IMG/VR virus record: IMGVR_UViG_3300007351_000029
Span: 1 to 41,056 of that record
From: a virus
Length of the DNA stretch: 41,056 nucleotides
Strand: one strand, 5' to 3'
Made by a program: the position numbers and the translations under genes
Part shown: piece by piece, positions 1-41,056 of the stretch
Layout: every line of letters starts with the position of its first letter
How positions within the stretch are numbered: position 1 is the stretch's first letter
The notes under the pieces: model-generated
Told to the model about the DNA's origin: nothing
The model's input: the letters and a program-made list of their open reading frames with translations, nothing else
The model's database searches: none

Positions 1-99
1 TCAGGTCTACCCCGACTACGACAGGGTTGTCCATCAGTGGCGTTGGGAGATACCCCAGTTTGAGGCTTTCGTGGGAGGGCTGGACTTTGGTGGGACTAC
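1..99. repeat. Terminal direct repeat, left copy (circular join)
   Basis: Bases 1-99 are identical to 40958-41056. The repeat lies inside the large terminase reading frame, and the frame is continuous across it, so the contig closes into a 40,957-bp circle. A perfect 99-base overlap inside a gene looks like an assembler k-mer overlap on a circularly permuted or circular molecule. It does not look like a packaged terminal repeat, which usually lies between genes. Confidence 0.95.
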
Positions 100-658
100 T
101 ATTGGTAGTCACAAGTCAGCGGGGGTCTTCAGTGGTGTCATCAAGGATACCGACATACTGGTGTGCCTCAAGGAGTTCGAGGAAGCTGGTCCCCGGGTAG
201 GCGAAAACCAGATTAATTGGATGGCTGAATGTGAAGCTTACGGGATTATGCTCAACAAGCGTCACTCCCGCACCCCTCCTCCTACCTACTGGTTTGCCGA
301 CAAGACACAGTTTAGATTCATTGAGATGATGCGAGGGGCCGGATACGCTATTAGCCCTTCCCGTGGCGGGGCTGACAGTGTAATGAGCGGAATACAGCTC
401 GTCCAAAACCGCCTCAAAGTGCGCCCTGACGGCAAAGCCCGTCTATATCTAGCTCCTGACCTCAAGTACCTTCCCGATGCCCTCGAACGCTACCGTTTTC
501 CTGAGCTCAAGGATGAGGACCAAGTTCAAAGCAAAAACCCTCTCAAGGTCAACGATGACCTAGTGGATGCATTAAGATATCAAGTCGAGGGCAAGGATGC
601 TCTCGTAATAGGTGACCCAATGGAAGTCTACGGTCAATTATTGCCAGGAGTAGTATGA
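1..658 (+). CDS. terL: Terminase large subunit, C-terminal part (nuclease domain)
   Basis: This is the 3' part of the gene that begins at GTG 40284. It is read in frame from base 2, and the joined protein is 443 aa. TerL is the packaging motor: it pumps DNA into the prohead and cuts it. This half carries the RNase H-like nuclease. An early Asp lies in LDFGGT (about D253 of the joined protein) and a late acidic cluster lies in NDDLVDALRY (about D414). The ATPase half is at the other window end. The stop overlaps the portal start as ATGA, so the two are translationally coupled. The family assignment is firm; the packaging mode (headful or cos) cannot be read from the sequence. Confidence 0.93.
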   Translation, partial: QVYPDYDRVVHQWRWEIPQFEAFVGGLDFGGTTIGSHKSAGVFSGVIKDTDILVCLKEFEEAGPRVGENQINWMAECEAYGIMLNKRHSRTPPPTYWFADKTQFRFIEMMRGAGYAISPSRGGADSVMSGIQLVQNRLKVRPDGKARLYLAPDLKYLPDALERYRFPELKDEDQVQSKNPLKVNDDLVDALRYQVEGKDALVIGDPMEVYGQLLPGVV

Positions 659-2574
659 GCTACCTCGACGAAATCCCCACGGAAGAGCATGTAAAGGAAT
701 CCCTTACCACCTTATTCAACACGTGGCAGGGTCGTAACACTTTTATTGCCGAGGTTCGTAGGATGCTCGAAGGGGAAAACCCTATCCAAGCACCCGCGAA
801 TACTCAGTATAAAGTACAGACCATGCGTACCTACATGTTAACTGGCATTGTTAACGAAAAGGTAAGCCGCTTTTCCCATATTCCTACCATACAGGTTATT
901 CCGAACTACTTTGACTCCTTTGACGAGGCAAGGAGCAATAGTACTGAGCTCGAACAGGCCTTCCGTAGTGCCTTCTACGAGATGGAACGCAACGGCGACG
1001 GTGATGTGTGGAGCAAAGTAACCCTTGACAGTGTCGTCCTTGATGAGGGTGTTGAGCGGATAGAGCGCGCCACGAGCGCTTTTTGGCCCGAACTTTCCAC
1101 CATGCAAGAACCCGATGCTATTAAGAAGTACAAGCTCGAACACGGTTTTCCAATGAGGACAGTCTATGTTCCGCTGGAAAACTTTTACCCCGTCTACGAG
1201 GGACCGACACTTGTTGAAAGTTACGAAATCGACACTGGGCGAACCCTACGCTCTATCAAGAACAACCCTATGTTTTCCGAGGGGTGGAGTAAGCTCGAGG
1301 GTTATAGCACAGGCAAGGTAGACGAGCTTGAAACAAAAGTTCCCGTGGTGTTATACTGCAACCAACAGTACTTTTGTTACTTCGCCCTGAGCCCTGCCCT
1401 CAACTCACGTCTTGGGGATAGCCTCAGCCTTTACAACACCCGTGAGGAGCCCAAGAGTGACCAACTATCAGTAACCTCCCCAATATATCTTGGGGGCTAC
1501 CGGCATGGATTAGGCAAGTCCATCTACAACTGTGTCCCCGGGCGCTTTGGTGGGTGGAAGGGCTCCAAGAATCGCATTGAGGGGGTCAGTCGAGGTCTGC
1601 TGGAGCTTAACCAAAAGGCCGACGAAATAACTTCCCAGGTGCTAACTAACGTCCGTGCTCGATACTGGCCCACCTTAGTTCATAAAATCGACTACGAACG
1701 CCGCGGTATTGCTAGTGGCAGCCTTCCCAAGCCCCTCGACATCAAGGAGGGCCAGAACATTGCTATCTTCAAGGACGAGGAAATTAGTCCTATATTCAAG
1801 GTTGAGCACGACGAGGCTGTAGTTTGGCTCTACGATGAGATAAAGTCTCAAATTAGCCGGCTTGGGGGCAGCGCAAGCCTCTTCGGCTCCCGTGACCCTG
1901 GAGTAGACACTGGTTACCATCAGGCACTTCAGGTAACTCAGGCCGAACACCTTGATGAAAAGATTGAGCAGAACTTAGTCCAAGGCGCAATCAGACGCGC
2001 CACTATTATCTGCGACCACATCATCGCTATGAACTCCAACGGGAACAATATAGGTGAGGTCTACACCACCTATATAGAAAAGGGTAAGCGGGGCAAGGTC
2101 AGACGCTACGCCTCCTTCAACCCCGACCTTCTATCCCCTATGCCTATGTTCGATGCCCGAGTGCGAAAACCTCGCCCTGTAGACTTCGTAGCAGCCCTCC
2201 GTGCCGCAATTACTGCCACCGATGAGCGTGGGGGTAAGGGGGCACTTTTCAGTGACGACACAGCGAGAGCTGAAATCCTTGGGCGCGAGGACCCCGATGT
2301 AGAGGAACGCCGTATATTAGTGGAACAGCAAAAGCGCGCCCTGGCTACCTCAGGTGCCCTCACAGGACGTATCCTCCAAATGATGAACCTAGCGCTGGTA
2401 CAGGAAGGTACCGAAGAGGGTTCCCCGGGGGCTGTTGACCCAGTGTTGCAAGGTATAGCTTCCGGTGGTCTACGTGAAGGTCAAGGCGGCGGTATGCCTC
2501 CAGGGCAGTCACAACCTGAGGCAACCCTTGGCTTCGAGGATTCTACTGTAAGCGCTGCTATGGGAGTCGTCTAA
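655..2574 (+). CDS. Portal protein
   Basis: 639 aa. It is called the portal by position, directly after TerL, and by size and composition. It is a long mixed alpha/beta protein with a helical region around residues 310-460 and a flexible C-terminus rich in Gly, Gln and Pro (about 590-639), as in podovirus portals. The portal forms the dodecameric ring at the head vertex through which DNA enters and leaves, and it docks TerL and the tail adaptor. The start ATG overlaps the terL stop. The stop TAA overlaps the next ATG (TAATG). No single diagnostic motif is visible, so the call rests on gene order and general resemblance. Confidence 0.85.
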   Translation: MSYLDEIPTEEHVKESLTTLFNTWQGRNTFIAEVRRMLEGENPIQAPANTQYKVQTMRTYMLTGIVNEKVSRFSHIPTIQVIPNYFDSFDEARSNSTELEQAFRSAFYEMERNGDGDVWSKVTLDSVVLDEGVERIERATSAFWPELSTMQEPDAIKKYKLEHGFPMRTVYVPLENFYPVYEGPTLVESYEIDTGRTLRSIKNNPMFSEGWSKLEGYSTGKVDELETKVPVVLYCNQQYFCYFALSPALNSRLGDSLSLYNTREEPKSDQLSVTSPIYLGGYRHGLGKSIYNCVPGRFGGWKGSKNRIEGVSRGLLELNQKADEITSQVLTNVRARYWPTLVHKIDYERRGIASGSLPKPLDIKEGQNIAIFKDEEISPIFKVEHDEAVVWLYDEIKSQISRLGGSASLFGSRDPGVDTGYHQALQVTQAEHLDEKIEQNLVQGAIRRATIICDHIIAMNSNGNNIGEVYTTYIEKGKRGKVRRYASFNPDLLSPMPMFDARVRKPRPVDFVAALRAAITATDERGGKGALFSDDTARAEILGREDPDVEERRILVEQQKRALATSGALTGRILQMMNLALVQEGTEEGSPGAVDPVLQGIASGGLREGQGGGMPPGQSQPEATLGFEDSTVSAAMGVV

Positions 2575-2945
2575 TGTCAACCTATATGGAAACCCTTGAG
2601 GACGTGGCTCAGGAAGTGTCCACTTGGGCAGTTGATATTATTAAGCATGTAGTAGAAGCGGTCTCCCCTGAAGGCAGGCCCTTTGATACTGAGTTAATGT
2701 CTACTGAGGACCAGCTCAACGAGTACCTCAACATTCGAGGTAATCCTGACGCTTGGCTCCAATGGATATCTATCCAAGAGCTCAACATAACAGAACAGCT
2801 ATTCGCCGCGCAGGTGCCCGAGGGTGAGATAGCCCTCGCTAACCCGCATAAGTTAGCCTTCGCGTATGCCCTCAAGTATTCCTCCAAAATGGAAAAGTTA
2901 CTCCAAAGGAGGCTCCCTGCAAATGTCAGTAATGACGCTGGATGA
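2574..2945 (+). CDS. Small structural-cluster protein, unknown
   Basis: 123 aa, mostly helical by composition, acidic at the N-terminus (ETLEDVAQEV) and basic near the C-terminus (KMEKLLQRRL). It lies between the portal and the virion lysozyme-like gene and overlaps both (1 base upstream, 23 bases downstream), so it is translated as part of the late operon. It has no signal peptide or membrane segment. In phages with this gene order, a small protein here is often a head-completion or internal virion protein. That is inference from position; I do not recognise the family. Confidence 0.8.
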   Translation: MSTYMETLEDVAQEVSTWAVDIIKHVVEAVSPEGRPFDTELMSTEDQLNEYLNIRGNPDAWLQWISIQELNITEQLFAAQVPEGEIALANPHKLAFAYALKYSSKMEKLLQRRLPANVSNDAG

Positions 2946-5241
2946 ATTAAAGCGAATAACTGAAAAGCACTTCGGGGACCTAGGCCCTGAGGTAGTTGCC
3001 TTCATGATGCGGATAGCCCAGCTAGAGTCTGGTGCCAACACAGGCGCTATCGGGGACAACTTTCGAGTCGAAGGTGCAACAAGAAACCCTGCAGCCCGCT
3101 ATGACTATGGCCTCTGGCAAATAAACAGCCAACACGGCTACGACCCCGACAGCTTAGTTACCAACCCCGAGTATAATGCAGCTGCAGCCCGTGCTATCTA
3201 TGACCTCCAAGGCCCACAGGCCTGGACAACCTACGATACTGCAATGGAGGAACTTGCTATGGGTGACCCTGAAGTCGACTCTATATGGAGACAAATAGCT
3301 GACGCCGTGGGAGGAGCCCTTACCACCAATCCTTTTGTGACGAGTGTAAACAATATTACTTCCTGGATTGGAGGTAATGGTGAGGAGGTAACACTTGAGG
3401 ACATCCAGGCTCAGCAAACCTCACCTGGCGACATTACTAGCGTTGACCAACTCCCCGAGGGCCTTAGCCAGGCCATAGTTAGTCTTATGGGCCTGGATTA
3501 TGCCTTCGTGTCCTTTCGCTCCCAGGGTGGCAATCTGGGACAGGCTCAGTTCATCGACCCAATGGGCCGACTTATCACCATGCCTGTCACTAGTTCAGGT
3601 CAGGTTAACGCCGCTGCCGCTACTGTCCAAGACATCGGTTTAGGCCCGTCACCTGCATCGCTGGGTGTAGCCGCTGGCCTTATCCCTGTCGATGGTGGCA
3701 ACTATCTACATCCAGCTACCCAGGTACTCTACTCCCCCGATGGTCGTATAATTAGTGACCCCAACAACGCACTTGCCCGCATGGGCCTATCTATCGATCA
3801 GTACAACGCTCAGACTGCTCGTGACAGGGCAAAGGTAGATGCCGAGCTTGGCTTAGGTCAACTCAACCTTGGTTGGGCGAGACTAGATGTTGATAAAGAG
3901 CTTGGGTGGGATACCAACGCTATCGCCCGTGAGCGTATTACGTTAGATAGGGAGCTCGGCCAGGGTGCCTTACGTCAGGGCGACCGACAACTTGACCTCA
4001 CTGAACGTGGCCAGGATATTGACCGAGAGCTTGGCGTTGCAGGGCTTACTAACGAGCGCGACCTAGGACGTGGTTCCCTATACAACCAGGCCTACAACAA
4101 CGAGACAGGTCGCATTGATTCAGGTTCAGCCGCTCTTGGTAAGGGTGGCGATTTAACTTCTCAGCTAATGTCCTCCCTTGCCCAAATGGGCAGTGATCCC
4201 GGTAGTGCTATCGAGAAAGAGTATCTCACTCGTGCGATGCTCCCGCCTGGCACCCCACAGAGTATTCCCATCAGTGGTATGCTCCAGTCCCTTATTGACC
4301 GTCTTGTCAACGAAGAACGTCTTGCTGGCGAGGGTCGTAGTCCATTTGCAGGGTACGACACCATAGGCGCAGAGTTAAACTTACCTCCCCCTGCCCCCAA
4401 GGCCACCCAGACTGTTTGGTCGGACCCCGCACCTCCAGTTACTACTCCTGGGACTCCCCCAACGAGTCCAGTGGCCACTCCACCAGTTACCCCAACAGGA
4501 ACCCCCACAGGTAACACCAACACTACTCCAGGTACTACTCCCATCAGTTCCGTCATTGCGCCTAGTCCAATGTCTGGTGCAGGTGTCAACCTTGGGCCTC
4601 CAAACACTTACAACCCTGATGTCTATGAGCAGGAGGATTTTCGTTTGCCCTCATGGGGTAGCGCCTACATGCCCGAGGAGGCTCAGGGCGGAGTCACTAC
4701 CTCCCCCTTCATCAAGACCGGCGACCCACAGACTCCAGGTGTGCCTAACCCTGAGATCATAGTGACCCCTCCCGGCACTCCTAAAATGGTTATCCCAACA
4801 GGTGAGAATGGCAATCAGACACCTGCACCTGAGGAAATCCTCCAACTCATCTCCCAAATGATGGAGGGGTTTGCCTTTGGCACCTTATCGAGTGCAGGCA
4901 AGAGCCCAACTGTTGCTAATTCCCAGGCGGGCAACCTAACGACCCAACCTGACGAGGCCTTCCAGCAGTTACCTTCCCTTGAATATCTCAAGGGTAACCA
5001 AGACGCGGCCACCTACGGTAAGCTCGGCACAGGTACTCAAGAGGGGGCATTTGGTAGTCAGGTCCCCCTAAGCGGTGCCCTCAACATTAACAAGGTAAAT
5101 GATGTTAGTCAACAGGGCGGGCTCCCCATGCTCAGTGCCCTATACCAGGCTGCAGGACTTAACCTTGATCAGGAAATCCAGCGCGCCCTCCAACGTGCAC
5201 CATTAGGCAAGGCTCGTATTAGTTCCATGATTAGGACCTAA
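2923..5241 (+). CDS. Virion-associated lytic transglycosylase-like protein
   Basis: 772 aa from ATG 2923. I chose this start because AAAGGAGG lies about 10 bases upstream; an in-frame start at 2866 has no such site. The N-terminal 100 residues look like a lysozyme/SLT fold: a likely catalytic Glu in AQLESG, then YGLWQINSQHGYDP, the usual QIN-type motif. The middle part (about 300-400) has helical repeats built on D..ELG and DRELG units, probably a coiled coil. A linker very rich in Pro and Thr follows (about 490-550), then a low-complexity C-terminus. This layout fits a virion protein that opens peptidoglycan locally during DNA entry. It sits between portal and scaffold, where internal or ejected virion proteins are typically encoded. 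Confidence 0.75.
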   Translation: MSVMTLDELKRITEKHFGDLGPEVVAFMMRIAQLESGANTGAIGDNFRVEGATRNPAARYDYGLWQINSQHGYDPDSLVTNPEYNAAAARAIYDLQGPQAWTTYDTAMEELAMGDPEVDSIWRQIADAVGGALTTNPFVTSVNNITSWIGGNGEEVTLEDIQAQQTSPGDITSVDQLPEGLSQAIVSLMGLDYAFVSFRSQGGNLGQAQFIDPMGRLITMPVTSSGQVNAAAATVQDIGLGPSPASLGVAAGLIPVDGGNYLHPATQVLYSPDGRIISDPNNALARMGLSIDQYNAQTARDRAKVDAELGLGQLNLGWARLDVDKELGWDTNAIARERITLDRELGQGALRQGDRQLDLTERGQDIDRELGVAGLTNERDLGRGSLYNQAYNNETGRIDSGSAALGKGGDLTSQLMSSLAQMGSDPGSAIEKEYLTRAMLPPGTPQSIPISGMLQSLIDRLVNEERLAGEGRSPFAGYDTIGAELNLPPPAPKATQTVWSDPAPPVTTPGTPPTSPVATPPVTPTGTPTGNTNTTPGTTPISSVIAPSPMSGAGVNLGPPNTYNPDVYEQEDFRLPSWGSAYMPEEAQGGVTTSPFIKTGDPQTPGVPNPEIIVTPPGTPKMVIPTGENGNQTPAPEEILQLISQMMEGFAFGTLSSAGKSPTVANSQAGNLTTQPDEAFQQLPSLEYLKGNQDAATYGKLGTGTQEGAFGSQVPLSGALNINKVNDVSQQGGLPMLSALYQAAGLNLDQEIQRALQRAPLGKARISSMIRT

Positions 5242-5243
5242 CT

Positions 5244-8200
5244 ATGACAATGGACCTTAGTGGGATAGTTGCCCCGGTTACTTCTATAAGTAAACTGATG
5301 TCAGGTAATCTTATTGGGGGCTCGTATCTTAAGGATATAGATGATTACTTCAATGAAAAGCTTGATGAAGCCTCGGGGACTTGGGACTCTATTAGTACTG
5401 CACTGGGGTGGAGGCCCGCCCCAATCAGGGCAGGTATAGATAAACTGTCTGAGATTCCTGTTGTAGGTCGTCCATTAGCCTTTGGCGCTCAGGCAGTCAC
5501 TGACCCTGCCAACGTGATCCCTGCTGCTGGTCTTGCCAAGTTCGGGCCTAAGATCTCCACTGTACTTCGTGGGGCCAACGAGGTACCTATTCTCGACCTT
5601 ATCCGCAATAAGCAATTAGGTTCGGCTGCTGTACAGGCAGGGCGTCGTACTGCCGCCAACATCGTCGAGCCCATTGGCTCTACCCCAGGAGAAGCCTTCC
5701 GTAATGAGCTTCTACTAGGAGCCGCAGGTCAGGCTGCCTATAACGAAGCCGAAGCTCGTGGCGCCGATATGCCAGTGGCGTTTGGTTCCAGCGTAGCTGC
5801 CGGTGGCCTAGCTATAATTTCGGCCAACCTTATTCGCAACAGTATCCGCGAGGGCATCAAGAATGGTGCCTGGAACACTTTTACCCGCCCTGGCGGTATC
5901 AAGATGGGCACCTTTGAGGCCTATTCTCACGGCGAAGGTTATGAAATCTGGGGGCCAGATGGTACACCTGCTAGTCTTGAAGTAGGCACCATTGTTACCG
6001 CAAGGGAAGCTATAGCTGAAACTGATCAAGCTTTACTGGACGGCTTCGTTGACTTTGTTAATACCCATTTGTATCAGGGAACCGATTATACCTACTATCA
6101 ACGCTACAATGCCGTAGATGTAAATGGTTTTCCTGACCATGAGATTAGTGATGCTATCCATGCTTGGTCAGGTATGAATGCCTACCCTATTAGAGACGCC
6201 ATTGAAAAGGGCAACAGATTCGGGCAAAAACTATACCAGCACGGTGATCTCCTACGCCAATACCTTAAGTCCATCAGTCCCGACGGTAAGACTATCACCC
6301 TTTACCGTGGTGAAAAGCATCTGATTGAGCTCAAGGCTCAACAGGCCAATGAGTATGTTAGACGTGCCTATAAGAGAGCCCTACAAAAGAATCCGAACGC
6401 TACCCTAAGTGAGCGCAAGCGAATTCTTGCCGACCTTAAGAGTATTGTTACAGACCCTTACCATCGTGAAAATCTTACTCAGTCTAAGTTCTTCAAGCCT
6501 CAAGTAATTCAGTCCTACAGCCTTAGCCCTAAAGTTGCCGCTGACTTTGGTTCAACTACAGTACCTGAACATATAAGATTTGGGGCTGGTATCGACGTGG
6601 ACTATGACCTTACTCGCATCGCCCGTAGACAGGTTGCTATTGAGGATGTAGTAACGGGACTGCCCGACTTTAATCACAAGGAGTATGAGCTACTTGTATT
6701 AAGTCGTCCCCAACTAGAGCCTAAGGTTCTCCAGGCCCTTACTTCACCTGAATCCATGCCTATACCACAAAGTTATGCTGAACTAAGTTGGGAGCAACTT
6801 GGGCTCAACCCTGATGATATTAGTTTCCTCGCTAAGTTTGCTGACGACAAGGGCTACGACTACCAGGAACTTTGGCAGAAGGCATCTACCTATATCGGTG
6901 GGGGTAATCTAAGTGACTCAGAGTTACAAGGTTTACTTCAATTAGGTAGGGACTACTTTGACTTTATGGAGTGGCTACGTGCCGCCGAGCAGAAGGCTTT
7001 TCAGTCGGGTATACAGCAAAAGCTCAAGAATACCTACGGTTTTGAGTCCTATCTGGGAAACGTTGCTGCGCTAAACTCAAAGGAAAGTCAGGCTTTCCAG
7101 AGTGGTGTTCAGGATAAACTCTCTGTATCTAACTTAGCGACAGCCCTAATGCAAGCTCTCAAAGAGGCCGAAGGTGGATCTAAGTTAGGTGTCGTCGAAG
7201 GCGAAGCTGGTCTCCCCAACATCAGCGGCGCCCAAACCCGCCAGAACATTCAAAGTGAGGATAGACGCAATTCTATCCTTACTCGTCTCCGTGCCTTACC
7301 CGACAACGAGGTAGTCCGTGAGGCGCTCAGCTACGGCCTCGAGCTCGTCGACAACATGGACGAGTTACGTACCCTCGTCGCAACCTACATTGACCAGGAC
7401 CTCAGTAGTCCCCCTAACCCCATCAATATCCTTCGTGAATACGAGGGAGCGTTTATGGAGCTTTCCCGCAGTGCCCTTGAGGCTGCGGCTGAAAAGCGTG
7501 GCCTACCCACCCAGGGTTCCCAGAAGGAGCTAGTCTCCCGCATCATCGACAGCTTCATTGACGAGGCAGGCCTTGTACCTGCGGAGGTTAAGCTTAACAC
7601 TCCCCCACGCGCCAACTTTACTCACCCAACTTTAAGTAAGCCCTCCACTGAGCTCGTCCACGACCGTGAACTTATTGCACAAGAAATAGATGCCGTCCAG
7701 CTTCCTCCTAGTTTCCAGACTATCCTGGACGACCTCCAGCGAGCCTACCCTTATACTGATGAACTATTTGGTCCTGAAGCTGGCTATCGCCAACCAGACG
7801 GGAAAGGTGGGTATGTAACGTCTGCTACTCAACTTGGAGAAGCTCCCCCAAGAGTACCTACAGCCGAAGATATCCTTGCTAACGAACGCGTCTATGCTGA
7901 AGGGATTACGCCGACAGGTTCGGCGATGGCTAATCCTCCACGTAATCCTCTAAACTTTGAGCCTGAAAATACGGCCTTATATCCCCCTCAATCGGCACCA
8001 GTTAGATTTGGGGAGACTCCTCCTAGTATTCCTACCTCTCAAGACTTACTCAGACGTGAGGTAGAGTACGCTGAGGGCGTTACTAAGCCCGGCACAGCTA
8101 TGAATATACCTACCCCAGGAGGACCCACAAAGTTTCCTGAGGAAAAGTTCCCTTACGCCCCTGATATGTTTGGGGCCGAAGGTTCAGGCGGCAGCGGTGT

Positions 8201-10196
8201 TCCACCACACTGGACTGACACGGGCGCCACTCAACCTGGAATGGATGGGGTACCTCAACCTCCCAAGAAGCTGTATAACGGTAAGGATGCCCTTACTGCT
8301 TTCAACCAGCTAATCAAGTCTATGTGGGCAACGGCTGACGCCAGTGGCTTCGGTATCCAGGCCCTTATGCCTATGGCACGTCTAGCCCTCAGTGGAAACA
8401 CTGACGCCATAAAGACCATTTTTAAGGACTCCTACCTCCATATGCTAGACGAAAAGCATATGACAGCTTTCCTTTCCCGCCATAATCAGGTCTGGGGGCA
8501 GATTGACCCTAGACTTAACATCGAGTGGCTTTCCAAGAATGGGCTGCAAGTATCTTCCACGACTCTAGACAGCGACATATCCATTACTGGCCAGTTAGCC
8601 ACTAAGCCCATCATTGCCCAAAGTCAGCGCTTATTCCACGCTACTGGTGACCTTGCCCGTATAGGGATTATACTTAACGAGTTCAACTTACGTGGTGGTA
8701 CCCGCCTAACCGACGACCAGTTAAAGCAAATCATCCACAGTGCCAATCGCATCAGTGGTCACAGCGACACTCAAATCCTAGGCCCCAACAGTGGGCTGTT
8801 CCTTTTCGCACCTAGGTTCTTCACCTCCCAAATAGAAACTGTAGTCAAGGCTTTCGAGATAGGCACTATCGAGGGTGACATCGCTCGCAAGTCCATCGTA
8901 TCCCTTTTGGGCATAGCCGCAGCCCTGACTTTCGGTGCCAACATAGCCACCGGCGAGTATTCCCACGAGATGTGGGATCCTCGAAGCTCCAACTTTATGC
9001 GCATCAAGAACATAGGCGGACAGGACATCTCCCTCCTTGCCACCTGGGACAGCCTTATCCGTGGCGTGGCTCGTATGGCCCAAGACCCACAGGAAGGTAC
9101 AGCATTCTTTCTTCGTAGTAAGTCCTCCCCTATAGTATCCATCACTTGGGACCTTCTTACAGGTAAGGACTTCATGGGAGACGAGGTTACAGCAGCTAAC
9201 TTTATCCCCAACCTTATCACCCCATTCTCCTACAAAGACCTAGGTTCCCAGCCTATGTGGACAGTTCCCCTTAACGTCCTCGGCGTTAAGTCCTCCCCAC
9301 AAACTCCTGGGGAAGTCCTCGAAGCTCGTATGGAGGCCCAGGGGTTAGACCCTAATGACCCCCTTGACCGTCGTAACTATCTAGCATCCCACCCTGAGGA
9401 CTACCCCAAGGGTACTCGTGAGGATACTATCTATCGTGATTCAGTTCGTGGAGATATAAAGCTTCGTACCGCTATGAATGACCAGCGAGCCCTCACTAAC
9501 CAAATCACCTTAGACGAGTGGCGTGAGACTCGCAAGACATTGCTCCGCGAACAGCGTATCCGTCTCGACACCATCTTCCGCTCCCGTGAACCTCGTGCAC
9601 CTAAAAACCAACAGGAGTCTTGGATTAACTCCTACTTCCAGTTATTCGAGTCTAACAGTGACCCTGTTACAGGGGACATCGTTAGTGATAGTTTCGACAA
9701 AGCCCTAGTTGAGTGGATATCAGTCAACGGAGAGAGTGCCTATAACTACGTTCAGGACTACATGCTAGTCGGTCGGAGCCCACTGGAGACAGCTTACCTT
9801 AACAACCTAAACCAGTTAAAGAAACTCAACTACTTCAACATGCCAAAGCTTCGCGGTATGGTATCAGGCGTAGACGAATCCGTCATTACTGACCTTCGTC
9901 GTAGAGTTTCAGCTGAACGTTCCTTAAATCCTGTCCTCGCCAAGATGTCCTTCCAGCAGGCCGCTTTCCAGGTCCTCCGGGGATACCCCGCCAGTGTCCG
10001 CATGGACGTAGGCAATGCTGGCTTAGCTCAGTTTCGTAACCCCAAAGTCGCCCAGATGGAGGCGTTATACCCTCACCTATTCACCTGGTTTAACCCCAAT
10101 ATGTACTACCAACACTACGCTCAAATAACAGGTTCACCTGTTGACCCCTCCACTATGCTTTCGATGGAACAGAATCAGTTATTGGGGGCGTCATAA
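5244..10196 (+). CDS. Giant virion protein with ADP-ribosyltransferase and SAP-like domains
   Basis: 1650 aa, the largest protein in the genome. Residues about 345-490 carry the three elements of the R-S-E class of ADP-ribosyltransferases: R355 in LYRGE, the S426/S428 pair in SYSLSP, and the E480-x-E482 pair in KEYELLV. A SAP-like helix-extended-helix with a GLPTQGSQKELVSRI core lies at about 741-775 and may bind DNA. Hydrophobic stretches lie near 175-195 and 1210-1230. The C-terminal third resembles the large polyvalent or internal proteins of podoviruses. Its place between the virion lysozyme and the scaffold suggests it is packaged and ejected with the DNA, like the T4 head-borne ADP-ribosyltransferase Alt. 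The enzyme call rests on motif order only, and the target is unknown. Confidence 0.68.
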   Translation: MTMDLSGIVAPVTSISKLMSGNLIGGSYLKDIDDYFNEKLDEASGTWDSISTALGWRPAPIRAGIDKLSEIPVVGRPLAFGAQAVTDPANVIPAAGLAKFGPKISTVLRGANEVPILDLIRNKQLGSAAVQAGRRTAANIVEPIGSTPGEAFRNELLLGAAGQAAYNEAEARGADMPVAFGSSVAAGGLAIISANLIRNSIREGIKNGAWNTFTRPGGIKMGTFEAYSHGEGYEIWGPDGTPASLEVGTIVTAREAIAETDQALLDGFVDFVNTHLYQGTDYTYYQRYNAVDVNGFPDHEISDAIHAWSGMNAYPIRDAIEKGNRFGQKLYQHGDLLRQYLKSISPDGKTITLYRGEKHLIELKAQQANEYVRRAYKRALQKNPNATLSERKRILADLKSIVTDPYHRENLTQSKFFKPQVIQSYSLSPKVAADFGSTTVPEHIRFGAGIDVDYDLTRIARRQVAIEDVVTGLPDFNHKEYELLVLSRPQLEPKVLQALTSPESMPIPQSYAELSWEQLGLNPDDISFLAKFADDKGYDYQELWQKASTYIGGGNLSDSELQGLLQLGRDYFDFMEWLRAAEQKAFQSGIQQKLKNTYGFESYLGNVAALNSKESQAFQSGVQDKLSVSNLATALMQALKEAEGGSKLGVVEGEAGLPNISGAQTRQNIQSEDRRNSILTRLRALPDNEVVREALSYGLELVDNMDELRTLVATYIDQDLSSPPNPINILREYEGAFMELSRSALEAAAEKRGLPTQGSQKELVSRIIDSFIDEAGLVPAEVKLNTPPRANFTHPTLSKPSTELVHDRELIAQEIDAVQLPPSFQTILDDLQRAYPYTDELFGPEAGYRQPDGKGGYVTSATQLGEAPPRVPTAEDILANERVYAEGITPTGSAMANPPRNPLNFEPENTALYPPQSAPVRFGETPPSIPTSQDLLRREVEYAEGVTKPGTAMNIPTPGGPTKFPEEKFPYAPDMFGAEGSGGSGVPPHWTDTGATQPGMDGVPQPPKKLYNGKDALTAFNQLIKSMWATADASGFGIQALMPMARLALSGNTDAIKTIFKDSYLHMLDEKHMTAFLSRHNQVWGQIDPRLNIEWLSKNGLQVSSTTLDSDISITGQLATKPIIAQSQRLFHATGDLARIGIILNEFNLRGGTRLTDDQLKQIIHSANRISGHSDTQILGPNSGLFLFAPRFFTSQIETVVKAFEIGTIEGDIARKSIVSLLGIAAALTFGANIATGEYSHEMWDPRSSNFMRIKNIGGQDISLLATWDSLIRGVARMAQDPQEGTAFFLRSKSSPIVSITWDLLTGKDFMGDEVTAANFIPNLITPFSYKDLGSQPMWTVPLNVLGVKSSPQTPGEVLEARMEAQGLDPNDPLDRRNYLASHPEDYPKGTREDTIYRDSVRGDIKLRTAMNDQRALTNQITLDEWRETRKTLLREQRIRLDTIFRSREPRAPKNQQESWINSYFQLFESNSDPVTGDIVSDSFDKALVEWISVNGESAYNYVQDYMLVGRSPLETAYLNNLNQLKKLNYFNMPKLRGMVSGVDESVITDLRRRVSAERSLNPVLAKMSFQQAAFQVLRGYPASVRMDVGNAGLAQFRNPKVAQMEALYPHLFTWFNPNMYYQHYAQITGSPVDPSTMLSMEQNQLLGAS

Positions 10197-10207
10197 TATG
10201 AGGTAAA

Positions 10208-10246
10208 TGATACACATTGCAGTCCTATCCACCTCTCTCATATCAT
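10208..10246 (+). promoter_or_regulatory. Possible late promoter before scaffold and coat genes
   Basis: This 69-base gap between the giant virion gene and the scaffold holds TTGCAG (10217-10222), 18 bases, then TATCAT (10241-10246), a weak sigma70-like pair. The twelve bases at 10208-10219 (TGATACACATTG) match bases just before the TerS start region (39675-39686) and include the half-site GATACA of the four-copy operator module. A strong Shine-Dalgarno AAGGAGA follows before GTG 10266. Confidence 0.35.
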
Positions 10247-10265
10247 TCCCATTAAGGAGAAGTAA

Positions 10266-11162
10266 GTGACTAACGAGTTTGGGGCGCTGGACAGTACTGA
10301 GGAACTATCCAACCTTGACTTTGTCGAGGATGTGATAGTCGCTCCGTCTGACCCCACGCCTCCTGACAACGAGCCACAGGCGCCTTCCCGTATTACTTTT
10401 GAGATTGACCCTGACGACATCTACGGCTCTATTCGGCGTCTAACCGAAAGTGACCCCAAGGTCGCCAACGTAATCAACTCAATGGTAGGCATGAAGGCCC
10501 GCACTCAGTACGAACCCAAGATACGTGAGACTCAGATTCAGTTGGAGCGTCTACAGCGTGAGCGTGAGACAAACCTAGTAAACTCTGTTCCTGAAAAGGA
10601 CAGGGATGCACGGGCAGGTAGTGACCCTGCCTTTGCTGCTATGCGTGATAGAGTTCGCCAGCCGGACACAACGTCAGCCAAGGAAGCTGCGCTTTCTGTC
10701 CAGCGTATCGTCAATCAGACTCTAGAGGCTGCTATTAATCAGGGCTTATCCCCTGACAAGGCAGAAGAGTTCCTAAACAAGCTCACCTCTGGCGGTTACG
10801 ACAACGATGCCAAAGGCAACCCTATTGGTGTAGAGTCTAGCCTTGCTATGCTTAACGCTGACATCATGACTACAGTGCGCTCGGTTGCCCCCGCTACCAG
10901 AGCAGCTGTACCTGCTGAGGGGGGAAGTCAGGCAGTAGTCCTCCCGACTGCCACTCCCCCCTCTCCACCAAGAGATAGCGCTACCCCTGATATGAGTTCT
11001 TCTAGCAGTGGAGCCACTGGCCCTAGATTCACAGTAGCTGAAATTAGGGTTATGACTCCTGATGTGTTCGAGCGACATTTCCCCACTGAAGATGACTATG
11101 AGAGAGCTATCAAGGAGCGCCGCATTAGTGGTATCTCCGAAGATGTTATAAATAGTCTTTAA
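10266..11162 (+). CDS. Head scaffolding protein
   Basis: 298 aa, starting at GTG with AAGGAGA upstream. It lies immediately before the coat gene. The N-terminus is strongly acidic, a charged coiled-coil segment lies around residues 77-105 (repeated R, E and Q with LERLQRERE), the middle is Pro/Ser/Thr-rich and disordered, and the C-terminus is a short charged helix (about 265-298). This acidic, helical, disordered profile directly upstream of the coat protein is typical of phage scaffolds, which guide prohead assembly and then leave. The call rests on context and composition; no motif proves it. Confidence 0.78.
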   Translation: MTNEFGALDSTEELSNLDFVEDVIVAPSDPTPPDNEPQAPSRITFEIDPDDIYGSIRRLTESDPKVANVINSMVGMKARTQYEPKIRETQIQLERLQRERETNLVNSVPEKDRDARAGSDPAFAAMRDRVRQPDTTSAKEAALSVQRIVNQTLEAAINQGLSPDKAEEFLNKLTSGGYDNDAKGNPIGVESSLAMLNADIMTTVRSVAPATRAAVPAEGGSQAVVLPTATPPSPPRDSATPDMSSSSSGATGPRFTVAEIRVMTPDVFERHFPTEDDYERAIKERRISGISEDVINSL

Positions 11163-11171
11163 GGAATTAAA

Positions 11172-12050
11172 ATGGCTTCTGGTACTATGACCCCTACCAC
11201 AGCCGCAATGCACATTGGCGAAGTGTGGCCCAAGGATGTTATTCGAGCTCAGGAGTTTGAGCTCGTTATCGCCCCCAGGGTTTTTCGTCAGTGGAAGTTT
11301 GCTGGCTTTGGTGATGTTTACCACGTCCCGCGCTTACCCAACATTGAGACGCAGACTAAGACTGCAGGTACTGACTGGACGCCTTCCGTCTATACGGACA
11401 CTGAGCAGCAGGTCACTGTCAATGTTAACCAGGTAGCGGGCTTCGAGATTGAGTCCATTACTGAGCTTCTTTCTAACACTGCCCTCAAGAGTGAAATGAA
11501 GCGCACACTTGGCTATTCCCTCGGGCGTAGCCTCGACGTTAACCTTGCCACCCTGCCACAGAACTTCTCACAGTCCGAGGGCAACCTTGGTGTCGAGCTC
11601 GTCTATGATGACCTTGTTTCTGCCTGGAAGAAAATGGCTCAGGCCGGTATTCGCCTGAACAACAAGTGCACGTGGTTCCTGTCCCCAGGCGCCATTGCAG
11701 GTCTTCTCAAGCAGGACATCTTCATCAGCCAGCTTTACCAGGGTGATAACCCAAAGGCTGTTCAGGAAGCTAAGGTTGGTAACATCCTTGGTGCACCTGT
11801 CCTTCAGACTAACCTCACCCGTGCCCCGAGTGCTGGCCAGTCTGAGTCGTGGCTTCAGTTCCATCAGTCCATCGCCCTTATTATGGCGCAGGCACCTAAG
11901 ATGGTTACTGAAATGCGTGCCCTGGGTCTTAGTGACGTTATTGGAGCACATCAGGTCTACGGCTACGCCGAAGTGGACCGCTACGATGAGACCCCCGGTA
12001 ATATCACTGCTACCGACAACTGGATGGTTCTGCTGAACACGATTGCCTAG
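11172..12050 (+). CDS. Major capsid protein
   Basis: 292 aa, ATG after AAGGAATTAAA. It follows the scaffold and has the length and even composition expected of a coat protein with the HK97 fold. There are no long low-complexity runs, and a beta-rich N-terminal region is followed by helices (about 95-125, 150-180). Codon use appears smoother and richer in preferred codons than in neighbouring genes, as expected for the most abundant virion protein. It forms the icosahedral shell. I infer the role from position and overall character, with good confidence. Confidence 0.88.
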   Translation: MASGTMTPTTAAMHIGEVWPKDVIRAQEFELVIAPRVFRQWKFAGFGDVYHVPRLPNIETQTKTAGTDWTPSVYTDTEQQVTVNVNQVAGFEIESITELLSNTALKSEMKRTLGYSLGRSLDVNLATLPQNFSQSEGNLGVELVYDDLVSAWKKMAQAGIRLNNKCTWFLSPGAIAGLLKQDIFISQLYQGDNPKAVQEAKVGNILGAPVLQTNLTRAPSAGQSESWLQFHQSIALIMAQAPKMVTEMRALGLSDVIGAHQVYGYAEVDRYDETPGNITATDNWMVLLNTIA

Positions 12051-12052
12051 AA

Positions 12053-12469
12053 ATGCCTTACATTCACGTCGCTCCAGATGCCACTTATGGACTCCAGCAA
12101 GTTAACTCACGTTTTGAGTTAGCCGCTGGAATCGAGTCCTCGCCGATGTTCCCTGCTATACTAGAAGCAGAGGCACGTAGGACGGCTCGACAAACTGTTG
12201 ATGCCAACAAGCTCCGTGGGTGGCACTGGAGGAGTGATCTTCCTGTTGAGGTTGATAAGAGTCAGCTTCAGATAGCACTTGACGGTTCCTCACCTAGAGC
12301 GCTTGATAATGGGCTTACGAGTTACTCGGATAACCTTGTAGCCTATGTAGTCAAGATGTGGTTTGAGTGCCGTCAAGTTATTACTGAAGATATCACTTAC
12401 GACACTGACAGTGAAGCTCGAGCAGACGGGTTTGTTAAGGACTTAAACGAGTTTGAGGAGATAGACTAA
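12053..12469 (+). CDS. Head-tail connector or head accessory protein
   Basis: 138 aa directly after the coat gene and overlapping the next ATG by one base (TAATG). It is acidic with a helical centre (ILEAEARRTARQTVDANK) and an acidic C-terminus. Small proteins here are usually head-completion or adaptor proteins. I see no motif that separates these options, and no Shine-Dalgarno beyond what coupling with the coat gene provides. Confidence 0.75.
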   Translation: MPYIHVAPDATYGLQQVNSRFELAAGIESSPMFPAILEAEARRTARQTVDANKLRGWHWRSDLPVEVDKSQLQIALDGSSPRALDNGLTSYSDNLVAYVVKMWFECRQVITEDITYDTDSEARADGFVKDLNEFEEID

Positions 12470-13206
12470 TGGTTGCCGAACCTTCTAACGAAGTGCTCGT
12501 CAATGAGATACTGGGACTTTCCACGTTCAGTTCAGCTGCGATCCCCCGTAGTAAGGATCGTCAGCTTCAGTACTGGAAGTTCCACACCTGCCCCTCTACC
12601 TGTTCTCGACACCGTGACAGGAAAGGGTGGGTAACTACAGGGCCGTCCCTTTCACCTTACACCGCCATTGAGTATACCAACTTTATGGAGGGTAAGCATG
12701 CAGTTCCGCTGGATAAGTCCTATGGAACTGACATCGGGTTTATTAAGGGGCGCCCTGACAGTGGCTCCATGTTCGATGGGGAGACGCGCTTTAAGCTTCT
12801 CCTCAAGAACAATGGCCTCCACGAAATGCCTGATGACCAGATTATAGCTTACGGCTGGCACAGACTGCCCATCGTCCAGGCCCTCAGGCCTCATATCCAG
12901 GTGGTTAGTATCCCCTGTGAATATGGTTGTCCTGACCGCATCTTCAACAACGATGTAGAGCTCTCACTTCATGTGAAAGCTATGCATATTGACTCTGCGG
13001 GAGCCCGTGCAGTTGGTAAGCAGATTGAAAAGGTTATCGAGCGTGTGAGTGCCCTCCAAGGTATTGACCCGATGCAGTTAGCTCAAATTGTTACCCAGAC
13101 TGTACTCCAGTTCGAGTCCAACAAGGCACAGCTCGCTACCATCGGTGCATCCCCCGAGGAGGCTGATATTCCCATCTTAACCGACATCGAGGAAACCGAT
13201 GACTGA
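12469..13206 (+). CDS. Structural-cluster protein with C2H2 zinc-finger-like motif
   Basis: 245 aa. Residues C150-x3-C154-x13-H168-x4-H173 form a C2H2-type pattern, and a second Cys/His group lies near residues 41-48 (CPSTCSRH). The C-terminal third is helical and then acidic (EEADIPILTDIEETDD). It lies within the head and tail genes and overlaps the next gene by 8 bases. Zinc-binding proteins are unusual in this part of a phage genome. It could be a virion protein stabilised by zinc or a non-virion protein moved into the cluster. Function unknown. Confidence 0.75.
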   Translation: MVAEPSNEVLVNEILGLSTFSSAAIPRSKDRQLQYWKFHTCPSTCSRHRDRKGWVTTGPSLSPYTAIEYTNFMEGKHAVPLDKSYGTDIGFIKGRPDSGSMFDGETRFKLLLKNNGLHEMPDDQIIAYGWHRLPIVQALRPHIQVVSIPCEYGCPDRIFNNDVELSLHVKAMHIDSAGARAVGKQIEKVIERVSALQGIDPMQLAQIVTQTVLQFESNKAQLATIGASPEEADIPILTDIEETDD

Positions 13207-13597
13207 CTTCCCTATCGATGTAAGGTCAGGTCGCTTTGGTAATGGTATAGTTGTTCTTGAGCACTATATTGCAGCTGCTCTCACCACAGGTACTGAAAAG
13301 TGGGAGTGGATCTGCCCTATAGACGGCACCATTCAGGACGTTATCTGTGACAGTGCTACTGCCGGTAGTGGTGGCACTAGTGACATCATCGACGTTAACA
13401 AGAATGGGACAACTATATACACTACCCAGGCTAACCGACCGACGTTGCTCTCGGGCGACACTGGTATGTTTGACGAGGCTAAGGAACCACAGGTTACCTC
13501 AGTTCGCGCAGGGGACATTATCTCCTTTGACGTAGACCAGATAGCTTCCACTGGCTCTGCCCGCTTCAAAATCAACGTAATTATTCGAGGTCGCTAG
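13199..13597 (+). CDS. Beta-rich head decoration or tail protein
   Basis: 132 aa, rich in Gly, Thr, Ser and Ile, with alternating beta-strand-like segments (WICPIDGTIQDV, GTTIYTTQANRP, SARFKINVIIRG). The pattern resembles small jelly-roll proteins that decorate capsids or form the base of fibres: 'Asn-Gly-Thr-Thr-Ile-Tyr' turns and a closing hydrophobic strand. It overlaps the upstream zinc-motif gene by 8 bases and ends in a hairpin. Role inferred from position and composition. Confidence 0.72.
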   Translation: MTDFPIDVRSGRFGNGIVVLEHYIAAALTTGTEKWEWICPIDGTIQDVICDSATAGSGGTSDIIDVNKNGTTIYTTQANRPTLLSGDTGMFDEAKEPQVTSVRAGDIISFDVDQIASTGSARFKINVIIRGR

Positions 13598-13610
13598 GCC
13601 GAGGGGCCTA
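13595..13610 (+). other. Hairpin after decoration gene
   Basis: TAGGCC, loop GAGG, GGCCTA: a perfect 6-bp stem that includes the stop codon of the upstream gene. No T-run follows, so it is not a classic terminator. It could attenuate transcription, protect the mRNA end or separate expression of the two genes. The next gene has its own strong Shine-Dalgarno, GAGGAGGAG. Confidence 0.55.
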
Positions 13611-13628
13611 TCCTGAGGAGGAGTTACT

Positions 13629-14315
13629 GTGACTGAGATTGGTATCAATGTTCAGCAGCAGGGCTACAGCGTTTCCGCTGACGGTGGCCCAACCCGTACA
13701 TTGCAGGGTACTCGTAGTGGTGCTCTGTTTACTGCAGAGCTTTACGACCAGTGGTTACGCGCTGGCAAGGTTTTCAGTGTTGGCGGTGGCGACGCTCCCG
13801 TCATTACTTCCACTGTTGAAAACAACACCGCTATTGACTTAACCGAGCCTTTCCTTCTCCATGATGTTCCTTCCAGCAAGGTAGTCGTACCCATCATGGT
13901 TAAGGTTTCTCCCGCAGTCGTGTGGGAGACTGGTGATGAGATTGTTCTCTATGCCAGTGACGCAGTTGGATTCTCTGCCGGTGGCGACACGTTAGCAGCC
14001 ACTATTCGTAACCTGGCTGTGCCGGGTAGCGGTGATAGTGAGCTTGCGGCTACCGCTACTACCGCTATCTACGACGGCGATGCTGCCCTTACTATGGCAG
14101 CCGTCTCCGAAGTTCGTGTTATTGACGCAGTGCACCGGCTGACTGGCGACCTGTTTAGCCCTTATGAGTACAATATCCTCAAGGGTGACCCTATGGTTAT
14201 GCTCCACGGGCCGTCCAGTCTTGCCCTTATGATAGCGAGAACCACTACTACTGTTGAGGTCCTCTACACCTACATTTGGGCCGAGCTTGACAAGAACGAG
14301 TTAGTTAATAGCTAA
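13629..14315 (+). CDS. Structural protein, unknown (head or tail)
   Basis: 228 aa, GTG start with GAGGAGGAG upstream. It is Gly/Ala/Ser/Thr-rich and beta-rich, without membrane segments or Cys. The central part (about 60-110) alternates hydrophobic strands, and a helical segment with VHRLTGDLFSPYEYN follows. It has its own strong ribosome site and ends by overlapping the next ATG (TAATG). It is probably a virion protein made in many copies. No family recognised. Confidence 0.75.
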   Translation: MTEIGINVQQQGYSVSADGGPTRTLQGTRSGALFTAELYDQWLRAGKVFSVGGGDAPVITSTVENNTAIDLTEPFLLHDVPSSKVVVPIMVKVSPAVVWETGDEIVLYASDAVGFSAGGDTLAATIRNLAVPGSGDSELAATATTAIYDGDAALTMAAVSEVRVIDAVHRLTGDLFSPYEYNILKGDPMVMLHGPSSLALMIARTTTTVEVLYTYIWAELDKNELVNS

Positions 14316-14557
14316 TGTCTATTAACAGTACTGGTGTTCGCCAGCTTGTCCTTGGTTTCACCCCCAAGGGCATCAGCCCTGAGTTCTACACAATGCCTGA
14401 AAACTTTGATGTAGAGCTCCAGGTGGTTGGTGAGGAGGTGGTCCTCATCTACGCAGGCGCCCCACGAGCTAAGGCGGCTGTGGCTGTACCTGAGAACCTG
14501 AGGTCCTTAACCAAGTCTCAGCTTCTTGAGTACATTGAAACAGTGCTCAACGCTTAG
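14315..14557 (+). CDS. Small structural-cluster protein
   Basis: 80 aa, coupled to the upstream gene by a one-base overlap. The middle (about 28-45) is beta-like, and the C-terminal helix contains LRSLTKSQLLEYIETVL, an amphipathic segment. It may be a head-tail joining or fibre-associated subunit. Function not recognised. A gap of 85 bases with hairpins follows it. Confidence 0.72.
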   Translation: MSINSTGVRQLVLGFTPKGISPEFYTMPENFDVELQVVGEEVVLIYAGAPRAKAAVAVPENLRSLTKSQLLEYIETVLNA

Positions 14558-14642
14558 TTAGTCAACCTGGGCAAGTTGTAAAACTGCCCTCCATATAGCC
14601 AGGGCGATATACGTCCTCCACCATGAAGCCGGAGGCCACTAA
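14558..14642 (+). other. Intergenic leader with two possible hairpins
   Basis: The 85-base gap has an imperfect stem, GGGCAAGTT / AAACTGCCC with one bulged A (14570-14590), and a longer-range pair, CCTCC (14614-14618) with GGAGG (14630-14634), that could hide the Shine-Dalgarno of the next gene (GTG 14643). Either could tune translation downstream. Seen by eye only; no folding was run. Confidence 0.35.
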
Positions 14643-15032
14643 GTGGCAAATCCTTCTCCCGATAAGCGACAGCGATACCCCGTAGGCGACCTTGAGTATG
14701 GCCAAATAGTCCAGGCTCTCAAAGCGCTCCCTACCCGTCCTCGTATCGCTGAGCCCATAGACTTCGAATCTATTACAGTCAGCACCACAGTTCTAGGCCT
14801 TGACCGTAACAAGCAGACAGTCGCAGACTATGCTGAAGTTACCGTCGAGGATCAAGCTGTGCGCTTCCGTATTGACGGTCTACCTGCGTCAGCAACAGTA
14901 GGTCACGAACTCGTCGATATGGATACACTTACTCTAGAAAACACTCACGAGATGGATAATTTCAGTGTTATCCGTAGGGATGGCACTGACGCTATTCTCC
15001 GTGTGAGTTACTTCAAGTACCGGGAACTGTAA
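14643..15032 (+). CDS. Structural-cluster protein, unknown
   Basis: 129 aa, GTG start with GGAGG eight bases upstream. The protein is beta-rich after residue 40 (ESITVSTTVLGL, ADYAEVTVEDQAVRFRIDG) and resembles small beta-sandwich proteins found near phage tail fibres. It ends with a one-base overlap with the next ATG. No Cys, no membrane segment. Role inferred only from its place among tail genes. Confidence 0.72.
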   Translation: MANPSPDKRQRYPVGDLEYGQIVQALKALPTRPRIAEPIDFESITVSTTVLGLDRNKQTVADYAEVTVEDQAVRFRIDGLPASATVGHELVDMDTLTLENTHEMDNFSVIRRDGTDAILRVSYFKYREL

Positions 15033-15517
15033 TGAAAATTAAGCGTGCGAGCCTTCCCATAAGTGGGGGCACATTAAGTGGAAACATAGTTCTCAGTACT
15101 GGTGAGCTCCAATTTGGAACTGATGGTCAAGGTATACTTGACTCTGCCGGGAACGAGGTTTTAACCTTTACTGCCGTTGCGTCTGCTATTAACCAGTTCA
15201 AGATGGAAAATGCGGCTGCCAGCGGTTTTGTTAGGTTATCCGCTGAGGGTGGCGACACTAACATAGGTATGCGGATAGCCACCAAAGGCGCCGATGTTAT
15301 CATTCTAGAAGTAAATGGGCAAGACGACTACTCCTTTGGTGAGGAAGTCCTTACCATGCAAAATGGTAACTATATAACTTTTGCTGAGCGTACAGCCCCT
15401 AGTGCCCCCTCTGCCAACCGAATTTCTCTATTTGCCCAGGATAACGGTTCTGGCAAGACTCAGCTAATGGCACTGTTCCAGTCAGGGGCTGCTCAGCAAG
15501 TTGCAATAGAGCCTTAG
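15032..15517 (+). CDS. Tail fibre or spike-like protein
   Basis: 161 aa. It opens with ISGGTLSGNIVLSTGELQFG, the repeated Gly-rich beta turns seen at the N-terminus of many phage fibre and spike proteins. A mixed beta region with APSAPSANRISLFAQDNGSGK follows, a phrase typical of fibre subunits. This supports a receptor-binding or fibre-shaft role. It is short for a complete fibre, so it may be one segment of a multi-protein spike. It is coupled to the upstream gene, and AGGAG precedes the next gene. Confidence 0.68.
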   Translation: MKIKRASLPISGGTLSGNIVLSTGELQFGTDGQGILDSAGNEVLTFTAVASAINQFKMENAAASGFVRLSAEGGDTNIGMRIATKGADVIILEVNGQDDYSFGEEVLTMQNGNYITFAERTAPSAPSANRISLFAQDNGSGKTQLMALFQSGAAQQVAIEP

Positions 15518-15524
15518 GAGTATC

Positions 15525-15731
15525 ATGCCAAACTTAACCATCACTATCACTGCTAGCATCCTCGACGAGTTCATTGCTCACTTTGCTGAAAAGTACAAGG
15601 TTCCTGCAACAGCAGCCGGCGCTCGCCAAGCCGCTATTATGATATTCAAAGCCGAGCTACGTGAGGCTCGACGCAATGCAATAGTTGCCACAGCCGAACA
15701 GACTATCCCTGACAGTGATGGTATTACCTAA
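15525..15731 (+). CDS. Small helical tail-cluster protein
   Basis: 68 aa, ATG after AGGAGTATC. It is helical, with a run of Ala, Arg and Glu in the second half (AAIMIFKAELREARRNAIVA). Its C-terminus overlaps the next ATG (TAATG), so the pair is probably translated together at similar levels. Small paired helical proteins here may act as fibre or tail chaperones. That is a guess from context. Confidence 0.68.
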   Translation: MPNLTITITASILDEFIAHFAEKYKVPATAAGARQAAIMIFKAELREARRNAIVATAEQTIPDSDGIT

Positions 15732-15922
15732 TGTCAGCCGATAGTGAAGCACTCCTTACAATACTAGAGCTACACGCTAAAAACCGTAAACTTGAGGAAC
15801 AACTTGTTCAAAGCACTATTAAAGGAAACAAGCTCTACGACACACTTATAGACCTCAAGAGTGGCAAGCTTGACTTCGATTCCATCAAAGTATCCGAAGA
15901 TGGGACACTGGATATACCCTAA
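15731..15922 (+). CDS. Small coiled-coil protein
   Basis: 63 aa. The N-terminal half is a short heptad-like coiled coil (LLTILELHAKNRKLEEQL), and the C-terminus is acidic and strand-like. It is coupled by one-base overlaps to both neighbours. It may be an oligomerisation module or assembly chaperone for the large tail protein encoded next. Function not recognised. Confidence 0.68.
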   Translation: MSADSEALLTILELHAKNRKLEEQLVQSTIKGNKLYDTLIDLKSGKLDFDSIKVSEDGTLDIP

Positions 15923-17232
15923 TGGTAACCTACAGTTCCCCCACAGTCAACCGATTAGAAGGTATTCTACGTAGGCATTTCCTTAAGCGTTTCCTACGTG
16001 AGACAGGTCTCGGTGCTTATGGTACAGCCACTGGGGGCTCAACTACTACCATCGTAGATACCACTAGACTTAAGTCAACCCAACTTGTGGCCTCCGAGTG
16101 GATAGGTGGCTGGGCTCGTTGCGCCTATGATGCAGGCGCCGCTGGTGGTGCGCCTCAAGGTGAGATTCGCCCTATATCAAACTTTGCCCCATCTACCGGC
16201 ACTATAACCATAGACTCCGGTACTGCCTATGCCTCAGGGGACGAGTACGAATTATGGAAGTTTCCTGACCCAAGCCTGGTGCTAGACTTCCTAGACCAAA
16301 TACTTAAGCAAGATGTATTCCTGCCCACTTGGGCTATCCTTACCAATGTCCCCGATGGGGATATGGAGCAAAGCGCAACTACCGATTGGGACACAGTATC
16401 CAACGCCACAGTAGCAAAAACCTCTGTTACTACCTTTGGTGTGGGTAAGCGTTACCTTGCTATAACTCCAAGTCAGGCAGCCGGGTACTCCCGCTCACTT
16501 GCTATCAACGTTAAGCCTGGTGATACCTATCACCTATCAGCCCTAGTTCAAATAGCCACTGCCGGACAGACTGCCCGTGTTGCTCTATACAGCAGCGCGG
16601 GAACCCTTATCGACTACATTGACCACACAGCTTTATATCCTGCGCGAGTTGAAAAGAACATAGCTATCCCTTCCGGGGTGGACTCAGTTCATATTAGACT
16701 CATCGGTCAGGCCACTACTGACGTCATCAATGTAGACGAGGTGTGCTTCTATTCCCTACATGATTCTAGTATCCCTCTACCTTGGTGGCTAAAGAATAGA
16801 CAACAGCTCCAGGCTATTTTCAAGCTTCGCAATAACATGCTAGGCAACAACCTATCCGCTCCTAACTATCAAGGTAGTATCCGTCACGGCTATGATGTTA
16901 TAGATGATGCCTTTGGGCGTGGTACCTTACGCGTAGCCCGGTTCCCTAACATCGAGGGGCCACTAGTAATCTTTGGGACTCGCAACGAAGAGGCTTTTGC
17001 TAACGACCACAGCGATGCTAAGCTCGCCGATGAAAACTTTTTAGTAGCCTGCCTAGCTTGGCGTATTTTCAGTCATCTACGCCAACAGCCCAGCGTAGGA
17101 CTCCTCGATTCATCCTGGGTTAAGGAGGAGGCCCTTCGATGGGAACAAAAGTACTACGCCGAACAGCGTCTACAGATAGTTCGTCTTGAGGAACTTTTTG
17201 CCCAACCTAACAACTGGGGATTTTACCGCTAG
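15922..17232 (+). CDS. Tail adaptor-like protein with carbohydrate-binding-like insert
   Basis: 436 aa. The N-terminus (1-35) is helical and basic. The middle (about 140-285) has the signature of a CBM4/9-type jelly roll: an opening DGDMEQ, then GKRYLAITP, then PGDTYHLSALV, a paired-strand core and a closing VNVDEVCFY. The C-terminal 150 residues are helical and aromatic (CLAWRIFSHLRQQPS), like a structural tail or adaptor domain. It is probably a short-tail component that displays a glycan-binding fold on the virion. The jelly-roll call comes from sequence pattern only. Confidence 0.65.
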   Translation: MVTYSSPTVNRLEGILRRHFLKRFLRETGLGAYGTATGGSTTTIVDTTRLKSTQLVASEWIGGWARCAYDAGAAGGAPQGEIRPISNFAPSTGTITIDSGTAYASGDEYELWKFPDPSLVLDFLDQILKQDVFLPTWAILTNVPDGDMEQSATTDWDTVSNATVAKTSVTTFGVGKRYLAITPSQAAGYSRSLAINVKPGDTYHLSALVQIATAGQTARVALYSSAGTLIDYIDHTALYPARVEKNIAIPSGVDSVHIRLIGQATTDVINVDEVCFYSLHDSSIPLPWWLKNRQQLQAIFKLRNNMLGNNLSAPNYQGSIRHGYDVIDDAFGRGTLRVARFPNIEGPLVIFGTRNEEAFANDHSDAKLADENFLVACLAWRIFSHLRQQPSVGLLDSSWVKEEALRWEQKYYAEQRLQIVRLEELFAQPNNWGFYR

Positions 17233-17240
17233 GAACACTT

Positions 17241-18245
17241 ATGTCTAGAAAACGCGCAGCTGGTATCAATGGTACTATTACTAACAACCCCCTAGCCATT
17301 GGGGGTACATCATTGAGCTCAGCCGAGCTTGCCTCATTACCTGAGGTAGTATCGCCTGACATTATGGCGATAGTGTTAGACCCCGCGGGTACTGCTGGTG
17401 ACCCTGAAATAGTCCATGTGACAGCGCACACTTCGTCAGCTACCACAGCCACTATTTCACGGGCCGAGGAGGGTACTACCGCTCGCCAGCATGCAAGTGG
17501 TGTAGCGTGGCTTCACGGCCCTACCACCCATGACTTTGGGCACTCTAAGGGTGATGATATAGCATCTACTGCTGACATCACCTTACCGGACACTGACCAA
17601 GACTACTTTGATATAACTGGCACCACCACTATCGAAAGCCTATCCGCTCGTGAACGTGGTAGGATAGTTACCCTTAAGTTCGAGGGTGTACTACAGTTAA
17701 CACATGATGCTACTAGTTTCATATTAGCAGGTGGAGCCAGCCGTACTGTTGCGGTCGATGAAGTGGCCCGATTTATCAGTGAAGGTAGTGGCAACTGGAG
17801 GGAACTCCCAATGACAGGTAGCAAACGCGCCAGTGGCGGAGGTACTTTCTTAGTCCCTACAGGGCCCGCTGCAGGGTCCACACTAACCTCAAGTGCCTCG
17901 GCTAATACCTATGGGGCTTGGGTGGAGATGATAGCAGCGGCTGCTGCTGATCTTTATATCCTAGGATATATACTTACCGCTTTTAGTGACCCCACTAATA
18001 TGTCATATGTTCAGTTGGATATAGGTATAGGTGCTGGTGCTAGTGAAGTTAGTAAGGGTGAAGCTTATACCAGTGGTGTTACCGACTCAACACATGATGT
18101 AGCAGCTGTTCAATCCGAACTACCCATTATTTCAGTCCTTGCTGGTGAGCGTGTTGCAGCTCGTATAGCGGACGCTGAGGCAGGTGCAAATACAGCACTG
18201 CTAACCTTAATCTGCATCAACAAGTCTGACTACGTTAACTTCTAG
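17241..18245 (+). CDS. Tail fibre / receptor-binding protein
   Basis: 334 aa, ATG after TAGGAACACTT. It starts with repeated Gly/Ala/Thr beta turns. A segment around residues 70-100 (GTTARQHASGVAWLHGPTTH) matches the linker seen before fibre domains in many phage tail proteins. A beta-helix-like middle follows, with TLKFEGVLQLTHDATSF near 145-165. The C-terminus is a beta-rich head without Cys except near the end. It is likely to contact the host surface. Confident as a fibre-type protein, not for its ligand. Confidence 0.72.
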   Translation: MSRKRAAGINGTITNNPLAIGGTSLSSAELASLPEVVSPDIMAIVLDPAGTAGDPEIVHVTAHTSSATTATISRAEEGTTARQHASGVAWLHGPTTHDFGHSKGDDIASTADITLPDTDQDYFDITGTTTIESLSARERGRIVTLKFEGVLQLTHDATSFILAGGASRTVAVDEVARFISEGSGNWRELPMTGSKRASGGGTFLVPTGPAAGSTLTSSASANTYGAWVEMIAAAAADLYILGYILTAFSDPTNMSYVQLDIGIGAGASEVSKGEAYTSGVTDSTHDVAAVQSELPIISVLAGERVAARIADAEAGANTALLTLICINKSDYVNF

Positions 18246-18254
18246 GAGTCCTCG

Positions 18255-18524
18255 ATGCACTACGCTTTCATTAACAAGGAAACTGGTGAGCCCATATCCT
18301 ACGCTAGTACCCTACCAAAAGAACTCCCCGAGGAGTTCGAAGCTGTCGAGGTAGACGGCCCCCCTAACGGTAGAGTCTGGGATAAGGAAAAGCGTACCTT
18401 TGGTGAAACCATTACTTCGCGCCCTTCCCGTATAGCCCGAGCCAAGGCCCTTTGGCCTGACGACGACAGTAACGTCCCCGACTTTGCAAAAGCCCTCGCG
18501 GTTGCTTTGGGTATTAAGGACTAA
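18255..18524 (+). CDS. Small fibre-associated protein
   Basis: 89 aa, ATG after TAGGAGTCCTCG. The N-terminus (FINKETGEPISYASTLPKEL) is a short beta module commonly found as a phage fibre-assembly or tail-fibre accessory protein, often beside the receptor-binding protein. The C-terminal half is helical and charged. It may be a chaperone for the preceding fibre or a fibre tip. Inferred from position and resemblance. Confidence 0.65.
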   Translation: MHYAFINKETGEPISYASTLPKELPEEFEAVEVDGPPNGRVWDKEKRTFGETITSRPSRIARAKALWPDDDSNVPDFAKALAVALGIKD

Positions 18525-18527
18525 CTA

Positions 18528-20471
18528 ATGCCCCGCAAGGAACTAATCCTTAGTGACGGCACCGAGTATCCCTTTATAATCCTCCCTACTGAAAATGGGG
18601 GTAAAGGGGTTACACTAACTCCACAACAATGGCAGCCAGGTCACCCAAGTGAGCCGTGGCGTATACCTCTTCATGAGTGGGGAGCTGGGTTAGGTAGGGA
18701 TAAGCTCAAAGGTGAAAAGACATACGCGGCCGCAAACGCTGACGTAAGTTTTGGTATGTTAGTTCCCCCACCATTACTTACCGAAGTAGTGGCCCCTGAG
18801 GCTGTCTGGGGCTACAGTAACGGCTACTATGGAGGCTTCCCCTATGGGGGTACCTCCTACCTTAGTTCCACCCCGGCTCCAAGATTTGTAGCTTCGGCCA
18901 AGCTTAACTCCAAAGAGTACTTTGTTGGTGGACGCTACTGCTACAGCATCGATGCAGCCTATAATTTAACCCTTGAAAAGGATTTCGGTAGTGACACCGA
19001 AGCCGTGGACATCAAGGTGTTCAAGGGTAACCTAGTTGTAGCGATGGGTGAGTCCACTAAGATATGGGAGTATACAGCTTCCACGGATACCTGGACTCAA
19101 GCCAGTGATAACGTGTTCGCTATTGCCTTAGGCGTAGTCGGGAATAAGCTCTACCGTGGCGAGTCTACGAATAAGCTTTCCAACTGCATCACCTCCCCCA
19201 GGACTCTATCTAGTTGGGTTCCCGCTAGCCCTAACCAGTACGCTGTTGGAGATGACACTTACGCTATCAAATCTATCGTCGAGTACGGTGGTGAGCCCTG
19301 GGTGGAAAAGAACGACGGCATCTATGCGCCTGATGAAGTAGCCGAGTTCAAGAATCAAACTCCCCAACTAAAGATTTGGCCTAATGGCTGTGACTGTAAG
19401 TCCCTGTTTACAGCTCGCGGCTACATATGGGCTGAGTCCAACAGTGGTCTCCTTCGTATCACCTACGGGGAGTCCTTTACAGTCGGCCCTGAAAAAACGG
19501 GTAAGCCTAACTTTCGCTTCCACACTCATGGTGGCGTCCAGTTTGGTGACGATATCTATCTACTTTGTAGTGATCGTGCAGATAGTGGTTCCACGGTTGT
19601 CATCAAGCTCCCCGCAGGTGATCCCCAGGTGGAGCCTGGAGTAGGTTACAAGTACCCCTACCATGAGTTAGTCCGACTTGGGAATATTGATGACGGTAGC
19701 TTCATCACTGTCACAAACGTCCCAGTACTTCCTACTGTCCTTATAGGACAAGGGGGAGTAATGTATTACTTCAAGTTAGGTCGTGGTGGAGGTCGCCACA
19801 TAGACGACAGCCTATATGCCTTTGGTACCACCTATGAGTTAGAAACTGGTGCTATTAACCCTGTAGGGGACCTGAGCGTAGAGTGTCATCTCCAGGGCAT
19901 TGAGGCCCTACTTGATGTAGACTCTAGTGAAAGTATCACACTACAGTACGCCCTAGAGGAGGGCTCCTATAACGATCTTCTTGATGACCAAGAGTCAGGT
20001 TCAGGCACAGCTGCTATCACTAACCTTAGTGGCTTCCAGCGAGTACGGCGCCTAGCCCCTACAACCGCCAAGGCCCAGTACTTTCGGTTCAAGCTCACTG
20101 GCACTCTAGACAGTGGTGTTGGAACTGACCGCCCTGAGTTACGTGAACTTTGGGCTTGGGGATATGCGCATCCAAGTACAGTCGATATAGTAACTATACA
20201 GCTTATCCTCGACCGGCGTTCAAGGCTACGTGGTTTACGGTTAGGACGAGATGTCAGTGAACAGCTTCGGCAACTTCGCAACTGGCGCAACCAGGGTACG
20301 ATACTAACTGCCACAATTCCTGACTATGAGGAATCCCGTACAACTAGATTCCAAATAGTGGACCTCAAGGAAGCCAACGCACAGGTCACTGATGAAAACA
20401 ATCAACACTGGGTAGATATAGTCGAGGTCAGTTTCCTCCGACTAGATTACGCAGGGGCATATGCAAGTTGA
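18528..20471 (+). CDS. Large beta-rich tail protein (propeller-like)
   Basis: 647 aa. Repeated 45-60-residue units across about 100-380 each end in a Trp- or Tyr-rich strand (YGGFPYGGTSYLSS, KIWEYTASTDTWTQ, QLKIWPNGCDCKSLF), suggesting a beta-propeller. The C-terminal 120 residues hold strands plus a basic helix with RRSRLRGLRLGRDVSEQLR. Proteins of this kind form tail tubes, nozzles or hubs of short-tailed phages and carry host-range functions. The stop lies 11 bases inside the next small gene. No signal peptide. Confidence 0.68.
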   Translation: MPRKELILSDGTEYPFIILPTENGGKGVTLTPQQWQPGHPSEPWRIPLHEWGAGLGRDKLKGEKTYAAANADVSFGMLVPPPLLTEVVAPEAVWGYSNGYYGGFPYGGTSYLSSTPAPRFVASAKLNSKEYFVGGRYCYSIDAAYNLTLEKDFGSDTEAVDIKVFKGNLVVAMGESTKIWEYTASTDTWTQASDNVFAIALGVVGNKLYRGESTNKLSNCITSPRTLSSWVPASPNQYAVGDDTYAIKSIVEYGGEPWVEKNDGIYAPDEVAEFKNQTPQLKIWPNGCDCKSLFTARGYIWAESNSGLLRITYGESFTVGPEKTGKPNFRFHTHGGVQFGDDIYLLCSDRADSGSTVVIKLPAGDPQVEPGVGYKYPYHELVRLGNIDDGSFITVTNVPVLPTVLIGQGGVMYYFKLGRGGGRHIDDSLYAFGTTYELETGAINPVGDLSVECHLQGIEALLDVDSSESITLQYALEEGSYNDLLDDQESGSGTAAITNLSGFQRVRRLAPTTAKAQYFRFKLTGTLDSGVGTDRPELRELWAWGYAHPSTVDIVTIQLILDRRSRLRGLRLGRDVSEQLRQLRNWRNQGTILTATIPDYEESRTTRFQIVDLKEANAQVTDENNQHWVDIVEVSFLRLDYAGAYAS

Positions 20472-20640
20472 TCGTGTGATGTCTAGAGCGGAGTTTGACC
20501 TATTACCAGCAACTAAGGAGCGCGAGTTCCTTTCAATTGGTGTGCGCGAGGCGGCGAGCACCCAAAATAAAGTATACATGTGTCTGGAGGACGCCGCTGG
20601 AACCTACTCATGGATTCTTGTAGTTGAAGGTACACCCTAG
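20461..20640 (+). CDS. Small late protein
   Basis: 59 aa, ATG at 20461, overlapping the upstream gene by 11 bases and ending immediately before the next ATG at 20641. The protein begins MQVDRVMSRAEFDLLP and ends with a strand-like SWILVVEGTP. It has a single Cys and no membrane segment. The tight packing on both sides supports real coding. It may be a tail or lysis accessory protein; function unknown. Confidence 0.6.
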   Translation: MQVDRVMSRAEFDLLPATKEREFLSIGVREAASTQNKVYMCLEDAAGTYSWILVVEGTP

Positions 20641-20895
20641 ATGGACGAATCACCTATTAACCTCCGCGACATACAGTCTCTGGAGGCTAAGATTGATGCG
20701 GGTTTCCTTGAAATAAAGCAAGACATCAAGGGCATCACATCACGGCAGGATATAGCCAACGGTAGGGTAACTAAGCTAGAGCTCCGCAACTCCTACATGA
20801 GTGGGGCTCTAGCTGTCCTCACTACGCTCTTCGCCGTCCCAGCCTTTATTGGTACTATCCTAGGTATCGTTATCATGATTAGAGGAGGGTTCTAG
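20641..20895 (+). CDS. XhlA-like membrane protein (putative holin partner)
   Basis: 84 aa. The N-terminal half is a soluble helical, probably coiled-coil, segment (NLRDIQSLEAKIDAGFLEIKQ). A basic patch and one long hydrophobic segment follow (about 56-80: ALAVLTTLFAVPAFIG and onward). This is the layout of XhlA-type proteins that help holins in many Gram-positive phages. It ends the late operon, away from the other lysis genes, and its last 36 bases overlap the 3' end of a gene on the other strand. A virion or exclusion role cannot be excluded. Confidence 0.6.
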   Translation: MDESPINLRDIQSLEAKIDAGFLEIKQDIKGITSRQDIANGRVTKLELRNSYMSGALAVLTTLFAVPAFIGTILGIVIMIRGGF

Positions 20896-21045
20896 CGTAT
20901 CCTTTGCTAGTCTTCTCTTATAAGCCGCATGATTTTTGCAGGCTCTACTACAATACTTTTGATTAGGAAGGGCCTTGGGAAAGCCCTCCTTTCCACACTC
21001 AGCACATTTTTCCCCTTGTTCTGAGTAGCGTCTATAGATAGCCAT
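20860..21045 (-). CDS. Small zinc-binding protein
   Basis: 61 aa, ATG with GAGGAG about nine bases upstream. It contains C-x2-C at residues 14-17 and YCSRACKNH at about 32-39, a treble-clef or HNH-like zinc-binding arrangement, followed by a basic tail (AAYKRRLAK). It is the last gene of the minus-strand arm and converges with the late operon, sharing 36 bases. It may bind nucleic acid. It lacks the His and Asn residues needed to call an HNH nuclease. Confidence 0.68.
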   Translation of the reverse strand: MAIYRRYSEQGEKCAECGKEGFPKALPNQKYCSRACKNHAAYKRRLAKDTLEPSSNHDNDT

Positions 21046-21094
21046 TTTGCCAGTCTCCTCAGTTTAATACGGGTTAGTGTGTGTCCATACCGGG

Positions 21095-21111
21095 ACGGGT
21101 GTAGAACCCGT
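21095..21111 (-). other. Hairpin upstream of zinc-protein gene
   Basis: ACGGGT, a five-base loop, ACCCGT: a 6-bp stem in the 136-base gap between the polymerase gene and the last minus-strand gene. Short copies of ACCCGTG around it make a small repeated patch. It could be part of a terminator/leader region that makes the last gene independent of the polymerase. Confidence 0.4.
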
Positions 21112-21150
21112 GGAAACCCGTGACAATCCCATATCAAAGCCGTATCAAAA

Positions 21151-21168
21151 TGGGGTTCCGCCACCCCA
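21151..21168 (-). terminator. Terminator-like hairpin after DNA polymerase gene
   Basis: On the minus strand: TGGGGT, loop GGCGGA, ACCCCA, followed by TTTTGATA. A six-pair GC-rich stem with a short T-run 14 bases after the polymerase stop fits a weak intrinsic terminator. It could end or thin the long replication operon before the small zinc-protein gene. Confidence 0.5.
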
Positions 21169-21181
21169 CATCGACACCAAC

Positions 21182-22945
21182 CTACTTTACCCACCTTGGT
21201 CCACGCTTGACCTCAAAAGGTGTTTCTAGTTCAGGGTGAATATGATGGAGTTCCTCAGGAACGTCTACCGCTCCGTCCCAGAGGTACTCGTCATGTACCT
21301 GCAGCCTCACGGGCATCTGCCATTCGAACAGCATATTCATGCCGCGCTTGTTAATCGAGGCCGCGCTAGCCTGTACTGGAAAGTTTACCTGAGTACGCCT
21401 AATATGATTCATTAGGGATTTAAACTTCCAACTATTCCCATCAGCCATTTCCCACACTTCAGCGTCAGTAGGTATCCGCATACGCCTACCGTAGATGTCC
21501 TCGACATAGGGGAAGCGATGAGAGTACATGTGGTCCATCCAGTCGCGCCCTGTGGGGTAGAGGTTCAACCAGTCGAGTCTCGCCCTAGTTGCTACATCAA
21601 GGGGCAGCCCACAACGCTCACTCAAGGTCTTTGCCTCCCCATAGTAAATCATGGCAAAGTTAAAAGTCTTTGCCAACTTCCTAGCTCCATTATAGTCTAG
21701 CCCTGGCACATAGGGCATGATTACTTTTTCAGTAGTGTCCTGATGGATATCCTCCCCATTGGCATACTTGGCCAGCATCCGAGGTTCCTTTGTTATATAG
21801 GCAAAGGCCCTCATCTCAATCTGGCTCATATCAGCCCAGGTGTATACGCCAGTGTCAGGCTTGAACACTAGCCTCATCTCAGGTGGAACATTCTGTAGGT
21901 TGCGGTCGAAGCTGCCTAACCTACCTGTACTGAGGTCTAACCTAAAGTGTGTGTAAGCCCTATCCCTACTTCGCCAGGGTACAATGTAGGTGGAGAGTAG
22001 TTTCGACAGACTTCTATACTCAAGTGCATCCCTGGCCAGCTCATCATCAATCTTAACTAGGAACTCTTTACCGCTCCTCAACGCCTTACGGGATTTGTTC
22101 AGTGGCAGTATATGTCCACGGGAGGCCAGCATAAAACCTACCTGCTGAGTGCTACCTATATTGAACCCGTATTCGAACTCGTACTTTTCCTTCAGCTCCC
22201 GTACCTGAGTGGACAGCCTCACGAACTGTCTATCAACCTCTTCTTTGTCTAACCCTAGCCCAATAGTTTCCATCTGCTTAAGGTTAGACCAAAGCTCAAT
22301 GTCAGTTGTATAGCAGTCCCATACCTGAGGTAGAGCAATAGCTAGTGGCTGAAAGTACTCATATGCTTGCCAAGTGTTAAGTACATCATTTAGACATTTC
22401 CTAGCTGTCTCCAGCCAGGGCACGTCTAACATGTTTACCTTTTTCTTACCCATTCTAGTACGGGCATCGTTGAGCAAGTCACTAATAGCAAACATATCCT
22501 CACGTTCGAGGTATTCCTCAGCCACAGTCTCAAGTCCCACTTTGTGCCCACTCACATGGGCCATAAGTGCCGTGTCCTCTACATTAGTTACATCAGGCCA
22601 GGGTAGCTCTTCATCAAAGGCTAGTTTCCTTAATGCCCCTATGTCAAAGTTAGCATTATGGTAGATCTTAGTCAATCTACTATCACTCAACAGTGACATA
22701 AAGAAGGGCAATTCTTCACACTCTACAGGAACAGTTGGACAGTAGTAGGCCTCATCGCCGCTAATACTTACCCCAATACCCAGGGTAATAAGATTGACTG
22801 TACTCACTGTCTCTACATCAGCAGTAATGATACCACTTTCATAAGGCCTCTCATAAAGCCTCTCCAGCAGTACGTCATCGTCCTCATTACTTGGCCCCAT
22901 GTAGACGATGTTGTTGTAGAGCAACCTCAATACTCGGTCAGCCAT
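21182..22945 (-). CDS. Family A DNA polymerase with 3'-5' exonuclease
   Basis: 587 aa, replicative polymerase. Exonuclease motif I is D43-x-E45 (DVET), motif II is HNANFD (D101), and a later D-rich helix supplies motif III. Polymerase motif A is DMSQIEMR (D372), motif B is the RKLAKTFNFAMIYYG region with its Lys and Tyr, and motif C is HDE at 551-553. No 5'-3' exonuclease domain is present, so this is the compact phage type. The ATG overlaps the methyltransferase stop by 8 bases. A terminator-like hairpin follows. All catalytic residues I can check are in place. Confidence 0.93.
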   Translation of the reverse strand: MADRVLRLLYNNIVYMGPSNEDDDVLLERLYERPYESGIITADVETVSTVNLITLGIGVSISGDEAYYCPTVPVECEELPFFMSLLSDSRLTKIYHNANFDIGALRKLAFDEELPWPDVTNVEDTALMAHVSGHKVGLETVAEEYLEREDMFAISDLLNDARTRMGKKKVNMLDVPWLETARKCLNDVLNTWQAYEYFQPLAIALPQVWDCYTTDIELWSNLKQMETIGLGLDKEEVDRQFVRLSTQVRELKEKYEFEYGFNIGSTQQVGFMLASRGHILPLNKSRKALRSGKEFLVKIDDELARDALEYRSLSKLLSTYIVPWRSRDRAYTHFRLDLSTGRLGSFDRNLQNVPPEMRLVFKPDTGVYTWADMSQIEMRAFAYITKEPRMLAKYANGEDIHQDTTEKVIMPYVPGLDYNGARKLAKTFNFAMIYYGEAKTLSERCGLPLDVATRARLDWLNLYPTGRDWMDHMYSHRFPYVEDIYGRRMRIPTDAEVWEMADGNSWKFKSLMNHIRRTQVNFPVQASAASINKRGMNMLFEWQMPVRLQVHDEYLWDGAVDVPEELHHIHPELETPFEVKRGPRWVK

Positions 22946-23768
22946 TGGAAAGTTTCTTAAAGGTCAGTATATCCTCTTCGTTAATAACAAGCGCCCCACG
23001 CTGCTCATTAATCCTAGCTTGAAAGCTCCCCGGTGCGTCCCAACGGGCCCAGTTGTATAGCGTAAACCCGTTATCTACCATGGCCTTAATAATGGAGTTA
23101 GCCAGGAGAACCCTCTTCCCAGCCCTACTCCTGTCACGATGGGTGATAGTGACAGTACCACCAGCCCTAACACTATGCCCCACCTTAACATAGAGCCGCT
23201 CCATCATTTGTCTATAAGTGAACTCTGGCATCCGCCCCAGGTTCTGCATGGAGCCTACATATAGGTCGCCGCTTTCCTGGATATCCTCATTTAGGGCTCC
23301 ACCCTTAGACTTATCCAAGTCGTTAGCGTAAGGAGGGCTAAAGTACATGTGGTCACAAGGGATAGGTAGAACCAGCTTGTTGTCACCATGTACCAGATTA
23401 AGGTTACCCCATTGAGAACGATCAAGAAAGTAAGGATGAATCCTAGGAGCCTCGAAAGCAGGGTCAGTCCATACTTCATCCCGCATTTTCTTTTGGGTAG
23501 CATGGAAGAAATCCTCAATTTCCACCAGTGTCACATTGCGCCCCATCAGAGCACCAATGCCAGTAGTGCCACTCCCACCGAAGCAGTCCACCAAGTGGTC
23601 GCCAGGTTCAGTGAACGTCTTGATGATTTCTAGCATCAGGTACATGTTAGCCTTAGCCGGATGCTTCATTACCTCTTCAGGCTGTACCTGACGCCTCAAG
23701 GTGGTATCACGAGGGAACTTAATCAGCCCCTCATCAGTGCGCTCAAAGTCAGGTGCAAAGTTAAGCAT
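22938..23768 (-). CDS. DNA methyltransferase (N6-adenine or N4-cytosine type)
   Basis: 276 aa. The AdoMet-binding motif I is DCFGGSGTTG at 61-70, and the catalytic motif IV is SPPY at 144-147. A motif X-like segment (HPAKANMYLMLEII) precedes motif I, giving the order X-I-IV. Motif IV of the (N/D/S)PP(Y/F) type means amino-group methylation. No matching restriction enzyme is encoded nearby, so it probably protects phage DNA from host enzymes or marks it. It lies between the XPF-like nuclease and polymerase genes and overlaps both. Confidence 0.88.
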   Translation of the reverse strand: MLNFAPDFERTDEGLIKFPRDTTLRRQVQPEEVMKHPAKANMYLMLEIIKTFTEPGDHLVDCFGGSGTTGIGALMGRNVTLVEIEDFFHATQKKMRDEVWTDPAFEAPRIHPYFLDRSQWGNLNLVHGDNKLVLPIPCDHMYFSPPYANDLDKSKGGALNEDIQESGDLYVGSMQNLGRMPEFTYRQMMERLYVKVGHSVRAGGTVTITHRDRSRAGKRVLLANSIIKAMVDNGFTLYNWARWDAPGSFQARINEQRGALVINEEDILTFKKLSNG

Positions 23769-24498
23769 ATGGACTCCCTAGACGTCTACAAAAGTCTCTC
23801 GCTAGTGTTGGCCCAATACCTTCAACTTCCATGAAGTCCTGCGGTCGTGCCGTCACTAACGAATAGATAGTGGGAAACTTTTTCTTCAGTGCCAGCGCCC
23901 TAGTCTCCCCAACTCCATCTAGCATCCTCATCATAATCAGCACCACAGGGTCAGGGTTAAAGTCAGTAATAGCAATGTGCCTTTTAAGTGTTTTGTGGTC
24001 TTCCTTTTGATCACTGCCAAACATAGCCGTCACAGCAGTTGCGCTTGACCATCTATCCATAGTGGGGATAACAGTGATATAGTGGCTCATCTGATATAGC
24101 CACGCATACACTCCCCTTAAGTCCTGGTTAAACAGCTGCCCACCTACCCACACTCCATTACGTGTAGGCCTCAGTACCTCAACCCGTCTACTCCCCACAC
24201 TATGTGCCATGCCCTCGAGTAGTAGTACATGCTCAGCCAGTGGAAACGCTCGAAGGTGACGCAGCATTTGCTCTTCCACCTTGTCCACGCTTTGCAGCAC
24301 CTCACCCCAAGTTTTACGCTCTATTTCCTTTTGTGTATCGTCGAGCTTAATATAGGCATAATCACTATGCCCATTAACATTCAGCGGGTCTATCCTAAAG
24401 TGTTCCCCGACAGCCTGCCCTAGTCCCTGAAACATCTCATGGGGCTCATTGCTATCGGCGTGCAGGACGCCTTTTTGGAGCTCTAGCAAGTAAGTCAT
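23761..24498 (-). CDS. XPF/ERCC4-like nuclease with helix-hairpin-helix domain
   Basis: 245 aa. The N-terminal half resembles the ERCC4 nuclease: an early acidic residue in HADSNEP, then the ERK motif at 60-62 (EIERKTWGEVLQS). The C-terminal 55 residues hold a tandem helix-hairpin-helix of the XPF/UvrC type (LDGVGETRALALKKKFP and VEGIGPTLARDFC), which binds branched DNA. It likely cuts forks or flaps during replication or recombination. It overlaps its neighbours by 8 and 47 bases. A Mus81- or ComM-like role cannot be separated by eye. Confidence 0.82.
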   Translation of the reverse strand: MTYLLELQKGVLHADSNEPHEMFQGLGQAVGEHFRIDPLNVNGHSDYAYIKLDDTQKEIERKTWGEVLQSVDKVEEQMLRHLRAFPLAEHVLLLEGMAHSVGSRRVEVLRPTRNGVWVGGQLFNQDLRGVYAWLYQMSHYITVIPTMDRWSSATAVTAMFGSDQKEDHKTLKRHIAITDFNPDPVVLIMMRMLDGVGETRALALKKKFPTIYSLVTARPQDFMEVEGIGPTLARDFCRRLGSPYA

Positions 24499-24685
24499 CC
24501 AAACATACTATGAGTTGTCCGTTAGGTAAGTGATACCGCCTATTGTCAGGTATTCGCTCAGCCCATCTATATGCAGTTCTAGGCATAATGTCCAGTAACT
24601 CCGCGCAGCCTGGAATAGTATACATTCCAGCCTCACACCCAAAGTCCTCACTTGGGGGTGGATAGTACCGTCTAGGTTGAGCCAT
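24452..24685 (-). CDS. MerR-like helix-turn-helix DNA-binding protein
   Basis: 77 aa. The core YTIPGCAELLDIMPRTAYRW is an excisionase/MerR-type helix-turn-helix, followed by a wing and a basic C-terminus (PKRRPARR). It may regulate replication genes or act at a DNA site in replication. Excisionase is a common name for this fold, but no integrase is present. It overlaps the MazG-like gene by 14 bases and the nuclease gene by 47 bases, so translation is coupled. Confidence 0.72.
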   Translation of the reverse strand: MAQPRRYYPPPSEDFGCEAGMYTIPGCAELLDIMPRTAYRWAERIPDNRRYHLPNGQLIVCLDDLLARAPKRRPARR

Positions 24686-25046
24686 AGAACAGCACCCCCC
24701 TCAGGTCGGGCGGCTGATAGTCAGCCCCCTTTTGAATCTTACCCTCAGGTGTGGGCTGTTTAGTCATGTTACTCTTGCATACAGCCTGGAAGGCTAAGTC
24801 AAGGTCAATACCTACCCGTTGTGCTAATCCATAACAGGTAAACACCTCATCGGCAAGTTCTTTAGCTAGATGTAGTCTTGCTTCCTCACTGGCATAGTTA
24901 TTGGCCATAACTTCCTCCAGCGCCTCATCCACTTCTCTACGTTCTTCATCAAGGAAAGCTTTGCGGTCCCTCAATCCGTGGTCTAGTCCACCTAACTTAA
25001 GATAAAAACTTTGCACTTCATGTTGATATAGCATTGGGAATATCAT
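24672..25046 (-). CDS. MazG-like nucleotide pyrophosphohydrolase
   Basis: 124 aa from ATG 25046. An in-frame TTG at 25067 would add 7 residues. The metal-binding pattern of all-alpha NTP pyrophosphatases is visible: E34-E35-x2-E38 in LDEERREVDEAL, then E63-x2-D66-E67 in AKELADEVF, then the closing GADYQPPDLRGVL. Such enzymes hydrolyse NTP or dNTP to NMP. In phages they may adjust nucleotide pools or remove alarmones. It lies in the replication operon beside a TSCPD-domain protein, which also concerns nucleotides. Confidence 0.82.
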   Translation of the reverse strand: MIFPMLYQHEVQSFYLKLGGLDHGLRDRKAFLDEERREVDEALEEVMANNYASEEARLHLAKELADEVFTCYGLAQRVGIDLDLAFQAVCKSNMTKQPTPEGKIQKGADYQPPDLRGVLFYGST

Positions 25047-25050
25047 TCTG

Positions 25051-25929
25051 TCACTTTGCTCGTTCAAGGACTCGTTCTAGTTCAGGCCTCATCCCGAGGC
25101 TGCCGTGAATCTGATTAATCATCATGTTCCACTCCATACCAGCCAGAGGCGTCCCTTCCAAGTCTAAATTAAAGCCACACTTAACATACTTGGCAGTAAT
25201 GTTAGCCCCAGTCTTGTACGTCTGGATACCTACGTCCCAGAGCCTTTCCGGGTCAACACTGCCCTCATTGATAACACGCTTACCAGTCAGCCTTGACTCA
25301 ATAATACCGTCCCTATTGGGAGTATCTACACGCTCGTCAGTCAAGTGGTGAACTGTTACCAAGTTCTTATTAATGCCCTTGAACATGGTATAAATAGTGC
25401 GGATAGTGTCGTTAGGGTGCCCCCACTCGATTTGGATAAGCTGCTTGCGGAGCTTACTCTCATCCTTATTCCCTACCAACTGCTTCTCTTGTAACTCCTG
25501 CAAATAGGCATCCGCTTTAATACGCCTCGCCAGCGTCACTGTATCTAGTACACAGGAGCGAACAGTCTCATCCTCTACAACTCTGCCCAACAGCACCATT
25601 GCCTTCGACCAAAGCTCACTATTCCCGAACACTCTATTAGAGTCCATTTGAATAGGTTGTGGGAGTTCAAACACCTGAATGTCCAGCTCATTATCCCACT
25701 GCCCTAATACTTCAGCCTTGAACTTTGCCGGTTCAGTGCTAGGGTTGAATAGAGACTTCTTATAGGGAACAATCCCTATCTTCTTTTCTTTAAACAAGGC
25801 ATCATACTGTTTCCCAAACAGTGCCCGGTCAGCCCCTAGGTCGAAGCTCAGCCCCACCACCCTCCCTGGGGCCGTATAGGCCATAGTGGTCTTTGCAGTA
25901 GCCGGTTCACCCTGAATGCCTAGAATCAA
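25051..25929 (-). CDS. Sak4-like RecA-family ATPase
   Basis: 292 aa, TTG start that overlaps the stop of the upstream gene. Walker A is at residues 7-15 (GEPATAKTT). Walker B-like residues lie in CVLDTVTLARR, and a sensor-like strand NLVTVHHLTDERV follows. The length and order match the AAA_24/Sak4 group, phage recombination ATPases that load with SSB and anneal single strands. It lies with Cas4-like and XPF-like nucleases, a plausible recombination set. Other phage P-loop ATPases of this group act in replication, so the exact role is open. Confidence 0.78.
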   Translation of the reverse strand: MILGIQGEPATAKTTMAYTAPGRVVGLSFDLGADRALFGKQYDALFKEKKIGIVPYKKSLFNPSTEPAKFKAEVLGQWDNELDIQVFELPQPIQMDSNRVFGNSELWSKAMVLLGRVVEDETVRSCVLDTVTLARRIKADAYLQELQEKQLVGNKDESKLRKQLIQIEWGHPNDTIRTIYTMFKGINKNLVTVHHLTDERVDTPNRDGIIESRLTGKRVINEGSVDPERLWDVGIQTYKTGANITAKYVKCGFNLDLEGTPLAGMEWNMMINQIHGSLGMRPELERVLERAK

Positions 25930-26120
25930 AACAAGTCTCCCTTACAAGTCAGACACCCCATTACTCCATGCGGAGAACAGGTAGCGTTGTCTAAAAACTC
26001 ATCCCCTGTCATCATCTCCATCGACTGCCATTGCGTCTCCAAGATGTGGTAATCCTCCGGGCTGTCGGCTATCAAGTCCATCACTGCCCACATTCCCTCG
26101 TAGTCCAGGGCCACCTGCAC
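25926..26120 (-). CDS. Small Cys-containing protein, out of frame with TSCPD gene
   Basis: 64 aa from GTG 26120, with GAGGG about seven bases upstream. A later GTG at 26114 and an ATG at 26093 are alternatives. The protein reads well (YEGMWAVMDLIADSPEDYHI) and ends with CSPHGVMGCLTCKG, a zinc-ribbon-like or thiol pair. Its stop overlaps the TTG start of the Sak4-like gene, which supports real translation. It runs through the last 122 bases of the TSCPD gene in another frame. It is either an overlapping gene or the frameshifted tail of the TSCPD protein. Confidence 0.55.
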   Translation of the reverse strand: MQVALDYEGMWAVMDLIADSPEDYHILETQWQSMEMMTGDEFLDNATCSPHGVMGCLTCKGDLF

Positions 26121-26502
26121 CTTTGCCCTCAAGGTAGTCAATCTCAATCCTACGGACGATATAATCAAAGACGGAGGAACAGCTTCTAATCTCTGGGTCA
26201 GTGGTGATTCCGTTAGGTTCAAAGATGGTGTTCTTGTAGCTGTCAATGATTTCCTGCAGCGGTGTCCCGTACTGAATTGCAATAGACACCATCTTAGCAA
26301 AGCCCTCCATGACGCCTCGAAGGGTAGTACCTGTCTTAGCTTGCGTAAGAAATATCTCTCCAAGTGACCCATCAGGGTACTCCCCAAAGATGATGTATAG
26401 ACTAGGGGCACCTCCAATTTTTACTTTTCGGCTATGCCCTGAACGACGCCCAGGAAGTGGGTTCCGTTCACCTCGTTGAAAAGGGATCAGTGTATCTGAC
26501 AT
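25999..26502 (-). CDS. Orphan TSCPD-domain protein (class II ribonucleotide reductase C-terminal type)
   Basis: 167 aa. Residues about 30-125 match the TSCPD domain found at the C-terminus of vitamin B12-dependent ribonucleotide reductases: GSLGEIFL, then LRGVMEGFAKMVSIAIQYG, then FEPNGITTDPEIRS and a final FDYIVRR. No reductase catalytic domain is in the window. It may act with the host enzyme or regulate it. The last 43 residues are Gly/Asp/Pro-rich and unlike a folded domain. They lie where the frame of the next gene reads better, so the true C-terminus is uncertain. Confidence 0.8.
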   Translation of the reverse strand: MSDTLIPFQRGERNPLPGRRSGHSRKVKIGGAPSLYIIFGEYPDGSLGEIFLTQAKTGTTLRGVMEGFAKMVSIAIQYGTPLQEIIDSYKNTIFEPNGITTDPEIRSCSSVFDYIVRRIEIDYLEGKGAGGPGLRGNVGSDGLDSRQPGGLPHLGDAMAVDGDDDRG

Positions 26503-26675
26503 TCATCATTCCTCACACTATGAAAAACCCAACGCCCCCTGTTTTTGAAGTAGTGTAGAAATCTGAACTGCTCACTTTGTGAGGCTTTATGCCAAGAGGC
26601 CCCACAAGTGTCGCAGGTATAGATATGGAAAGCTAATTCATACCCGCCCTCAGCTAAACAACAGGGGCACTGCAT
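26487..26675 (-). CDS. Small zinc-ribbon protein
   Basis: 62 aa, ATG after GGAAG. It carries CPCC at residues 3-6 and CDTC at 21-24, a four-Cys zinc ribbon, then an aromatic and basic segment (FRFLHYFKNRGRW). It overlaps the TSCPD gene by 16 bases and follows the 23-aa membrane peptide by a single base. Such ribbons often bind nucleic acid or serve as adaptors. Function unknown. Confidence 0.7.
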   Translation of the reverse strand: MQCPCCLAEGGYELAFHIYTCDTCGASWHKASQSEQFRFLHYFKNRGRWVFHSVRNDECQIH

Positions 26676-26676
26676 G

Positions 26677-26748
26677 TTACTTCCACATCAGGTAAACAAC
26701 TACAGACCCTAATACTAGTACCGTAAATACAGTTAGCCAGGGTTCCAT
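26677..26748 (-). CDS. 23-aa membrane micropeptide
   Basis: ATG at 26748 overlaps the stop of the Cas4-like gene (TAATG), and the stop lies one base before the next ATG. The peptide has a short polar start (MEPW), one hydrophobic segment (LTVFTVLVLGSVVVYLMW) and a terminal Lys, so a single membrane helix. The exact fit between two coupled genes argues for real translation despite its size. Role unknown; it may place or modulate the neighbouring proteins at the membrane. Confidence 0.55.
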   Translation of the reverse strand: MEPWLTVFTVLVLGSVVVYLMWK

Positions 26749-27425
26749 TAGAGTAATCCCTGCTCTCTCATGCTACACATTGCAGCATATGGACAGTCCC
26801 CACATTCAAAGTCCTTATCGGCCCCACCCCAATCTACCACGCGGTACTTGTACTGCTTTGGTGCTAACTTAGCTTCTTCGTGAGTCTTAAGTATAGCCAG
26901 CCGTTCCAGCATCCAGTCCCAGTTGTCATCAATTTCCTTTTGCGTAGCTTCCACATGGTACACAATTAGATCAGGAAAGGGCGGCGCATAGTTTCCCATG
27001 AGGTGTAATATAGCAAAGTGCCCGTCAGTCCTACCAGTGGTTTTCATGTAGGAAAGAAACTGCTTATGCCAGTTCTTGCCAAGGTCCTCGAAACCCTTAT
27101 TAGAGCTTTTTCGAGTGCTCTTAATTTCATAAAACTCAGCATTAACTTCTACATGGTCAGTGTGAAAGCTGATTCCATCTAACACACCCTCAGTGGGACG
27201 TTGACTACCTTGCAGCAATGTCTTTTCAAACGCCAGCCCTGTAACATAGAACATAAGTGTCCTACGTTCAGGCATTTGAGGTAGCATTTGCCGTTGATAG
27301 TAAGCTTTTGTGAGACACCCTATCAGGGAGGTAACCCCAGGAGCCTCCTGTTGTTCCCGCGCCATAGCGGCCCACATTTGCCTGAGTAACTTATCCTCAT
27401 GGGCAGGAACTCTAGTAGCTTTCAT
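26748..27425 (-). CDS. Cas4/RecB-like PD-(D/E)xK nuclease with Fe-S cysteines
   Basis: 225 aa. One Cys lies near the start (C37, in LIGCLTKAYY) and three near the end (C208, C211, C217, in CGDCPYAAMC). This is the 1+3 cysteine pattern that holds a 4Fe-4S cluster in Cas4 and AddB-type nucleases. The catalytic core is D83 in GVLDG, then E100-x-K102 (YEIKSTR). It likely trims DNA ends in recombination. No CRISPR array or Cas1/Cas2 is present. It sits between two membrane micropeptides and is coupled to both by overlaps. Confidence 0.87.
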   Translation of the reverse strand: MKATRVPAHEDKLLRQMWAAMAREQQEAPGVTSLIGCLTKAYYQRQMLPQMPERRTLMFYVTGLAFEKTLLQGSQRPTEGVLDGISFHTDHVEVNAEFYEIKSTRKSSNKGFEDLGKNWHKQFLSYMKTTGRTDGHFAILHLMGNYAPPFPDLIVYHVEATQKEIDDNWDWMLERLAILKTHEEAKLAPKQYKYRVVDWGGADKDFECGDCPYAAMCSMREQGLL

Positions 27426-27526
27426 GGTTTAGCCTTTTGCCAGTAGTAGATCAAACTAAAAGCAACTATTATTAATACAACTATTTTTACTTCTTCTGGA
27501 GCTGTATAATACAGTGTTCTAATCAT
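27422..27526 (-). CDS. 34-aa membrane micropeptide
   Basis: ATG at 27526; the stop overlaps the Cas4-like start (ATGA). Residues 13-29 (VKIVVLIIVAFSLIYYW) form one hydrophobic helix, and the tail is basic (QKAKP). The ribosome site is weak (GAAAGTTAAAG). The start lies 15 bases after the structured RNA, so this gene's translation could depend on that RNA. Role unknown; a phage membrane or holin-like peptide is possible. Confidence 0.55.
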   Translation of the reverse strand: MIRTLYYTAPEEVKIVVLIIVAFSLIYYWQKAKP

Positions 27527-27541
27527 CTTTAACTTTCGAGG

Positions 27542-27690
27542 CCCGGTGGGTTGGAGTCAACGAGACAGTGAGCATCCCCATGAAACTGCCACCCAATCGC
27601 CTCCACTTACAGAGCCCTGTAACCGGAATAGACAGGATATGTATGACCCTTCACCCACCCGACCTCTGGTAGTAGTCAGGCCCACCTGGG
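27542..27690 (-). ncRNA. Predicted structured RNA, four-way junction
   Basis: No coding frame fits here. On the minus strand, P1 pairs CCCAGGTGGG (27690-27681) with CCCACCGGG (27550-27542), nine pairs with one bulged A. Inside it are three hairpins: CCTGAC/GTCGGG, TCCTGT/ACAGGG (GU pairs allowed), and a long irregular one whose strands TGGAG GCGA GGCAGT pair with ACTGTC TCGT CTCCA. A further TTAAC/GTTAA pair could extend P1. The RNA lies between tRNA-Leu and the micropeptide/Cas4-like genes. It may be a free RNA or a 5' leader controlling that operon. Pairing done by eye. Confidence 0.5.
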
Positions 27691-27719
27691 GAGGTTAAGC
27701 CCGACGAAAACCCTAATGG

Positions 27720-27745
27720 TGTGAGCCTCATCCTCCTAGCTCACA
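27720..27745 (-). other. Hairpin with Shine-Dalgarno-like loop
   Basis: A perfect seven-pair stem, TGTGAGC/GCTCACA, with a 12-base loop. On the minus strand the loop reads TAGGAGGATGAG, so it shows AGGAGG directly followed by ATG. It lies between tRNA-Leu and the structured RNA. It may be a processing or stability element. The zero spacing of AGGAGG to ATG makes a normal start unlikely. Confidence 0.45.
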
Positions 27746-27784
27746 TGGTAGCCCATCCAGCTTTGACCTTGCTACTTCACGTAC

Positions 27785-27870
27785 TGGTGCCGAAGGAGGG
27801 GGTCGAACCCTCATACCATTACTGGCGGCTGATTTTAAGTCAGCTGTGTCTGCCATTCCACCACTTCGGC
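27785..27870 (-). tRNA. tRNA-Leu (anticodon UAA)
   Basis: 86 nt including encoded CCA. The acceptor stem GCCGAAG pairs with CTTCGGC. The anticodon arm CTGA-CTTAAAA-TCAG gives UAA, reading UUA. A long variable arm (CGCCAGTAATGGT region) marks it as a class II tRNA, and the T arm GAGGG-TTCGACC-CCCTC is complete. UUA codons are common in the phage genes, so it probably supplies a codon that is rare in the host. Confidence 0.95.
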
Positions 27871-27871
27871 T

Positions 27872-27947
27872 TGGTACGACGGACAGGATTCGAACCTGTA
27901 ACCGCTGACTTATAAGGTCAGTGCTCTAACCGTTGAGCTACCGTCGC
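27872..27947 (-). tRNA. tRNA-Ile (anticodon UAU)
   Basis: 76 nt including encoded CCA. The acceptor GCGACGG pairs with CCGTCGT (the first pair is G-U), the D arm is GCTC/GAGC, the anticodon arm CTGAC-CTTATAA-GTCAG gives UAU, and the T arm is ACAGG-TTCGAAT-CCTGT. It reads AUA directly and so needs no lysidine. AUA is frequent in the phage genes. It lies one base from tRNA-Leu. Confidence 0.93.
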
Positions 27948-27952
27948 ATAAC

Positions 27953-28207
27953 CTACTCCTTGGCCGTGTCCCAGGTGCTATTGAAGCCAATAGCTGCTGA
28001 GGCAACAACCACTACACCCACAATAAACTCAGCGACGTCACCAGTGAACCTATCGGTGAGCACAAGTGCTCCACCCCAAGATGTGGTGATAGCCAAAGTC
28101 AACGCTGGTGTAATCTTGCCGTTAATCATAGGCACGACTCGTTTAATCAACTCCACTCCCGCTGTAATAAACGGGGCGGAGAGCATAAAGGTGTACGCCT
28201 CGTCCAT
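27953..28207 (-). CDS. Putative holin
   Basis: 84 aa with three hydrophobic segments (about 7-28, 32-50 and 58-76), short loops and a short polar C-terminus, the layout of a class I holin. It would form membrane holes that let the endolysins reach the wall. It shares one base with the upstream gene and sits just before the two tRNAs. The endolysins lie 2 kb upstream in the same operon. No family motif is diagnostic, so other small membrane roles remain possible. Confidence 0.62.
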   Translation of the reverse strand: MDEAYTFMLSAPFITAGVELIKRVVPMINGKITPALTLAITTSWGGALVLTDRFTGDVAEFIVGVVVVASAAIGFNSTWDTAKE

Positions 28208-28884
28208 TAGACCTTACTGTGCTTCCCCTCACCATCAACGGTGAGCTTACCAGCCTCAACCAGTTCCTTCAACAGCGTACCACGGGCAAGCTTCTCAGTA
28301 GCCTCAGTGTAACCACTGTGCCCCCGGATAGAGTTGTCCGAATAGTAAGCCTGCATGAACTCGTTGCCAGTCTTGCCTTCGGCCATATCAAGGATGACCT
28401 GCTCAAAATCAATGGACTGAACAGCCGACGCTGTACCCCAGCCCTCAACCTCCACAATCTGCCAAGCCTTTGCGTCAGTGTTGTCCTCCCACTTTGGAGA
28501 CTCCTGGCTACCCAGGTTCTGACGGAGTGTAGCCTGACCATACTTCCAGTGAACCCGCTTGCCTTCAAGCGCATAGAGGTCACGCTCACCTGACGGAGCG
28601 GCTACACGGAAGCTTTCCGTGAACACAGACCAGGGCTGGTTGTTAGCCGAGGAATAATTAATCCGCGGGCTAAACGTAGGAAACGGGAAAGGAATGCGCG
28701 AGGAAATCACCTCAATATCAGTGTGGTCAAAGTATACCACACGTCGCTTTGCGCCCTCACCCCCAAACCTATTGGCCTCATCAACGTCTCGCACTTCCTT
28801 CAACACCCCCCAGAACTCAGTGACATCAGGCTCAAAGCTCTGCGGGGGGTCAGCGGACAGTGGACGACGGCCTTCAGTGGTCAA
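28207..28884 (-). CDS. Possible single-stranded DNA-binding protein
   Basis: 225 aa, TTG start overlapping the helicase stop (TTGA), with GGGAG about seven bases upstream. The first 160 residues are beta-rich with many aromatics (RVVYFDHTDIEVIS, WSVFTESFRV), as in OB-fold proteins. The C-terminus is helical with a charged end (KLTVDGEGKHSKV). It follows the RepA-like helicase, where phages often encode an SSB, but no acidic SSB tail is visible. The function is inferred only from fold character and position. Confidence 0.5.
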   Translation of the reverse strand: MTTEGRRPLSADPPQSFEPDVTEFWGVLKEVRDVDEANRFGGEGAKRRVVYFDHTDIEVISSRIPFPFPTFSPRINYSSANNQPWSVFTESFRVAAPSGERDLYALEGKRVHWKYGQATLRQNLGSQESPKWEDNTDAKAWQIVEVEGWGTASAVQSIDFEQVILDMAEGKTGNEFMQAYYSDNSIRGHSGYTEATEKLARGTLLKELVEAGKLTVDGEGKHSKV

Positions 28885-29642
28885 TTTGGACTCCCTAAAG
28901 TCAACTTAGGCAAAAACTGCATTGTGTTTTCATCGAAGGAAAAGTGTCGCGGTGCTAACTCTTTTGTAGCGTGCCGCACTATATCAAAGCTCACTGTTAT
29001 GTCACCCCATGACTTCCTCTCCACCTTTATGATACTATCCGCCCAGGCACTAATGACGCTACTACCAATCATATCGTCACTGCCTCGTGCCTCGGTGTCA
29101 CCTTGTTTGCGAGTGTGGCTTACTAATACTACTGCCATACTAGGGAAATGCCCTAACAGTTTATCGATACCGTCTAGTAGGTCCTGTACTGAACGCCAAT
29201 CAAGAATGTTGCCCTGCATAACTTTATATATAGGGTCAATGATTAGCAGTTCAGGCCTCATGGCATCTACGTAGTTGTAAAGCCTATTCCACCCGCCCTC
29301 GTTGTCTAACTTTAAACTATACTCACTCCACACCCATACCTTTTGTTTCGTTTCTTCTGCCCCCTGTAGCATCTTCTTAATACGTGACTGAAGCATGGGC
29401 TCAGGCAGCTCAAGTTGAAGATACAGGACACTGGCACCCATGATAGGTGTTGTGAAGTCTAGCCAGGTCTCCCCCTTCGAAACCGCCAAAGCTAAATAAA
29501 TAGCCAGCATGGATTTCAGTGACTTGTATCTTCCGTAAAGAACACCTTTAGACCCCTGAAAGAGTAGCCCATCACTGATAACTGCTTGAAGTGGCGGTGG
29601 CTCCCAACTTAGAAATTCTTTTAAATCTCTAGGCTCAGGCAC
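28881..29642 (-). CDS. RepA/RegA-like hexameric helicase or ATPase
   Basis: 253 aa, GTG start. Walker A is G37-x4-L42-K43-S44 (GRYKSLKS), Walker B is LLIIDPIY (D137), and a later strand VVLVSHTRKQG carries the sensor His. This matches the RepA-type (AAA_25) family, RecA-fold hexamers that unwind DNA at replication forks. With the family A polymerase it forms a likely replisome. No primase motif is visible. It lies upstream of the possible SSB gene and overlaps it by four bases. Confidence 0.84.
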   Translation of the reverse strand: MPEPRDLKEFLSWEPPPLQAVISDGLLFQGSKGVLYGRYKSLKSMLAIYLALAVSKGETWLDFTTPIMGASVLYLQLELPEPMLQSRIKKMLQGAEETKQKVWVWSEYSLKLDNEGGWNRLYNYVDAMRPELLIIDPIYKVMQGNILDWRSVQDLLDGIDKLLGHFPSMAVVLVSHTRKQGDTEARGSDDMIGSSVISAWADSIIKVERKSWGDITVSFDIVRHATKELAPRHFSFDENTMQFLPKLTLGSPN

Positions 29643-29904
29643 TCAACCGCTGTCTCCATCTCCAAAGTGTAGTTCTACTCACTCCAGTATCCCTCATTAT
29701 GTCCTGGTTTTTATACTTAGCTAATACCTCCTCAATAGGTAACTTATAGTATTCCTCGACGTAGGTAAGTGACATACTGTGTCGCTCATTAAGTACACGT
29801 AGTTTAGGTCTTTTGGTTAGCCCACCAGCTCCTGCTACATGTGTTACCTCAAGCCCACGTCGGTCAAGGATACGCCTACGAAGTTCCTTGACTGATATAC
29901 TCAT
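29635..29904 (-). CDS. Helix-turn-helix DNA-binding protein
   Basis: 89 aa. The C-terminal third is a helix-turn-helix: LAKYKNQDIMRDTGVSRTTLW, then WRWRQRL. The N-terminus is basic (KELRRRILDRRGLE). It overlaps the helicase start by 8 bases, so it is likely coupled to replication. It may bind the origin, load the helicase or regulate. A site-specific function is not visible. Confidence 0.72.
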   Translation of the reverse strand: MSISVKELRRRILDRRGLEVTHVAGAGGLTKRPKLRVLNERHSMSLTYVEEYYKLPIEEVLAKYKNQDIMRDTGVSRTTLWRWRQRLSA

Positions 29905-30089
29905 TACTTGTCAAATGGCCTATCGGTAGGCCACCCACGGAGGTCATACTCAGGGAGTTCAACCTCATCCACAAGGTCGAACCCGTCAGCTATTTGCGCT
30001 GAAATCACATCATCCCAATCGTCGTCTACAAGAAGGAACAGGCGCTCCCTAACCCCATCAGCATGCTTGAAGTACAGCAATGTTCCCAT
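29904..30089 (-). CDS. Small acidic protein
   Basis: 61 aa with an acidic middle (VDDDWDDVISAQIADGFD) and no Cys. It is coupled to both neighbours by one-base overlaps. It may be a small regulator or an inhibitor of a host protein. I do not recognise it. Confidence 0.65.
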   Translation of the reverse strand: MGTLLYFKHADGVRERLFLLVDDDWDDVISAQIADGFDLVDEVELPEYDLRGWPTDRPFDK

Positions 30090-30223
30090 TAGTCATCTCC
30101 ACAACAACTACACACCATAAAGGTAGGTTCAGTATCATTGTACCTGACCACTGACCAAACTTTAGGACACTCTTCATGTCGGCTGAATCTACAAGATGAG
30201 CACTTTAGTTCCAGGCTCTTCAT
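30089..30223 (-). CDS. Small Cys-rich protein
   Basis: 44 aa from ATG 30223. I chose this start because it overlaps the SLT stop as ATGA; the longer frame to 30271 runs inside the SLT gene. It has CSSC at 9-12, a Cys at 20 (EECP) and CSCC near the end, a compact zinc-binding set. It lies at the junction between lysis and replication genes. Function unknown. Confidence 0.62.
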   Translation of the reverse strand: MKSLELKCSSCRFSRHEECPKVWSVVRYNDTEPTFMVCSCCGDD

Positions 30224-30630
30224 AAACAGGCCTTCCAAGGGGTCGTCCCATTGAGTTGGTACAGATGCCAAGCTATGATTAAGTTTATTCTATTATTACT
30301 AACCTCATCCCAACTATACCCTAGGTCCTCTATCCAGGACTCATGTATAGGGTGAATCTGCATTAATCCTGTAGCAAAGGATTGCTTATTAACCTGTGTC
30401 CCATCATAGCGGCTTTCACACCAAGCAACAGGTACCACAAAGTTTGCAAACTCAACACTACCTGACACTTCAAGTGCCAGTTCATATACTTGTTCCCGGG
30501 AAGTCAAGGGAGCGAATTGCAATGCGGATGCTGTTCCGCCTTCCCCCTCGACTGTTACCTCTATTGGCATAGACCCCAGGGCTAGGGTGATAAAGCTCAG
30601 TAGCTCCATCACCCAACTTAACACTATCAT
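30220..30630 (-). CDS. Lytic transglycosylase-like endolysin
   Basis: 136 aa. The first 20 residues are hydrophobic (MELLSFITLALGS), a signal or anchor. The SLT-type core follows: E72 in AWCESRYD, then GLMQIHP at 88-94, the typical Glu and Gln-Ile motifs of peptidoglycan lytic transglycosylases, ending in PWKACL. It cleaves the glycan strand. It follows the GH25 gene by an ATGA overlap, so two wall enzymes with different chemistry are made together. Confidence 0.83.
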   Translation of the reverse strand: MIVLSWVMELLSFITLALGSMPIEVTVEGEGGTASALQFAPLTSREQVYELALEVSGSVEFANFVVPVAWCESRYDGTQVNKQSFATGLMQIHPIHESWIEDLGYSWDEVSNNRINLIIAWHLYQLNGTTPWKACL

Positions 30631-31358
30631 CGTTCCAGTGTGAACTGATAGATTTCCTTGTTTGTATACGCAGCCACAGGCTCAACCCTTCCTGCCACAG
30701 CTTCCTGGGCAAATGCACTGATGTCAGTAGTAAGGTCAAACCCCTGTAGCTTAGGCCAGGCCAAAAACCAGTTCTCATCGAAGACGTTACCGTCAGCGAT
30801 AAACTTTACATCCCTAGCCTCATTAGTATACTGCTTGCCTACCCTTTCTGTCCATCCCCCATAGGTGGGGAAAGGGTCAAACCTCTCGACGTTATCATAG
30901 TCAGCGTCCCACAGTGGGAGGTTCCTGAACTCAGTACTATTTCCAAAGTGCTGCTTCCAGAACCAGTTGGCAGTATAAATAATTGGGCGCGCACCAAGTC
31001 TGGTAACCTCCCTAACTGCGTCCCTAACCTGTTGCGGTGTAACCCAAGTGAGCTCAACGTCAATGGCTACAAAGCGCAGGTTCTCCCATTCACTACCAGC
31101 GGCCTTCAGTGCCTCCCCAACATGCCATGCTCCATTTTGAGATGACAGTGCGAAGTAGGCCGCAGTTTCCATCCCACGTAGGCGAGCCTTACGTAGGGAT
31201 TCTACCGCACCTAGATTGGTAAGCTTTCCTGTGTGAAGGTTAACAATGAGCGCTTCATACCCCACATCTTGAGCTTCCATAATGTCAGCCATATTAAGTG
31301 GAGTGTTCTTGCTGTCCTTCGCCCACGGTGGAATGTCCAGGACTTGAAGTAGTGCCAC
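30627..31358 (-). CDS. GH25-family endolysin (N-acetylmuramidase)
   Basis: 243 aa, GTG start with GGGAGG upstream. The GH25 features are LDIPPW at 7-12 (an early acidic residue), the barrel strand FVAIDVELTW with the catalytic D100-x-E102, then LGARPIIYTANWFW, and a late acidic strand (LWDADYDN). It hydrolyses the MurNAc-GlcNAc bond. No separate wall-binding domain is clear; the last 40 residues may serve. GH25 enzymes are most frequent in phages of Gram-positive hosts, a weak hint at the host. Confidence 0.85.
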   Translation of the reverse strand: MALLQVLDIPPWAKDSKNTPLNMADIMEAQDVGYEALIVNLHTGKLTNLGAVESLRKARLRGMETAAYFALSSQNGAWHVGEALKAAGSEWENLRFVAIDVELTWVTPQQVRDAVREVTRLGARPIIYTANWFWKQHFGNSTEFRNLPLWDADYDNVERFDPFPTYGGWTERVGKQYTNEARDVKFIADGNVFDENWFLAWPKLQGFDLTTDISAFAQEAVAGRVEPVAAYTNKEIYQFTLER

Positions 31359-31464
31359 TAAGTGCCTCCCTAATCATCATGCGCAGTTTCATTGTACGAA
31401 CAGCTTTTACTCTGGGCATACTTTTTAAGTAGTTCCAGTCTGCCCAGACGTGATCTATGCTCAT
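31294..31464 (-). CDS. Possible small basic protein
   Basis: 56 aa. ATG 31464 overlaps the stop of the 37-aa gene (ATGA). The first 33 residues (MSIDHVWADWNYLKSMPRVK and onward) look protein-like, and the rest overlaps the GH25 start in another frame and is low in information. It may be a short real gene whose tail is dispensable, or only a coupling spacer. Confidence 0.35.
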   Translation of the reverse strand: MSIDHVWADWNYLKSMPRVKAVRTMKLRMMIREALSGTTSSPGHSTVGEGQQEHST

Positions 31465-31574
31465 CGCTTCACCGGCACAGGTTCATGTACTGGGGCCTTT
31501 ACCGGAACGATAGTTGGGGCCTTAATAGGTTCCCTTACACGTCGAATCTTTACATGCTTACCCAGGTCACCCAT
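31461..31574 (-). CDS. 37-aa basic, Pro/Val-rich peptide
   Basis: ATG 31574 overlaps the stop of the nucleotidyltransferase-like gene (TAATG). The peptide alternates Lys/Arg with Pro/Val (PIKAPTIVPVKAPVHEPV). It may be a nucleic-acid-binding or linker-like peptide. The tight overlap with both neighbours is the main support. Confidence 0.5.
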   Translation of the reverse strand: MGDLGKHVKIRRVREPIKAPTIVPVKAPVHEPVPVKR

Positions 31575-32734
31575 TAGAACCTTCCCTTCAATCTTCTAGG
31601 TGGGGCCACACTCAACGGCTCTGTTTGCTTGATTAGTCGCTCAATCATGTAACGGGTAGTCAGCTCCACCTCACACTGATACTTTATTTGTAGCATACTA
31701 GTAAGGTCCTTCAATGAGTACGCAATTTTTAGCTGGTCTACAACTAACCACAGCTTAACAAGCTCAAACTTTTCTGATCTCCAACCATAGTCATACTCGT
31801 TAACAATCCCATAGGGGGTTCCCATAGCTACTACATGAGCCTTATTCAGATAATCAGCTTCCGGTACACCCTTATATGACCAGACACCACAACTACATCT
31901 ATCTGTTGCAAAGTGCGAAGCAAAGCTTTTTCCGCGGATACTAGCACATTTAGCTTCGTAAACTTTGTCAGACCAGATACTACCATAGCTACCTCTAAGG
32001 GCCACGCTAGAGTTAGCGGGGCCATCTGCTAAGGTGAAACACCTATAGCCAAACAGCAATGCATCATCCTCAGACCACAGGCTAACATCGGCCTTCACCA
32101 GGGCCTCAACATCTCCAGCGCGGAGCTTTAACTTCAGCTTATCCGCAATGCGAACTGAACGCTGAAGGAGACCTATCGTGTCCCCCCTAGGAGCCACGTC
32201 GTAGACACCCGAACGAAGTCCTCTCAGTGTATCCTCAACATTAATAGTGGTATCCCAAAGGTATCCCCTATTAAGTGAGGAGTCAAAGTCATGGACGACA
32301 CCCTCAGGTGTAAGAACGCTAGTCCCCATAACATTAACAGGTAGTCCTGCTATAAGATAGGTACCATAGCTTTGAAAGGTTTCACTAAACCCATCATAGG
32401 GACTGTGTTCAGGGGTTTCCTGAACTTTAGGTTTATTAACTACCAATTGTGGGAACTTATTGGCCAGTAGATTAGACATAAAGTCTACATCTGCTGTGCA
32501 TCCTAGTAGCCATACGTCCCAGTCTTTAACCGGAATAACCCTGTCCTGTTCAAACGAAGCCAGGGTGTCTCGTACAGCCCCACCAGCAAGTACTAAGCCT
32601 TCCCTTTTAACCCCTAATGTATAAGCAATAGAGTTATAGGTGTCAAGTAATGCTTGGGCAGCTACTGGATGCCCTGTGTAAACAGGAATAGTGGAGCTAC
32701 TAGGCCAGAGATTGTCAAAAGTAACTACTGCCAT
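31574..32734 (-). CDS. Nucleotidyltransferase-like protein with C-terminal CxCG domain
   Basis: 386 aa, the first gene behind a strong promoter. Residues 50-73 contain the polymerase-beta superfamily pattern GGAVRD (51-56), then D71-x-D73 in KDWDVW, as in the head of poly(A) polymerase and CCA-adding enzymes. An HDF-D segment follows. The C-terminal part has C280-x-C282-G283 (CSCGVW) followed by a beta strand with an EYDYGWRSEKF end, a module I associate with actinobacterial proteins. It may modify RNA ends (for example tRNA) or act as a small-molecule nucleotidyltransferase. Function inferred from motifs only. Confidence 0.58.
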   Translation of the reverse strand: MAVVTFDNLWPSSSTIPVYTGHPVAAQALLDTYNSIAYTLGVKREGLVLAGGAVRDTLASFEQDRVIPVKDWDVWLLGCTADVDFMSNLLANKFPQLVVNKPKVQETPEHSPYDGFSETFQSYGTYLIAGLPVNVMGTSVLTPEGVVHDFDSSLNRGYLWDTTINVEDTLRGLRSGVYDVAPRGDTIGLLQRSVRIADKLKLKLRAGDVEALVKADVSLWSEDDALLFGYRCFTLADGPANSSVALRGSYGSIWSDKVYEAKCASIRGKSFASHFATDRCSCGVWSYKGVPEADYLNKAHVVAMGTPYGIVNEYDYGWRSEKFELVKLWLVVDQLKIAYSLKDLTSMLQIKYQCEVELTTRYMIERLIKQTEPLSVAPPRRLKGRF

Positions 32735-32749
32735 GCTTTAGCCTCAGCT

Positions 32750-32765
32750 TGTTTCAATTGGAACA
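32750..32765 (-). promoter_or_regulatory. Palindromic operator just downstream of -10
   Basis: On the minus strand TGTTCCAATTGAAACA, an imperfect palindrome two bases downstream of the -10 box. A close copy (TGTTCCAATTAGGACA) stands at 37150-37165 in the same place relative to another -10-like box. A repressor site at the transcription start is likely. Confidence 0.5.
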
Positions 32766-32767
32766 GC

Positions 32768-32796
32768 ATTGTAACAAAACCATATCATCCTGTCAA
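32768..32796 (-). promoter_or_regulatory. Sigma70-like promoter of the lysis/replication operon
   Basis: Minus strand: TTGACA (32796-32791), 17-base spacer, TACAAT (32773-32768). This is near-consensus, with an operator palindrome at the start site, and the nucleotidyltransferase ATG 34 bases further on. It would drive the tightly coupled minus-strand genes down to the polymerase. Confidence 0.8.
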
Positions 32797-32810
32797 GCCC
32801 TGACACACAC

Positions 32811-32861
32811 TGTATCATCAAATATGAATCATACATAAAGATATAACAATGGGAGATACAA
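32811..32861 (-). promoter_or_regulatory. Copy C of the TTGTATC...TGATGATACA module
   Basis: Minus strand: TTGTATCT at 32861-32854, a -10-like TATATC 16 bases from its start, and TTCATATTTGATGATACA at 32828-32811. The left and right boxes are 33 bases apart, as in copies B and D. It lies upstream of the TTGACA promoter. See the linked finding on the four-copy module. Confidence 0.65.
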
Positions 32862-32864
32862 GTA

Positions 32865-33779
32865 TTATACCTTATTTCCTTCTTCGGGAGTCGCTTCATT
32901 AACACTCGTAACCCGCAGGGCGCGACGGGCGATGACTTCGGCGTGATTCGGGTCGGTCAGGTCTCGAATGTGCACCAGAGCCTCGCGCAGACGGACGTTT
33001 TCGTCGTACAACTGATTCCACCGATGCGTTATCGACATCATCAGCGCCGCCGTATCGGGTTCAGCCTCAGCACGAATGGCCTCCTCTACGGCCAGCGGGA
33101 CATCGGCCCGAACAGTCCAGCCAGCACCACGGCCCTTCCAGCGGGCGAATGTCTCGCCAAGCACGACCTGCTCGGTGCGCGACCATCCATCGAGTTGCGC
33201 GGAGCAGAATTGGCACTCGCACTGCTCATCCTCTGAGTAGTCACCGCAGTTGCAATCCGCACGGGAACAGCACGCGCAAGGGCACTCGTCCTCTACGGGC
33301 TCAGGAGCGGGCTTAGGGACACCGAGCGGACGATAGAACACTTGCAGGTACTCGGGCCTGAATGGCGTCCCCTCATTGACCAGCGGCTGGAACAGGGCTC
33401 GCAGCGCAGCGTCGGACTCGCTCACCGGCTCAGACTGGTACGGGTGGCAGGACATATCCGCGTCGTGGACGTCTGGAATGTGGCCGGAATGCCGCCCGTC
33501 CCTCGCCTCGTTCGGCTGTCCACACCGCTCCCCGTTGAAGACGGCTTCACAGCGAGGATCGAGGGCGTTGGGGTCAGCGGGGTAGTTCTTGGCGAAGTCG
33601 CGCTTCGGCACCTCCGCCATTGTTGGGCGTTCCTCGGAGGAGGATACTGGTTCCCGCTCGGCCTCGGCTTTGAGGGCGCGTGCCCGCCATGCGCGACGTT
33701 CGGCCATGAGCGCACCTATCCAAACTTTCAATTCATCTGGTTCCAGTGCATCAATATTGAAAGTTTCAAAGTTATTCAT
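32865..33779 (-). CDS. GC-rich cassette protein with Cys cluster
   Basis: 304 aa from ATG 33779, chosen for its TAATG overlap with the upstream gene; a longer frame to 33878 would lie inside that gene. Codons are GC-rich, unlike neighbours. Features: a helical N-terminal segment (LMAERRAWRARALKAEAE), a Cys/His group (CEAVFNGERCGQ, about 76-86), a dense Cys cluster (about 165-193: CPCACCSRADCNCGD and CECQFC), and a coiled-coil C-terminus. It may bind zinc and nucleic acid. I do not recognise the family. Its base composition suggests recent transfer from a GC-rich phage or host. Confidence 0.7.
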   Translation of the reverse strand: MNNFETFNIDALEPDELKVWIGALMAERRAWRARALKAEAEREPVSSSEERPTMAEVPKRDFAKNYPADPNALDPRCEAVFNGERCGQPNEARDGRHSGHIPDVHDADMSCHPYQSEPVSESDAALRALFQPLVNEGTPFRPEYLQVFYRPLGVPKPAPEPVEDECPCACCSRADCNCGDYSEDEQCECQFCSAQLDGWSRTEQVVLGETFARWKGRGAGWTVRADVPLAVEEAIRAEAEPDTAALMMSITHRWNQLYDENVRLREALVHIRDLTDPNHAEVIARRALRVTSVNEATPEEGNKV

Positions 33780-34519
33780 TATGACTTCTCCTGTAGCGCA
33801 TCGAGCGCATGCCGCATGTTTTCTACCACTTCCCTCAGCGGCTCCGCCCGAGCCTCGTACCTGTCTCCCCACCCCCACCCGTTCGGGAAGCGGAGCTGAA
33901 CGTTGAACGCTGCCTCCACCAGTGCTTTCACCTTCTCGTCCTGCAACCGTGCCTCCTTCTCGGCATCCGCTCCCTGTGCCCGCAGGCGGCTTACCTCGTT
34001 GCAGAACGCGACCAGCATCCGGCCCGCGTCATCGAGGTTTCCACGGTGAAACTCCACCACCGTTTCCCAGCGGAGCGACCCGTCAGGCTCGGCGGGTGGG
34101 GCGGGGCGTGTCCCCTCAGCACGCAGGGCGGCACGTAGAGCCTCGAACTCCTTGCGCGGGATGTAGCCGTAACCCACCTTGTCGAAGGTTGTGAGGATTG
34201 CCCTCGCCGCTTCCTCGGCGCTCGGTGCTCCGCTTCCTGCTGTAGCCGCGGCGGGCACGAAGTTGTGTGAAATGTTGAGCGCGCCATGCCCGTCGTAGCG
34301 GATGAAGCAACCGCCGAAATGCTCTGACCAGTGCTGACACCGATCGCTCGGGAGCGGTGCGCCCTCCTGCGGGTCAGTCCGACGCGCCGAGAAGTCGTGC
34401 TTGGCCGCATCCTTTAACCACTGCGGGCCGCTTTCAATGCTTCGCTTGGCACTCTCCACTTGGTCAATCACCCACTGTTTGGTCACGCCCTCCTGCGGGT
34501 CTGGGGTGGGATTAGTCAT
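33779..34519 (-). CDS. GC-rich cassette protein, unknown
   Basis: 246 aa, ATG overlapping the stop of the small Cys-rich gene (ATGA). Two copies of DPQEG occur in the N-terminal 55 residues, and DRCQHWSEHFGGCFIRYDGH follows at about 60-78. Later come helices (EEAARAILTTFDKVGYG and VSRLRAQGADAEKEARLQDE). It is GC-rich like its cassette neighbours. It has no signal peptide. A role in host takeover is possible, but nothing recognisable supports one. Confidence 0.7.
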   Translation of the reverse strand: MTNPTPDPQEGVTKQWVIDQVESAKRSIESGPQWLKDAAKHDFSARRTDPQEGAPLPSDRCQHWSEHFGGCFIRYDGHGALNISHNFVPAAATAGSGAPSAEEAARAILTTFDKVGYGYIPRKEFEALRAALRAEGTRPAPPAEPDGSLRWETVVEFHRGNLDDAGRMLVAFCNEVSRLRAQGADAEKEARLQDEKVKALVEAAFNVQLRFPNGWGWGDRYEARAEPLREVVENMRHALDALQEKS

Positions 34520-34659
34520 CGCTGCGGCCTTCCGATTCGCTCGCCTGCGCTATCCATGTGATTGCCCATGAGGTATTCGTTGCAGCGGCGCTTCCCGCGC
34601 GTCTCCACCGGAACGTTGCAGGGACACGGCAGCGGGCACTCGCAGTAGATCGGGCTCAC
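34516..34659 (-). CDS. 47-aa Cys-rich protein, first in GC-rich cassette
   Basis: GTG start with GGAGGA upstream; the stop overlaps the next ATG. It has C6, C8, C12, C14 and C26 (CECPLPCPC pattern), then a basic tail (GERIGRPQR). It is probably zinc-binding. The strong ribosome site and the coupling support real coding. Composition matches the two genes downstream. Confidence 0.6.
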   Translation of the reverse strand: MSPIYCECPLPCPCNVPVETRGKRRCNEYLMGNHMDSAGERIGRPQR

Positions 34660-34683
34660 TCTCGTCCTCCAATACGAATATGG

Positions 34684-34857
34684 CTAAAGTTCATCAGGTG
34701 CATTTTTAACCTTCACAATAATCTCATGCACTAGCTTCAGGTCAAATAGTTGAGGTCTACTCCCCAAACTAATAGACCTTTCCGCCATGCCGCTATAGGC
34801 CCAGAGCACACGCTCAAGCTTTTTCTGCTGTTCCTCAGTAAGTACAATGAACTTCAT
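34684..34857 (-). CDS. 57-aa small protein
   Basis: ATG 34857, overlapping the stop of the preceding micropeptide, with GGGAGAGAATAGGGA upstream. It is helical, with a charged N-terminus (LTEEQQKKLERVLWAYSG), no Cys and no membrane segment. AT-richer than the cassette that follows. Function unknown. Confidence 0.6.
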   Translation of the reverse strand: MKFIVLTEEQQKKLERVLWAYSGMAERSISLGSRPQLFDLKLVHEIIVKVKNAPDEL

Positions 34858-34952
34858 TCCCTATTCTCTCCCTCAAGCAGGGTGCTGACAATAGCACCAC
34901 CCACGCCTGTGATAATCCCCAATAGATATACCAGCCCAAGCAGATCAGCCAA
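34854..34952 (-). CDS. 32-aa membrane micropeptide
   Basis: TTG 34952 with GAGAGG about seven bases upstream. One hydrophobic helix (LLGLVYLLGIITGVGGAIV), then an acidic tail. The stop overlaps the next ATG. A possible holin-like or membrane-regulatory peptide. Confidence 0.5.
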   Translation of the reverse strand: MADLLGLVYLLGIITGVGGAIVSTLLEGENRE

Positions 34953-35010
34953 GTACTACCTCTCTAAACACTTGAAGTACCACACTTGACATAATGACAA
35001 GGTATAGCAC
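34945..35010 (-). CDS. Possible 21-aa membrane micropeptide
   Basis: GTG 35010 to the stop at 34945, overlapping the start of the next micropeptide by 8 bases. Hydrophobic (LYLVIMSSVVLQVF) with a short polar tail. The frame can be extended upstream with the rare start ATT. No good ribosome site for the GTG, so this is tentative. Confidence 0.3.
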   Translation of the reverse strand: MLYLVIMSSVVLQVFREVVLG

Positions 35011-35028
35011 ATCAACAATCTTGATTGG

Positions 35029-35259
35029 TTATCTCCCGCGGAACTGGATAATCTTATATCGCAGCCAGCGGGCAGCCTGTACCTGGCGGGGTGGGAAGGG
35101 ATACAGCAGCACTCCATCACCCTCAAAGGCCACGTGGGTTAGCAACTCCAACAGCTCCTTATGATTCTCCCTAGTGAGAACCCTAATAGTATAGGGCTTA
35201 AAGGGAGGCGGTTCCTTCACCGTTGCGGGGGTGACATCATAGTTACGCTTCCGAAACAT
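35029..35259 (-). CDS. Small basic protein
   Basis: 76 aa, overlapping the upstream gene by 17 bases. The N-terminus is basic (RKRNYD), and a Pro-rich linker (EPPPFKPYT) leads to a small beta/alpha segment with IRVLTRENHKELLELL. It may be a small regulator or nucleic-acid-binding protein. Function unknown. Confidence 0.65.
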   Translation of the reverse strand: MFRKRNYDVTPATVKEPPPFKPYTIRVLTRENHKELLELLTHVAFEGDGVLLYPFPPRQVQAARWLRYKIIQFRGR

Positions 35260-35461
35260 CTTCCATCTCCTCTACAACTGTCCCCGGGAGTCGCTTCACT
35301 ACACATACTGACTTGAGGATAACCAGCTCATCGGCTCGGTATGCGCTACGAGTTTCTTGGGAGATAATCCTTTCAGCTTCTTTGAGTGCCTCCTCAAACG
35401 TATCATGCTTGTATGAAGGCACATGCCCAGTCTGGTTCCAGACGAAGTAAAAAGTTTTCAC
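35243..35461 (-). CDS. Small protein with beta-alpha fold
   Basis: 72 aa. A beta strand (MKTFYFVWNQ) and a charged helix (DTFEEALKEAERIISQ) are followed by a strand with an acidic tail (EEMEDVSEA). It overlaps its neighbours by 4 and 17 bases, so it is part of a coupled set. Function unknown. Confidence 0.65.
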   Translation of the reverse strand: MKTFYFVWNQTGHVPSYKHDTFEEALKEAERIISQETRSAYRADELVILKSVCVVKRLPGTVVEEMEDVSEA

Positions 35462-35661
35462 TGATGACTTTCCTCAATGAACCAAAGCTTATACTCAAGC
35501 CTTGCGATTTCCTTTTTGCTCTCCCCAGGACGGGACCGAATGAGCTCCAGCTGCTCCTCAATCCCCCTACGCTCACGCAATTGTTGGCGCTGTTCGGCAT
35601 CCAACCTTCGTTGGAGCTTACCCTTACCATAGATGCTAGTAGCCGAGTGATTGCCCTTCAT
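35458..35661 (-). CDS. Small coiled-coil protein
   Basis: 67 aa, rich in Arg, Gln, Glu and Leu (LQRRLDAEQRQQLRERRG, then EEQLELIRSR), a probable coiled coil with a basic N-terminus. It is coupled by overlap to its neighbours. It may oligomerise or bind nucleic acid. Function unknown. Confidence 0.65.
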   Translation of the reverse strand: MKGNHSATSIYGKGKLQRRLDAEQRQQLRERRGIEEQLELIRSRPGESKKEIARLEYKLWFIEESHQ

Positions 35662-35891
35662 TCAGGCCTCTTTCCAATAGTGACAAAATGTCCCCTAACC
35701 TTAGTCTTCACACTACAGTAACCCGTAGAGGTTAGCTTCTTCCTATGCACGGGACATATGGGGACATCTACCCACCAAGGGGCACAGCCATAGCAGCCGT
35801 CGCGCATAGTGTGGTAGAATCCGTTAGTTTCAGCATCATACCCAGGACACTTAACCCATTCAGCCTTCGCCGTGAGGACTTCCTTAGCCAT
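35658..35891 (-). CDS. Small Cys-rich protein
   Basis: 77 aa. Cys residues at about 15, 33, 36, 46 and 59 (GCYGCAPWWVDVPICPVH), with a His after the fourth, a zinc-binding set. The C-terminus is basic. It overlaps the upstream gene by 8 bases. Function unknown; one of several small zinc-type proteins in this cluster. Confidence 0.65.
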   Translation of the reverse strand: MAKEVLTAKAEWVKCPGYDAETNGFYHTMRDGCYGCAPWWVDVPICPVHRKKLTSTGYCSVKTKVRGHFVTIGKRPE

Positions 35892-36138
35892 TCGTGGCCT
35901 CCTCGGCCTGTAGTTGGGCCTTCAGTAGCATCACAGCCAGACGAAGGCTGGCTGTGACTTCAGCGTCCTTGAGTTCTATAAACAACAACTCCGCCATTTT
36001 AGCCTGAAGTTGCTCACTAAAGGGCTGGCCACCACTATCAGCGGCCCACTGGGTCTGCATACTGATAATGTCAGTAGCGCAGTCCCTGAGCGACTGGTCA
36101 ATCATCTCCATGAGTTCTTCTACAGTCTTAGCTCCCAT
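35884..36138 (-). CDS. Small helical protein
   Basis: 84 aa, almost wholly helical and acidic (VEELMEMIDQSLRDC, AKMAELLFIELKDAE). It shares one base with the upstream zinc-ribbon gene and 8 with the downstream gene. Possibly an inhibitor or adaptor. Function unknown. Confidence 0.65.
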   Translation of the reverse strand: MGAKTVEELMEMIDQSLRDCATDIISMQTQWAADSGGQPFSEQLQAKMAELLFIELKDAEVTASLRLAVMLLKAQLQAEEATNG

Positions 36139-36335
36139 TACCCTGCCCCCTCCCCTACATTAAAGGAGTCATCTCCGGCACTGTAGCTTCTCCGTGAGTA
36201 CCTAGGATAAACCACTGACGCATTGACCACTACTGGGCTAACCTCAGGGTATCCTGAGTCATCCCGAATAGTATACCCACAGCTTAAACACTCCCCTCTT
36301 AGTACCGAGCGGGAGTTGCACTTGCTACATTTCAT
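36138..36335 (-). CDS. Zinc-ribbon protein
   Basis: 65 aa. Four Cys in CSKC (3-6) and CLSC (16-19) form a zinc ribbon, followed by an unstructured Ser/Tyr/Gly-rich tail. It lies at the start of a coupled run of small genes and directly after a hairpin-rich leader, which may control it. Function unknown. Confidence 0.65.
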   Translation of the reverse strand: MKCSKCNSRSVLRGECLSCGYTIRDDSGYPEVSPVVVNASVVYPRYSRRSYSAGDDSFNVGEGAG

Positions 36336-36349
36336 TAGCTCACTTCACC

Positions 36350-36460
36350 GACCTTTCAGGTCTCCATGACGCTAGAACACCTAGCGAGAACACCCCACGA
36401 ACAGTTATGCTCGTAGGGCACTCTCGGTAGCCGTTAAGTAGCCGGGTCTTTCATTAGACC
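36350..36460 (-). other. Hairpin-rich leader before zinc-ribbon gene
   Basis: The 151-base gap between 36336 and 36486 holds three perfect short hairpins: GACCT/AGGTC with a three-base loop (36350-36362), CGCTAG/CTAGCG with a five-base loop (36370-36386), and GGTCT/AGACC (36445-36460) whose loop contains an ATG with a nearby GGGAGGAA. A possible six-codon frame starts there. It could be a structured leader or attenuator. Seen by eye; not folded. Confidence 0.4.
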
Positions 36461-36486
36461 AATTCCTCCCTAGACTAAGGTCACCG

Positions 36487-36705
36487 TTACAAGTCCTCAG
36501 ACTGGAACACAGACATACCGATGTTGTCAGCGCCACCCCGGTCAAAGTCATTCGGATAGATACTCGTTCGGCGGATAAACGCGCGGGCTTCCTCGATCTC
36601 CGAGTCCTCGACGAGGCGGATCGAGACGGGATACGTAGTGTGGTCAATGATCCGGCTGCCCGTTTCGTCCATAATCCACAACCGTACTCGCTTCTCAACG
36701 TCCAT
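36487..36705 (-). CDS. Small protein, unknown
   Basis: 72 aa, ATG after AGGGG. Mixed beta/alpha (VEKRVRLWIMDETGSRII and DSEIEEARAFIRRTSI), acidic, no Cys. A longer frame on the same strand (36405-36746) is a shadow rich in Ser and Arg. GC content is somewhat above the flanks. Function unknown. Confidence 0.62.
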   Translation of the reverse strand: MDVEKRVRLWIMDETGSRIIDHTTYPVSIRLVEDSEIEEARAFIRRTSIYPNDFDRGGADNIGMSVFQSEDL

Positions 36706-36727
36706 GATGGTCTACCCCTAGTTGCAT

Positions 36728-36796
36728 TTAGCGGTACCTCCAACACCAGTCCTCAAATCGCTTAATGACGTTCCACAGTCGAGCTATCGCTCGCAT
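36728..36796 (-). CDS. Possible 22-aa basic peptide
   Basis: ATG 36796 lies inside the end of the zinc-motif gene and the frame stops at 36728. The peptide is basic and amphipathic (MRAIARLWNVIKRFEDW). The overlap and a GGGGAATG upstream give modest support. Confidence 0.3.
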   Translation of the reverse strand: MRAIARLWNVIKRFEDWCWRYR

Positions 36797-36933
36797 TTGT
36801 GCTCATTCCCCCACTGCTGGGCATCACTCATAAACTTGAAGTACCCCGATGACCCTCCACAGTCATCACATACAGTCTGGTATGCAGTACTGGGAGTGGT
36901 GACTCCGAGGTGTGCCGTAACGACCCTAAACAT
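36784..36933 (-). CDS. 49-aa zinc-motif protein
   Basis: ATG 36933 after AAGGGGAATGTC. It contains C-x2-C (CDDC, about 22-25) and H-x-C near the end (EHKCER), a CCHC-type set. It is short but has a plausible ribosome site and residue pattern. Function unknown. Confidence 0.55.
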   Translation of the reverse strand: MFRVVTAHLGVTTPSTAYQTVCDDCGGSSGYFKFMSDAQQWGNEHKCER

Positions 36934-36947
36934 GACATTCCCCTTGG

Positions 36948-37055
36948 CTAGTCTCCCAGTTTCTCAACGAGCTTTTTCAGCTCCTCATACATATGCTCAC
37001 CACAGCACATGCCCATGATGAGCTGCAATTCGGCTATGAGTTCAGTGTTAGTCAT
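36948..37055 (-). CDS. 35-aa small helical protein
   Basis: ATG 37055 with GAAGAGAA upstream. Helical with two Cys together (MGMCCGEHM) and a charged end (EELKKLVEKLGD). Plausible but small. Confidence 0.45.
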   Translation of the reverse strand: MTNTELIAELQLIMGMCCGEHMYEELKKLVEKLGD

Positions 37056-37068
37056 GACTAGTTTCTCT

Positions 37069-37134
37069 TCAATGGAGTATACCGCCCATTGCTATTTCAT
37101 CAGCTTTTTCGGTCAGCGCATCAAGGTCATCCAT
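37069..37134 (-). CDS. 21-aa peptide behind a promoter
   Basis: ATG 37134 with AGGAG about eight bases upstream, directly downstream of the operator at 37150. Sequence MDDLDALTEKADEIAMGGIL is helical and acidic. It may be a leader peptide or a tiny protein starting the small-gene cluster. Confidence 0.42.
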   Translation of the reverse strand: MDDLDALTEKADEIAMGGILH

Positions 37135-37149
37135 AGTTAGCTCCTGTCG

Positions 37150-37176
37150 TGTCCTAATTGGAACACATTATGTCAA
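37150..37176 (-). promoter_or_regulatory. Promoter/operator of small-gene cluster
   Basis: Minus strand: TTGACATAAT (37176-37167), possibly an extended -10 (TG-A-CATAAT), then TGTTCCAATTAGGACA (37165-37150), a near copy of the operator behind the strong promoter at 32768. No good -35 is seen. The shared position relative to the start site points to one regulator for both units. Confidence 0.5.
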
Positions 37177-37284
37177 GACCCATGACAGTCGATGACACAT
37201 ATAGACATCAGGTGACACGTGATTAGGTTCACGAATCGCCTCATTTATATACGTGCCTTATCATTTAAATTCAGTAAAATGAAT

Positions 37285-37306
37285 GGGGGAGTGTCAGTCC
37301 TCCCCC
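37285..37306 (-). terminator. Intrinsic terminator after GC-rich coiled-coil gene
   Basis: A seven-pair stem GGGGGAG/CTCCCCC with an eight-base loop lies just after the stop at 37317. On the minus strand ATTCATTTT follows. It separates the coiled-coil gene from the small-gene cluster, which has its own promoter-like site. Confidence 0.7.
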
Positions 37307-37316
37307 TAGGAACCTT

Positions 37317-37934
37317 TTAGCCGAGGTCTACTTCCCGGCCATCCTTGTAGGTTCCAGTGGCACCCAGCTTCTTGGCCAGGGTCTTCACTGGCGCATCGAA
37401 GCCAGCACCAGCTGCCGCCTTCTCCAGTACCTTTTCACTGTCCTCGTGGAACGCCACGATTAGCTCCCGCGAGGTGTAGTCGGTGCCGTTGTAGTGCCAG
37501 GTAATGCTTCCCCGGCGGACACCAGTGCCACCAGTAGTGCCTCCCGACACCTTCGGCGCATTGCCAGTGACGGAGTAGGTGCCGTCCTCATTAAAGGTAA
37601 CCGAGATGCCCTTGACCCCCGCCTCTCGGGCAGCGACCAGCGCCTCCGAAATGCGAGCGTTGCGGAGCAGTTCCTCGACCTTTGCGACTGCATCGGTACG
37701 CAGTCCGGCCTTGGATTCAAACTCGGCCTTGTCCACAGCGGCGGTTGCCCGGTTGAGCGCGTCCTGTGCTGCCTTCACCTCACCAGCGGCACCCAAAAGG
37801 GCATCGAGGTTCGCTTCAGGATCAACACGGGCGGCTTCCATCTTCGCCTTTGCGGCCTCGACAGCGGTAGCCTTTTCGGCCGCCGTTGCACGCAACTGCT
37901 CCACGGTGGGGGCAGCCACAGCCTCGGAAGTCAT
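37317..37934 (-). CDS. Ala-rich coiled-coil protein with C-terminal basic domain
   Basis: 205 aa, ATG after GAGAGGA. Residues 1-110 are an Ala/Glu/Lys-rich coiled coil. Then come a Gly/Thr linker (VSGGTTGGTG) and a C-terminal module of about 65 residues with RRGSITWHYNGTDYTSRE and KTLAKKLGATG, which looks like a small beta-hairpin plus helix DNA-binding-type fold. It stands alone between its own leader and a terminator, and is GC-richer than its neighbours. It may be an abundant DNA-organising or virion protein. Function is inferred weakly. Confidence 0.68.
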   Translation of the reverse strand: MTSEAVAAPTVEQLRATAAEKATAVEAAKAKMEAARVDPEANLDALLGAAGEVKAAQDALNRATAAVDKAEFESKAGLRTDAVAKVEELLRNARISEALVAAREAGVKGISVTFNEDGTYSVTGNAPKVSGGTTGGTGVRRGSITWHYNGTDYTSRELIVAFHEDSEKVLEKAAAGAGFDAPVKTLAKKLGATGTYKDGREVDLG

Positions 37935-38309
37935 CGTTTCACCAATCCTCTCAAAATAGGGGAATGTCCCCGTTCAGTGTTGTTGCGGATATTTTACCAG
38001 GACTCACGTGGGTTAGGGTGGTATTATGTCAACTCCCGTCACATTTAACACAATCGTCAGAATCGCTGGTGGACAGTATGTGGGGTCGCCCCCGACTTGT
38101 TGTACCGTCCCTTGATGGATTGATTGTACCAAATGGCTAGCGGCTCGTCACAACATTATGTCGAGCTGGCCCAAACCTGACACTACCGTCAGACCGCGCA
38201 AATCTCACTTGACAAAACGGAGGCTCCGTGATACCCCTTGACAACAGGGAGTATAATAGGTCCCACTCAATTTTTCCTTGTTTCAAATCGTCTGGAACAT
38301 CTGTTCGCA
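37935..38309 (-). other. Long leader with repeated TTGACATAAT-like motifs
   Basis: About 375 bases upstream of the coiled-coil gene hold no convincing gene except a possible short frame (38137-38310). Minus-strand copies of TTGACATAAT occur at 38032-38023 and, as TCGACATAAT, at 38164-38155. A plus-strand TTGACA/TATAAT pair near 38245-38265 has wrong spacing (8). It may contain the promoter and operators of the coiled-coil gene. Confidence 0.4.
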
Positions 38310-38310
38310 T
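38137..38310 (-). CDS. Possible small protein
   Basis: 57 aa from ATG 38310 (an earlier ATG at 38361 lies in the next gene). The first half (MRTDVPDDLKQGKIEWDLLY) is protein-like, the rest less so. It has a GGGG-type ribosome site. It may be a leftover of the regulator cluster or a small real gene. Low confidence. Confidence 0.3.
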   Translation of the reverse strand: MRTDVPDDLKQGKIEWDLLYSLLSRGITEPPFCQVRFARSDGSVRFGPARHNVVTSR

Positions 38311-38326
38311 CCCCACAGACCATTCG

Positions 38327-38563
38327 CTATACACTCCACAGGTACACGGACGCCCCACCACCTCCTCCTGTCCTTATTACTTCACCCTTTGCATACATGG
38401 CCTGAAGTATCCCATATACCTGCGTTCGCTCCATTTCACAGTAAGATGCAATCTCATGGGCGGTCACTGGGATTTCACTTAGGGCCTCCAAAACTAATTT
38501 TCTATTTACCCTTCCTGCTACGCGAGTATTGCGTGGCTTCTTGTCTTGCCAGGACACTTTCAC
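38327..38563 (-). CDS. Winged-helix DNA-binding protein
   Basis: 78 aa, GTG start overlapping the stop of the treble-clef gene (GTGA). It has a helix-turn-helix (LVLEALSEIPVTAHEIASYC, then ERTQVYGILQAMYAKG) and a Gly-rich wing (TGGGGGAS). It is probably a regulator, a candidate for the factor that binds the four-copy module. It comes last in a three-gene unit that has copy D of the module at its promoter. Confidence 0.72.
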   Translation of the reverse strand: MKVSWQDKKPRNTRVAGRVNRKLVLEALSEIPVTAHEIASYCEMERTQVYGILQAMYAKGEVIRTGGGGGASVYLWSV

Positions 38564-38792
38564 CCCTCTCGGTCAGATATAATTCCTGGCTTATCGGATA
38601 GCTTGCTATCAGCCCTTTGCTTCGCAAGCTCCATATTGCGTCGCGGTAGCTCTGCAAGTCTTTCATCAAGGGCGCGAATCTTAGCAAGTTTCGTGGCGCC
38701 TCGTCGATTGCCTTTAGTATCTCCCACTGGAGTGGGCTCACCGACTTCCACCAGTCCTCCCCGAGGAGGAAACGTTCGTATGTGCCAGCCAA
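38502..38792 (-). CDS. Winged-helix protein, overprinted on upstream gene
   Basis: 96 aa from TTG 38792 with GGAG about seven bases upstream. The protein looks like a winged helix: LQWEILKAIDEAPRNLLRF, then YRDAIWSLRSKGLIAS, then ELYLTERGESVLAR, where the LTERG turn is typical of MarR/PadR-like regulators. It overlaps the treble-clef gene by 233 bases in a different frame and the next regulator by 62 bases. Good fold character argues that it is expressed, although the overlap is unusual. Confidence 0.55.
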   Translation of the reverse strand: MAGTYERFLLGEDWWKSVSPLQWEILKAIDEAPRNLLRFAPLMKDLQSYRDAIWSLRSKGLIASYPISQELYLTERGESVLARQEATQYSRSRKGK

Positions 38793-39354
38793 TTAGTGAC
38801 TCCAGTATAAGATTCCCGTTAGGGTCGATTGCTACTGCACCTTTAATCTCGGCCTGATATTTAGGTGTCAGCACACGTAGGAGACGGGCCACAATGCTCC
38901 TGATATCATTATAGTACCCAATGTTAGAGTACTCCACCAAACGACTTGATAGATTGTGCAGCTGCTTCTCATCCCCGCGCTGCTCGTATATCCTCAAATC
39001 GCGGTTCATGTAAAGGAGCAATGACCGCCTTCGCCTCCTAATCTCCTGGTCAGCATTGTTCCAGTCCAGCGTTTCGGACTGTGTGACAGTATCATACTTG
39101 ACCTTAGCCCAGGGCCGACCCTCACTGGTAGTCTGCTTACGCAGCTCAGCCCGCACAAACACAAACTTGGGGAAACAGTTCTCATGGAAGCGGGTCTGCC
39201 AATACTTACCCTGTTTGCTCTTATGCATCCATATGAACTGGTAGTTCCCATTAGGGATGGGTTCCAGGCACAGATGACATTTGTGTAGCTCCCCGGTTTT
39301 CTTCTGTCGGGCCAACTGGAAGGCAACGCTATAGATATATCTTTTGTTAGCCAT
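38560..39354 (-). CDS. Treble-clef zinc protein at head of regulator operon
   Basis: 264 aa from ATG 39354 with GGAGG six bases upstream; a longer frame to 39387 would run into the operator. Residues C26-x2-C29 and H57-x2-C60 (CHLC, HENC) form a treble clef near the N-terminus. The middle is helical and basic (IRRRRRSLLLYMNRDLRIY), then a beta segment (AEIKGAVAIDPNGNLI), and a charged C-terminus. The last 78 residues share DNA with a winged-helix gene in another frame. It is driven by a consensus promoter and probably acts early as a nucleic-acid-binding protein. Confidence 0.7.
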   Translation of the reverse strand: MANKRYIYSVAFQLARQKKTGELHKCHLCLEPIPNGNYQFIWMHKSKQGKYWQTRFHENCFPKFVFVRAELRKQTTSEGRPWAKVKYDTVTQSETLDWNNADQEIRRRRRSLLLYMNRDLRIYEQRGDEKQLHNLSSRLVEYSNIGYYNDIRSIVARLLRVLTPKYQAEIKGAVAIDPNGNLILESLIGWHIRTFPPRGGLVEVGEPTPVGDTKGNRRGATKLAKIRALDERLAELPRRNMELAKQRADSKLSDKPGIISDREG

Positions 39355-39363
39355 ATTCCCTCC

Positions 39364-39421
39364 TGTATCATCAATTATGAAATACACTAGTAATTATAAT
39401 ACCCCGTGATACAAATGTCAA
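39364..39421 (-). promoter_or_regulatory. Copy D of the module plus consensus sigma70 promoter
   Basis: Minus strand: TTGACA (39421-39416), 17 bases, TATAAT (39398-39393): an exact consensus promoter. The spacer contains TTGTATCA (39414-39407), and the right box TTCATAATTGATGATACA (39381-39364) covers the start region, directly before the Shine-Dalgarno. The left-to-right spacing is 33. The strong promoter with an operator over it fits an early gene under negative control. Confidence 0.82.
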
Positions 39422-39424
39422 GTT

Positions 39425-39454
39425 GACATAACAACGCCCCGCCCTCGTTATGTC
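39425..39454. repeat. Inverted repeat in control region
   Basis: GACATAAC and GTTATGTC, eight-base arms with a 14-base spacer, between the divergent promoters. The arms carry the TTGACATAA-type word that recurs at 34986, 37167, 38023 and 38155, so this may be a second operator, or paired promoter cores. GC-rich bases fill the spacer. Confidence 0.5.
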
Positions 39455-39538
39455 CAGTGACCACTCCCCTCCTATCATTATACATTGTGAAGGATTATAC
39501 AAGCCATCCTCCCTGGGTACAATATTTAGGGGCAATAC

Positions 39539-39590
39539 TTGTATCATGCCCGATTATACATATATAGTATTGTTCATATTTGATGATACA
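39539..39590 (+). promoter_or_regulatory. Copy A of the TTGTATC...TGATGATACA module
   Basis: TTGTATCA at 39539-39546, TATACA 16 bases from its start, and TTCATATTTGATGATACA at 39573-39590. The left box is 34 bases from the right box. It is followed by the highly similar copy B 91-92 bases on, so a tandem repeat of about 70 bases precedes TerS. Confidence 0.72.
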
Positions 39591-39630
39591 GTACGGTAGT
39601 TTTCCTTACTCCACATTAAGGGTGTGAAAC

Positions 39631-39681
39631 TTGTATCACCCCAGAATATACATCTATTTATTGTTCATAATTGATGATACA
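39631..39681 (+). promoter_or_regulatory. Copy B of the TTGTATC...TGATGATACA module
   Basis: TTGTATCA at 39631-39638, TATACA 16 bases from its start, and TTCATAATTGATGATACA at 39664-39681 (spacing 33). It is adjacent to the promoter-like pair before TerS. The -35 region is poor in copies A and B, suggesting that they need an activator or a different polymerase factor. Confidence 0.72.
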
Positions 39682-39683
39682 CA

Positions 39684-39712
39684 TTGACAAGTTTTCCACC
39701 TTATTATAAGTT
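39684..39712 (+). promoter_or_regulatory. Promoter-like pair before TerS
   Basis: TTGACA at 39684-39689, then TATAAG at 39705-39710 (spacer 15) or TAAGTT at 39707-39712 (spacer 17). The TerS ATG at 39719 lies 7-9 bases downstream with no Shine-Dalgarno, so a transcript starting here would be leaderless or nearly so. Longer transcripts from copies A and B would still cover the gene. Confidence 0.45.
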
Positions 39713-39718
39713 CCCAAC

Positions 39719-40291
39719 ATGGAAAATACTTCACCTGTCCCTTGGAGTGAGCGTGAAGCGGAAGAGGCTTCGGACAAGGAGCGCGAAAATACCCTGCTAT
39801 CGCGCATCCCTCTCCTTGCAGGGGACGATAAGAAGATGGAGTACCTCAGCTGGCGTGCTACTGGGTTTCCCGTAAGGCAGGCCTGCGAGCTAACTGGCAT
39901 CCGCCAGCATACGGTTAATAAGTGGCGCAACAGTGACCCCGAGTTCCGCATATTTGAGAGTGACCGACTGCCCGAGCTTCAGGCCAGGGTAGGCAAGGAC
40001 CTTTTACGGCTCGAGTTCATGAGGAACTTTAGGCTCCTTCTTCGCAAGGACGCCGAGGTTATCTGGAAAGCCACGATGACTCCCGATGAACTCACCGACA
40101 GGGAGTGGGCTTACTTCAGACAAATCCGTAAGCATTATACTCCGGGCGAGTTCCTATCACTGGAAAAAGCCCTGAATCCTGAGAAGCACAAGGAGCGTCC
40201 TCCTATCATCAGGCTGTCCTTTGGTGCCAGCGCCTCGTTGGAGCAGCTCGAGGTCATGGACGCCGAGTTCTCGGAGCTCGACAGTGCCTAA
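39719..40291 (+). CDS. terS: Terminase small subunit
   Basis: 190 aa. It lies directly before terL and overlaps its start by 8 bases. A helix-turn-helix lies at about 46-75 (WRATGFPVRQACELTGIRQ, then HTVNKWRNSDPEFR), the DNA-recognition fold of small terminases. Helices for ring formation follow (LLRLEFMRNFRLLLRKDAE), then an acidic C-terminus that would contact TerL. It recognises the packaging site and activates TerL. There is no clear Shine-Dalgarno at the ATG. Confidence 0.85.
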   Translation: MENTSPVPWSEREAEEASDKERENTLLSRIPLLAGDDKKMEYLSWRATGFPVRQACELTGIRQHTVNKWRNSDPEFRIFESDRLPELQARVGKDLLRLEFMRNFRLLLRKDAEVIWKATMTPDELTDREWAYFRQIRKHYTPGEFLSLEKALNPEKHKERPPIIRLSFGASASLEQLEVMDAEFSELDSA

Positions 40292-41056
40292 TACCATCCA
40301 AATTGAGCTCCCACCACTCCATAGAGGCCGCGATGGTAAGGGTGGGCAGCAGGAGGTTTTCGACCACCCCGCGAGGTTTAAGGTCGTATGCTGTGGGCGT
40401 CGCTGGGGTAAGACCACCTTTGGTGTGGTTAAGGGTTTCAAGGATGCCGTCGAGGGTAAGCGCATCTGGTGGGTAGCCCCTACATATAAGGTAGCCTATG
40501 TGGGCTGGCGCATGACGAGAAGTCTTGCGGTACAGCTCAAGGATGCCGGACTTGAAGTTAACATCAGGGAAGCCGACCGCTGTATTATCTTCCCTGGCGG
40601 CGGTGAGTTTTGGATTAAGAGTGCTGACGACCCCGACAGCCTCCGCGGCGAGGGTCTTGATGGGGTTATCCTTGACGAAGTAGCTTACCAAAAGCAGGCC
40701 GTGTGGAGCGAGGCTATCCGTCCCGCGCTGGCTGACAAAAAGGGTTGGGCTATTTTTATAGGCACCCCTAATGGGAAGAACTGGTTTTATAACCTGTTTA
40801 AGCTTGCTGAACGCCGTCCTGACTGGATGGCATGGAGAAAGCCCACATTAGACAATCCCGCCATTGATCCTGCGGAAATAGAGGCGGCCAAAGCTGAGGC
40901 CTCATCCTTAGCACTGTTCCAGCAGGAATACGAGGCTGACTTCGGTGCTAGCCAGCTTCAGGTCTACCCCGACTACGACAGGGTTGTCCATCAGTGGCGT
41001 TGGGAGATACCCCAGTTTGAGGCTTTCGTGGGAGGGCTGGACTTTGGTGGGACTAC
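40284..41056 (+). CDS. terL: Terminase large subunit, N-terminal part (ATPase domain)
   Basis: This gene begins at GTG 40284, 8 bases inside terS, and continues at base 1. The joined protein is 443 aa. Walker A is G38-T45 (GRRWGKTT), Walker B is VILDE with D131-E132, and the segment with WWVAPTYKVAYVGWR is the adenine-binding/coupling region. It is the packaging ATPase and belongs with the nuclease half at 1-658. The start was placed by the overlap with terS and by frame continuity across the 99-base join. Confidence 0.93.
   Translation, partial: MPNTIQIELPPLHRGRDGKGGQQEVFDHPARFKVVCCGRRWGKTTFGVVKGFKDAVEGKRIWWVAPTYKVAYVGWRMTRSLAVQLKDAGLEVNIREADRCIIFPGGGEFWIKSADDPDSLRGEGLDGVILDEVAYQKQAVWSEAIRPALADKKGWAIFIGTPNGKNWFYNLFKLAERRPDWMAWRKPTLDNPAIDPAEIEAAKAEASSLALFQQEYEADFGASQLQVYPDYDRVVHQWRWEIPQFEAFVGGLDFGGT
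40958..41056. repeat. Terminal direct repeat, right copy (circular join)
   Basis: Identical to bases 1-99. Removing one copy gives the 40,957-bp circle and restores a continuous large terminase gene. See the left copy for interpretation. Confidence 0.95.

Follow-up and report, generated by a model that had tools for sequence, protein, structure and literature searches.

A candidate Y-shaped RNA domain between the tRNA genes and a peptide/nuclease operon of a phage genome

Background

Among the non-coding RNAs of phages and prophages are GOLLD and ROOL, which are structured, often lie near tRNA islands and have no known function (PMC12286853); they show that phage tRNA islands are an established setting for structured RNAs. 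GOLLD is often longer than 800 nt, and both RNAs are large and contain multiple pseudoknots, whereas the candidate considered here is about 130 nt long and matches no Rfam family. Closer in size are RNAC and RNAD of phage T4 (species 1 and species 2 RNA), which are late RNAs of unknown function, confirmed by Northern blot (PMC9697503). In the T4 genome, rnaC (139 nt) and rnaD (119 nt) immediately follow the last tRNA gene on its 3' side and share its strand. All of these RNAs beside phage tRNAs have been known for years, and none has an agreed function. A different point of comparison is the pRNA of phage phi29, which is about 120 nt long, in which an outer helix leads into a three-way junction, and whose ring-forming hairpin loops are complementary to each other.

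Here a computational analysis is presented of a non-coding gap within a phage genome from IMG/VR (the window, that is, the whole 41,056-base stretch of DNA that was analysed). A predicted 129-nt domain within this gap, like the T4 RNAs, lies 3' of a cluster of phage tRNA genes and has the same orientation relative to them; the T4 RNAs, however, have been seen in infected cells, whereas the domain is known by prediction. On present evidence it is a candidate predicted from a single genome. If real, it would provide a small and simple example, located before a defined two-gene operon, that should be easier to test than RNAC/RNAD, GOLLD or ROOL.

Results and Discussion

The genome and the neighborhood of the gap

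Positions 1-99 and 40958-41056 of the record are identical and the large terminase gene spans the join between its ends; the record therefore appears to be a circular assembly that is complete at 40,957 bp. (The 'linear' class of IMG/VR is described as being without end repeats, unlike the identical 99-base ends seen here.) A megablast search with the first 25 kb of the genome against 50,697 phage records returned no match. The phage's terminase differs from that of phi29 and its DNA polymerase belongs to family A. The minus strand carries the replication half of the genome, including--in 5' to 3' order--both tRNA genes, the gap, a 34-aa peptide gene and a gene for a Cas4-like nuclease (Table 1).

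Table 1. Genes and predicted RNA elements at the locus, in 5' to 3' order along the minus strand
Feature	Positions	Strand	Basis or pairing
tRNA-Ile(UAU)	27872-27947	-	ARAGORN; Rfam RF00005, 74.9 bits
tRNA-Leu(UAA), immediately 5' of the gap	27785-27870	-	ARAGORN; Rfam RF00005, 57.0 bits
Separate upstream hairpin, GUCGGGCUU.ACC/GGUGGGCCUGAC	27675-27705	-	Probability about 0.95 for most pairs
Candidate structured, Y-shaped RNA domain of 129 nt with a closed three-way junction	27538-27666	-	Predicted fold
Outer helix, 5' strand, GAGGUC.GGGUGG (also written GAGGUC.GGGUGGGU)	27654-27666	-	Probability 1.00 for all listed pairs
Long irregular hairpin, UUACAG/CUGUAA tip, GGCU loop	27591-27638	-	Pair probabilities 0.77-1.00
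Short hairpin, GGCAGU/ACUGUC	27564-27590	-	Outer six pairs 0.68-0.97, inner three about 0.38
Outer helix, 3' strand, ACCCACC.GGGCCUC	27538-27550	-	Pairs with 27654-27666
34-aa predicted membrane peptide, directly 3' of the domain	27422-27526	-	ORF; start codon at 27526
Cas4-like nuclease	26748-27425	-	PHROG 1706 'CRISPR/Cas system associated', E 7.3e-9

A preliminary description of this locus had placed a structured RNA between two tRNA genes and a membrane peptide coupled to a Cas4-like nuclease, and this genetic setting is borne out: both ARAGORN and Rfam identify the two tRNAs, the PHROG match identifies the nuclease, and the stop of the peptide gene and the start of the nuclease gene overlap by four bases. 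The peptide is weakly gene-like (codon score 0.068 per codon) and matches nothing in PHROG or Pfam. The Cas4-like protein likewise matches no Pfam family; its sequence contains a terminal cysteine cluster (CGDCPYAAMC) and an E-x-K motif (YEIKSTRK). Nearby, at 25999-26502 on the minus strand, a TSCPD domain stands alone (Pfam PF12637, E 1e-10; PHROG 84). TSCPD domains occur in ribonucleotide reductases, and no reductase core was seen near this gene.

The gap itself, which is one of the longer non-coding stretches in a compact genome, contains no open reading frame bearing the phage's coding signature (27530-27784): a 42-aa frame on the minus strand and a 50-aa frame on the plus strand score -0.17 and -0.02 per codon, respectively, whereas the median of true genes is 0.25; a coding peptide was rejected on these scores. 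Neither a tRNA or tmRNA nor a remnant of one was found within the gap by ARAGORN or Rfam, and ARAGORN at loosened thresholds called no tRNA-like gene on the minus strand of 27500-27784. (At 60% of its threshold ARAGORN gave permuted tmRNA calls, which were rejected, since they span the real tRNAs and occur on both strands.) A simple scan of 27300-28300, beyond whose reach unusual promoters lie, revealed no sigma-70-like promoter and no intrinsic terminator, which fits a single transcript reading through from the tRNAs into the operon. The codon scores and the predicted fold thus agree with the preliminary description that this is a non-coding, foldable stretch of the minus strand.

The predicted fold

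The favored fold of the domain is a three-way junction, rather than the four-way junction previously proposed for 27542-27690 on the same strand. It is closed by an outer helix of 6+7 pairs, each with a probability of about 1.0, which is followed by an inner helix, six to eight pairs long, and by two hairpins, and most of its helical pairs have probabilities of 0.8-1.0. The long irregular hairpin of the earlier proposal is recovered. As for its two simple six-pair hairpins, GGCAGU/ACUGUC is predicted as a hairpin in its own right, whereas UUACAG/CUGUAA forms the tip of the long one. What survives of the earlier claim of a structured non-coding element, therefore, is the element itself--given its position, its lack of coding signal and its well-defined predicted fold--but not the architecture assigned to it. 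Between the 3' end of the domain (27538) and the start codon of the peptide gene (27526) lie 11 bases that are outside the domain; the start region, in the prediction, pairs in part with sequence further downstream.

The nine-pair outer helix previously proposed, CCC.GGUGGG/CCCACCGGG, was rejected both on pairing probability and on forced-fold energy: in its natural context every one of its pairs has a probability of 0.000, and forcing it to form changes the energy of 27500-27784 (minus strand) from -104.5 to -88.6 kcal/mol, a cost of about 16 kcal/mol. Its two strands are indeed complementary, yet each prefers another partner in the natural context, and the upstream hairpin takes up bases that had been assigned to this helix. 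Within 27542-27690 alone, the two folds are nearly equal in energy (-56.0 and -56.1), since that stretch lacks four bases of the better helix. This near-equality, together with the true complementarity of the strands, is what a ligand- or protein-responsive switch between the two outer helices might look like. Such a switch is very improbable, however, inasmuch as the alternative lies about 16 kcal/mol above the favored fold in its natural context, the favored partner strands are also nearer to each other and so should form first, and no riboswitch in Rfam matches.

How unusual the folding energy is

The preliminary description had proposed comparing the folding energy with that of shuffled sequences. 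Applied to its own 149 bases (27542-27690), this comparison goes against it (z = -0.85; 37 of the 200 shuffles fold as well), because four bases of the favored outer helix fall outside this stretch. By contrast, 27536-27668 on the minus strand has a minimum free energy of -60.6 kcal/mol, where shuffled sequences average about -45.2 (z about -4.1), an energy as low being reached by only 2 of 2000 dinucleotide shuffles (z from -3.7 to -4.3 across seeds). Whether the borders are set at 27536-27668 or at 27538-27666, z is about -4, which is an optimistic figure inasmuch as the borders were picked after seeing the fold; for the 201-base stretch 27520-27720, z is -3.1.

These values need to be viewed against the rest of the genome. 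When the borders of the best closed domains genome-wide are picked in the same way, the domain at 27538-27666 ranks 14th by energy (z = -3.6), and three stretches inside confident genes reach z-scores of -4.2, -4.3 and -6.3. Because coding stretches score as well, energy alone is no proof of an RNA gene. What adds weight to this particular domain is its location: within a non-coding gap, on the transcribed strand, after tRNA genes and 11 bases before a start codon. The strongest z-score among the genome's 30 lowest-energy closed domains belongs to 12079-12226 on the plus strand, a domain closed by an outer helix of 13 pairs (z = -6.3) that lies within the gene at 12053-12469.

The same comparison gives some substance to a reading without function, in which the gap is GC-rich spacer DNA that happens to fold well, or else what is left of decayed genes: several in-gene stretches fold equally well or better when their borders are likewise picked, and no relative turned up in anything searched (see below), so that there is no sign of selection on the structure. 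This reading is nevertheless judged somewhat unlikely, given how rarely the shuffles reach the observed energy, how well-defined the predicted ensemble is, and the placement of the element on the transcribed strand within a non-coding gap that is among the larger ones in this compact genome.

Searches for relatives

The covariance search also proposed in the preliminary description was run against Rfam 15. At gathering score it matched the two tRNAs, with no match to GOLLD, ROOL or any other family; the earlier statement that the element belongs to no known class thus holds for Rfam. (Matches to vertebrate lncRNAs at permissive E-values of 1-3 were dismissed as chance.) The gap likewise had no blastn match at E 10 among the 50,697 phage records. 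Five single proteins--the Cas4-like protein, an ATPase (25051-25929), a major-capsid-like protein, a polymerase fragment and an AAA_25 protein--were used as queries for close relatives of the phage in IMG/VR, and none was found; genome contigs likewise yielded no close relative of the Cas4-like protein. A search with the large terminase (TerL) gave 66 loci, with up to 53% identity; in 50 of the corresponding records the Cas4-like protein was absent, as was the RNA by blastn.

A covariance model of the domain found no credible match in the TerL loci or in 38 whole records, an absence that is weak evidence, since a model built from one sequence would miss distant relatives and the collections may lack records very close to the window. 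One weak match of the model (in locus L046, E 0.079) was set aside as a simple hairpin fitting the outer helix only. The exact hairpin-tip fragment occurs in none of the viral and genome contigs. The fragment TTTCATGGGGATGCTC is common to 24 viral contigs, roughly as many as chance alone would give. The strongest model match in this set (E 0.21) was rejected as well, as it has no tRNA nearby and overlaps long open reading frames.

The role of the domain

The element is possibly a new phage noncoding RNA or riboregulator, as the preliminary description had suggested from its predicted structure and position. The most economical reading, which is adopted here tentatively and with less than even confidence, is that of a structured leader that acts in cis on the downstream peptide/nuclease operon and is exposed by tRNA processing. 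From the gene order and the predicted fold we infer the following further steps. The tRNAs, the gap, the peptide and the Cas4-like nuclease would be transcribed as one polycistronic minus-strand RNA; excision of the tRNAs would leave a downstream mRNA with the upstream hairpin, then the Y-shaped domain, at its 5' end; this domain, once folded, might shield that end from decay, tune translation of the peptide, or both; and the effect could pass to the nuclease through the start-stop overlap of the two genes. Consistent with a leader, the tRNAs, the gap and the operon are all on one strand, with the folded element directly 5' of the start codon and the last 11 bases left uncovered, and the domain combines a z-score of about -4 with high pair probabilities in a gap without coding signal. 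Against it are the equally extreme folding energies of coding stretches in the same genome, the predicted partial pairing of the start region with downstream sequence, and the lack of a homologue in the collections searched and hence of support from covariation.

The main rival is that the domain is cut from the tRNA transcript as a free, stable small RNA acting in trans, as RNAC and RNAD may suggest: these hold the same place directly 3' of the last tRNA, are of similar length, and are RNAs observed late in infection and checked by Northern blot (PMC9697503), and the domain's closed fold would suit such a molecule. On the other hand, the covariance model (R1) finds nothing in the T4 region (locus L077) and there is no sequence match either; a tRNA-like T arm, which can be read in the rnaC sequence, is missing from the candidate, in keeping with the loosened ARAGORN search; and there is no terminator on the 3' side, where the start codon lies just 11 bases away. 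A free RNA of this kind is accordingly considered unlikely. Still more doubtful is a novel class of small phage RNA with a Y shape, without a relative in Rfam or the other collections searched, that is freed from the tRNA transcript and that controls or accompanies the peptide/nuclease operon.

With phi29 pRNA, the candidate shares its length, an outer helix and a three-way junction, a likeness of general form. The candidate's loops, GGCU and GGGG, are not complementary by eye, unlike those of pRNA, and no Rfam match links the two.

A second non-coding gap in the same genome, at 36336-36486 on the minus strand, also folds strongly and contains a 19-pair hairpin; a 65-aa open reading frame starts right after it, at 36335. 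It matches neither Rfam nor the model of the 27538-27666 domain. Despite this lack of a sequence or model match it might be another element of this style, with 36345-36486 giving a z-score of -4.5.

Follow-up and report, generated by a model that had tools for sequence, protein, structure and literature searches.

Four copies of a rigidly built promoter/operator module in a 41-kb phage genome and their likely control by one regulator

Gene layout and the four module copies

The window, by which we mean the whole stretch of DNA that was analysed, comprises positions 1-41,056 (41,056 bp) of the IMG/VR virus record IMGVR_UViG_3300007351_000029. Its first 99 bases are identical to its last 99 bases, so the genome is probably complete. 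A rightward structural block is led by terS (39719..40291, plus strand), which has a weak match to phrog_4044 and no clear Shine-Dalgarno sequence, and by terL (from 40290, resuming at base 2). The leftward side extends from 39354 down to 21182 and contains genes for a 264-aa protein with a CxxC...HxxxC motif and a 78-aa winged-helix protein, many small genes, a nucleotidyltransferase-like gene, GH25 and SLT lysis genes, an AAA ATPase and a family A DNA polymerase. The polymerase type and the two lysis genes, GH25 and SLT, are consistent with a host that is a bacterium; adjacent tRNA-Leu(TAA) and tRNA-Ile(TAT) genes (27785-27947, minus strand) might help to name it. Among the proteins scanned with PHROGs and Pfam, which represent part of the ORFs, none was recognised as an integrase or other lysogeny product. 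A 1650-aa protein encoded at 5244-10196 showed a weak SAP-domain match and belongs to no PHROG family.

Four module copies, starting at 39539 and 39631 on the plus strand and at 39414 and 32861 on the minus strand, lie ahead of the main gene blocks. Two of them precede terS, the first at 39539..39590 (left box 39539-39546, TATA from 39555, right box 39573-39590) and the second at 39631..39681 (left box 39631-39638, TATA from 39647, right box 39664-39681). The third (39364..39414; left box from 39414, -10 TATAAT 39398-39393, right box 39381-39364) precedes the regulator operon, and the fourth (32811..32861) precedes the nucleotidyltransferase-like, lysis and replication genes. The module is 51 bp long in three copies and 52 bp in the 39539 copy. 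In all four the left box reads TTGTATC[A/T] and the TATA begins exactly 16 bp from the module start (position 17), while the right box, TTCATAWTTGATGATACA, is exact in every copy (18 nt, compared with 8 nt for the left box) and starts 33 bp from the module start, or 34 bp in the 39539 copy. All of these elements were present as originally predicted.

The left box shares TGTATCA with the reverse complement of the right box, such that the outer words of each module, TGTATCA and TGATACA, are inverted. This inversion had been described beforehand, together with a separation of about three helical turns; the words are in fact 43-44 bp apart from centre to centre, or 4.1-4.2 turns, and 36-37 bp separate their facing ends. 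The distance from left box to TATA is constant at 16 bp, whereas that from TATA to right box varies by 1 bp, and the invariance of the former suggests, if weakly, that recognition of the left word involves polymerase as well. The spacers have diverged, with pairs of copies having 2-4 of 8 and 3-7 of 13 bases in common, while the boxes and TATA were kept. A mobile element (MITE-like) origin of the inverted ends was rejected because the spacers differ and a target duplication is not visible. Two of the four copies are possibly one diverged tandem duplication, and since all four come from one genome they offer little independent evolutionary evidence.

No fifth copy emerged from a combined weight-matrix scan of the genome, in which the four modules scored 55-57 and the next entries were shifted registers or overlaps of the same sites. 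About 0.05 right-box matches are expected by chance even with up to three mismatches, compared with the four exact matches found. TGTATCA occurs nine times in the genome and eight of these occurrences are intergenic, against 0.57 expected; a count of eight was reached in none of 1000 resamplings. The chance of an inverted 7-mer common to the conserved 8-nt left box and 18-nt right box is small (p ∼0.002). The module geometry is firm: it is real, rigidly built and non-random.

Promoter elements and other sites near the modules

The 39414 copy coincides with a consensus σ70-type promoter, TTGACA-17-TATAAT (39393..39421, minus strand, 12/12), whose spacer contains the left box. This is the perfect promoter that had been ascribed to an unlocated copy 'D', and it is the only module copy with TTGACA-16/18-TATAAT, the remaining copies having the -10 core only. 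At the -35 position the others carry GCAATA (39539, 2/6), GTGAAA (39631, 4/6) and ATAATA (32861, 3/6), so that the claim that copies A, B and C lack a -35 holds for 39539 and 32861 but goes a little too far for 39631. The left box was discarded as a -35 element in its own right, its distance of ∼10 bp to the TATA being too short, and an archaeal TATA/BRE reading was set aside in view of the perfect -35/-10, the Shine-Dalgarno sequences and the peptidoglycan lysis genes. A perfect palindrome, ATGTCAA-G-TTGACAT (39415-39429), covers the -35 of the regulator promoter and adjoins the inverted repeat GACATAAC-N14-GTTATGTC (39425-39454); this may be an additional operator.

A good -35 is thus absent from three of the four copies, which would suit an activator, MotA-like or other, for which the left box stands in for the -35: the bound phage factor would recruit polymerase to the -10, and the right box would be a separate element. 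T4 middle promoters pair a -10 with a MotA box that replaces the -35 and lies 12 ± 1 bp above the -10 (PMC2988021), and the fixed 16 bp from left box to TATA, set beside the 1-bp variation on the other side, points in the same direction. However, the 39414 copy keeps a perfect -35, the module left box differs in sequence from the MotA box and ends 9 bp before the TATA, and the inverted word in the right box is left unexplained. We regard such an activator as improbable.

Intergenic TTGACA is enriched, with seven occurrences against 1.7 expected (1/1000 resamplings), and two of these hexamers lie 3 and 15 bp beyond right boxes. The one 15 bp below the 32861 module belongs to a second near-consensus promoter, TTGACA-17-TACAAT with TGn (32768..32796, minus strand, 11/12), at least 11/12 being matched by an expected ∼0.55 sites in the whole window. 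The other, 3 bp after the right box of the 39631 copy, begins a possible extra terS promoter, TTGACA-17-TAAGTT (39684..39712, plus strand); the TAAGTT ends 6 bp before the terS ATG and the predicted start is the ATG itself, making a leaderless terS transcript from this promoter possible. The enrichment and position of these hexamers would allow the modules at terS and at the lysis/replication genes to be upstream binding sites for separate promoters below them (39684, 32796), with the internal TATA as a relic. Yet the TATA occupies an identical position in all four copies despite spacer drift, the distances to the TTGACA promoters vary, and the 39539 copy is without one, which makes this arrangement distinctly improbable.

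The earlier claim that the module controls all three transcription units was nevertheless overstated, given the 11/12 promoter below the 32861 module and a second recurring intergenic word, TTGACATAA(T). The exact copies of this word (34986+, 37176-, 38032- and 39423+) are all intergenic, a further copy with one mismatch lies at 38164-, and two of the four exact copies are in leftward gaps without a module; the word could be the mark of another promoter or operator class. A hairpin at 37306-37285 on the minus strand, with a weak T tail, could be the end of the regulator operon, in which case the genes that follow it leftward would make up an additional unit lacking the module. Among the leftward terminator-like sites listed, none lies immediately upstream of the 32861 module, and this copy may for that reason be an internal promoter. 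The case for the module as main control is weakened because other promoter-like sites adjoin two units, and it is probably not the only control of transcription. Three TGTCA words lie on one strand within ∼35 bp (37183-37217) of the 36747-37316 gap.

A partial right-box-like site, CATAAT ... ATGATACACATTG, precedes the scaffold-position gene (10191..10219, plus strand). The half-site reported at 10208 exists, and the 13-nt ATGATACACATTG that it has in common with the 39631 copy is found twice against 0.00 expected, but its right box is broken by ∼6 bp and it has neither a left box nor a correctly placed TATA. Decay or reduction of a module site may account for it.

Candidate regulators and a proposed mode of action

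Exact-pattern scans of viral and genome collections revealed no comparable module, which fits a phage-specific regulator. Control by a host regulator was rejected: the 19 spaced-pattern matches in the genome contigs are close to chance (an estimated ∼11 with uniform bases, and more in AT-rich genomes) and occur one per contig in unrelated phyla; the longest right-box match among them (L081) lies inside an ORF. Viral sequences that match the right box (L005-L007) or the spaced pattern (L074, L075) are without partner elements and look like chance. Since no other sequence in the data searched carried the module, its regulator is more probably encoded by the phage than by the host.

Single-protein queries with the portal, MCP, zinc-motif protein and PolA, which address close relatives only, found none in the viral collection, from which very near records are possibly absent. 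TerL gave many relatives, mostly at 30-53% identity, and these were the only relatives found, none exceeding 53%. They lack the module, and a brief inspection of 11-mers repeated ahead of their TerL showed nothing comparable; 16 window proteins compared with these relatives gave matches only for PolA (27-30% identity) and, weakly, a methyltransferase. That portal, MCP and polymerase are without close relatives while TerL has many indicates either an isolated lineage or an exchanged terminase.

The first gene behind the 39414 copy (38560..39354, minus strand), with its Shine-Dalgarno sequence AGGAGG directly after the module right box, encodes the 264-aa protein with the zinc-type motif, which has no database family and whose AlphaFold model, a single-sequence prediction, was uninformative (pLDDT 52.5). 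The second gene of this operon (38327..38563, minus strand) encodes the 78-aa protein, which is TrmB/MarR-like with a TrmB match (E=4e-5) below the Pfam cut-off, and for which a single-sequence structure model of low confidence (pLDDT 62.6) predicts a winged-helix fold. The 78-aa protein is the best candidate for binding the module.

The best reading, and a likely one, is a promoter/operator module common to the four places and governed by one regulator, because the geometry was kept in four places while the spacer sequences drifted. It is supported by the coincidence of the 39414 copy with a 12/12 σ70 promoter and by the winged-helix gene in the operon behind it. We propose, with a probability of about 0.5, that the modules constitute a phage-wide promoter/operator cassette at which an early-operon DNA-binding protein autorepresses the 39414 copy and sets output elsewhere. 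Start sites, timing, the identity of the binder and the sign of regulation are what we infer from the sequence arrangement. Host RNA polymerase with a σ70-type factor would take the TATAnn box as -10, and a phage DNA-binding protein, most likely an early-operon product from behind the 39414 copy, would read the inverted TGTATCA words. With the start predicted 7 bp after the -10, the left word would span about -28 to -21 and the extended right site about +6 to +23, placing both words on nearly the same helical face and bracketing the -10 and the start.

At the 39414 copy, where -35 and -10 are both consensus, binding would most likely shut this strong regulator promoter, making autorepression likely there. 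The three remaining copies are without a good -35, and at these the same protein would set output by damping or by activation, although activation at these copies is purely hypothetical. Repression at one copy combined with activation elsewhere, as originally suggested, would be compatible with the -35 pattern. It is doubtful that one regulator uses an identical two-half-site bracket at all targets and that the presence of a -35 alone sets the sign, so that the early regulator operon would be repressed while the structural and lysis/replication promoters were activated. For a simple dimer, a separation of 43-44 bp between half-sites is unusual. With 11 more conserved bases in the right box than in the left, two proteins may take part, and these extra bases may belong to the second.

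A repressor, too, would classically bind where the two sites are predicted to lie, within the spacer and immediately past the start, and the operon with the winged-helix gene is driven by the strongest promoter. One phage repressor might simply silence or damp all four promoters, weak -35 elements setting their basal strength and activation playing no part. Three copies look too weak to need such a repressor, however (-35 matches of 2-4/6), and its long-term role is not obvious when the proteins scanned included no recognisable integrase or lysogeny product; a plain repressor-operator set is possible but on the whole unlikely. Under the reading preferred here, in which the shared module answers to a single regulator, one phage-made switch protein probably coordinates the main gene blocks. 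If this is true, one compact cassette governs much of the timetable of a 41-kb phage almost without recognisable relatives, the four natural copies are a ready-made set for asking how the sign of a regulator depends on -35 quality, and the module is a sequence handle for finding the regulator of this phage and its kin.

Comparison with known phage systems

The module represents phage gene control of a familiar kind. It fits none of the T4 middle, Cluster A stoperator or Mu C kinds, and the placement of its sites also differs from that of phi29 p4. As with T4 MotA/AsiA, the host -10 is kept and a phage box occupies the place of the -35, but the module has in addition an inverted partner after the start and one copy with a perfect -35. 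The T4 middle description of a -10 without a -35 is true of the 39539 and 32861 copies, doubtful for 39631 (4/6) and false for 39414, and neither MotA nor AsiA was found among the proteins scanned with PHROGs and Pfam (part of the ORFs). Cluster A mycobacteriophages have 20-30 asymmetric operator/stoperator sites, which follow the direction of transcription and lie mostly outside promoters (PMC6550527). Here too one short word recurs in intergenic DNA and one phage protein is expected to bind it, whereas the sites are four inverted pairs, all at a promoter-like TATA.

In phage Mu, one activator, C, serves four late promoters with non-consensus -10 and -35 elements and binds upstream of the -35 (PMC4461284). 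By the predicted start, the module words instead lie between -35 and -10 (∼-28 to -21) and after the start (∼+6 to +23). Such positions are compatible with a promoter-embedded element of the lambda Q kind, which together with a -10-like pause (CATAWT, in the right box) might load an antiterminator on every main transcript. The left box does lie between the -35 and -10 positions, CATAAT/CATATT of the right box falls in the early transcribed region, and lambda Q loads at a sigma-dependent pause needing a specific DNA element (PMC7171158). The inverted identity of the two boxes would then be a coincidence (p ∼0.002), and a Q homologue was not recognised among the proteins scanned. Lambda Q-type antitermination is also usually confined to a single late promoter, as against four copies here, and a loading site of this kind is very improbable.

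The phi29 protein p4 binds upstream of its promoters, whereas the module sites bracket the -10 and the start, and a p4-like protein was not recognised among the proteins scanned in this phage. In phi29, this one phage protein represses the early promoter A2c and activates the late promoter A3 (PMC4461284). The module copies likewise differ mainly in the quality of their -35, and by this analogy phi29 p4 would be the nearest logical precedent for the idea of a regulator with dual action.
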